This document shows positions 1 through 35,804 of a DNA stretch of 35,804 nucleotides, one piece after another. Every line of letters begins with the position of its first letter. Within the stretch, counting starts at the first letter, position 1. The position numbers and the translations under genes were made by a program. The notes beneath the pieces are model-generated. The model had not been told where the DNA came from. It ran no database searches and saw nothing but the letters and a program-made list of their open reading frames with translations. Source of the DNA: Alienimonas chondri (GTDB lineage Bacteria > Planctomycetota > Planctomycetia > Planctomycetales > Planctomycetaceae); NCBI RefSeq assembly GCF_013036045.1, contig NZ_WTPX01000036.1, positions 1 to 35,804 on the forward strand. Direction: 5' to 3'.

Positions 1-11
1 GGCCCCACCTC

Positions 12-884
12 ATGGCAACCACCCCCACCGGTTCCCCCGACGATAAGACCGGCCAGCTCGCCACGAGCACGGCCCGCCCTGGTCGCAACTCTTCTCCGCC
101 CCCCGAAGCTCCCAAGGACGACGAGTCCAAGAAAGGCGGCCCCGGCTCCTCCGGCGCCCCGATCGAGGGCGAACCGGACGACACCCCCAGCCCCGCGACC
201 GTCGTCTACAACCCGCCGGACGTCGATCCGGTCTGCGTCGTCTGGGACGTGGACGGCGTACTCGTCGACAGCTACGCCCCCCACCTGAAGTCCTGGCAGC
301 AGACCGCCGAGAAGCTCGGCGTCTCCTACACCGAGGAGGACTTCCTCAGCGGCTTCGGCAAAACCAGCCGGGAGCACCTCAAGGAGAACTTCGGCGCCAG
401 CATGTCCGATGAGCAGATCGAAGAGATCGAGTCGGAGAAGGAAGCCCTCTACCGTGAAATGGTCATGGAGGAGTTCCCCGCCATGCCCGGCGCCCGGGAG
501 CTGATCCAAGCGCTCAAAGGCGCCGACTTCAAGATCGCCCTCGCTACCAGCGGCCCCGCGGCGAACCTGATGCTCGCGGTGCGTCTGATGAAGCTCCAGC
601 CGTTCCTCAGCGGCGTGATCAGCGGCGGCGACGTCGCCAAGGGCAAACCGGACCCGGAGATCTTCCTGAAGGTCGCCAAGAACTGCGGCGTCAAACCGGG
701 ACGCTGCGTGGTGATCGAAGACAGCAAGTTCGGCGTGCAGGCCGCCAAGGCCGCGGGGATGGGCGTGCTGGGCCTGCTCTCCACCGGCCACGACGCCAGC
801 GAACTGACCGAGGCCGACCGCGTCGTCGAGAGCCTCGAAGGCCTCGCCGCAGACGACCTCCGGGCGCTGCTCCCGAAGGCCTGA
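12..884 (+). CDS. HAD-superfamily hydrolase, beta-phosphoglucomutase-like
   Basis: This 290-residue protein is probably a cytoplasmic phosphatase or phosphosugar mutase of HAD subfamily IA. All four HAD motifs are visible: motif I DVDGVLVDS (residues 79-87, nucleophile D79 and general acid D81), motif II serine at about 180 (ATSGP), motif III lysine at about 212 (KGKPDP) and motif IV ED at 236-237 (VIEDSKFG). The stretch between motifs I and II (about 88-160) fits the helical cap of beta-phosphoglucomutase-type enzymes. The first 70 residues are low-complexity, rich in P, S, D and G, and are not part of the fold. They are either a disordered tail or mean that the true start lies downstream, although no better ATG precedes motif I. 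Only 11 bases lie upstream, so an earlier start outside the window cannot be excluded. The substrate is unknown. A perfect palindrome follows the stop. Confidence 0.88.
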   Translation: MATTPTGSPDDKTGQLATSTARPGRNSSPPPEAPKDDESKKGGPGSSGAPIEGEPDDTPSPATVVYNPPDVDPVCVVWDVDGVLVDSYAPHLKSWQQTAEKLGVSYTEEDFLSGFGKTSREHLKENFGASMSDEQIEEIESEKEALYREMVMEEFPAMPGARELIQALKGADFKIALATSGPAANLMLAVRLMKLQPFLSGVISGGDVAKGKPDPEIFLKVAKNCGVKPGRCVVIEDSKFGVQAAKAAGMGVLGLLSTGHDASELTEADRVVESLEGLAADDLRALLPKA

Positions 885-928
885 GTCCCTGTCGAGGGAT
901 TCTCCCTCGAACGCAGGTTTCCTTCGAA

Positions 929-958
929 CCGAAGCCGGACGCATGCGTCCGGCTTCGG
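929..958. repeat. 30-nt perfect palindrome between HAD gene and dapA
   Basis: Bases 929-943 are the exact reverse complement of 944-958, giving a 13-15 bp stem with essentially no loop. It lies 45 bases after the HAD stop and about 50 bases before the dapA start. No T-run follows on either strand, so it is not a canonical intrinsic terminator. It could be a terminator-like hairpin, a protein-binding site, or part of the dapA leader. Confidence 0.7.
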
Positions 959-1010
959 GGCGGGTTACCCTCCGCCCCCTTCCGTGTCCCTCCGTACGCT
1001 CCGCTCTCCC

Positions 1011-1898
1011 ATGCCTCGCAAAGGCGAACAGTTCGCCGGCCTGACGGTCGCTCTCGTCACCCCGTTCCGCGACGGGACGGTGGATGAGGGGCGATTGAAG
1101 GCGAACGTCGACTGGCAGGTGGACCAGGGGACCGCCGGCGTCGCCCCGTGCGGCACCACCGGCGAATCGCCGACGCTGTCGCACGATGAGCACGAGCGCA
1201 TCATCGATTTGGTCTGCACGCAGTCCGCCGGGCGGATCAAAGTGATCGCCGGCACCGGCTCCAACAGCACCGCCGAGGCCGTCCGCCTGACCAAAAGCGC
1301 CCAGCGCAGCGGCGCGGACGCCGCCCTGATGGTCGCCCCCTATTACAACAAGCCGACGCAGGAAGGCTTCTACCGGCACTTCGCGACCGTCGCGGACGCC
1401 TGCGATCTGCCGATCGTGCTCTACAACATCCCCGGCCGCACCGGGAAGAACATGGAGCCGGAGACGATCTGCCGGCTCGCGGAAGTGAGCACGATCGTCG
1501 CCGTCAAAGAGTCCACCGGCGACCTCGATCAGGCCAGCGCAATCGCCGCCGGCTGCGATCTGACGATCCTGTCCGGCGACGACAGCCTGACGCTGCCGAT
1601 CATGTCCGTCGGCGGGTCCGGGGCGGTCAGCGTCGCGGGGAACATCGTGCCCGCGGACCTCACGGCGATGATCGACGCCTTCCGCAACGGCGACCCCGCC
1701 GCGGCGCTCCAGCGGCACGCCAAGCTGTTCCCCCTCTGCCGGGCGCTGCTGGGTCTCTCCAGCAACCCGATCCCGTTGAAGGCCGCGATGGCCCGCCTCG
1801 GCCACGACACCGGAGAAGTTCGTTTGCCGCTGGTCGAACTGGATTCCGCGACCATGCCGAAGCTCGAACAAGCCCTGGCCGACTACGGTCTGCTGTAA
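1011..1898 (+). CDS. dapA: 4-hydroxy-tetrahydrodipicolinate synthase
   Basis: DapA condenses pyruvate with L-aspartate semialdehyde, the first committed step to diaminopimelate and lysine, and so feeds peptidoglycan synthesis in the cytoplasm. From the ATG at 1011 the protein is 295 residues, matching the usual 290-300; a GTG at 984 would add nine residues that do not look like the family's N-terminus. The TIM-barrel signatures are complete: CGTTGE with the two threonines at about 49-50, YNIPGRTG with the catalytic tyrosine at about 138 and the arginine that binds the semialdehyde carboxylate, and VAVKESTGD with the Schiff-base lysine at about 166. The arginine in GRTG favours a true dihydrodipicolinate synthase over N-acetylneuraminate lyase or other family members. 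It appears to be a single-gene unit, with a long intergenic region following. Confidence 0.95.
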
Positions 1899-1951
1899 CG
1901 GCGAACGGTAAACGGCGTCCGCGGCCGCCTCGGTGGGTCCGTGGGGCCTCG

Positions 1952-1979
1952 GCTGAAGCGACGGGGCTGAAGCGGCGGG
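1952..1979. repeat. Two 14-bp direct tandem units
   Basis: The 14-base unit GCTGAAGCGACGGG at 1952-1965 is repeated at 1966-1979 with one change. It is followed by two related copies of GGCTGGCGATC around 1979-2006. This looks like replication-slippage sequence with no assigned role. Confidence 0.5.
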
Positions 1980-2060
1980 GCTGGCGATCTGACTGGGCTG
2001 GCGATCGCTCGGAGCATGCCGGCGCCGGCGTCGCAGCGGCGTTCATCGGCCGTGTCACTG

Positions 2061-2164
2061 GTGCGTCCGACGGATCAGTGCAGCGGTCTCGAGTGAGCCT
2101 GAAGCGCAAGCGAAGGGCGCGATTCGCCCACCTCGCTTGCGCTTCGGACTCACAGGAGACGCCC
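2061..2164 (+). repeat. Palindromic intergenic repeat, copy A
   Basis: This 104-bp element aligns without gaps to the reverse complement of 7873-7976, with 87 of 104 positions identical by hand count. The core is an imperfect hairpin with arms at about 2093-2117 and 2131-2153. Its arm sequence GCGCAAGCGAAGG also resembles the arms of the palindrome at 32126-32204. No open reading frame or transposase is associated. It resembles REP-like dispersed elements. Confidence 0.75.
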
Positions 2165-2570
2165 TCGACTGCCAGACTTCCCTGGCGAGCGCACTCGGTG
2201 GTGAGGGCCTGACCGGGCGACCGGGGGGACGTGAGGTGGAAGGCGTAAGTAAAAGGTGTGAGTAAGAGGTGTCAGAGGTCAGACCCCGCATCGGTCGCCC
2301 GCGGAGACGGGAGAGGGCCGACGGGAGAGGAGGGTCGGATTCCAGTCGTTCCCCGTCGGGAGCGAGCCGCTTACCGGCGGGGGCGGACCAGCAGGGAGAA
2401 CCGGGGGAATCTGCAAAGTTTCCCTAACCCGGCTCACGATCAGGCCCGCATCGCCCGATCTATCCCGATAACCGGACTCGCCGTCTGGCCCGCCGTCAAT
2501 CGGCCCGATTTCGGGTGGATTGCGTCGGGTTCGTGGCTGCCGGTCCGTCAATGCCCTCAGGACGTGCGGG

Positions 2571-5500
2571 ATGGAGATCGGGATGACCAACGCCAACACC
2601 CTCGCTGCCGCTCGCGGGACGACCGAACGGTCCTCCGCGTCGGCGAGTTCGGGGGAAGACAGGTCTGGTGAAGGTCGCCCTGCTTCTTCCGCGTCTGATT
2701 TCCCCGCGTTCGCCCCGGCGGCGTCCGTCCCCTCGGCTTCCGCCCTTCGGCAGCAAGGACTTCCCGTGCAGAGCTTCACTGATCGTCCCAGCTATCCGTC
2801 GGCTTCTCCGGCCGGCGCTCCGCCGTCTCGGGAAGGAGTCGCTGCGACCGTGCGGCGTCTGACCGAAGTGCTGACGGAAGAGTTGGGCCGCACGGCGCGA
2901 GAACTGACCCAATCGCTCGGCAAAAAAGCGCGCACCGCGGGGGCGTTGGCGATCCTTGCGGCGCCCATGGGCGGACTCGCTCCGCAGGCGATGGCCCAGA
3001 CGGGGGTCGCGCCCCCGCCGCCGGGCGTGTCGGGGTTCCAGCCGGGTCCGGTTCCCGGCGGGGGTCAGCCGTTCACCGATCCGCAAGGGGCGTTCGACGA
3101 GCCGAACGCGCCGTCGCCCCTGTTCCTCGCCCCGGACAGCCCGTTCCGCATGCGGGGCCGGTTGGAAAGCCACGCCGGCGACGGCCGCGGTTACGACAAC
3201 GGCTACACCCGGGCCAACGTCTTCGTCCCCTGGCTGCTGGCCGATCGCAACTCGCTGTTCTTCCTGGACGCGGGCGGGTTCGGCTCCTACGACCACGGGG
3301 CCGGCATGAACATCGGCATGGGCGCCCGCCGTTACTTCGGCGGTCTGGATCAGATCGTCGGAACCAACCTCTGGTTCGATCTCGACGGCGATTTCGACGA
3401 GGACATCACCTTCGCCCGGCTGGGCTTGGGCGTGGAGGCGATCGGCAACACGCTCTCGTTCCGCGGCAACGCCTATATCCCGCTGAACGACGAGGAAGAG
3501 GTCTTTAGCAACCTCTCCAACCCCGCGTTCGTCGGGAACCGGATTACGATCACCCAAACGGACGTGAACCAGCTGTCCTACGGCGGCGTCGAGGGCGAGG
3601 TCGGCGGTCCGCTGCCGTTACTCGGTCAGTACGGCGCCAACGGGTTCGTCGGGCTCTACGCCGTCACCCACAGCGATGCGGAAGACGCGATCGGCGTCTC
3701 CAGTCGACTGGACTGGCGGGTGAATGAAGGCTTGAGCGTCGGCGGCCAGGTGACCAGCGACGACGTGTTCGGCACGAACGTCTGGGCCACGCTCTCCCTC
3801 GCGACTCCGCAGGGCAGCTGGTACGACTTCACGCGGTCCGGCTGGTTCCGGCAGCCCAGCGTGTACGAGACGCTGGACTCCTCGGTGGTTCGTCAGCACC
3901 GCGCCATGCGGACCATCCAGGTGGAAGAGAGCCAGGATAACCTGCAGAACGCGGACGGGACCGACATCCTCGTCTGCCACATCAATCCGAACGCCGCCGG
4001 CGGCGACGGCACGGTGGAGAACCCCTACGGCAGCTTCAGCCCGCTTCTGGGGGCGAACAACTGCCTGGACGGCAACTGCGACATCGTTCGCGTGATCGCC
4101 TCCTCCGCCGCCACCACGCTGGTGACGAACGGTCCGGTGAACCTCTCCCCGAACCAGCAGCTGCTGAGTTCCGCGGAGCGTCAGTTCATCACCGCGACGT
4201 TCCGCGGGACGCAGAGCTCCTTCGAACTGCCCGGCTTCACCGGCGGGGTCCGCCCGACGCTGCGGAACGGGTTCTCGACCCCCAGCTACGTGATCGGTCT
4301 GAACGACAACAACGTCGTCAGCGGCTTCACCATCGACGGGACCGACGGAACCGGCGCCCCCCGGCACGACGGCATCATCTCCATCGGCGACTGTGCCGGC
4401 CTGCCGGCGGACTTCAACACGCTCGCCAGTCATAGGGCGATCACCTCGTTCGACATCAACCGGAACACCTTCCTGAACGTCCGCGACGGCGTGGACATCG
4501 AGCACGTCGGCAACGGCACGGGCGTGTTCCGCGGCAACACGCTGACCGGCAACGGCGTCGCCGGACTGCTGCCCGGCGACCCCGGGTTCAACATCAGCGG
4601 CGCCGGCTTCGACGTCGAAGCCTTGGGCGGCAGCCTGCAGCTGATCGCCGCCAATAACACGATCCGCGGGTTCTACGGCGAGGACGTGAACCGCAACGGC
4701 GTCCAGGACGTCGGCGAAGACTTCGCCTTCCCGCTGACCCCCACCGAGGGCGCCGGCGTCGTCAACGAGGGCTTCGGCATCCGGGTCGCGGCCCTAAACG
4801 GGTCGACCGTGAACTCCACGCTGTCGGGCAACACCGTCACCGACAACGAAACCGGCGTGTCCCTCGAGTCGGACGGTTCGACCCAGACCGCCCGCCTGAC
4901 GGGCAATACGGTCTCGGACAGCGTCGGTCGCACCGCCGGGGTCGAGCTGCTCGCCGACAACGGGGCGACCCTCAGCGCCGCCCTGAGCGGCAACACCGTG
5001 GAGAACAACGGGCTGGCGCCGACCGCCGCCAACCTGCTGCCGAACAACACGTTCGACCCGAACCTCGGTTCGCAGATCCTGGCTCAGATCGACGGCGACC
5101 TGACCGGGACCGGCGGCAGCACGTTGAACCTGAACCTGCAGGACAACACGATCTCGAGCACGACTGCCGGCTCCGACATGGTGCTGGTGGATGCGAACGG
5201 CCTCGCCGCGAATCCGAGCACGGTGAACTTCGTGGGTCAGGGCAACACCCTGACCGGTCGCGCCCCGCAACTCGCCACGGTCGTCGGCGGCCTCGCCCCC
5301 TCGCCCTATCCGGAGCGGATCGGCGGGATGATCTTCGAGATCGAGAACGCCACGCTGAACGCCCAGATCGGCGGCTTGGCCGACGGCGACGGGAACACCA
5401 TCACGCAGGCGGCCGGCGCCGGCATCGCCGTGGTGGCCAGCGGCGGCCCGGCGACGAACGTGAACCTGCGGATCGAGAGCAACGTCATCGCCGACACAAC

Positions 5501-7775
5501 CTTCGACGAGGTGAACATTCCCATCACCAACCCGGGCGGCGGCGGCCCGGTCGTGCCCGGTCAGACCGGCTCTGCCATCACGACCGCCGAATTCGACGAC
5601 CTGTTCGTCGCTCAGAACAACACGAACCAGCAGACGCCTTACCAGGGCGACGGGATCTACGTCCGCACCACCGGGCAGGCCACCATGGATGGGGCCGTCA
5701 TCAACAGGAACGTGGTCACCGGCGCCACGGCGGGTCCGCCCGCGGGTCCGGGCGACGGCATCCAGGTGGTCGCCGCGGGCAGCTCCGTCGTCACCAACCT
5801 GCTGATCGGCGACCCCGGGCCTCCGGGCGGAAACGGCAACGTCGTCACCGGCAACGCCAGCGGCATCCTGGTTCGCCGGCAGGACTCCGCGACCGTCGAC
5901 GGCACCAGGATCATCGACAACGTCGCCTTGGGCAACGCCGTCGCCGGCGTGACGCTGCAAGGCGTCGGAGACGCCAGCGACGAGTTCGACGTCCTGGTCG
6001 CCAACAACAACCTGTCCGGCAACAACCGCATCATCGGCGGCGTCGGCTTCGACGACCGGGCTGGCCTGCGGGTCGAGAACGGGTCACAGAACATCGTCCG
6101 GCTGGACGTGAACAACAACGTGATCCGCGGCAACGGCTCCGACGGGATCCTGCTAACCAACAGCTCCATCGACGGCACGCTGCTGCGGAACCCGCTGACC
6201 GACGCCGCCTCGATCCGCGGCACGATCAACAACAACGACATCTCGGACAACGCCTCCTACGGCATCCACAGCGTCGCCGTCACCGGCGACAACACCCTCG
6301 GCGGTCTCACCCGGGCGGAAGCCGCGGCGGCGGACGAGCTGTTCGTCGCGGACAACTCCATCGTCGGCAACGGCCTCGCCGGCGTGCTGCTGCAGGGGAG
6401 CGGGACGATGTCCTTCTCCGACAACTTGATCGCCGGCAACGGCAGCGGGTTGGCGGACGGCAACGGCGCCGGTATCGACGTCGAAGGCAGCTACTTCGGC
6501 CTGAACTTCAACCGCGACGTCGTCCGCAACAACTTCGGGGACGGCGTGGAGGTGCTGTTCTCGTCGGGCACGACGAACTACATCCGCTTCACCGACCTGA
6601 AGGTGCTGAGCAACGAAGCCCGCGGCTACGATGTCTTGAACCAGGGCAACGTCTTCAGCATCCTCGAGATCGCCGGTACGGTCGCTCCGAGCGTCGCCAA
6701 CCCGCTGGCCGGTTCGCTCATCGACAACAACGGCGGGGAGGCGACCTACATCGTCAACACCGCCAGTACGACGCAGGGACAGGGCGGACCCACGCCTGAA
6801 CCCAGCGGCATCAACCTCATCGCCGCCCGGGCGGACGGGGCCGAGAACCATGGCCTGAACCAGGACGGAGCGTTCACGGCCGATCCGCGACTCAAGTTGC
6901 TGTACACGAACAACCTCGTGACCAACAACGGGCAGGCCGGCACGTTCGACTCGAACGGCCTCGTCATCCGGGTCGGCAGCAGCGACGGCGGCGGCGGCGC
7001 CGGCGACGACGGCGGCTTCGCTTCGAACATCTATGCCGTAACCGCCGGCGCTGACCCGACGGGAGCCGCCTTCGACACCTTCAGGATGAACCGCGGCGGT
7101 GTGGCGGCCGTCGTTCAGAACAACACGTTCGTGGCGAACCTCGGCACGCAGGTGCTGTTCGAAGGCTTCACCAGCACGGTCGATCCGCCGAACACCAACG
7201 TGACCGACGCCGCGACGGGCGCCTTCAACGGCTACGAAAGCGATCCCAAGTCTCGCCTCGACCTGGTCTTCAACGACAACACGTTGTCGAGCGACGCCGG
7301 GACGATCCTCGACGGCGCCATCACCGCCGGCGCCTGGTATGACAACGCGGATCCGATCAAGACCCGCCCGTTCGACAGCGACAACAACCCGGCGACAGCC
7401 TTTAACCCGGGTCCGTTCCCGAACAACTCGAGCCAGACTCGTCGTCGCAACGCGCAACGCCAAGACATCTTGGCAAACAGCGGCGCGACCAACGTCGGCG
7501 GCCAGTTCGTCACCAACAACACCGACTTCCCGCTGGTCGGGTTCGGCGACAGTACCTTCCGCGTCAACTCGTCCAACCCCTTCGCGTCCATCGGAGGCAT
7601 CGTCCCCCTCGTCGTCGGTCTGAACGGCTCCGGGTCGAACACGATCAACGGAGGCCTCGTGACCAACGACAACGCCTTCGGTCCGATCAGCGTGGAGATT
7701 CGCAACGGCGGCGGCCCCATCGGCGAGGACAATGTGAACGGCGGCAGCAGCGACTTCGAGTGGAACCTGGAGTAG
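2571..7775 (+). CDS. Inverse autotransporter (type Ve-like): intimin-type barrel plus beta-helix passenger
   Basis: This is a giant outer-membrane/surface protein of about 1734 residues. A very long N-region precedes a lysine-pair and hydrophobic signal segment (about 118-142, ending AMA before Q). Residues about 190-420 read as an inverse-autotransporter barrel of the intimin/invasin type: alternating aromatic strands, GMGARRYFGG, GTNLWFDLDGDFDED, RLGLGVEAIG and FRGNAYIPL in the family's order. From about residue 465 (NPNAAGGDGTVENPYGSF) to the C-terminus is a right-handed parallel beta-helix passenger with dozens of N-rich coils such as GNTVTDNETGV and recurring LFVADN-like strands. Known type Ve passengers are mostly Ig-like, so a helix passenger is less usual. 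The ATG at 2571 was chosen; ATG 2583, GTG 2766 and TTG 2520 are alternatives. A strong terminator follows. Function is inferred as adhesion or surface-layer display, without direct evidence. Confidence 0.82.
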   Translation: MEIGMTNANTLAAARGTTERSSASASSGEDRSGEGRPASSASDFPAFAPAASVPSASALRQQGLPVQSFTDRPSYPSASPAGAPPSREGVAATVRRLTEVLTEELGRTARELTQSLGKKARTAGALAILAAPMGGLAPQAMAQTGVAPPPPGVSGFQPGPVPGGGQPFTDPQGAFDEPNAPSPLFLAPDSPFRMRGRLESHAGDGRGYDNGYTRANVFVPWLLADRNSLFFLDAGGFGSYDHGAGMNIGMGARRYFGGLDQIVGTNLWFDLDGDFDEDITFARLGLGVEAIGNTLSFRGNAYIPLNDEEEVFSNLSNPAFVGNRITITQTDVNQLSYGGVEGEVGGPLPLLGQYGANGFVGLYAVTHSDAEDAIGVSSRLDWRVNEGLSVGGQVTSDDVFGTNVWATLSLATPQGSWYDFTRSGWFRQPSVYETLDSSVVRQHRAMRTIQVEESQDNLQNADGTDILVCHINPNAAGGDGTVENPYGSFSPLLGANNCLDGNCDIVRVIASSAATTLVTNGPVNLSPNQQLLSSAERQFITATFRGTQSSFELPGFTGGVRPTLRNGFSTPSYVIGLNDNNVVSGFTIDGTDGTGAPRHDGIISIGDCAGLPADFNTLASHRAITSFDINRNTFLNVRDGVDIEHVGNGTGVFRGNTLTGNGVAGLLPGDPGFNISGAGFDVEALGGSLQLIAANNTIRGFYGEDVNRNGVQDVGEDFAFPLTPTEGAGVVNEGFGIRVAALNGSTVNSTLSGNTVTDNETGVSLESDGSTQTARLTGNTVSDSVGRTAGVELLADNGATLSAALSGNTVENNGLAPTAANLLPNNTFDPNLGSQILAQIDGDLTGTGGSTLNLNLQDNTISSTTAGSDMVLVDANGLAANPSTVNFVGQGNTLTGRAPQLATVVGGLAPSPYPERIGGMIFEIENATLNAQIGGLADGDGNTITQAAGAGIAVVASGGPATNVNLRIESNVIADTTFDEVNIPITNPGGGGPVVPGQTGSAITTAEFDDLFVAQNNTNQQTPYQGDGIYVRTTGQATMDGAVINRNVVTGATAGPPAGPGDGIQVVAAGSSVVTNLLIGDPGPPGGNGNVVTGNASGILVRRQDSATVDGTRIIDNVALGNAVAGVTLQGVGDASDEFDVLVANNNLSGNNRIIGGVGFDDRAGLRVENGSQNIVRLDVNNNVIRGNGSDGILLTNSSIDGTLLRNPLTDAASIRGTINNNDISDNASYGIHSVAVTGDNTLGGLTRAEAAAADELFVADNSIVGNGLAGVLLQGSGTMSFSDNLIAGNGSGLADGNGAGIDVEGSYFGLNFNRDVVRNNFGDGVEVLFSSGTTNYIRFTDLKVLSNEARGYDVLNQGNVFSILEIAGTVAPSVANPLAGSLIDNNGGEATYIVNTASTTQGQGGPTPEPSGINLIAARADGAENHGLNQDGAFTADPRLKLLYTNNLVTNNGQAGTFDSNGLVIRVGSSDGGGGAGDDGGFASNIYAVTAGADPTGAAFDTFRMNRGGVAAVVQNNTFVANLGTQVLFEGFTSTVDPPNTNVTDAATGAFNGYESDPKSRLDLVFNDNTLSSDAGTILDGAITAGAWYDNADPIKTRPFDSDNNPATAFNPGPFPNNSSQTRRRNAQRQDILANSGATNVGGQFVTNNTDFPLVGFGDSTFRVNSSNPFASIGGIVPLVVGLNGSGSNTINGGLVTNDNAFGPISVEIRNGGGPIGEDNVNGGSSDFEWNLE

Positions 7776-7810
7776 TCCCCCCGCGGGAAACCTTCATCAC
7801 GGTGAACCGA

Positions 7811-7842
7811 CGCCGTCCCGCATTCGCGGGGCGGCGTTTTTT
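7811..7842 (+). terminator. Intrinsic terminator of the type Ve autotransporter gene
   Basis: An 11-bp GC-rich stem (CGCCGTCCCGC at 7811-7821 with 7826-7836, one G-T wobble) closes a four-base loop and is followed by six T residues (7837-7842). It lies 35 bases after the stop codon. It is the clearest intrinsic terminator in the window and implies that the downstream giant gene needs its own promoter. Confidence 0.9.
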
Positions 7843-7872
7843 ATTGCGTTCGTCAGATCCATCAGGCGGCCG

Positions 7873-7976
7873 GGGCGTCTGCTGTGAGTCCGAAGCGCGA
7901 GCGGGGCAGGCGAATCGCGCTCTTCGCTTGAGCTTCAGGCTCACTGCGTGAAGCCGCACCGATCCATCGGACGCAC
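7873..7976 (-). repeat. Palindromic intergenic repeat, copy B (inverted relative to copy A)
   Basis: This is the reverse-complement partner of 2061-2164, with the same length and no gaps. It begins about 30 bases after the terminator T-run. Together the two copies bracket the type Ve autotransporter gene in opposite orientations. The central GCGCGATTCG block is identical in both copies, and most differences cluster near the GTGCGTCCGA end. Confidence 0.75.
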
Positions 7977-8219
7977 GATCGGCGGCCACGTCGGCTGACT
8001 CACCGACTCGGCGCCGGCGACGGCCCCGCGTATGCCGCCCGCGGAACGGCCCGGGAGGCCGGACCGGGCGGCAATCCGCACGAGAACCAGCGCAGGCATC
8101 CGCCGCGCAGGCCTACGCCGCTCCCGGTGAGCGGGTTCGCCCGCCTCCCACGAAGACGGGTTCACGGCGAAATAGCCCTTCTGCGGCCGGCTGCACGCCC
8201 CGAAGCCGAGGGGGACTGT

Positions 8220-8289
8220 TTAGAGACGCCGGATATCCCCTACCCCGCCGTAATCTCTAAGACCGCCAAGACTTAAGTCGTTTTTGGCG
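8220..8289. promoter_or_regulatory. Cluster of small inverted repeats upstream of the type Va autotransporter
   Basis: Within 70 bases there are a 7-bp inverted repeat (TTAGAGA 8220-8226 with TCTCTAA 8254-8260), the palindrome GGATATCC (8231-8238), and CGCCAA (8264-8269) paired with TTGGCG (8284-8289) enclosing the perfect 10-bp palindrome GACTTAAGTC (8270-8279). The segment is less GC-rich than its surroundings. It may be an operator or promoter region of the downstream gene; no known consensus is recognised. Confidence 0.35.
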
Positions 8290-8473
8290 CTGTGACAGAA
8301 GATCGACAAGCCGGATTCGGCAGAACGGATTCACCCGGTCCTACCGCTTATCCGAATTTCTTAATGTCTATTTTCCGAGCGATCGGAGAACCGGCAGCTT
8401 CTCGAGGTCGGGTGTGGGCATGGCCCACCGCCCCGGGAGGAATCGATCCACAGTTCTCCGGCCCCTCGCTCAA

Positions 8474-11400
8474 ATGCGTCGCCATCACGTCCGCCCAACG
8501 GCAGCGTCGTCGGGCCGGGGAACAGTTCGCACGATTCCTGCGAGAAAAGGCCCGCGGTTGCGGCGTTGGGTACGTCGTCTCCTGCCCTGGCTGCCGGCCG
8601 CCGCGATCGCGTTCGCGCCCCCGCCGACGGCGAGCGGGCAAATCACGATCGACGGGCTGCTCTCCACGCCGATCCTCCCCTATCAGGTGATCGCGGGTGA
8701 CCTGCTCACCTTGCCCGGGCTGCTGGAGGTCGCCGACGACGGCTACCTGCAAGTGCTCGGCCCCGGGGGGACGTTCGTCACCGACGACTTTCTGAACAGC
8801 GGCTCCACGACCATTTTCTCGGGCGGGGCGATTCAGATCGAACCCGGCGGGGACGTCTCCGTCCTCGACGGCACGCTGACCGTCGGCGGCCTGCTGACGG
8901 GGGGCGAGGACTTCAATCTCAGGGGCGGGGACGTCGTTACGGAGAACAGCGGTCTGATCACCGCCGAGATCCTCGCTCAGACCGGCGGATTATTGCAGGT
9001 CGACGGCACGGTCTCCCTCCTCGGCGACGCCTCCGTGACGGACGCCGACGAGGCGGCGCTCCTCACCGTCAACGACGGCGGAACGTTCGAAGCCCTCAGC
9101 TTGGATCTCTCCGCAGCCGCCCTGAACGGCGTCGCGGCCACGCTCGACGGAGCCGTGACGCTGAACGCCGGCGGCGCCGCGACGGACGGCGGCGTACTGA
9201 ACGTCGGCGACGGCGCGACCGCCGCCGTGGGCGGAATCACGACCGTGATCGGCGAGGCTGAGGTGAACGGCGACGGATCGCTGCTGACGGTGACCGAGGA
9301 CGGCGACCTGATCGTCGACGTATTGAACGTCGCCGGGGGGGCCGTGGTGGTGGATTCCGGCGGGACGGATGGGTTACTGACGGTCGCCGCCGGCGCGACG
9401 ATCGGCGACGGGATCGGCGCGGGCGGTTCGCTGACGATCGACGGCGACGCCGACCTCGGTTCGACGGAGGTGAACGACGACGGCTTGCTGCACGTCTCCG
9501 GCGCCCTCGTCACCGACCTGTTGTCGACCGCCGGCGACGTGACGCTGGACCTCGGCGGCCTGCTCGATGCGGACGCCCTCTTCGTCGACGACGGCTCCGT
9601 GGACCTGAACGGCGCCGCGAGCCTCGGCCTCACCACGATCGTCGGCGACGCGAATGTCTGCATCGGCCCGACCGGGGTGGTGGATACAGCGAACCTCCTC
9701 GGCGTCGTCCAAGATTTGCACGTCACCGGCGGCGCCCTGAAGGTGGATGCCGGCGGCCTCCTGACCGCCGCGACGCTAAACCAGAGCGGCGGGACCGTCA
9801 CCGTCGCCGAGAGCGGCGGAACCTTCGGCACGTTGAACCTCGACGGCGGCAGCGTCGCCCAAGGCACGCTGACCGTCGACGGCGCCCTCAACTCGGCGGG
9901 CCTGCTGTCCGTGGGGACCGGCGGAACCTTGCAGCTCGGCGGAACGGGGGCGCTGATCGCCGACGCCCTGGCGATCGGCGACGGCGCCGCGGCCGTCATC
10001 GGCGGCGACCTGAATGTCAACGGCGTGTGGACCGTCGACGGCGGAACCGTCGTCATCGAGCAGGACAGCGCCGCCTCCGCCGGCGCCCTCGACGTGTTCG
10101 GGACCGGCTCCGTCACCGTCGACGCCGTCACCACCGGGACGAACGACGGGCTGCTGACGATTTTCGGGGCCACCCGCATCGGCAGCGCCGCCCGCACCGG
10201 CGGGACGGTCGCCGTGAACGGCGACGCCCTCTTCGGAACCACGGCGATCGATAACGGCGGGGCGTTGACGGTCTCCGGCGAAGCGGACCTCGGCAGCCTG
10301 TCGATCCGCGGCCTGGGCGACGGCGGAACGCTGAGCGTCGGCGCCCTCGGCGACCTGACCGCCGGCGCCCTCTCGCAAACCGGCGGGATCGTCGCGCTGG
10401 ACGGCACGACGCTGTTCGACAGCCTAAACGTCAGCGGCGGCACGTTCTCCGCGGACGGAACGCTGACGACCAACGGACTCGCGACGTTCTCCGCGCCCGG
10501 CGCGACGCTGTCCGGCCGGTCCTCGTTCGTCGGCTTGACGGTCTCCGACGGATCGCTGACCGCCTCCGGGCGGATCGCCGGTTTGAACGGCCTGACCGCG
10601 GGCGCCGCCGGCACGTCGATCAACGGCGGCTCGCTCACCGTCGCCGGCGACGCCGCTCTTGGAATGACGCAGGTGGCCGGCGGCCGGTTGAACGTCGACG
10701 GCGCCCTGACGACCCGTGACGGCTTCACCCTCACCGATCCTCTTCGCACGCTGACCGTCGGCGCCGGCGGGCTGCTCGACGTCGGAGAGACCGGCCTGCT
10801 CGACGCCTCCGACTTCGAGATTTCGGCGGGGGGAGTCGCGTTGATCGACGGCGCCGCCGCCCTCACCGACGATCTCACGATCGGGGGGGACGGCAGCCTG
10901 CTGTCGCTCGGCGGGAGCGGGACGCTCGGCGGCGGGAATCTCGCGCTCACGGACGGCGGCGATCTCGCCTCCCTCGGCGCCCTGACCCTCGCCGGCGCCG
11001 CGAACGTCGACGGGGTCGGCTCCTCGCTCGCGTTGAATGCGGGAATGTTCGACGCCGCGTCGTTGGCGATCACCGGGGGCGGTTCCGCGACGAGCGCGGG
11101 CCTCGCGGCGCTGACCGGCGGGGCGACCGTGTCCGGGGTCGGATCGTCGCTGCGCGTCTCCGGGGGCATGTTCGAGGCGGACTCGCTCGGTCTGACGGAC
11201 GGCGGGGCCGCGATCCTCAACGGCGGCACGACGACCCTCACCGGCGCCGCGAACGCCGACGGAGCGGGTTCCCTGCTGAGCGTCGGGACCGCCGGCACGT
11301 GGAACGGCACGACGCTCGGACTGACGAACGGAAGCGGGCTCCTCTCCGGGGGCGACGTGAACCTCTCCGGCGCCGCCGCGGTCGACGGCCTCGGCTCGAA

Positions 11401-14400
11401 CCTCGCCCTGACCGCCGGCACGTTCGATACGGCGTCGCTCGCTCTGACCGGGGGCGGCTCGGCGACCGTCGGCGCCCTCGCCGAGCTGAACGCCGCCGTG
11501 GCGACGATCGGCGACGGGACGGACGGCGGGGCGCTGACGATCGCCGGAACCGGTTCGCTGGCGTCGGCGACCATCCTCAGCGACGGCACGCTGACCGTCG
11601 ACGGCGCCGCCTCCGCCGATTCGCTCGACAACGCCGGCGCCCTGTTCGTCCGCGGCTCCGGGGCGTTGACGGTCGACGGCGTCCTCGCCCAGACGGCGGG
11701 GACCGGCGACGTGTCGGGCACGGCGGATCTCGGCTCGCTGAGCGTCACCGGCGGAGCGTTCGGCGGAGCCGGCACGGTGAACGTTGCGGCCGACGCGAGC
11801 TTCGCCGGCGGTACGAATCACGCCTTCGCCGGCCCGTTGACCGTCGGCGGGGATCTGACCGTCTCCGGGGGGAACGTCTCCTCCGCCGGAACCGCGGACG
11901 CCGACGGCGGCCTGACCGTCGCCGGAGCGACCGACGTCCGCGGCGGATCGCTGACGATCTCCGGCGACGCCCTCGCGGGGGAGACGAACCTCTCCGGCGG
12001 CCTGCTGGCGGTCGCCGACGGCGGCGTGCTGGACGCCGGCGCCCTCACCCACAGCGGCGGCACGTTGACCGTCGCCGACGGCGGCTCCTTCCTCGCGGAC
12101 CTCCTCGAACAAACCGGCGGCTCCGCGACCGTCGCCGGCCTCGCCACGCTGACGGACGATCTCTCGATCGCGAACGACGGCGCCCTGCTGACCGTCGGCG
12201 AAACCGGCGCCCTCAACGCGGACGATCTGGGCCTCTCGGACGGCGGCGACCTCAGCTCAGCCGGGGACGTGAACCTGACGGGCGCCGCGACCGTCGACGG
12301 GATCGGTTCCTCGCTGGCTCTCACCGGGGGCACGTTCGACGCGGCGACGCTGGCGATCACGGGGGCCGGTTCCGTCACCACGGCGGCGACCTCCTCGCTG
12401 AACCTCGTCAACACGGCCCTGACCGACGGCGTGCTGACCGCCGAGGGCGCCGCGGATCTCGGAACCCTCGCGATCGCCGCGGCGGGGACGCTGAACGCCG
12501 ACGGGGCGGTCTCGGTCGACGCGGCGACGACGATCGGGACGCTCTCCGTCGGGACCGGCGGCACGCTGACCGCGACCGGCGCCCTCACCCAAATTGCGGG
12601 AACCACGACCGTCGACGGAACGTTGGACGGAACCGACCTCACCCTGACCGGCGGGACGTTCGTATCGACCGGAGCGGTGGATCTGTCCGGGACCGCCGCG
12701 GTCGACGGAGCCGGGGCGCCGTTGACCGTCGCCGCGGGCACGTTCGACGCCGCGACGCTGGCGCTGACGGGGTCGGCGTCGGTGACGGTCGATGCGGGGG
12801 CGACGCTCGCCGCGCTCGCGACGGACCTCGCGGACGGCACGCTGACGGTGTACGGCGCCGCGGACCTCGGGGACGGTGCCGTCGCCGAGGACGGCACGTT
12901 GCTGATCGACGGCGCCCTGTCCGCCGACACGCTCTCCTCCGCGGGGACCGTAACGCTCAACGCCGGCCGCACGCTGGACGCCGATGTCGTCTCCGTGACG
13001 GACGGCGTGTTCGATCTCCACGGGACCGCCTCGCTGGGGACGGCCAACGTCGCCGGCGGCGCGCTGACCGTCGAAGCCGGCGCCGACCTCACCGCGGATG
13101 AATTGATTCAAAGCGGAGGGTCGGTCTCCGTGCTGGCCGGGAGCACGCTGGACGGGACGACGCTTGAGGTGACGGGCGGAACGCTCGACTCCGCCGGCGA
13201 TCTGAATCTCGCCGAGGCGGTCGAGGCGACGGGGGCCGGTTCGCTGCTCAACGTGACCGCCGGCGCGGTGGAGACGGATTCGTTCCGAGCGACCGACGGC
13301 GGCGCCGCGGTGATCGACGGGGGAACGGTGACGGCCGCCGGCGCCGCGCTGATCGACGGGATCGGTTCCTCATTGGTCCTGAATCCCGGCGGGGCGCTGG
13401 CGGCCGACACGCTGACGATCTCCGACGGGGCCCGCGGCGTGACCGACGGGGACGTGGACGTCTCGGACATGGCTCTCATCACCGGGGCGGGTTCGACGCT
13501 GGACGTGATCGGAGGTTCGTTCGACACCGATCTGTTCTGCGTGGAGGACGGCGCCGTCGTCACCCTCGCGACGGATTTCTTGCTGAACGGCGTGCTGACC
13601 GTCGACGGCGCCGGTTCGACCCTGAACGCCGCGTCCGGCACGCTGACCGCCGGGTCCACGGAGGTGACGAACGGCGGCACGCTGAACGTGGACGCGGCCG
13701 TCTCCGTCGTCGACGACACCACGCTGAACCGCGGCACGTTGAACCTGCGAACCGGCGGCGCCACGTACTCCACCGACCTCTTCGAGGCCACGAACCAGTC
13801 GACCGTGACGATCGCCGGCGGCGCCACGCTGACGGCCCGGACGTTCAACATCAGCGCCGACAGCGATCTGACGCTCGCGGACAACGGCAATCTGATCGCC
13901 GACGACCTCAATTTGATGAGCGGGGCGCGGCTGTCGGTTCAGAGCGGCCACACCGCGACCAGCAGCGGCCGGGTGCTGATCACGGAGGGATCGACCACGA
14001 ACGTGAACGGCGCCTTTCAGTCCAAATCGTTCCTGTTGGAGTTCGGCGGACGGATCGGCGGAAGCGGCACCTTCCGGGTGACGGGTCTGGACCTGGGAGA
14101 CGCGTTCCTCTCCCGCGGCACGATCGCCCCCGGTAACAGCCCCGGCGTGCTGACGATCGACGGGGACTTCACGGGCACGCCGGCCAGCGTGTTCGACATG
14201 GAACTGGTCGCCGTGCAGGCGGGCGAGACGCCGGTCGCCGGCGTGGACTTCGACCGGCTGGCCGTGACCGGCGCCGCGACGCTCGACGGCGGGACGTTCA
14301 ATGCGATCCGCTTCACGCCGGACGGAGAGCCGGCCCGGAGGTATCAGGTCGGCACGCGGTACGACGTGCTGACCGCGGACGGCGGACTGACGATCGCCGG

Positions 14401-15628
14401 CCAGCCGGTCATCGCGAGTTCCATTTCGGGGGTGCGGTTCGCTCAGATCATCACGGCGAACAGCTTCGGGCTCGTCGTGGTCGAAGATCTGTCCTCCTAC
14501 GAACGACAGCACGCGACGAGCTTCAATCAATCCTCCGTCGCCTCCGCGCTGGACGCGCATCGGGAGTCGCGGGATCTGATCCGCCTGCGGGATTCGCTGG
14601 ACACCCTGCCCTCCTCCGCCGCCGTGGCCGATGCGTTGGATCAGCTGTCCGGGGAAGTCCACGCGACCCATCTGGCGAGTTTGAACCGCAGTTCGCTGCA
14701 CTTTCTGGACGCCGTCGCCGCCCGGGACGCCGCGTTCCCGCTGGCCTTCGACCTGGACGCCGTCGGCGCCCACGGCTTGACCGGCTGGATGGACACCACC
14801 GGCGCCGTGGGCCGGGTGCAGAGCGACGACAACGCCGGCGAGGCCGAGGTGAGCACGATCGGCACGACGGTCGGGCTGACGCAGCGCTTCCGCCACGCGA
14901 GGGGCCGCGTCGCCCTGGGCGGGTTCTACGGGTTTGAATCCGTCGACACGACCGTCGACGCGGTGCGCTCTCGGGCGCAGACGGACGTGCATCGGTTCGG
15001 GGCGTCGGCGCGGGGGAACCTCGGCCGCATCTACGGACGGCTGATTGGCTTCGGGGGGGTCTCGGAGACGAGCGCCCGCCGGTCCGTAGAGATCGACAAT
15101 CCGCTGATCCCCTTCTCAGCCCGTCACACGGCGAGCAGTCACGGACCGCTCGCGGGCGCCGATGCGGAAGCCGGCATGCTGTTCGGCGGCTCCGGCGCCT
15201 ACGTCACCCCGGTCTTCGGCCTGCGATACGTCCGCGCATCGCAGGACGGCTTCACCGAGTCCGGCGGGCCGACGGCGCTACGGGTGGAAGACGCCTCGTT
15301 GAGCGAACTGCGGGCCCGCCTCGGCGCCCGGGCCGGGGGGCGTTTGGGACAGGTGTCCGGCGTCCGGGTCACCGGCACGCTGGAAGCGTTTTATAGTCGC
15401 GACGTGTCGGCCGATTCGATCGGTCAGGTGCGAGCCGAGTTGCTCGGGGCCCCCGGCACCATCTTCACGACCCGCGGGGCGGACTTCGGCCGGGACCGCG
15501 TGACGCTCGGTCCCGGCGTCACGCTGGGCGGCGGCGGACCGCTGACGGTCGCCGCCTTCTATCGGGCCGGCCTCAGCCGCGAATCCGTGCTTCACGCCGG
15601 CGACGTGCGGTTGGAATATCGTTTCTAA
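8474..15628 (+). CDS. Giant classical autotransporter (type Va) with repetitive passenger
   Basis: This protein of about 2384 residues has an Arg-rich N-region, a hydrophobic signal segment (about 38-54) ending ASG before Q56, a repetitive passenger (about 56-2090) and a C-terminal barrel (about 2099-2384). The passenger consists of short G/T/D-rich strands (GGxLTVDG, GSSLALTAGTFD), typical of a beta-solenoid. Near residue 1880 the segment GTIAPGNSPGVLTIDGDF matches the conserved passenger/barrel-linking region of autotransporters. The barrel has alternating amphipathic strands and ends in YRF, with a terminal aromatic as expected for BAM recognition. Only two cysteines are evident in the passenger. 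The ATG at 8474 gives the most compact signal peptide; GTG 8414 and ATG 8420 are alternatives. The protein is probably translocated through its own barrel and displayed on the surface. The ligand is unknown. Confidence 0.87.
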   Translation: MRRHHVRPTAASSGRGTVRTIPARKGPRLRRWVRRLLPWLPAAAIAFAPPPTASGQITIDGLLSTPILPYQVIAGDLLTLPGLLEVADDGYLQVLGPGGTFVTDDFLNSGSTTIFSGGAIQIEPGGDVSVLDGTLTVGGLLTGGEDFNLRGGDVVTENSGLITAEILAQTGGLLQVDGTVSLLGDASVTDADEAALLTVNDGGTFEALSLDLSAAALNGVAATLDGAVTLNAGGAATDGGVLNVGDGATAAVGGITTVIGEAEVNGDGSLLTVTEDGDLIVDVLNVAGGAVVVDSGGTDGLLTVAAGATIGDGIGAGGSLTIDGDADLGSTEVNDDGLLHVSGALVTDLLSTAGDVTLDLGGLLDADALFVDDGSVDLNGAASLGLTTIVGDANVCIGPTGVVDTANLLGVVQDLHVTGGALKVDAGGLLTAATLNQSGGTVTVAESGGTFGTLNLDGGSVAQGTLTVDGALNSAGLLSVGTGGTLQLGGTGALIADALAIGDGAAAVIGGDLNVNGVWTVDGGTVVIEQDSAASAGALDVFGTGSVTVDAVTTGTNDGLLTIFGATRIGSAARTGGTVAVNGDALFGTTAIDNGGALTVSGEADLGSLSIRGLGDGGTLSVGALGDLTAGALSQTGGIVALDGTTLFDSLNVSGGTFSADGTLTTNGLATFSAPGATLSGRSSFVGLTVSDGSLTASGRIAGLNGLTAGAAGTSINGGSLTVAGDAALGMTQVAGGRLNVDGALTTRDGFTLTDPLRTLTVGAGGLLDVGETGLLDASDFEISAGGVALIDGAAALTDDLTIGGDGSLLSLGGSGTLGGGNLALTDGGDLASLGALTLAGAANVDGVGSSLALNAGMFDAASLAITGGGSATSAGLAALTGGATVSGVGSSLRVSGGMFEADSLGLTDGGAAILNGGTTTLTGAANADGAGSLLSVGTAGTWNGTTLGLTNGSGLLSGGDVNLSGAAAVDGLGSNLALTAGTFDTASLALTGGGSATVGALAELNAAVATIGDGTDGGALTIAGTGSLASATILSDGTLTVDGAASADSLDNAGALFVRGSGALTVDGVLAQTAGTGDVSGTADLGSLSVTGGAFGGAGTVNVAADASFAGGTNHAFAGPLTVGGDLTVSGGNVSSAGTADADGGLTVAGATDVRGGSLTISGDALAGETNLSGGLLAVADGGVLDAGALTHSGGTLTVADGGSFLADLLEQTGGSATVAGLATLTDDLSIANDGALLTVGETGALNADDLGLSDGGDLSSAGDVNLTGAATVDGIGSSLALTGGTFDAATLAITGAGSVTTAATSSLNLVNTALTDGVLTAEGAADLGTLAIAAAGTLNADGAVSVDAATTIGTLSVGTGGTLTATGALTQIAGTTTVDGTLDGTDLTLTGGTFVSTGAVDLSGTAAVDGAGAPLTVAAGTFDAATLALTGSASVTVDAGATLAALATDLADGTLTVYGAADLGDGAVAEDGTLLIDGALSADTLSSAGTVTLNAGRTLDADVVSVTDGVFDLHGTASLGTANVAGGALTVEAGADLTADELIQSGGSVSVLAGSTLDGTTLEVTGGTLDSAGDLNLAEAVEATGAGSLLNVTAGAVETDSFRATDGGAAVIDGGTVTAAGAALIDGIGSSLVLNPGGALAADTLTISDGARGVTDGDVDVSDMALITGAGSTLDVIGGSFDTDLFCVEDGAVVTLATDFLLNGVLTVDGAGSTLNAASGTLTAGSTEVTNGGTLNVDAAVSVVDDTTLNRGTLNLRTGGATYSTDLFEATNQSTVTIAGGATLTARTFNISADSDLTLADNGNLIADDLNLMSGARLSVQSGHTATSSGRVLITEGSTTNVNGAFQSKSFLLEFGGRIGGSGTFRVTGLDLGDAFLSRGTIAPGNSPGVLTIDGDFTGTPASVFDMELVAVQAGETPVAGVDFDRLAVTGAATLDGGTFNAIRFTPDGEPARRYQVGTRYDVLTADGGLTIAGQPVIASSISGVRFAQIITANSFGLVVVEDLSSYERQHATSFNQSSVASALDAHRESRDLIRLRDSLDTLPSSAAVADALDQLSGEVHATHLASLNRSSLHFLDAVAARDAAFPLAFDLDAVGAHGLTGWMDTTGAVGRVQSDDNAGEAEVSTIGTTVGLTQRFRHARGRVALGGFYGFESVDTTVDAVRSRAQTDVHRFGASARGNLGRIYGRLIGFGGVSETSARRSVEIDNPLIPFSARHTASSHGPLAGADAEAGMLFGGSGAYVTPVFGLRYVRASQDGFTESGGPTALRVEDASLSELRARLGARAGGRLGQVSGVRVTGTLEAFYSRDVSADSIGQVRAELLGAPGTIFTTRGADFGRDRVTLGPGVTLGGGGPLTVAAFYRAGLSRESVLHAGDVRLEYRF
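10985..13640 (+). repeat. Diverged 41-42 residue coding repeats in the passenger
   Basis: A unit beginning VDGxGSSLxL, followed by GGTFDAATLALTGGGS, recurs about every 123-126 bases from 11006 (11006, 11129, 11255, 11381). It appears again near 12290, 12700, 13230, 13354, 13485 and 13603. The copies differ at many third positions but keep the G, L and D framework. This indicates amplification of a solenoid turn followed by divergence. Confidence 0.65.
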
Positions 15629-15670
15629 CGGTGCGCCGTGGGCGGGTGAGACCGGAGCCGCACTTCAAGA

Positions 15671-16108
15671 TCAGCCGGCCGCCAGGCTGATTAAAATCAG
15701 GACGACCACCGCCGCCCACAGCAGGGCGAAGAACCCGCCGCAGCCGATGCCGATCCAGGCGTGGGCGGAGCCTTTCACCGCCGGGTTCGCCCGCCGCTTT
15801 TTCAGCCCCATAATGCCCAACACGAACGCCGCGATGCCCAGCGGCAGACCGATCAGCGGAAATCCGCTGCCGATGCCGAGGTAATAGGCGATCAACGCCG
15901 GCGGGTTTTTATACGGAATGACGCCGCCGGTCGAATCGCCCTCGTCTTCGCCGGCGCGGAAATCGTCCTCGTCCTCCTCGAACAGTTCGTCCGGCCCGTC
16001 GTCGGCGGCGTAGCGTTCCGAGACCGGACGCGGCTCGCCGCAGGCTTCGCACGCCTTCGCCCCCGGGGGATTGGCGTAGCCGCAAACGGGGCAGAGGGGA
16101 CGGGGCAC
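15671..16108 (-). CDS. Zinc-ribbon, DUF4190-like small membrane protein
   Basis: The protein is about 145 residues from the GTG at 16108, which gives an N-terminus starting just before the metal site. A TTG at 16180 would add 24 arginine-rich residues and overlap the divergent gene. The N-terminus is a zinc ribbon (CPVCG, ten residues, then CEACG). An acidic linker rich in D/E follows, then two or three transmembrane segments: a glycine-rich hydrophobic stretch around LGIGSGFPLIGLPLGIAAF ending in LKKRRA, and a C-terminal helix. This layout is common in small bacterial inner-membrane proteins of the DUF4190 type; their biochemical role is unknown. It lies tail to tail with the giant autotransporter (43 bases apart) and is divergent from the dioxygenase-like gene. 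Confidence 0.75.
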   Translation of the reverse strand: MPRPLCPVCGYANPPGAKACEACGEPRPVSERYAADDGPDELFEEDEDDFRAGEDEGDSTGGVIPYKNPPALIAYYLGIGSGFPLIGLPLGIAAFVLGIMGLKKRRANPAVKGSAHAWIGIGCGGFFALLWAAVVVLILISLAAG

Positions 16109-16223
16109 GGCGAGCCTGATCGAATGGGTCGCTCGATTGAACCGCCCGCCCCGGCGGAGTTCAACGTCGCCCGGTTCCAACCGGGCCGCACGGGCTCTCG
16201 GCGTTATGTATTCTCCCGATACG

Positions 16224-16997
16224 ATGAACGCGCCCCCGACCGCCGCGGAGACCTTCGCCCGCGACGGCGTGCTGTGCGTCGACCGGCTGCTGCCGACGGC
16301 GGCGCTGGAGCCGGTGCGAACCGCATTCGCGGATCCGATTGATCAACAGGACGGGCGTCGCGCCGGGGTGCGGGGTTTGTTGGATCCCGAACGCTGTACC
16401 AGGGCCGCCGCCGTGCGGGCGCTGGCGGGGCGAGAGGAAGTCTGGGGGCTGGCCGCGGCGTTGATCGGGCCGGACGCCGTCGCGGTGCGGGCCACGCTGT
16501 TCGATAAATCGCCGGACGCGAACTGGGGCGTGCCGTGGCACCGGGACGAACGTCTTGAAGTCGCCGATCGCGTGCCCTCGTCGCTGTGGACAGATTGGAA
16601 GCGGGCGGACGGTCGCTGGACGGCCCGACCGCCGCGGGAGTTCTTGTTGAAGATGGTCGCGATCCGCGTGCAACTCGACGACGGCGGCGGCGACGCCGGT
16701 CCGCTGCGGGTCCGGCCGGGATCGCATCGCTCCTTGGAGGCGGACCACGCCGGCGAGGACCATGCCGGCGAGGAGAGAACGTGCATCATCCCGGCCGGGG
16801 GAGCCGTCGCGATGTGCCCGGCGGCGCTGCACGCCTCCGGGTGGGCGGAGTTTTCGGCGAACGGAGCGAGTCGCCGGCGGGTGATTCATATCGAATACGG
16901 CCCCTCCCGCCTGCCCGGCGACGCCCGCTGGCGGTACGCCCTGCGGCCCCCGACCGCGGCAAGTCTTTCAGTCCCCGCAGCGCGCGATCGGATCTAA
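16224..16997 (+). CDS. Phytanoyl-CoA dioxygenase (PhyH) family protein
   Basis: This 257-residue protein is probably a cytoplasmic Fe(II)/2-oxoglutarate-dependent oxygenase. The N-terminus (FARDGVLCVDRLLP) has the typical PhyH opening. The facial triad is visible as H106 and D108 in WHRDE and a distal H203 in AALHASG; an arginine near 217-219 is placed to bind 2-oxoglutarate. GPLRVRPGSHR in the middle is another family hallmark. The substrate cannot be told from sequence. The start was set at ATG 16224; an in-frame ATG at 16206 would add six residues. Residues 175-183 contain a small HAGED/HAGEE duplication. The gene converges on the AI-2E transporter gene and overlaps it by four bases at their stop codons. 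Confidence 0.85.
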   Translation: MNAPPTAAETFARDGVLCVDRLLPTAALEPVRTAFADPIDQQDGRRAGVRGLLDPERCTRAAAVRALAGREEVWGLAAALIGPDAVAVRATLFDKSPDANWGVPWHRDERLEVADRVPSSLWTDWKRADGRWTARPPREFLLKMVAIRVQLDDGGGDAGPLRVRPGSHRSLEADHAGEDHAGEERTCIIPAGGAVAMCPAALHASGWAEFSANGASRRRVIHIEYGPSRLPGDARWRYALRPPTAASLSVPAARDRI

Positions 16998-18346
16998 TCG
17001 CCGACCAGAAACTTCCCCAGCGGTCCCAAAGCATCGACGTGATCGCACAGGATCTTCAGCGCCGCCAGCATCGGTACGGCGAGCAAAGCGCCCGGCACGC
17101 CCCAGATCCACCCGAGCAGCAGCAGCCAAGCGAAGATCACCGGGGCGTTCAGGTTCAGACGGCCGCCGAGGATCTTGGGCGTGATAAAGTTCCCCTCCAG
17201 CGTCGTGCAGCAAAGATATAAAAACGGCGGCAGGAACACCTGCAGACCCTCGAATTCGCCGAAGGATACGAGCGTCACGATCGCGGCCCCGAACACCGCC
17301 CCCACGTAGGGGATGAAGTTGAACAGAAAGGCGAACGCCCCCCACAGCACGGGGTTGGGCATGCCGATCAGCGCCATCGTCAGCCCGACGACCACGCCCA
17401 GCCCGACGTTAATCACGGTGACCGTCAACAAGTAGTTTCCGATCGCCGCCTGCGCGTCGCCGATCAGCACGCGAACGGCGCGTTTGTCCCGGAAGTGCGG
17501 CGTCAATTCGATACATTTCCGGGTGAAGACGTCCCCGGCGGCCAGCAGAAAATAGAGCAACACCGCGGTCGCGAAGACCAGCGTGAACAGATTCCGAGCG
17601 GCGTTAAAGACGTCGTCGCCCAACAGCGTTCCCGTGAGAGAACTCGTCACGTCGACGGGAATCTCCTCGGATTCGGCCGCCTCCTCGGCCTCTAAAATCG
17701 CTTCCGGGTCCTTCTCGGCCAGAATACGGGCGTTTTGAGCCGGGTCGACGGCGGCGTCGGCCGTCTCCTCCGTTTTATTCGCGGAGGCCGTGAAGCTGCG
17801 ATACGCCTCCAGTTCCGGGGCGTACTCGCGCTGCGCCTTTTGAATAATTTCCGGCGCTTCGGAGAGTTGGCTCTGCACCGCAGGCAGGACCGCGGCACCC
17901 AGCCCCACGAGCGCCGCTCCCGCGGCGGCCAGCACGATCAACGCCCCGATCGGCTCGGGGATCTTCCATCGCTTCAATCCCCGCACCAGCGGCGAGAGCA
18001 ACAGGTTCAACACCGCCGCCGCCGCGATCGGCAGGAACACCCCGCGGGCGAGGAACATCGTCGCCCCGAACGCAATCAACGTCAGCGCCAGCAGGCTGAA
18101 CGCCGAGACCCGCAACGCGAGCGCGGGGGGCAGCTTCAGGTCCGTGATCTCCGCGGTCCGCGACGAATCCGCCGGTTCGCATGCGTCCGGGTCGGGAGGT
18201 TCCTCTAAGAGTTCTTCCGTGAAAGCCGCCTCGTCGTGCGTCTGTTCCAACGCATCCAGTACTTCGTCCGAGGCGTCGGCGATGCCGATCGGGGCGGGCT
18301 GTTCAGCCGTCGCCCCCTCCTGGGAGTTCGCGTCGGCGACCGTCAT
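16994..18346 (-). CDS. AI-2E family transporter (PerM/UPF0118-like)
   Basis: This is a 450-residue inner-membrane protein. After an acidic hydrophilic N-terminus of about 80 residues come the family's hydrophobic helices. A periplasmic-type loop (about 160-255) is enlarged by an E/A/D-rich insertion. The conserved C-terminal half follows, with FNFIPYVGAVFGAAIV and LEGNFITPKILGGRLNLNP-like signatures. Members include E. coli TqsA, which exports the quorum signal AI-2, and others that act as ion antiporters, so the family name does not establish AI-2 transport here. The ATG overlaps the stop of the upstream PH-domain gene (ATGA), which suggests translational coupling and a two-gene operon. The stop overlaps the convergent dioxygenase gene by four bases. 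Confidence 0.9.
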   Translation of the reverse strand: MTVADANSQEGATAEQPAPIGIADASDEVLDALEQTHDEAAFTEELLEEPPDPDACEPADSSRTAEITDLKLPPALALRVSAFSLLALTLIAFGATMFLARGVFLPIAAAAVLNLLLSPLVRGLKRWKIPEPIGALIVLAAAGAALVGLGAAVLPAVQSQLSEAPEIIQKAQREYAPELEAYRSFTASANKTEETADAAVDPAQNARILAEKDPEAILEAEEAAESEEIPVDVTSSLTGTLLGDDVFNAARNLFTLVFATAVLLYFLLAAGDVFTRKCIELTPHFRDKRAVRVLIGDAQAAIGNYLLTVTVINVGLGVVVGLTMALIGMPNPVLWGAFAFLFNFIPYVGAVFGAAIVTLVSFGEFEGLQVFLPPFLYLCCTTLEGNFITPKILGGRLNLNAPVIFAWLLLLGWIWGVPGALLAVPMLAALKILCDHVDALGPLGKFLVGD

Positions 18347-19071
18347 TGCAGATCACGAACGACGTCGGCCACGTGCTCCGGATGCGGGATGCCGTAAGCG
18401 TGAATCTCCAAGCCGTCCTGCCCGCTGCTGGAGAGGAACAGATCGCCGACGCCCAACAGACGGTCGAAGCCGGACTGCTCGACCTGCAAGTTGCGAATGT
18501 CGTCGTGCTGAACCTCGCTCGTGTCCCGCGAGATCAAGCCGAAGCGGAAGGTCGTGCGTTGCCCGGTGACGGTCAGGGTTTCAAACCGGCTCCGCAGCCA
18601 CCAGATCCCCATCGCGATCAGTCCGCCGACGATCAACACGCCGCCGACCGCCGCCAACACCGTCGCCCCGATCCAGCCCTCGACTTGAGCCAGTAGCCCC
18701 AAGCCCAGCCCCACGCCCAACGCCCCCAGCAGACAGAGGACGCCCAACGCGATCGCCGTCACGGCCAGCAGCGTTTTGCCCGGTCGATTACGAAACGCGG
18801 CGGGGTGCGTAACCAATACCTTCTCCTCGGTATCCCCGCCGCCGGCGTCGACGACGAAATCCGCCTTCGCCCCCGGTTCGTCCCGGATCGGCTGGGCGAC
18901 CGGCACGCCTAACTCGAACGGCTTGTGGCACTTGCGGCAGTCGATTCGTTCGCCCATCAGCACCTCCGCGACCGACGATTTCGCCCCGCAATGCGGGCAC
19001 TGATAGGTGACGTGCTGAACCGCGGTGGCGTCCGTGCCGGTGTCGGGGGTGCTGGCGGAGGCGTCGGCCAC
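18343..19071 (-). CDS. Zinc-ribbon membrane protein with bacterial PH domain
   Basis: The protein is about 242 residues from the GTG at 19071. The frame stays open to 19422, but the extra sequence is basic, lacks protein-like composition and overlaps the divergent channel gene. Near the N-terminus is a CxxC pair set (CPHCG and CRKCH, residues about 27-50), a zinc-finger/MJ0042-like ribbon. Two transmembrane helices follow, the first rich in A/L/G and the second ending IWWLRSRFETL. The C-terminal part (TVTGQRTTFRFGLISRDTSEVQHDDIRNLQVEQSG, quoted only as its key elements TVTGQR, SRDTSEV and DIRNLQV) is a bacterial PH (bPH2/YdbS-like) domain. Its role is unknown. It is translationally coupled to the AI-2E transporter gene, which makes a shared membrane role plausible. 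Confidence 0.78.
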   Translation of the reverse strand: MADASASTPDTGTDATAVQHVTYQCPHCGAKSSVAEVLMGERIDCRKCHKPFELGVPVAQPIRDEPGAKADFVVDAGGGDTEEKVLVTHPAAFRNRPGKTLLAVTAIALGVLCLLGALGVGLGLGLLAQVEGWIGATVLAAVGGVLIVGGLIAMGIWWLRSRFETLTVTGQRTTFRFGLISRDTSEVQHDDIRNLQVEQSGFDRLLGVGDLFLSSSGQDGLEIHAYGIPHPEHVADVVRDLQ

Positions 19072-19251
19072 GGCGGGAAAGGGCGTTGGGTTCGGAAGGA
19101 CGGATTCGCAGCGTACGGCGTCGGCGGGGCGAATGCCGGCGGGAGAACCCCGTCGCCCGACGGGGGATCGCCCCGGGGGTCGGGTCAGGCGACGCCGGAT
19201 CGTCGCAGTGCGGGGTTGTACCGCGGCCGTCGTCCGGCGACCGTTCTGCTC

Positions 19252-20751
19252 GTGCCTCATCCCCCCGCCCCTGCCGTCTTGCTCCTGTGGAGCGTCGCTT
19301 GCCTGTCGGGGATCACGGATCTGACCGCCCCCGCGGCCGCGTTCGCCCAGACCCAACCGCCGCCCGCGACGGGCGACGCGGAAGAGCCCGAGGAAGGACC
19401 GGACGAAAGCCTGTCCGGCCAAGCGATCGAGGTCGCCCCGGCGACCGAGGACCCCGCGATCGCCGGGCGCCTGGAGGACATCCTCCGCCGGCTGGAGGAC
19501 GTCGGCTGGGTGGCGGACCCCGGCGTGCGGGTTGAGGAGGGCATCGTGACGCTGCGGGGGGTCGCGGAGAGTCCCGACCGCCGCAAACTGATCGGCGACC
19601 TCGCCCGCAACGTCGAGGGCGTGGCGATCGTCATCAACGCGATGGAGGTCGCCCCGCCGGACCCGCTGGACCTCACCCGCATCACCGCCACCCTGCGGGC
19701 CTGGCTGACGGACGCGATCGCGGCGATTCCCTATCTGCTGTTCGCCGTCGTCGTGCTGGGGCTGACGTTCCTCGCCGCCCGGCTGGCTCGCCGGCTGGCC
19801 CGCGCGTTCTTCGGGCCGCGGATCGAGAACGCCTTATTAGAGACCGTCGCCGTGCGGGCCGTGGCGATCGCGGTGGGGGTCGTGGGGGTCTATTTAGTGC
19901 TCAGCGTCTGCGGCCTGACCGGACTCGCCGCCGGCGTGCTGGGCGGGGCGGGCCTGGGCGGGTTGGTGGTCGGGTTCGCGTTCCGCAACATCGCGGAGAA
20001 CTTCCTCGCCAGCGTGTTGCTCAGCATGTCGCAGCCGTTTCAGGCCGGCGACGTGGTGGAGATCGCCGACGAACTGGGCGTCGTTCAAAAGGTCACCACC
20101 CGAGGCACCTGGTTGATGAGCCTCGACGGGAACCACATTCAGATCCCCAACGGCACGGTTTATACGTCGGTGATCCGCAATCTCACCGCGAACCCGAACG
20201 TGCGTCAGACGTTTATCGTCGGCATGGACTACGCCGACGGCGTCGCCGTCGCTCAGCAGGTCATCGACGATGCGCTCCGCTCCCACCCCGCGGTGCTGAC
20301 CGAGCCGGAACCGATGGTGCTGCTGGACGAACTGGGCGCCAGCACGGTGAACCTGAAGGTTTACTTCTGGTGCGACGGCGTGGCGAACAGCGGATTAAAG
20401 GTCCGCAGCAGCGTGATCCGCCGGGTGAAGCGGGCCGTGGAGGACGCCGGGCTGACGATGCCGGATGAAGCCCGTGAGGTGATCTTCCCGAAGGGCGTCC
20501 CGTTGCGGGGCGATCTCTCCGGCCTGCAGAGCGACGACGACGCGGCGCCCCCCCGGCGGTCTGACGACCCGCCCGCGGTGCGCATCGAAACGCCGGCGGA
20601 GCCGATGGTCAGCGCCGGCGAGGGGGATCTCGCCAGCGACACCGACGAACTGAACGACCAAGCCCGTCGCAGCCGCGACCCGGACGCCGCCCCGGACCTG
20701 CTGCCCGATCCGCCGCCCAACGCCCCGCCCGCCGCGACCGACCGCACATGA
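19252..20751 (+). CDS. Mechanosensitive channel (MscS) with periplasmic BON-like domain, paralogue 1
   Basis: This inner-membrane protein is about 499 residues from the GTG at 19252, which places a signal-like hydrophobic segment at the N-terminus (cleavage plausible after AFA). Residues about 65-135 resemble a BON domain (GIVTLRGVAESPDRR, then VEGVAIVINAMEV). Three transmembrane helices follow. The last is glycine/alanine-rich and leads into GFAFRNIAENF, the MscS pore/beta junction. The cytoplasmic beta domain is recognisable by GDVVEI and IPNGTVYTSVIRN. The C-terminal 100 residues are acidic and proline-rich, probably disordered. MscS channels release solutes on hypo-osmotic shock. The gene overlaps the following paralogue by ATGA. 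It is divergent from the PH-domain gene across about 180 bases. Confidence 0.88.
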   Translation: MPHPPAPAVLLLWSVACLSGITDLTAPAAAFAQTQPPPATGDAEEPEEGPDESLSGQAIEVAPATEDPAIAGRLEDILRRLEDVGWVADPGVRVEEGIVTLRGVAESPDRRKLIGDLARNVEGVAIVINAMEVAPPDPLDLTRITATLRAWLTDAIAAIPYLLFAVVVLGLTFLAARLARRLARAFFGPRIENALLETVAVRAVAIAVGVVGVYLVLSVCGLTGLAAGVLGGAGLGGLVVGFAFRNIAENFLASVLLSMSQPFQAGDVVEIADELGVVQKVTTRGTWLMSLDGNHIQIPNGTVYTSVIRNLTANPNVRQTFIVGMDYADGVAVAQQVIDDALRSHPAVLTEPEPMVLLDELGASTVNLKVYFWCDGVANSGLKVRSSVIRRVKRAVEDAGLTMPDEAREVIFPKGVPLRGDLSGLQSDDDAAPPRRSDDPPAVRIETPAEPMVSAGEGDLASDTDELNDQARRSRDPDAAPDLLPDPPPNAPPAATDRT

Positions 20752-22064
20752 CCCCATCTCCGCCCCGTCCCCGCACGTCGCGTTCAAATCTGCCCCGGGC
20801 CGTGCTGCGGACGGCGCTGGCGTTCTGTTTGCTGGCGTCGCTCGCCGTCGCGGCGCCGTTCCAGGACGACGCGGCGAACGACGCCGGGGACGCGGCGCAG
20901 ACGCCGCCGGAACTGGACGCCACCAAAGAGATCGCCGTCGAGCAGCAGATCAGCGACGAGAAGATCGCCGCCCGCATCACGGAACTGCTCACGACATACG
21001 ACTACGTCGACAACGTCGGCGTGACCTCCGAGAGCGGGCTGGTCAAATTGACCGGTAAAACAGACTCCAGCACCCATAAAGAGCTGGCGCGAGAATGGGC
21101 CAGGCGGGTGGAAGGGGTGATTGCGGTCCAGAACGATATTCAGGTCGACCGCGTCTTCAGCCCCAGCCGCGCGTGGACGCAGGTCCGCGGCAGCGTGCAG
21201 ACGTTGTGGGATGATTTTCTGGAGCAATCCCCGCTGCTGCTGGTCGCCCTCGCGGTCCTGTTCGTTACGGCGATTCTGGCGAAGATCATCCAGTTTATTT
21301 TCCGCCGCACCCCCGGCTACGGGAAGTTGCGCGGCAGCTTGCAGGACTTGATCGAACAGTTCATCACCGTCGGCGTTTGGGTGCTGGGATTGTTAATCGC
21401 CGCCACGGTCGCCTTCCCCGGCGTCACGCCGGGCAGCCTGATCGCCACGTTGGGGCTGGGCGGCGTCGCGATCGGCTTCGCATTCAAAGATATCTTCGAG
21501 AACTTTCTCGCGGGGATTTTTATTCTGTGGAAGTTCCCCTTCGACCGCGGCGACTTCATCGAGTGCAACGACGTCCGCGGCAAGATCCAGCAGATCACCA
21601 TTCGCAACACCCTCGTCCGCCAGCCGGACGGCGTGCTGGTCGTGATGCCCAACGCCGACCTCTTTAAAAACCCGGTGGACGTCCTGACCAACTGGAAGAG
21701 TCGCCGGGTGACGATCACCTGCGGCGTGGCCTACGGCGAAGACGTGAAGACTTCTCGCGGCCTCATCGAAGAAGCGGTGAAGGGCTGCGACAGCGTCGAG
21801 AGCCGCAAACCGATCGAGATTTTCGCCGACGAATTCGCCGACAGCAGCGTGAACTTCAAGATCAGCTGGTGGGCCGACCCGACCCCGCTGGGCGAACGGA
21901 AGAGCCGCGATCAGGTCGTCGAAGCGGTCAAACGGGCGCTGGACGACGCCGGCGTCGAGATCCCCTTCCCGCAGCGCACGCTGTGGTTCAAGGAGCCGTT
22001 GAGCGTCTCGAAACGGGACGAGCTCGGTGCGGCGGACCGCGACGGGGAGTCGCACGGCGACTGA
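20748..22064 (+). CDS. Mechanosensitive channel (MscS) with periplasmic BON domain, paralogue 2
   Basis: This 438-residue protein starts at an ATG that overlaps the stop of paralogue 1, so the two are probably translationally coupled. A signal peptide (about 1-36, ending VAAPF) precedes a clear BON domain (about 62-130: SDEKIAARITELL, SGLVKLTGKTDS, VEGVIAVQNDIQV). Transmembrane segments and the MscS core come next: TLGLGGVAIGFAFKDIFENF for the pore helix and exit, GDFIEC, IRNTLVRQPDG and VVMPNADLFKNPV in the beta domain. Compared with paralogue 1 it lacks the long disordered C-tail and has a more canonical pore helix. The tandem pair could form separate or mixed heptamers. The stop is nine bases from the convergent sulfatase gene. 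Confidence 0.92.
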   Translation: MTPSPPRPRTSRSNLPRAVLRTALAFCLLASLAVAAPFQDDAANDAGDAAQTPPELDATKEIAVEQQISDEKIAARITELLTTYDYVDNVGVTSESGLVKLTGKTDSSTHKELAREWARRVEGVIAVQNDIQVDRVFSPSRAWTQVRGSVQTLWDDFLEQSPLLLVALAVLFVTAILAKIIQFIFRRTPGYGKLRGSLQDLIEQFITVGVWVLGLLIAATVAFPGVTPGSLIATLGLGGVAIGFAFKDIFENFLAGIFILWKFPFDRGDFIECNDVRGKIQQITIRNTLVRQPDGVLVVMPNADLFKNPVDVLTNWKSRRVTITCGVAYGEDVKTSRGLIEEAVKGCDSVESRKPIEIFADEFADSSVNFKISWWADPTPLGERKSRDQVVEAVKRALDDAGVEIPFPQRTLWFKEPLSVSKRDELGAADRDGESHGD

Positions 22065-22073
22065 CGCCGACCG

Positions 22074-23954
22074 CTACCGCGACTCGTCCGCAACCGCGAA
22101 CGCCCGCGCCGAAGGCGGCGCCGGGCGCCTCCTTTCCGGGGCCATCTCCGGGTAGCTGACGAGGTAGCGATTCTCGTCGATAAAATTGAAGACATAGTGC
22201 GTGGTCCCGTCCGGCAGCGTCGCCTCGGCGCGCTCGCCGTCGAGCCGGGCGGGCAGGCGATACCACTCCTCGTATCGCTCCCCGCCGTTGTTCGTATAGA
22301 GCAGGTCGACTTGGACGACGTCCGCCCCGCGTTCTTCAAACGTCGCCCACACGACGTTTCCGTCCCGGCCGTGGTCCAGCGGACGGCAGACCTTCTTGCG
22401 ATTCGCCCCCGCCCGCGGGGCTTGGGGATTGAGATACGGCGGGCTGGCGTTCATCTCGTCGAGGCGCCGCTGAAGTTCCGCATTCATCGCCGCGGCCAGC
22501 TCCGGCCGCTCCGCAGCGAGGTCGCGGGCCTCTTCGATGTCGACGCGGTTCCCTCGCTCGTCGTAGAGTTCAAACAGGTCCAACCCCTCCTGCCCCGGCA
22601 GCAGCGCCTCGTTCCAGTTGCGGATCAGCTTTTCCCCGCCGATCCGAATCGTGGACTGCATCGAACTGTGCGGAAAGTGCCAGACCATCGTCTCGCGGGG
22701 GACGCCGTCGGCCTCCCGGATGACGGGCCGATCCGCCGGGTCCGCCGCTAAGTAAGGGGCGAGGCTCACGCCGTCGAGCCGCTGCGAGGCCGGCCGTTCG
22801 GCGCTGGTCCACTCGAGAATCGTGGGATAGAAGTCGAGGCCGTTGACCATCGCGTCCGAGACCGCGCCGGCCGGGATCCCGGGACCGCGAACGATCAACG
22901 GCACCCGCACGCCGCCCTCCTTGGCATTAATCTTGCCTTTATCGAGCGGCCGATTGTCCGTGATCTCCTCGCCGGGAACCCGCTCCATCCCGCCGTTGTC
23001 GGAGGTGAAGATGACGTAGGTGTTTTCGGCCAGCGTATGCCCCGGCCGTCGCGGGTCTTCGGTCTCGTCTAAATAGCTGATCACCTCGCCGACGTAGTGA
23101 TCGAGCATCTCCACCATCGCCCCGTAATACGGGTTCCGCTGTCCCTCCAAGAGCCATTCGTCCGGCTCCGTCGGGAACGGAACGTTCATCTTCTCGCAAT
23201 ACTTCCGCAGCAACGCTTCGGAGCGGGTATGGATCGGCGTGTGGACCAGCCAGGTCGCGTGATACAGAAAGAACGGCTCCGCTTTGTGCGTCCGCAGGAA
23301 CGTCAGCGCGTCCTCCGTATTCTGATCGAAGGGGAAGCCGTCTTCGTCCAGGCGATACGGGTCGTTCTCGTCGGCAGTCGCGAAGTCCGTCAGGCGATGC
23401 GGACGCTGGGGCACGGTCGCGCCGCGGTCGGCGCGGGTGAAGTCGAACCCCTGATCCGCCGGCTGCGGGAAGGCGTTGTGATTAATGGCGACGTGCCATT
23501 TGCCGACGTGCCCGGTCGTATAACCGTGCGGCTTCAACGCCTCCGCGATCGTGACGTCGCTGAGCGGCATCCGCCCGCTGTACCAAGGCGAAATCAACGG
23601 CGAAGCGGCGACGTGCGGCGCCGGCGGGGCGCCGCCGACGACATGCGTTTTCTGCGCGCGAGCCGGGTGCGTGCCGCTGAGGATCGCGGCCCGCGACGGG
23701 GCGCAGGTCGGGGCGGGCGAATAAGCTTGCCGGAACAGCGTGCCCCGGCTCGCCAGCCGGTCGATATTCGGCGTTTCAAACGGGCACGGCTCGTCGACGT
23801 CGTAGCAGCCGACGTCCTGCCAGCCCAGATCGTCGACGAGGATGAGCACCACGTTGGGTCGCGGCGCCTCCTCGGCGCCGGACGCCGACGGAGATCCCGC
23901 GTAGCTCAGAAGAATCGCGAACGTCGCGACTTGGATATGGTCAGCAACCGACAT
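22074..23954 (-). CDS. Secreted formylglycine-dependent sulfatase
   Basis: This 626-residue arylsulfatase-family enzyme hydrolyses sulfate esters, probably on a polysaccharide. An N-terminal signal segment (about 8-26) indicates export. The key residues are in place: the metal ligands D41-D42 (LILVDDLGW), C84 in CAPSR as the formylglycine site with R88, K152 and H154 in GKWH, H238, and D319-N320 in SDNGG. The catalytic sequence CxPSR is of the type matured by formylglycine-generating enzyme or anaerobic sulfatase maturase; neither is seen in this window. The C-terminal 100 residues form the smaller beta domain. The natural substrate is unknown. Such sulfatases are greatly expanded in marine planctomycetes. 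A small perfect hairpin lies just upstream of the start. Confidence 0.93.
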   Translation of the reverse strand: MSVADHIQVATFAILLSYAGSPSASGAEEAPRPNVVLILVDDLGWQDVGCYDVDEPCPFETPNIDRLASRGTLFRQAYSPAPTCAPSRAAILSGTHPARAQKTHVVGGAPPAPHVAASPLISPWYSGRMPLSDVTIAEALKPHGYTTGHVGKWHVAINHNAFPQPADQGFDFTRADRGATVPQRPHRLTDFATADENDPYRLDEDGFPFDQNTEDALTFLRTHKAEPFFLYHATWLVHTPIHTRSEALLRKYCEKMNVPFPTEPDEWLLEGQRNPYYGAMVEMLDHYVGEVISYLDETEDPRRPGHTLAENTYVIFTSDNGGMERVPGEEITDNRPLDKGKINAKEGGVRVPLIVRGPGIPAGAVSDAMVNGLDFYPTILEWTSAERPASQRLDGVSLAPYLAADPADRPVIREADGVPRETMVWHFPHSSMQSTIRIGGEKLIRNWNEALLPGQEGLDLFELYDERGNRVDIEEARDLAAERPELAAAMNAELQRRLDEMNASPPYLNPQAPRAGANRKKVCRPLDHGRDGNVVWATFEERGADVVQVDLLYTNNGGERYEEWYRLPARLDGERAEATLPDGTTHYVFNFIDENRYLVSYPEMAPERRRPAPPSARAFAVADESR

Positions 23955-23970
23955 ATTTCAATTCCGCGAG

Positions 23971-23995
23971 CACAGTGAAACCGCTCTTCACTGTG
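23971..23995. promoter_or_regulatory. 9-bp inverted repeat just upstream of the sulfatase start
   Basis: CACAGTGAA (23971-23979) and TTCACTGTG (23987-23995) are perfect reverse complements separated by seven bases. They lie 17 bases upstream of the sulfatase start on the minus strand. The size and spacing fit a dimeric repressor operator or a 5' leader hairpin. No T-run follows, so it does not look like a terminator. Confidence 0.45.
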
Positions 23996-24045
23996 ACGCG
24001 GCGCCTCGGACGCGGCAACCAAGCCGAAGCGCCGAATCGGGGCGG

Positions 24046-24078
24046 CGGGTCGGGGCGACGGTTGATCGCCCCGACTCG
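24046..24078 (-). terminator. Possible U-tract-less terminator hairpin after the secreted hypothetical gene
   Basis: A 10-bp perfect stem (24049-24058 with 24066-24075) extends to 13 bp with one G-T wobble and has a seven-base loop. It lies 13 bases beyond the stop of the minus-strand gene ending at 24092 and before the sulfatase start. There is no T-run, so termination here is uncertain. Confidence 0.4.
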
Positions 24079-24091
24079 AACATCGACTCCG

Positions 24092-25168
24092 TTACGGCAG
24101 GATCAACGCCACGCCGCTGACCGCGGCGGCCTGCACCAGCGCGGCTTTCGCGTTCAACGGGATCTGATAATGCAGCTTCGGAGCGCAATCGCCGGGGCGA
24201 TAATAGCCCAGCGGCGTTTCGCATTTGCAGGGCGGGTCGAGCGCCATCTGATACGGCAATCCGATCAGTTGCGTGCCGAACTTCGCCACGGAGGCCGCCG
24301 GTTGCAGCACCCCGTGATGATGGCCGTAACGCTCCAGATTCACGTCCTGAAAATAGAGTGGGTTATACGTGCTGTTCGGCGCCGCCCACCGAAACGTGAC
24401 GGGCACGACCGGGCGGTGGCGATAGAGATCGGTCGACAGCGGCGTGACCTCCGGGCAACGGGTCGAGGCCCGTCCTTCTCCGGCCTCGGCCCCGGGCGGA
24501 CAGCCTTCGGGACGGGGGCAGAGGTTGCGGCAGGGGTCGTTGGGATCCGGGTTCGGGTCGTAGGCGCCGAACGGCAGGATCGACCGGATCGCCGTCAGGT
24601 CACGCACGTCGCGGATCGTGCGGCCGACGGACGACGGCGAAGGCGCCCGCTCGTCCTCGTTCCCCGTATTGAAATCGAGGTTCAGATCGTCCGGCAGTCC
24701 CAAGTCGTCCAGACCGAGATCGTCCAGGCCCAGATCGTTCAGATTGAGGCCTCCGGGAGACTGTTCGCCGGACGGCTGCTGGACGGACGGCTCGGCGTCG
24801 GCCTCTTCCTGCTGCCGAATCATGGAGACGGCCGGGGCGTCGTCCCGCAGTCGGGCCGGCTCGTGCGAGAGCAGCTCGGGGGTCGTGCCGTCGGCGGTTC
24901 GCCGGACGGCGCCGGGCGAACCGGCCTTCCGCCAACGGCTCGCCTCTTTTTGCAGCGCGGCGGCGGGGTCGCGGTGACGCAGGCGATTCAAGACCTCCGC
25001 CCCGCGATCGACGGTCGCGGACACGTCGTTCGTCGGCGGTTCGCCGGCGAAACAGGGACTCGCCGCCGCCAACGCCGCGGCGGCGACCAGCGACGCCCGT
25101 TTAAGCCGGTTCGGCGCCGGAATACTCCGCGGAGTAATTGGGCGCTTCTTGAGTGATGGCAATGTCAT
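24092..25168 (-). CDS. Planctomycete-type secreted hypothetical protein
   Basis: The protein is about 358 residues. An N-terminal signal peptide ([20 protein letters not shown], residues about 22-41) requires a start inside the end of guaB. The ATG at 25168 gives a 68-base overlap with guaB in another frame; no ATG, GTG or TTG lies between the guaB stop and the hydrophobic core. The middle is a disordered, acidic region with the small repeat [13 protein letters not shown] (about 146-158). A proline/cysteine-rich stretch follows (about 205-235). The C-terminal 130 residues look conserved: [46 protein letters not shown] and a hydrophobic C-terminus. I associate this C-terminal pattern with planctomycete proteins of unknown function. 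It is probably periplasmic or envelope-associated. Confidence 0.75.
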
Positions 25169-26627
25169 GCGGGTGGTTTTCCCGGACGCTCGCCGCCGAG
25201 ACCCGCAGGAACCGGGGCTTGGTCCGTAGTTCGTCGACCGTGGCGCAACCCAGGTACCCCATCCCCGCCCGCAGACCGCCCACCATCTGATACAGGAGGG
25301 GCGCCAGCGGACCGCGATACGGCACCCGGCCTTCGACGCCCTCCGGAACCAGCTTGCGCGTGCCCCCGGCGGAACCGTCGTCACCGCTCCCATCGGACGA
25401 ACCGATCGTCTGGCGGTAGCGGTCGGCGCTGCCTTGCTGCATGGCGCCCAAACTGCCCATCCCGCGATATCGCTTAAAACTTCGTCCCTGATACAGAATC
25501 CGCTCGCCCGGGGATTCGTCCAGACCGGCCAGCAGTCCGCCGAGCATCACCGTGCTCGCCCCCGCGGCCAGCGCCTTGACCATGTCGCCGGAATAGCGAA
25601 TCCCGCCGTCGGCGATCAGCGGCACGCCGGTTCCCGCCACCCCCCGCACCGCCCCGGCGATTGCGGTGAGTTGGGGCACCCCCACGCCGCTGATAATCCG
25701 CGTCGTGCAGATACTCCCCGGGCCGATGCCCACCTTGACCGCGTCCGCCCCGGCGGCGGCGAGGTCTTTGGCGCCCTGCTCCGTCGCCACGTTGCCGGCG
25801 ATAATATCGATGTCGTGCCGCTTCTTGAGCTCGCGGACGGTGTCCATCACGTTCTTCGAATGCCCGTGGGCGCTGTCCACCACCAACACGTCGGCGCCGC
25901 GACGGATGAGTTCCGCGGCCCGTTCGTAATCGTGCACCCCCACCGCGGCGCCCACCCGCAATCGCCCGCGGTCGTCCTTGCAGGCCCGGGGATAACGGCG
26001 GTTCTTATCGACGTCTTTGATGGTAATGAGGCCCCGCAGGCGGAACTGATCGTCCACCAGCAACAGCTTTTCGACCTTGCTCCTCAGCAGGATCTGTTGC
26101 GCCTGCCGGAGGTCCGTTTCCGGCGGGGCCGTGACGAGGTTCTCCTTCGTCATCACCTCGGAGATCCGCACGTCGGCGGTATCGAGGAACCGCAGGTCGC
26201 GGCTGGTGAGGATGCCCCGCAGCTTGCCGGGACCGCCGTTCGGGTCGGCGTCGACGATCGGCACGCCGCCGATATTCCGCTCCGCCATCAATCTCTTGGC
26301 GTCGGCGACCGTGGCCTCCGGCGGCAACGTGACGGGATCGACGATCACCCCGTGTTCGCTGCGTTTCACCCGATCGACCTCCAGCGCCTGCCGATCCAGC
26401 GTGAGGTTCTTATGAATGATGCCGATACCCCCCTCCTGAGCCATCCCGACGGCCATATCGCTTTCGGTGACGGTGTCCATCGGCGAGGAGAGCGCCGGCA
26501 GGTTCAGCGTGATGCGCCGGGTGAGCGGACTGCTGACGTCGCACTCGTTCGGCATCACCTCGCTGTAGGCGGGTTCCAACAGCAGGTCGTCAAAGGTCAG
26601 CCCCTCGGCGGCGATCCGGTCTTGCAT
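25101..26627 (-). CDS. guaB: Inosine-5'-monophosphate dehydrogenase
   Basis: GuaB oxidises IMP to XMP with NAD+, the rate-limiting step of guanine nucleotide synthesis, in the cytoplasm. The 508-residue length is normal. The N-terminus [15 protein letters not shown], two CBS domains (about 97-210) inserted in the TIM barrel, the active-site loop GPGSICTTR with catalytic C307, DGGIRYSGD for phosphate binding and the flap region ([13 protein letters not shown]) are all present. The flap is preceded by a low-complexity G/S/D-rich insertion (about 408-423) not usual in the family. It is followed by an overlapping secreted-protein gene and preceded, across about 80 bases, by another small secreted-protein gene. 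An operon with rsmA is possible. Confidence 0.97.
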
Positions 26628-26708
26628 CGGGTGGGAAATAGAAGGTTAAAGTAAAATTGAAAGGAGTTTCCCGCTTCGCCGTCGCCGAGAGGCGGCGCGA
26701 CCGGGCCG

Positions 26709-27335
26709 CTATTCCGTGTCCGATTTGTCTGTCGCCTGCTCCTGCATCGCCGTGCCGGTGCGTTCGGCGTAACGGGCGACGGATTCGGTGATCGTGCGGA
26801 TGTGCGCTCCCGCGAGGTGGCTCACGTCCCCGCCGGATCGAATCGTGATCCATCGGTCCGAAACCGCCATCACCCGACGCGGCGGCCCGTAGAGCGACCG
26901 GGGGCCGACCGAAGCGTTCTGCACGGCGCCCCGTAATTCCGTCCTCAGACGGCTCTGCCTCTGCATCGCCTCACGATCAATCTGGCCGTTCTCGTCGCGC
27001 AGGGGCTCAAAGATTTCCGACGGATTGCGTTCTCGACTGCCGCGCGTCGCCTCGTTCAACAGGTCGAGGAGTTCGTCGGACGAAGCGTCTTCGGGCAGTT
27101 CGAGACCCAATTCCGCCGCCAACTCGGTCGCCTTGTTCAGGGCGTCCTGACGATACCGGGCGTCCTCCGCCTGGACTCGCTCGGCCTCCCGGGCGGTCAA
27201 GACGCGGAGCGTCGTCACGCCGTCTCGACTGGCGATCCGCACGAAATCCCCCGCAGACACCACCCCGCCGAACGGCGGCGGTTCGGCGGCGGGCGGTTGA
27301 ACGCAGACGGCGGCGAGCAGCAGGGGCGCGAACAT
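26709..27335 (-). CDS. Small secreted hypothetical protein
   Basis: The protein is about 208 residues from the ATG at 27335, which overlaps the rsmA stop in TGATG; a GTG one codon earlier is also possible. The N-terminus MFAPLLLAAVCVQPPAA is a short signal peptide, possibly followed by a periplasmic mature protein. The middle (about 45-130) is highly charged and helical, rich in E, R, A and L, and probably coiled. The C-terminal part contains GPPRRVMAVSDRWITIRS, predicted beta. I recognise no family. Overlap with rsmA and the short gap to guaB make co-transcription likely, but the functional link is unclear. Confidence 0.7.
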   Translation of the reverse strand: MFAPLLLAAVCVQPPAAEPPPFGGVVSAGDFVRIASRDGVTTLRVLTAREAERVQAEDARYRQDALNKATELAAELGLELPEDASSDELLDLLNEATRGSRERNPSEIFEPLRDENGQIDREAMQRQSRLRTELRGAVQNASVGPRSLYGPPRRVMAVSDRWITIRSGGDVSHLAGAHIRTITESVARYAERTGTAMQEQATDKSDTE

Positions 27336-28330
27336 CACTCTTCCTCGGCGGCGGCGGGGGACGGGACGGGGGCGGCCTGCTTGGCTTCGATCGCGTGATA
27401 AAACGCGTTCCCTAATTCACGCAGCTGCGTCGGATCGAACGCCTCGGCGCGGGCGTTGGGTTCATAACCCTCCGCGGCGAGCAGGGCGTCGACCTCCGGC
27501 TTATCAAGTTGCTGACGGTACATCCCGCACAGCACCCCCCGCATCAGCTTGCGGCGGTGGTGGAACAGGCGACGCAAGAAGTCTTGAAAAAACCGCAGAT
27601 CCGCGATCTGCTCGCGGGCGCGGGGGTTCGGATTGAGACGGATGACGGCCGAATCGACCCCCGGTCGCGGCCAGAACACGCTGGGCGGGATCTTCTTGAG
27701 GATCTTCACCCCCGCGAGGTTTTGAACCCATGCCGAGAGGGCGCCGTACGACCCGCCGCCGCCCCCGCCGTCGCCGGCCTCGCCGGGACGGGCGGCCATG
27801 CGTTGGGCGAGTTCGTATTGAATCATCGCCACCATCCGGCTCCACGGCAGATCGCTGCCGGCGAGGTTGGAGATAATCGGCGTGGCGATGTTATACGGCA
27901 GGTTCGCGACCAGCTTGAGCCGCGGCGGTTCCTCCGGATTGCGGGCCGCCAGCGTGTCCAATTCCGCCCGCACGGCGTCCAGCACGATCGGCGAGATGTT
28001 GTTTTTATTTTTGAGGGCGTCCGTTTGCAGCAGCGTGACGTTCTCCCGCCCGGCGAGCTGTTCGGTCGCCATCCGATGCATTGTTTTATCGACCTCCACG
28101 CTGACCACCGCGGCGGCCCCGTCGGCGAGGAACGCCGTCATCCCCGCGGTCCCGGCGCCCACTTCCAAGACCACGTCGCGGTCTTTTTCGAGATGCGCCT
28201 CCCGGACGACGAAGTCGAGGATATTCAGGTCGATCAGAAAGTTCTGACCCAGATCGGTGCGCGGGTGCAGCCCGTGTCGCTTGAACAGCGACATGAGATG
28301 CGTGCGGGTCTGGCGGCGGGCGTCCGGCAA
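27335..28330 (-). CDS. rsmA: 16S rRNA (adenine1518-N6/adenine1519-N6) dimethyltransferase
   Basis: RsmA (KsgA) dimethylates two adjacent adenines near the 3' end of 16S rRNA during small-subunit maturation. Visible features are DLGQNFLIDLNI at the N-terminus, the SAM-binding loop VLEVGAGTAGMT (about 53-64), the acidic ligand in VSVEVD, the catalytic NLPYNIATP (about 143-151) and the C-terminal PPSVFWPRPGVDSAVIRL. The protein is 331 residues with TTG 28330; an ATG at 28294 would remove 12 residues. I prefer the longer form because RQTRTHLMSLFKRHG resembles the N-termini of planctomycete homologues as I recall them. A glycine-rich insertion (GEAGDGGGGGG) lies in the middle. The stop overlaps the following gene. 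Confidence 0.94.
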   Translation of the reverse strand: MPDARRQTRTHLMSLFKRHGLHPRTDLGQNFLIDLNILDFVVREAHLEKDRDVVLEVGAGTAGMTAFLADGAAAVVSVEVDKTMHRMATEQLAGRENVTLLQTDALKNKNNISPIVLDAVRAELDTLAARNPEEPPRLKLVANLPYNIATPIISNLAGSDLPWSRMVAMIQYELAQRMAARPGEAGDGGGGGGSYGALSAWVQNLAGVKILKKIPPSVFWPRPGVDSAVIRLNPNPRAREQIADLRFFQDFLRRLFHHRRKLMRGVLCGMYRQQLDKPEVDALLAAEGYEPNARAEAFDPTQLRELGNAFYHAIEAKQAAPVPSPAAAEEE

Positions 28331-28375
28331 AAGCTGGGGGAGGAAGAAGGAACGAGGGGGTGACGGAAGTGTTCG

Positions 28376-28396
28376 CCGTCCTCCTCAAGAGGACGG
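28376..28396 (-). terminator. Hairpin between ribE and rsmA
   Basis: CCGTCCTC (28376-28383) and GAGGACGG (28389-28396) form a perfect 8-bp stem with a five-base loop, 11 bases after the ribE stop. No T-run follows in the direction of transcription, so it may attenuate or separate ribE from rsmA rather than fully terminate. Confidence 0.4.
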
Positions 28397-28406
28397 CTGA
28401 GGACGG

Positions 28407-29042
28407 CTAACGGGGCAGATGCGGGGCGAGCATCTTCCGCACGTATTTCCCGAGGATATCGGCTTCGAGGTTCACGTGGTCGCCGACGGTGCGGTCGCCG
28501 AGCGTCGTTTCGCTCAAGGTGTGCGGGATGAGGGCGACGAAGAACCCGGCCCCGTGCGGTTCGCAGACGGTCAGGCTGACGCCGTCGACGCAGACGCTGC
28601 CCTTGTCCACCAGCAGTTCGGCGATCGCGGGGGGCACGTCGAAGTGCATGTGCAGCCACTCGCCGTCGCGCTCGAGCTTCGCCACCGTCCCCGCCGCGTC
28701 GACATGGCCCTGCACGACGTGGCCGCCGAGCCGATCGCCGGCCCGCAGGGCGCGTTCGACGTTCACCCGCCCGCCGGTTTCCAGCCGGCCCAGATTCGTG
28801 CGGGCGAGCGTTTCGGCGCCGGCCTCGAAGGTCCACCGATCGCCCGGAGCGTCTCCGTCGGCGATCTCCACGACCGTCAGGCAGCAGCCGTTGAGGGCGA
28901 CGCTGTCGCCGAGCTTCACGTCCCCGGCGAGCGGTTCGCCGCGACCGTTCTCGGCCGGCAGGGCGAGGGTCAGGCTTACGTCCGAACCGCGCCGTTCCAG
29001 CAAATGGACGACGGCTTGGGCTTCGACGAGGCCGGTAAACAT
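28407..29042 (-). CDS. ribE: Riboflavin synthase alpha chain
   Basis: RibE dismutates two 6,7-dimethyl-8-ribityllumazine molecules to riboflavin and a pyrimidine product in the cytoplasm. At 211 residues it has the family's length and duplicated lumazine-binding fold. The first half starts with the invariant MFTGLVE and contains SVALNGCCLTVVE. The second starts at about residue 100 with GGHVVQGHVDAAG and contains SVCVDGVSLTV. The C-terminus is LEADILGKYVRKML. No other riboflavin genes are nearby and no FMN riboswitch is visible upstream, although the 146-base divergent region up to 29188 must carry the promoter. It may be first in the minus-strand block that continues with rsmA. Confidence 0.96.
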   Translation of the reverse strand: MFTGLVEAQAVVHLLERRGSDVSLTLALPAENGRGEPLAGDVKLGDSVALNGCCLTVVEIADGDAPGDRWTFEAGAETLARTNLGRLETGGRVNVERALRAGDRLGGHVVQGHVDAAGTVAKLERDGEWLHMHFDVPPAIAELLVDKGSVCVDGVSLTVCEPHGAGFFVALIPHTLSETTLGDRTVGDHVNLEADILGKYVRKMLAPHLPR

Positions 29043-29141
29043 GGAATCGGGCGGGGCCGCCGCAGCGGCATCAGGATCAAACCGCCAGTGTGCCGGTCGA
29101 TCCGGGGGCCGTCAACGGGCGGCGCCGACACGGTTCGGGCC

Positions 29142-29148
29142 GTACGAT
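29142..29148 (+). promoter_or_regulatory. GTASGAT box upstream of tandem gene 1
   Basis: GTACGAT lies 41 bases before the GTG start. GTAGGAT occurs at 30112-30118 and 31153-31159 at similar distances before tandem genes 2 and 3. The TASGAT part could serve as a -10 element; no clear -35 partner is seen. Confidence 0.3.
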
Positions 29149-29174
29149 TTGGGCGGTCTGTTCAACGACGAGTT

Positions 29175-29180
29175 GGGAGG
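29175..29180 (+). promoter_or_regulatory. Shine-Dalgarno GGGAGG deciding the GTG start at 29189
   Basis: GGGAGG ends eight bases before the GTG at 29189. It is one of the few clear ribosome-binding sites in the window and supports this start over the earlier in-frame candidates from 29090. Confidence 0.6.
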
Positions 29181-29188
29181 TTCCCACC

Positions 29189-30115
29189 GTGCCCCGTGCG
29201 TTCGGCGTACTCCGTAACCTTGCCCGCGTGTGCTATGTGCTGGCGACGCCCGCCGCTGTCATGCTCGCCGGGCTGGGATTGGCGTTCGCTGCGGCGCCGC
29301 CGTACGACTTCGCCCGAGAAGATCCACGTCACCTTTGGAGCGTTTGGGAAGGGAGTAACGGCAGAGACAGCCTGAATTCGATCTCTGCCGAACGGGTTCT
29401 CGACACGCCGTGGCAGTGCCGACGACTCCGCCTGTTTTGGAGCACAGAAGCTGGGCCCGCCGGCTCCGCAGAAGCGTTCGATTGGGAACCGGCGCCCGGG
29501 CTGTTCTTAATGCGCCATGGCTACGGCGACCGTGAGTCTTCCGAGTACGGAGATGTCCTGTTCGCCGCGGTTGGAGGGCAATGGTTAGTAGCGTGGGTCG
29601 TTCCCCTGACCGTGGTCTGGATCGTGTGGGCGTGGAAGACAGGCCGGTTCGCTGTGCGAGACACTGACCGTCCTCCTGTGGCCTGGCGCGGGGCGGTGCG
29701 GCCGTGGGTCGCCGGTCCGGCGGCGCTGGGGGCGCTCTGTTTAGCGGTCCCGTTCGATGGGTTCGCCCGCGACGAAGACCGTTTTGCGGCCGAGGTCCGC
29801 CGAGACCCTTACGTTTCATGGCACCCACGGGCGTTGTGGATCGCGTGGGAGACCGACTGGTTTGAGCCGACCACTTCCTCCGATCAGTCACCCACCGCGC
29901 CGTTGTTCGGCAGTCGGCGGTGGGGCGTGACGGCCGAACGGTCTATAGCGAAACCATCCTTCACCAACATATGGTTCTACGACGATGCCGTGACGCAGTG
30001 CCGATGGACGGCCGCTATCAGCCTGTGGTGGCTCGCGGCGCCGTTAGCGTTGTGGAGCGGCGGCAGTCTGTGGCGGTCGAGCCGCGTTCCCACTTCTGCG
30101 GAAGCGACGGCGTAG
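29189..30115 (+). CDS. Membrane protein of unknown family, tandem paralogue 1
   Basis: This 308-residue protein has about four transmembrane segments: an N-terminal helix (about 15-38), WLVAWVVPLTVVWIVWAW in the middle, an adjacent helix (PWVAGPAALGALCLAV) and a C-terminal helix (AISLWWLAAPLALW). Between helices 1 and 2 is a variable extracytoplasmic loop containing WEPAPG. Between helices 3 and 4 is a conserved motif AEVRRDPYVSWHPRALWIAWE. I recognise no known family. Two further paralogues follow immediately. This copy is the least GC-rich of the three, and its loops differ most, hinting at an older or separately evolving copy. It has a clear Shine-Dalgarno and is divergent from ribE. Confidence 0.72.
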   Translation: MPRAFGVLRNLARVCYVLATPAAVMLAGLGLAFAAAPPYDFAREDPRHLWSVWEGSNGRDSLNSISAERVLDTPWQCRRLRLFWSTEAGPAGSAEAFDWEPAPGLFLMRHGYGDRESSEYGDVLFAAVGGQWLVAWVVPLTVVWIVWAWKTGRFAVRDTDRPPVAWRGAVRPWVAGPAALGALCLAVPFDGFARDEDRFAAEVRRDPYVSWHPRALWIAWETDWFEPTTSSDQSPTAPLFGSRRWGVTAERSIAKPSFTNIWFYDDAVTQCRWTAAISLWWLAAPLALWSGGSLWRSSRVPTSAEATA

Positions 30116-30118
30116 GAT
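30112..30118 (+). promoter_or_regulatory. GTAGGAT box upstream of tandem gene 2
   Basis: The heptamer begins 38 bases before the ATG at 30150 and contains the stop codon (TAG) of tandem gene 1. It matches the boxes before genes 1 and 3. Confidence 0.3.
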
Positions 30119-30149
30119 AGTCACCCCCTGCATCACTGCGAGAACCGCC

Positions 30150-31118
30150 ATGTTCGCCCTCTTTCGATCGCTCAACCGGGCGGGCGGCGTGCTGTGGACG
30201 CTGCTGTTGCCGGCGACCGTGTTGCTGGCGGCGCTGGGGGCCGCGTTCGTGATCGCTCCGCCGGTCTCCTTTCGAGAGGACGCCGGCGAACGCATGCAAA
30301 GCGTCGTCCCCCGCGTCGATCGGGAGAGCGATCAACTGCGGATCTCGGCCTCCCTCGATGCCGCGGACACGACCTTCCCCCAGTTCCTCGAAGTCTCGCT
30401 GATGCGCCGGGTCCGGCCGTCTCCCGTGAATACCGTGCTCACGGAATGGGAGCCGGCGCCGGGAGTCCGCTACGTCGCGCGCCTCTTGCAGGGACGGCAG
30501 ATTCGCATGCTGAAGATCAACGTGGGCTGGATCGTCGGGTGGGCGCTCGGGCTGAGTCTGCTGTGGTGGGGGTGGGCCGCTTCGACGGGGCGGTTCGCCC
30601 GATCGCTGGACGACCGCTCGCTGAACGACGGCTCGCTGGATCACGGGGGGCAACGAACCGGCCGCTGGACGGCGCTGCGACGGGCGGCGCGGCCTTGGCT
30701 CGCGGGGTTTGCGCTGGTCGGGGGGCTGTGCCTGCTCGCCCCGTACGGCTCCGGCTGGGAGGACCACTCTTTGAAGGCCGAGGTTCGCCGCGATCCGCAC
30801 ACCCCGCTGCACCCGCGCGTGCTGTGGGTCGCATGGGAACGGGACAATCCGTCGGCGCCTCCGCAGGGCACGCCCCTGTTCTGGGCCCACGGCAGCGCCC
30901 CCGCGGAGCCGCTGTGGTTCGCTCGGGAATGGGGCCTGCGGGTGGAGAAGGCCCGCATCGCCCCGCCGATGGGCTGCTCCGACCGCGACGCCTCCCGCGG
31001 CGGGCGCCCACGGATCGCGGCGGCGATCAGCCTGTGGTGGTTGGCGGCCCCGTTGGCGCTGTGGAGCGCTGGCAGCCTATGGAATTCGCGATCCACGTTC
31101 TCGGCCCCCAAAGGCTGA
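30150..31118 (+). CDS. Membrane protein of unknown family, tandem paralogue 2
   Basis: This 322-residue protein has the same layout as its neighbours: N-terminal helix (LWTLLLPATVLLAALGAAF), extracytoplasmic loop with WEPAPG, second helix (IVGWALGLSLLWWGWA) followed by STGRFAR, third helix (PWLAGFALVGGLCLLAP), the motif AEVRRDPHTPLHPRVLWVAWE, and C-terminal helix AAISLWWLAAPLALWSAG. A short S/L/D/N repeat (RSLDDRSLNDGSLDHGG) sits between helices 2 and 3. It starts 34 bases after gene 1 ends. No enzymatic or binding motif is recognised. The strong conservation of the HPRxLWxAWE motif among the copies suggests it is functionally important. Confidence 0.75.
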   Translation: MFALFRSLNRAGGVLWTLLLPATVLLAALGAAFVIAPPVSFREDAGERMQSVVPRVDRESDQLRISASLDAADTTFPQFLEVSLMRRVRPSPVNTVLTEWEPAPGVRYVARLLQGRQIRMLKINVGWIVGWALGLSLLWWGWAASTGRFARSLDDRSLNDGSLDHGGQRTGRWTALRRAARPWLAGFALVGGLCLLAPYGSGWEDHSLKAEVRRDPHTPLHPRVLWVAWERDNPSAPPQGTPLFWAHGSAPAEPLWFAREWGLRVEKARIAPPMGCSDRDASRGGRPRIAAAISLWWLAAPLALWSAGSLWNSRSTFSAPKG

Positions 31119-31152
31119 GCAGCCCCGGGAAGTCGTCCCCGGACGCGGGCAT

Positions 31153-31159
31153 GTAGGAT
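31153..31159 (+). promoter_or_regulatory. GTAGGAT box upstream of tandem gene 3
   Basis: The heptamer begins 47 bases before the ATG at 31200. It matches the boxes before tandem genes 1 and 2, while the rest of the spacer sequences differ. Confidence 0.3.
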
Positions 31160-31199
31160 TGAGGGGTCGCTATTCGGTCGCGTCTCCGCAGGAACCGTC

Positions 31200-32123
31200 A
31201 TGGTCGCTCCGCTTCGCACGCTGCTTCGGGCCGGCGGTGCGCTGTCGGTCCTGTCCCTGCCGGCGATCGTCGTGCTGGCGACGCTGGGAGCGGGCTTCGC
31301 GGCGGCGCCGGAGATCCGATTTCTACACGACGACCCGCTCCGGCTGATGAGCACGGGCTTCGACAGCGACGAACACCGCACGCCCGTAACGGTTGCGGTG
31401 CGACGGACGTTTCCAGAGCCGCTTCACCGACATTCGATTTGGGTCCGCCGGACCGTTCCCGTCGAGCCGTCCGCCTCGGACGCGGGCGAAGGGTGGGGGC
31501 CGGCGCCGTGGTTCGCGGCGTACCAATCCTGGGAGGAGGCCCGCCGCCTGCCGGACGGGACGACGGAGGGTCCGACGCGGACCACGTTGGCGACCGCGAG
31601 CGTCGGCGGGCTGCTGATCTGGGTCGCCGGGCTGACGGCGCTGTGGCTGCCGTGGGCGTGGCGGACGGGGCGGTTCGCCCGGCTGGAAGCTCCGTCGTTC
31701 GGTCGGCGGGCGGCACTGGGGCGAGCGCTCCGCCCGTGGGTCGGCGGGCTGGCGGGGCTGGGGGCGCTCTGCCTCGCGGGAGGGCCGCCCGAACCGAGGG
31801 GCGACGACCGCACGGTCATGGCCGAGGTTCGCCGCGACGACCACGTCTCGCTTCACCCCCGGGCGCTGTGGGTCGCGTGGGAAACAGAGGCCCCGCCGCA
31901 CGGCGGCGGGGCCGCCCGCACGCCGTTCGGCGGACGGGATTGGGGCGTAACGGTCGAGCGGACCGCGACCCTGTGGGGCTTCGCCGGACGATCGGGCCGC
32001 GATCAGGCGATCGGTCGGCGGCGGTGGACGGCGGCGATCAGTCTGACGTGGCTCGCCGCGGCGGCGGGGCTGTGGTCCGCGGTCAGCCTGTGGCGGTCCC
32101 GGCGAGCCGGGCCGGACACCTGA
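31200..32123 (+). CDS. Membrane protein of unknown family, tandem paralogue 3
   Basis: This 307-residue protein is the third copy of the four-helix family. Helix 1 is SVLSLPAIVVLATLGAGF. The loop contains WGPAPW in place of WEPAPG. Helix 2 (LIWVAGLTALWLPWAW) is followed by RTGRFAR, helix 3 is PWVGGLAGLGALCLA, and the conserved segment is AEVRRDDHVSLHPRALWVAWE. Helix 4 (AAISLTWLAAAAGLW) is the least conserved. A weak AGGA lies six bases before the ATG. The gene ends just before a perfect palindrome that separates it from the convergent nucleoside hydrolase gene. Function is unknown. Confidence 0.75.
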   Translation: MVAPLRTLLRAGGALSVLSLPAIVVLATLGAGFAAAPEIRFLHDDPLRLMSTGFDSDEHRTPVTVAVRRTFPEPLHRHSIWVRRTVPVEPSASDAGEGWGPAPWFAAYQSWEEARRLPDGTTEGPTRTTLATASVGGLLIWVAGLTALWLPWAWRTGRFARLEAPSFGRRAALGRALRPWVGGLAGLGALCLAGGPPEPRGDDRTVMAEVRRDDHVSLHPRALWVAWETEAPPHGGGAARTPFGGRDWGVTVERTATLWGFAGRSGRDQAIGRRRWTAAISLTWLAAAAGLWSAVSLWRSRRAGPDT

Positions 32124-32125
32124 TA

Positions 32126-32204
32126 CCGGCAGCCCGAGGCGCGAGCCGAGGTTGTGGGGCGTGGACGACGTCGCCCGGCCTCGGCTCGCGCCTCGGGCTG
32201 CCGG
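32126..32204. repeat. Perfect 26-bp-arm palindrome between convergent genes (copy C)
   Basis: Bases 32126-32151 are the exact reverse complement of 32179-32204, with a 27-base spacer. The element fills the gap between tandem gene 3 (stop 32123) and the convergent nucleoside hydrolase gene (stop 32213). Its arms (AGCCCGAGGCGCGAGCCGAG) resemble those of repeat copies A and B. It may act as a bidirectional terminator or a REP-like element; there is no T-run. Confidence 0.8.
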
Positions 32205-32212
32205 GCCTGCAC

Positions 32213-33265
32213 TTATCGGGGCTTGGGCGACTGTGATTGAACGGCCGGTTCGCGGGTCATCAGTTCGTTCATCGCGTCCCGCACGTCCTTTTTCTCAACG
32301 CCGTCCGTGAACTCGAGCAGGCGGTGGCGGGGGTCGTTCGGCTCGCTCCGCCACGCGTTCGTGCCGTTGGGGAAGATCTCGTTGAATCCTTCCTCACGCA
32401 CCGTCCAGAACGGGGCGTCGGGGCGAACGGCGTACAGCACGACGATCGGATCCCAACTCGGCCGGGCCGGTTTGTCGCCGAGGTACAGCTTGTAGGCCCT
32501 GCGGACCGGGTTCTCCGCCGGCGTGGAGGAGAGCGTCCCGCCAGTCAGCACGTCCTCGCCCAGCCCGCTGAACAGGATCGGCGTGGGCCAGTCGCGGGCG
32601 GCGGCGACCGCGGAGGACGGGTCCGGTTTGAAATTGCCGTACACCCCGGGATCGCGGTGCTCCGGGTAGCGGCCGCCCATGCAGACCCACAATCGCACCT
32701 TCGCCTTCACTAATTCCGGCCCGGACAGCGGGCTGAGATCGTCCGGCTCGCTGGCCAGCAGATCGCGGAGGTTCGTCAGGTAACCCACCGACGCCACCAC
32801 GACCCCGCCGGCCGGGTCGTCGGCCACGTCCGGGCGGGCGGCGAGAACCTCCCGATAGACCCGCACCGCGTCCGGGGCGTCGGCGTTCGTTTGGAACCGC
32901 GTTCCCCGAGAGACGCTGGGGTACGTTTCGGCGATCTGTTTCGCGTACCGCGAACCGCGATCGATCGCGGCGCCCTCCCCTTTCGGCACGCCCACAGGCA
33001 GGTCGGGACGGCCGTACCAGCCGTTGAGGGCCGCGGTGCACGGGCCGGAGTACGGGAACTTCGAACTGACCGGGGTGGCGAGAATCGTCGCTTCGCCCGC
33101 GTCCGCCAACGCATGCAGCATCGCGAGCGCGCCGACGTCGTCGCAGTCGGTGTCCATATCCGTGTCGAAGATCATCGGCACGGGCGGCGACGAAGCCGAA
33201 TCCGTCGGCGCCGCCGAAATGGCGGCCGGCAGCAGGGCGAACGCGAGGGCGAAGGAGGCGGCCAA
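32213..33265 (-). CDS. Secreted nucleoside hydrolase-family protein
   Basis: This 350-residue protein belongs to the inosine-uridine nucleoside N-ribohydrolase superfamily. The N-terminus is hydrophobic (FALAFALLPAAISAA, about 5-19) and indicates export, unlike cytoplasmic RihA/B/C. The calcium-binding aspartate cluster is visible at residues 34-43 (FDTDMDTDCDDVGAL), and further family-like segments are VVASVGYLTNLRDLL and a late acidic/histidine region. The C-terminal half is less typical, so the substrate may not be a ribonucleoside. The only start available is TTG 33265; the signal peptide lacks an obvious basic n-region, so the exact start is uncertain. The gene is convergent with the tandem membrane genes and downstream of the histidine kinase gene. 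Confidence 0.82.
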   Translation of the reverse strand: MAASFALAFALLPAAISAAPTDSASSPPVPMIFDTDMDTDCDDVGALAMLHALADAGEATILATPVSSKFPYSGPCTAALNGWYGRPDLPVGVPKGEGAAIDRGSRYAKQIAETYPSVSRGTRFQTNADAPDAVRVYREVLAARPDVADDPAGGVVVASVGYLTNLRDLLASEPDDLSPLSGPELVKAKVRLWVCMGGRYPEHRDPGVYGNFKPDPSSAVAAARDWPTPILFSGLGEDVLTGGTLSSTPAENPVRRAYKLYLGDKPARPSWDPIVVLYAVRPDAPFWTVREEGFNEIFPNGTNAWRSEPNDPRHRLLEFTDGVEKKDVRDAMNELMTREPAVQSQSPKPR

Positions 33266-33336
33266 GGGCAGGCTTTCGTGAAAAAGGCGGGGCGAATGCG
33301 ATCCGACACGCCTTCCAACGACCCGTCAGGCAGCCG

Positions 33337-35367
33337 TCAGGCGTCGCGGCTGTCGAAGTGCGGAAAGGTGCAGACCACCCGCGTGCCGCCGCTGTCCGGC
33401 GATTCAAACCGCAGTTGTCCATAGACCGCCTGGGCGCGGAACTGCATCGCGGACAGGCCGATGCCCGCATCCGGATTCTCGGCGGCCTGCTCCGCATCAA
33501 AGCCGACGCCGTCGTCGGCGATGATCAGAAAGGCGCGGTCGGGGCCGTCGTTCGCGAGCGTCACGTGAACATGCTTGGCCTTCCCGTGCCGAACCGCGTT
33601 GCTGAGCGCCTCTTGGGCGATGCGGTACAGATGGTGGGCGACGCCGGGATCGTCCACCGCGACGGGGCCGTCCGGCGTGAGGAGCTCGCAATGGGCGGCG
33701 GTGATTTCCGTGGTGAGGTTCGCCAGCCGACTCAATCCCTCCGCCAGCCCGCCGCGATCCGGGTCCAGCGGCATCAACCCATGAGCGACGCCCCGCAGAT
33801 CGCGGGCGGCGCCCTGGACGGCGTCGGCGATGCTGTCCACCACCTCCGTCACGTCCTCCCCCTCCTCCGCCTGCAACTTCAACATCCCGCACAGCATATT
33901 CAACCCGGCCAATTGCTGGGCGACGCCGTCGTGCAGATCGCGGGCGATGCGGGCCTGCTCCCGAGTTTGGGCGGAGAGCACCTGTGATTCCAACTCCCGC
34001 CGGCCTCTTAAATCGCGGAGCGTCGCGGCGTAGTGGGTGGGCGTTCCGTCCTCGCCGCGAATTGCGGAGACGTCCCACTCCACCACCAGCGACGTGCCGT
34101 CGGCCTGTTGAATCGCCGCTTCTCCGTGGTATTTCCCCTCCTGTTTCAGCGCTTGCCGCATCCGTGCCGGGGCGTCCGGGTCGGTGCGGGGGCCGTTCAA
34201 TGCGGTCAATAATTCGCCGGTCAACTCTTCCGCACTACGTCCCGCCAACGCCGCCGCCGCCGGGTTGGCGTAAAGAATGTAGGGGCCGGGCGGATCGACG
34301 TCGGGACTGAGGATCAGGGTCGGTACGTCCGTCTGCTGCACGGCCGACCGCATCAGCAGACGTTCCGCCTCGAGAACGTCGAACTCCGTCAGATCCTCGG
34401 CGGTGTAACAGAACCGCTGCGGGCCTTCACGACGGGAATCGACGGAGACCGCCGAGACCGCCAGGTGCCGCCGTTCCCCATGCACCAGCTGATCCAACCG
34501 GGTTCTCAACGGCTCGGCGCCGGCCTCGCCGGAGGCGATTTGATCGAACGCTTCGTTGAGCCAGTCCGTCAGCGGCGCCGGCACGCCGAGATCGCCGAGC
34601 GATCGGCCCACGCAACGCTTCACCATCTCGTCGGGACTCAGGCCGGGGTCCACGTTTCGCAGCAGCAACCGCGCCGCCGACGGATTGACGCGCAGATGTC
34701 GGACGGTTCCGTCGTCGGTCCGTTCGACCAGCGACAACGCGACGGGGCTGGAGGCGAAGGTGGCGTTGAGAGACGCTTCGCTGCCGCGGAGCCGTTCGAT
34801 TAGTAACTCGCGCTCGGTGACGTCGTTCTGCACCCCGACGAAAAAACGCGACTTGCCGTTCGTCTCCTCCACCGGGGACAGATACAGTTCGTTGCGAAAT
34901 TCCGTCCCGTCCTTCTTGAAATTCCGCAGCATCAACCGGACATATTGTTCGCTGCGAATCGCCTCGCGCATCTCCGCGCGGTTGTTTTCGTTGCCCGTCT
35001 CGATCCGCACGCCGTCCTTGAATTGCAGGAAGCGACAATCGCGATCGAGGATTTCCTCCGGTTCGTAGCCGGTGAATTCGCAAAAATACCGATTGACGTA
35101 GATCAGCGGCGTCTCCCCGTCCTCGCGCTTTTCCGAGAGCGTGATCATCGTGTTCGCCGCGTTGATGACCGTGGACAACAACGCACCGCGGTCCGCTTCG
35201 GAGACCGTCTCCGACCAGTACCCCTGCTCCGAATTCTTCAGCCGCTTGCCGTCGCGAATGGAAGAATCGTGCCCCGGCTCGTTCGCCCGGGGATCGACGT
35301 CCCGACTGTTCAGGCTCCGCTGAACGAACTCCGTGTCCGTTTGACTGATCGGGTTGTGTTCTCGCAT
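33337..35367 (-). CDS. LOV-PAS-PAS sensor histidine kinase (HisKA_3 type)
   Basis: This sensor kinase has 676 residues from ATG 35367; ATG 35394 and 35439 are alternatives, and no Shine-Dalgarno decides. It has no transmembrane segments, so it is cytoplasmic. Residues about 62-186 form a LOV-type PAS domain with C111 in DCRFLQ, Q115, N149, N159 and Q180. About 195-330 is a second PAS-like domain. About 340-460 is a third, with LOV-like framework (NGPRTDPDAP) but no cysteine. The dimerisation/phosphoacceptor helix (REQARIARDLHDGVAQQL, H479) is of the NarX/DegS-type HisKA_3. The ATPase domain has N590 (QEALSNAVRHG), DDGVGFD and GIGLSAMQFR. It should phosphorylate a LuxR/NarL-type response regulator, but none is in the window. 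The C-terminal arrangement is complete. Confidence 0.92.
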   Translation of the reverse strand: MREHNPISQTDTEFVQRSLNSRDVDPRANEPGHDSSIRDGKRLKNSEQGYWSETVSEADRGALLSTVINAANTMITLSEKREDGETPLIYVNRYFCEFTGYEPEEILDRDCRFLQFKDGVRIETGNENNRAEMREAIRSEQYVRLMLRNFKKDGTEFRNELYLSPVEETNGKSRFFVGVQNDVTERELLIERLRGSEASLNATFASSPVALSLVERTDDGTVRHLRVNPSAARLLLRNVDPGLSPDEMVKRCVGRSLGDLGVPAPLTDWLNEAFDQIASGEAGAEPLRTRLDQLVHGERRHLAVSAVSVDSRREGPQRFCYTAEDLTEFDVLEAERLLMRSAVQQTDVPTLILSPDVDPPGPYILYANPAAAALAGRSAEELTGELLTALNGPRTDPDAPARMRQALKQEGKYHGEAAIQQADGTSLVVEWDVSAIRGEDGTPTHYAATLRDLRGRRELESQVLSAQTREQARIARDLHDGVAQQLAGLNMLCGMLKLQAEEGEDVTEVVDSIADAVQGAARDLRGVAHGLMPLDPDRGGLAEGLSRLANLTTEITAAHCELLTPDGPVAVDDPGVAHHLYRIAQEALSNAVRHGKAKHVHVTLANDGPDRAFLIIADDGVGFDAEQAAENPDAGIGLSAMQFRAQAVYGQLRFESPDSGGTRVVCTFPHFDSRDA
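34810..35184 (-). other. LOV photosensory domain within the histidine kinase
   Basis: Key residues are C111 (codon 35035-35037), Q115, N149, N159 and Q180. The distances N149-N159 (10) and N159-Q180 (21) equal those between the flavin-contacting N482, N492 and Q513 of oat phototropin LOV2. The residue before the cysteine is D instead of the usual N, and the loop between the cysteine and N149 is six residues longer than in phototropin. Flavin binding and blue-light response are inferred. Confidence 0.75.
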
Positions 35368-35629
35368 GGCTTGGGGCGGGTCAAGCGCGGCCATGACAGA
35401 CGTGCGGCGCGATAAGGGCGGGGGAATAGCGAAATTCATGGGGGCGGCGACCCCGACCGACCCATGGGGGGCAATCCCGGGCGCAACCCTAGCGATCGTA
35501 TCCCTCCGATCCGGGGCGGCAACAGGCGGCGTCCCTCCGCTCAACTCGCCCCGCCCCCGGGTGTCCGACAGCCCGGGAGACACTTATTCTGACCGCGGCC
35601 CCCTACCGCTTCAACGCCGACTGCGCTGG

Positions 35630-35804
35630 ATGCCGATGACTTCGCTCGCTTCCGCCGCTCGTCGATCGACGCCGCTCGCGGGGATTCTGGCGGGCGTGGG
35701 ACTGTGCGTGGCGTCCATCGGCGCCGTGCCCGTCGGCGCCGCTCCGCCGCCGTTTCTCCCGCCGCCGGCGCCGATGGACGCCACGCACAGTCCCACGCCC
35801 GCCA
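35630..35804 (+). CDS. Partial secreted protein, 3' end outside the window
   Basis: The open frame from ATG 35630 (or ATG 35636) stays open for 58 codons to the last base. It begins with a convincing signal peptide: MPMTSLASAARRSTPLAG with a basic n-region, a hydrophobic core (GILAGVGLCVASIGAV) and a likely cleavage after GAA. The following residues are proline-rich (APPPFLPPPAP). It is divergent from the histidine kinase gene. The last 39 bases are the reverse complement of bases within the signal peptide, so the C-terminal part of this fragment may not be genuine. Confidence 0.5.
   Translation, partial: MPMTSLASAARRSTPLAGILAGVGLCVASIGAVPVGAAPPPFLPPPAPMDATHSPTPA
35688..35804. repeat. Perfect 39-bp inverted repeat ending at the last base
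   Basis: Bases 35688-35726 are the exact reverse complement of 35766-35804, separated by 39 bases. The left arm lies in signal-peptide coding sequence. The right arm ends exactly at the window's final base, so it could be longer. This is either a real hairpin or a fold-back assembly artefact. Confidence 0.85.

Follow-up and report, generated by a model that had tools for sequence, protein, structure and literature searches.

Gene 1 of the window (the whole stretch of 35,804 nucleotides that was analysed) is best explained as a type Ve, or inverse, autotransporter (IAT) of a planctomycete family, in which a long right-handed β-helix takes the place of the Ig-like passenger and export would follow the route proposed below; its neighbour, gene 2, is best explained as an independent type Va autotransporter. 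We put the probability of this reading as a whole at roughly 0.83. Profile matches, a predicted model and conservation in the family support the barrel, the module order and the fold of the initial stretch of the passenger; we infer that BAM alone inserts the barrel, that the linker passes out as a hairpin, which way folding runs, that the protein is exposed at the surface and that it serves as an adhesive or structural rod. An earlier note on this DNA had described two neighbouring frames of opposite topology, each encoding more than 1700 residues; the frames encode 1734 and 2404 amino acids, with a Ve barrel in the first and a Va barrel in the second. Its attribution of the DNA to a planctomycete also holds, eight of nine named relatives being planctomycete records. 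The features of the two genes are as follows.

2571..7775, plus strand: gene 1, 1734 amino acids plus stop (open reading frame, PF11924, PF13229, fold, syntenic orthologue)
2571..2921, plus strand: N-terminal extension of gene 1, about 117 amino acids before the putative signal peptide (comparison with the congener, BLASTP)
2922..2996, plus strand: putative Sec signal peptide of gene 1 (KKAR...AMA-Q), read by eye from the translation
3138..3920, plus strand: predicted 12-stranded outer-membrane barrel of gene 1 and the linker expected in its pore (model; PF11924 at 3210-3500)
3960..7772, plus strand: predicted right-handed parallel β-helix passenger of gene 1, about 1270 amino acids (Pfam; model of the part up to 5189)
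7809..7838, plus strand: terminator-like hairpin of 13 pairs followed by a T run, between the genes
8414..15628, plus strand: gene 2, classical (type Va) autotransporter, 2404 amino acids plus stop (open reading frame, PF03797)
8650..14700, plus strand: gene 2 passenger, Gly/Ala/Leu/Thr-rich repeats of about 19-20 residues (glycine autocorrelation over shuffle level)
14786..15556, plus strand: gene 2 C-terminal barrel, PF03797 (profile match; protein end ...VRLEYRF)

The N-terminal barrel of gene 1

The open frame of gene 1 begins with a TTG at 2520 and has an ATG at 2571. The start at 2571 is favoured because the orthologue in a congener (genome G001) aligns from the methionine encoded there, residue 18 of the 2520 frame corresponding to residue 1 of the orthologue in BLASTP. 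Over the first 60 residues, the extension that precedes the putative signal peptide (2571-2921) is 72% identical to that of the congener, which is about the level of the barrel.

In a Pfam scan the barrel is recognized by PF11924 (E 1.9e-11; 44.5 bits against a cut-off of 22.3), the search by which the earlier note had proposed to verify its intimin-type assignment; the match spans profile positions 64-152 of 279, about one third of the profile. Gene 1 is the sole match of PF11924 in a search of its own genome, and likewise the sole match of the family barrel profile introduced below. An AlphaFold model of 700 residues (window 3090-5189), built from 9 sequences, has a mean pLDDT of 68, with weak stretches in the passenger; its barrel has 12-13 strands, and ten-residue blocks across residues 21-240 have mean pLDDT values of 65-93. 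Among solved structures, Foldseek ranks invasin (4e1t) and intimin (4e1s and 5g26) at the top for this barrel. With these as the best solved matches and 12-13 strands in the model, the closed N-terminal barrel of the earlier note survives structure prediction.

Alignment of the barrel to the three structures with VIA-align gives Z 24.1-24.2 over 227-229 of 241-245 residues at an rmsd of 2.6-2.7 (for 4e1s, Z 24.2, 228 residues and 2.6), and the other barrels listed for the model reach Z 16.8 and under (e.g., 8xua and FapF, 5o65). Model residues from about 17 to 277 lie on intimin residues 208-449 and invasin residues 146-390, an alignment that extends past the last strand into the linker. The barrel is 14-19% identical in sequence to those of the solved intimin and invasin; a phmmer search of the barrel against the PDB found nothing significant, the better of two weak matches being 4e1t at E 0.48. 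As modelled, the N-terminus of gene 1 is an intimin/invasin-type 12-stranded barrel.

The predicted β-helix passenger of gene 1

The passenger is matched by the Pfam families Beta_helix (PF13229; 6e-17, best stretch 6222-6575) and NosD (PF05048; 2.7e-7, at 4800-5021). In the model, residues from about 291 (about 144 in some rows) to 700 match right-handed β-helix enzymes and phage tailspikes with Z 16.5-19.9; a single model thus holds an intimin/invasin barrel with its linker and a β-helix. The Pfam scan of the gene 1 protein found no Ig-like (Big) or C-type lectin family, the passenger has no match among PDB sequences, and no repeat period in it exceeds those of shuffled sequences; tandem repeats in the DNA are short ones only. 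The predicted structure is that of a type Ve barrel carrying a right-handed β-helix, the fold usual in type Va passengers.

Compared section by section with its congener orthologue, gene 1 is 71-81% identical in the passenger and 65% in the barrel; being better conserved between the two species than the barrel, the passenger appears to be under constraint. That conservation would also suit a protein in which the barrel is an outer-membrane anchor and the β-helix a polysaccharide-degrading enzyme at the cell surface, as would the matches of the helix part to GH and lyase β-helices and phage depolymerases and the presence of a sulfatase gene nearby (22077-23954). However, those matches are to the fold and not to a catalytic site, which shows no activity, many rows are equally good, and no enzyme family profile matches the passenger, so we regard an enzymatic role as unlikely. 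The reading preferred here is that gene 1 is an inverse autotransporter whose β-helix would serve as an adhesive or structural rod.

Gene 2 and the gene neighbourhood

Gene 2 starts with a GTG at 8414 or with an ATG six bases on, at 8420. The C-terminal barrel that the earlier note had assigned to it is borne out by PF03797, which matches the last 308 amino acids (E 7e-34; profile positions 2-252 of 255) and matches in the genome search as well; PF03797 is absent from the list given by hmmscan for the full-length protein of 2404 amino acids. Since a single-sequence model of the C-terminus is uninformative (mean pLDDT only 31.9), the barrel call rests on the PF03797 match and the C-terminal ...RLEYRF. 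The barrel has no match among PDB sequences and no relatives in viral contigs or plasmid records. The passenger has no Pfam or NCBIfam match; to judge from its repeats, it is probably a β-helix. PF03797 matches 8 frames of the same genome (9 matches), on contigs C32, C58, C75, C90, C286, C323, C346 and C350; the congener has 11 matches, and every other genome of the 59 searched has 3 or fewer.

The pair is flanked on one side by genes for a HAD hydrolase and a DHDPS-family protein, and on the other side by genes for a zinc-ribbon/DUF4190-like protein (below Pfam cut-offs), an AI-2E family transporter, two MscS-type channels, a sulfatase, IMPDH and an rRNA dimethylase-like protein. The flanks in the congener are collinear with those of the window. 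Between them the order is IAT-Va-ORF in the window and Va-Va-Va-ORF-IAT in the congener, where ORF is the DUF4190-like gene. This minus-strand gene (window 15671-16180; L063:19206-20000, running into L064) stays by the Va genes in both species; it is the IAT gene that has switched sides.

The IAT proteins of the two species are 71% identical over their full length. The best Va match of gene 2 in the congener is 45.5% identical over 966 residues, the proteins having 2404 and 1130 amino acids. Conservation of gene 1 along its length, set against a gene 2 passenger that diverges in both length and sequence, suggests separate roles.

Outside the genus, the pairing is not repeated. PF03797 is present in 12 of 59 genomes, and both kinds of barrel (PF11924 or the family profile, plus PF03797) occur together in 10 of the 59; in none of the 8 both-kind genomes outside the genus are the two genes close. 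Over 0.4 Mb separates the IAT and Va barrels in the two single-contig genomes among them (G013 and G018); the remaining six have them on separate contigs, all in fragmented assemblies, which weakens this negative result.

The earlier note had suggested that the two proteins together form one surface apparatus, a coat or an adhesion machine. Adjacency is what speaks for this: the genes adjoin in the window, and in the congener the IAT gene has the closest of three Va genes 2.6 kb away, measured between the barrels. The chance of proximity within 12 kb for that single IAT gene is about 3.5%, with 8 taken as a rough count of Va sites. Proximity in the two genomes counts as one observation, not two, because of their shared ancestry. 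Against a joint apparatus stand the change of gene order between the two genomes of the genus, the 8 further both-kind genomes with the genes far apart or on different contigs (6 of them fragmented), the strong divergence of the gene 2 passenger while that of gene 1 is conserved, and the terminator-like hairpin between the genes, although one such hairpin is expected by chance (1 observed between the genes against a shuffle average of 0.8). On synteny, gene order, terminators and co-location together, we reject the joint apparatus as very improbable; as to the conservation of the gene pair that the earlier note had asked about, proximity is confined to the two genomes of the genus that were compared, and the order differs between them. 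Gene 2 reads as an independent type Va autotransporter that came to neighbour gene 1 by happenstance in the genus Alienimonas.

A planctomycete family of inverse autotransporters

Sixty genes, that of the congener among them, were fetched around PF11924 matches and make 61 with the window gene; in 59 of the 61 the barrel match starts no more than 340 codons from the start of the open frame. A family barrel profile of 40 rows, which covers most of its length in most matches, finds members in 38 of the 59 genomes searched, that of the window among them, compared with 27 for PF11924. Of the 37 genomes that belong to the window's bacterial family it finds 35, with up to 8 copies, and of the 22 outside it 3, one with weak pieces only; the rows were drawn from the same genomes as were searched, so this figure is a count of members and not an independent test. 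Across a sample of 392 genomes of the phylum, PF11924 is found in 29, of which 27 (the window's own included) belong to the window's family. A search for related loci gave 9 named records, 8 from planctomycetes (7 labelled Planctomycetaceae) and 1 from Chlamydiae; the barrel in the Chlamydiae MAG (L139:1760-2713) lies in a frame of 318 amino acids with almost no passenger.

Beta_helix is matched in 70 of 97 members, leaving 27 without a match. By set, this is 45 of 61 among the fetched genes and the window gene (22 of 31 and 24 of 31, the window being in both), 12 of 16 representatives of new clusters from the phylum scan, and 13 of 20 genes matched by the family profile and not by the initial PF11924 search. 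At E up to 0.01, the families listed for the 97 members include no Ig-like or lectin family. A few members (e.g., L079 and L096) have very little beyond the barrel. In a planctomycete of another family (L072:1623-4220; PF11924 E 6e-40), a FecR match replaces Beta_helix in the passenger. A V-x-R-N motif after the barrel was considered as a family marker and dropped, being present in only 20 of 59.

That the gene 1 barrel is of another 12-stranded outer-membrane family, merely intimin-like and not exporting its C-terminus, is hardly credible: the PF11924 match is partial, identity to the solved barrels is low and PF11924 finds 2 of the 20 family-profile-only members, but intimin and invasin come clearly first (Z 24 against 16.8 and under for the other listed barrels), the aligned stretch takes in the linker after the last strand, and PF11924 is found in 31 of 31, 24 of 31 and 14 of 16 members of the sets that were drawn from PF11924 matches.

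Gene 1 thus appears, on the sequence evidence, to represent a planctomycete branch of the inverse autotransporters with β-helix passengers, a large family that is apparently undescribed. The earlier note had remarked neither on the β-helix nor on the spread of the family through the lineage. Heinz et al. (2016) reportedly deal with the inverse autotransporter family.

In the parts of the literature at hand, inverse autotransporters are placed almost exclusively in Gammaproteobacteria, though their identification in different phyla is also cited (PMC6714894). The available part of one table gives family 1.B.54 for Proteobacteria, Chlamydiae, Cyanobacteria and Chlorobi, with Planctomycetes not among them (PMC4827864), and in the consulted portion of the founding survey planctomycetes come up only as carriers of non-family proteins with Big motifs (PMC3008723). 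As far as the accessible text of each goes, a survey of secretion systems has no Ve profile (PMC4793230), a survey of fibrillar adhesins contains two IAT_beta proteins with the phylum not named (PMC8286594), and a paper on sponge microbiomes mentions inverse autotransporters for Alphaproteobacteria and Endozoicomonadaceae only (PMC10947273). A full-text search, whose coverage omits most subscription papers, returned no description of the present family in the text it reached.

Proposed export route

In the route proposed for gene 1, Sec export would come first and BAM would then insert the N-terminal 12-stranded barrel. The linker would exit through the barrel as a hairpin; the membrane-proximal coils of the helix would be the first to fold outside the cell and the rest would follow from the N- to the C-terminus, the end product being a rod attached to the cell. 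This would mirror the type Va route. For the latter, the available part of a review gives as the proposed drive a β-helix that folds outside the cell, starting at its C-terminal end; the Ig-like domains of intimin are thought to fold singly (PMC8151025). The same excerpt states that inverted autotransporters have no identified autochaperone or stable core, and that intimin and FdeC require TAM (PMC8151025).

The earlier note had proposed a check for BamA and TamA in the genome. The genome has one Omp85 protein with four POTRA matches in the same frame; a search for TamB gave no match in it (355 contigs, 97% complete; a divergent copy could escape the search), the same search matching in 6 of 14 well-known genomes run as a control. 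With one Omp85 protein and no TamB match, a route by BAM only is the simplest reading.

The C-terminal proline

In a first set of 55 complete members, 40 have proline as their last residue; in a second set the count is 23 of 46, the latter being further PF11924 matches of the phylum scan and heavy with one genus. The two sets together have 63 of 101 members ending in proline and 24 ending in phenylalanine or tyrosine. After clustering at 50% identity, proline is the majority ending in 49 of 69 clusters, and in 10 of 16 among the clusters made up of new sequences only. A test set was chosen after the idea had been noted: 20 of the available genes that match the family profile without a PF11924 match, 3 of them incomplete at the fetched end; 14 of the 17 complete genes end in proline.

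As background, proline ends 11 of 143 long frames of the fetched loci that lie outside the family, these frames being taken by a simple longest-frame rule and not by gene prediction. For β-helix proteins outside the family the count is 1 of 15. The 30 control loci behind this figure gave 25 frames (5 loci being second matches), and removal of 6 family members and 2 incomplete frames left 17, two of them ending in proline; the count of 15 further leaves out L144 (one of these two, in a 1920-residue frame of genome G005 that is a family member) and L146 (read in a wrong frame). Because the sequences are related, the proline counts do not represent independent events, although the clusters at 50% identity point the same way. 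Neither the window protein nor its orthologue follows this trend, both ending in NLE. Recurring end motifs, such as GELPFGWG.F and ..VNG...P, are seen in members (L072-L130, L170-L215, L219-L238).

It is possible, and we offer it only tentatively, that this lineage has evolved a mirror-image form of autotransport, in which a β-helix is exported through intimin-type barrels and folds from the N- to the C-terminus without TAM, and in which the C-terminal proline (or aromatic residue) serves as an end tag or cap, protecting or releasing the tail, the last part to be exported.

Comparison with known systems

A Ve barrel joined to a single long β-helix separates the direction of export from the fold of the passenger; because both variables are separated, such proteins would allow a direct test of what drives autotransport. 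The family also extends type Ve to Planctomycetaceae, where its profile is found in nearly every genome sampled and PF11924 in only part of them (38 against 27 of the 59 genomes), and it is a candidate component of the little-known planctomycete cell surface.

With NosD and Beta_helix proteins (PF05048 and PF13229) gene 1 shares the fold of its passenger; these profiles also match many proteins in the same genomes that are outside the barrel family. With type Ve proteins (intimin, invasin, FdeC and YeeJ; PF11924; TC 1.B.54) it shares an N-terminal 12-stranded barrel, an intimin-aligned linker and a C-terminal passenger. It differs from them in having a β-helix, whereas the type Ve passengers described in the available parts of two papers are Ig-like or lectin-like domains (PMC6555100; PMC6714894), and in a genome with no TamB match, whereas intimin and FdeC need TAM, as stated in the portion of the review cited above (PMC8151025). 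Type Va (PF03797) is the class to which gene 2 belongs, and gene 1 shares with it the combination of a barrel and a β-helix; in gene 1, however, the order of the modules is reversed and the barrel is of the Ve family.

Follow-up and report, generated by a model that had tools for sequence, protein, structure and literature searches.

A probable blue-light-sensing LOV histidine kinase with an extended E-F loop in Alienimonas chondri

The histidine kinase gene and its surroundings

The window, i.e. the whole stretch of 35,804 nucleotides analysed here, comes from Alienimonas chondri (LzC2), which was isolated from the red alga Chondrus crispus and belongs, like the compared A. californiensis strain CA12, to the Planctomycetaceae. 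Its minus strand carries an open reading frame of 748 codons with a GTG start, in which the Pfam models gave the domain order LOV-PAS-PAS-HisKA_3-HATPase_c. The following features were located:

33337..35583, minus strand: open reading frame of the LOV-PAS-PAS-HisKA_3-HATPase_c histidine kinase (GTG, 748 aa)
34810..35184, minus strand: LOV domain (PAS_9, NCBIfam YtvA family, BluLightHisKinLov, PDB LOV proteins, AlphaFold2 and Foldseek)
34399..34782, minus strand, limits approximate: putative second PAS-like domain (Pfam PAS_4, which matches three stretches of the protein)
33997..34278, minus strand: third PAS domain (Pfam PAS/PAS_4/PAS_3, residues 436-529)
33769..33960, minus strand: HisKA_3 dimerisation/phosphoacceptor domain, with the His codon at 33931-33933 in HDGVAQ (Pfam 4.3e-13)
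33361..33642, minus strand: HATPase_c ATP-binding domain, with the N box EALSNAVRHG and the G boxes DDGVGF and GIGL (Pfam 1.4e-12)

Translation probably starts at or near the ATG at 35367 (Met73 of the long frame), since the resulting product of 676 aa is close to the 674 aa of the A. californiensis ortholog; residues 1-72 of the long frame have no good counterpart there. The residue numbers of the pocket (C111, N149 etc.) are counted from this ATG, as in the sequence-only reading that preceded this work; the LOV domain thus covers residues 134-258 of the long frame, or 62-186 from Met73. A membrane segment was not evident anywhere in the protein (the highest 19-residue Kyte-Doolittle mean was 0.91), and the promoter and terminator scans gave no signal exceeding chance.

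The H, N and G boxes of the kinase are intact, and HDGVAQ fits the HDxxxQ motif, which is required for the phosphatase activity of HisKA_3 kinases (PMC6798134). The sequence-only reading had predicted a light-regulated two-component system. Its kinase part holds; in A. californiensis no response regulator gene was found adjoining the kinase, which lies between a nucleoside-hydrolase-like gene and a divergent gene for a PQQ-repeat protein, and the A. chondri contig ends just upstream, 221 bases from the start of the open reading frame. Since no response regulator adjoins the gene, the two-component system is only half demonstrated. Six LuxR-type HTH matches were obtained elsewhere in the A. chondri genome.

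Some further observations concern the neighbouring sequence. At its end the contig carries the two 39-nt arms of a perfect inverted repeat (35688-35726 and 35766-35804), separated by 39 nt and suggestive of an assembly break or a fold-back. Three consecutive open reading frames of 307-341 aa at 29090-32123, with AAPLALWSGGSLWRS-like ends and W-rich membrane-like segments, had no Pfam match and are apparently members of one tandem family; at the equivalent place in A. californiensis, the ORF map leaves little space for them. A riboflavin synthase-like (Lum_binding) gene is located at 28407-29042, approx. 4 kb from the LOV kinase, and since other genes intervene, no functional link is implied.

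The LOV domain and its flavin pocket

The LOV stretch was recognised by Pfam PAS_9 at 1.7e-29 and by the NCBIfam YtvA-family and blue-light histidine kinase models at 2.3e-38 and 9.1e-39, the latter two matches being below the whole-protein cut-offs because the remainder of the protein differs. Comparison with LOV profiles had been proposed by the sequence-only reading as a check on its claim of a LOV domain attached to a histidine kinase, and the claim was borne out by these profiles, by every other sequence test that could be run, by the fold search and by the intact kinase. PDB LOV proteins matched at 1e-22, with the Pseudomonas short LOV proteins, YF1 and YtvA at the top, and the bacterial LOV search pattern [NS]-x(2)-[FPGHSA]-x(4)-[GEQR]-x(9,11)-C (PMC4844311) occurs in the domain as NRYFCEFTGYEPEEILDRDC.

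An AlphaFold2 model was built from residues 118-285 of the open reading frame together with 14 related sequences. The model (mean pLDDT 84.6, pTM 0.77) had LOV topology, with the helix and strand order of the LOV core, flanked by an A'-alpha and a J-alpha helix. When it was submitted to Foldseek, the best 50 matches were all LOV photoreceptors, and chimeric LOV kinases matched too; W619_1-, PpSB2-, SBW25- and PpSB1-LOV were the leaders, with E-values of about 1e-14 to 1e-13, and the top LOV matches had TM values of 0.7-0.78 by query length. A chance motif is ruled out by the E-values, the fold and the conservation in the ortholog; the first domain is indeed of the LOV type. The residues of its pocket and the neighbouring loop were assigned as follows:

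35035..35037, minus strand: codon of the photoreactive Cys C111 in the motif LDRDCRFLQ, where it follows an Asp, as in PpSB1- and SBW25-LOV
34981..35022, minus strand: extended E-alpha/F-alpha loop FKDGVRIETGNENN, with six residues more than phototropin LOV2; its length is the same in the ortholog, and 36 other LOV domains lack the extension
34978..34980, minus strand: codon of R130, equivalent by alignment to the FMN-phosphate-binding Arg66 of PpSB1-LOV (PMC6047819), at the position of AsLOV2 V463
34921..34923, minus strand: codon of N149 (AsLOV2 N482, by alignment)
34894..34896, minus strand: codon of R158, replacing the near-invariant H-beta Trp (AsLOV2 W491; count over 38 LOV domains)
34891..34893, minus strand: codon of N159 (AsLOV2 N492, by alignment)
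34828..34830, minus strand: codon of Q180 (AsLOV2 Q513, which flips on adduct formation; by alignment)

The Cys in DCRFLQ and the flavin-contacting Asn and Gln residues C111, N149, N159 and Q180 were found where the sequence-only reading had put them, and so was the spacing of phototropin LOV2 which it had noted, N149-N159-Q180 and AsLOV2 N482-N492-Q513 both showing distances of 10 and 21. L114 and Q115 of FLQ align with AsLOV2 L453 and Q454, the phosphate-side R112 and R134 with R451 and R467, and R130 is additional, as in PpSB1. Apart from R130, all eight of these (C, R, L, Q, R, N, N, Q) are identical in the alignment with AsLOV2, VVD, PpSB1- and SBW25-LOV. With the Cys and the other pocket residues conserved, the domain is likely to be photoactive.

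The Asp in front of C111 had been regarded as an oddity. It is indeed present, but PpSB1- and SBW25-LOV carry it too, so that it was rejected as a novelty and, both of these proteins being photoactive, was not counted against photoactivity either. Two further peculiarities had been missed, R130 as the match of PpSB1 Arg66 and R158 in the place of the H-beta Trp. In PpSB1-LOV the R66I exchange shortens dark recovery from 2471 min to 23 min, i.e. makes it 100-fold faster (PMC6047819). Since R130 aligns with this Arg, dark recovery is probably slow, with a light state lasting hours and not seconds or minutes, a prediction drawn from one aligned Arg in proteins of differing loop length. Concerning R158, a Trp of SB2F1 (W94) contacts the D-V-T hinge motif (PMC13322254). 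Both the Trp-to-Arg change and the longer loop are located where they could affect the choice of flavin or the signalling.

The accumulation of such changes (Asp for Gly and for Asn ahead of the Cys, Phe for Gly behind FLQ, the longer loop, Arg for Trp) could be taken as the mark of a degenerate LOV domain, which lost its flavin and was kept as a dimerisation module. We consider this extremely improbable, as photoactive PpSB1-LOV also has Asp before its Cys and a changed Gly position (YQDCRFLQ), the contacts to the flavin ring are kept, and the ortholog is under purifying selection.

The extended loop and the sister species

The distance between C111 and N149 is 38 residues versus 32 in LOV2, in agreement with the six-residue extension reported in the sequence-only reading. 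At the same E-F loop site 11 extra residues are present in VVD, nine in ZTL and six in the A. chondri protein. The loop was originally named the FAD insertion loop, its purpose has been called elusive, and in the VVD crystal structures it touches the FAD adenine (PMC6396943). A natural FAD chromophore, with the adenine held by the loop as in VVD and WC-1, would leave the protein the same light receptor, and these crystals, together with the location of the Alienimonas loop at the VVD insertion site and its opening with the same DG step (FLQFKDGV vs FLQSPDGM), speak for it. We find this doubtful nevertheless: the insertion has six residues and not 11, the Arg cluster for the FMN phosphate is present, the nearest folds are FMN proteins, and FMN only was found in ZTL with its nine-residue insert, in FKF1, in LKP2 and in some fungal VVD homologues (PMC6396943; PMC5370183). 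Since these proteins bind FMN in spite of the loop, FMN is predicted as the most likely flavin and a better guess than FAD, and a fungal-type FAD domain was dropped as the leading interpretation.

The A. californiensis ortholog retains every oddity of the A. chondri LOV domain, which is the best conserved part of the protein (77-79% identity, as compared with 71-73% for the other domains). Over 665 codons the substitutions at codon positions 1, 2 and 3 numbered 132, 103 and 260; this concentration at the third position indicates that the reading frame is under purifying selection. No ortholog beyond A. californiensis was found in the family search of 170 genomes or in the phylum search of 392 genomes. 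The named-genome scan gave two matches that were not real relatives and did not have the LOV cysteine motif, and a phylum-wide DNA pattern for (N/D)CRFLQ returned mostly frames that were not LOV. Two haloarchaeal plasmid matches with a longer alignment have a standard loop, the additional length preceding the domain.

In order to place these features, 38 LOV domains from planctomycete and viral-collection contigs were compared, and a second set of 38 included a haloarchaeal LOV; the sample is limited, weighted toward relatives of the A. chondri gene and no gauge of rarity across bacteria. In the first set Asn precedes the Cys in 36 of the 38 domains and Asp in the two Alienimonas orthologs only, while Cys and Asn are 31-33 residues apart in 35 of 38 and 38 residues apart solely in the same two. 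In the second set the H-beta position is occupied by W (34/38), Y (2/38) or R (2/38, both Alienimonas orthologs), and these two are also the only domains with an Arg at the PpSB1-66 position. The six-residue extension thus appears uncommon within this 38-domain sample. The viral collection contained 18 contigs (L088-L105) with LOV-like domains, some of them 40-500 kb long.

A paralog in A. californiensis (L041:7849-9741) is a LOV-PAS-HisKA_3 kinase, the LOV domain of which is 47% identical and has a loop extended by four residues; its counterpart was not detected in the A. chondri assembly, where one LOV domain was detected. The intermediate length of this loop suggests that lengthening may have occurred stepwise within Alienimonas. 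A third LOV domain of A. californiensis lies inside an open reading frame of 1426 codons (L042).

Conservation also bears on the possibility that the LOV-like PAS domain binds flavin and senses redox or another ligand, with light acting on the kinase as a side effect or not at all. Other inputs are conceivable, since no ligand is known for the second and third PAS domains, and the sheet is altered on its output face by the exchange of Trp for Arg. However, the photoreactive Cys and the Gln would be needless for redox sensing alone, yet they are kept in both species, and no other part of the protein is as well conserved as the LOV domain. This explanation is accordingly judged very unlikely.

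Proposed function and relation to known LOV systems

We conclude, with a probability of about 0.9, that the A. chondri protein is a cytosolic, flavin-binding and probably slow-cycling LOV histidine kinase that serves as a blue-light receptor, most likely with FMN. There is little doubt that it belongs to a usual type of bacterial blue-light sensor, and its flavin pocket deviates slightly from the norm. From the behaviour of known families we infer the events that would connect light to the kinase. The LOV domain would bind flavin, most likely FMN, and blue light would bond Cys111 to the flavin C4a, after which Q180 would flip. The signal would pass from the sheet through the D-V-T hinge and the J-alpha helix to the two later PAS domains and then to the HisKA_3 dimer, which could thereby switch between kinase and phosphatase states. 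The predicted target is a NarL-type response regulator encoded elsewhere. A more specific and speculative proposal, which is unlikely, is that the loop extension, of intermediate length, the PpSB1-type Arg cluster and the H-beta Arg arose jointly in Alienimonas and produced a light switch, FAD-capable or very slow (hours to days), that might report the daily light dose and not the light of each moment via a DesK/NarX-type kinase.

According to a full-text literature search, planctomycete light sensing is little studied. Both Alienimonas type strains are culturable and come from seaweed or kelp settings, so a light phenotype is testable. Natural variants of the loop and the pocket bear on the role of the LOV E-F loop, an open question (PMC6396943), and on the determinants of adduct lifetime.

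Among solved structures, the short LOV proteins of Pseudomonas, PpSB1-, PpSB2-, SBW25- and W619_1-LOV (PDB 3sw1, 5j3w, 7a6p, 7yx0, 5luv), come nearest in both sequence and fold. Their A'-alpha helix, core and J-alpha are similar to those of the Alienimonas domain, PpSB1- and SBW25-LOV share DCRFLQ with Asp before the Cys, and Arg66 of PpSB1-LOV is the equivalent of R130; they differ in having no effector, whereas the Alienimonas domain has the longer loop (+6) and an Arg at the position of the H-beta Trp. Coupling of LOV to a dimeric histidine kinase is found also in Brucella LOV-HK, LovK, the engineered YF1 and SB2F1. In Brucella LOV-HK a PAS domain likewise stands between LOV and the kinase, but the kinase is of the HWE type; that of YF1 is HisKA, while the Alienimonas protein has HisKA_3 and two PAS domains. 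YtvA of Bacillus subtilis, a LOV-STAS protein, is related through the LOV family match, in which Alienimonas scored 132 against the NCBIfam equivalog cut-off of 250 bits; the output of YtvA is STAS and not a kinase. VVD, WC-1 and ZTL/FKF1 carry an E-F insertion at the same site of the domain, but they are eukaryotic and have other outputs. The LOV-PAS-HisKA_3 paralog of A. californiensis has the same kinase type and a similar layout to the A. chondri kinase, and differs from it in NCRFLQ with Asn, in the kept Trp and, as read from the sequence, in having one PAS domain fewer.
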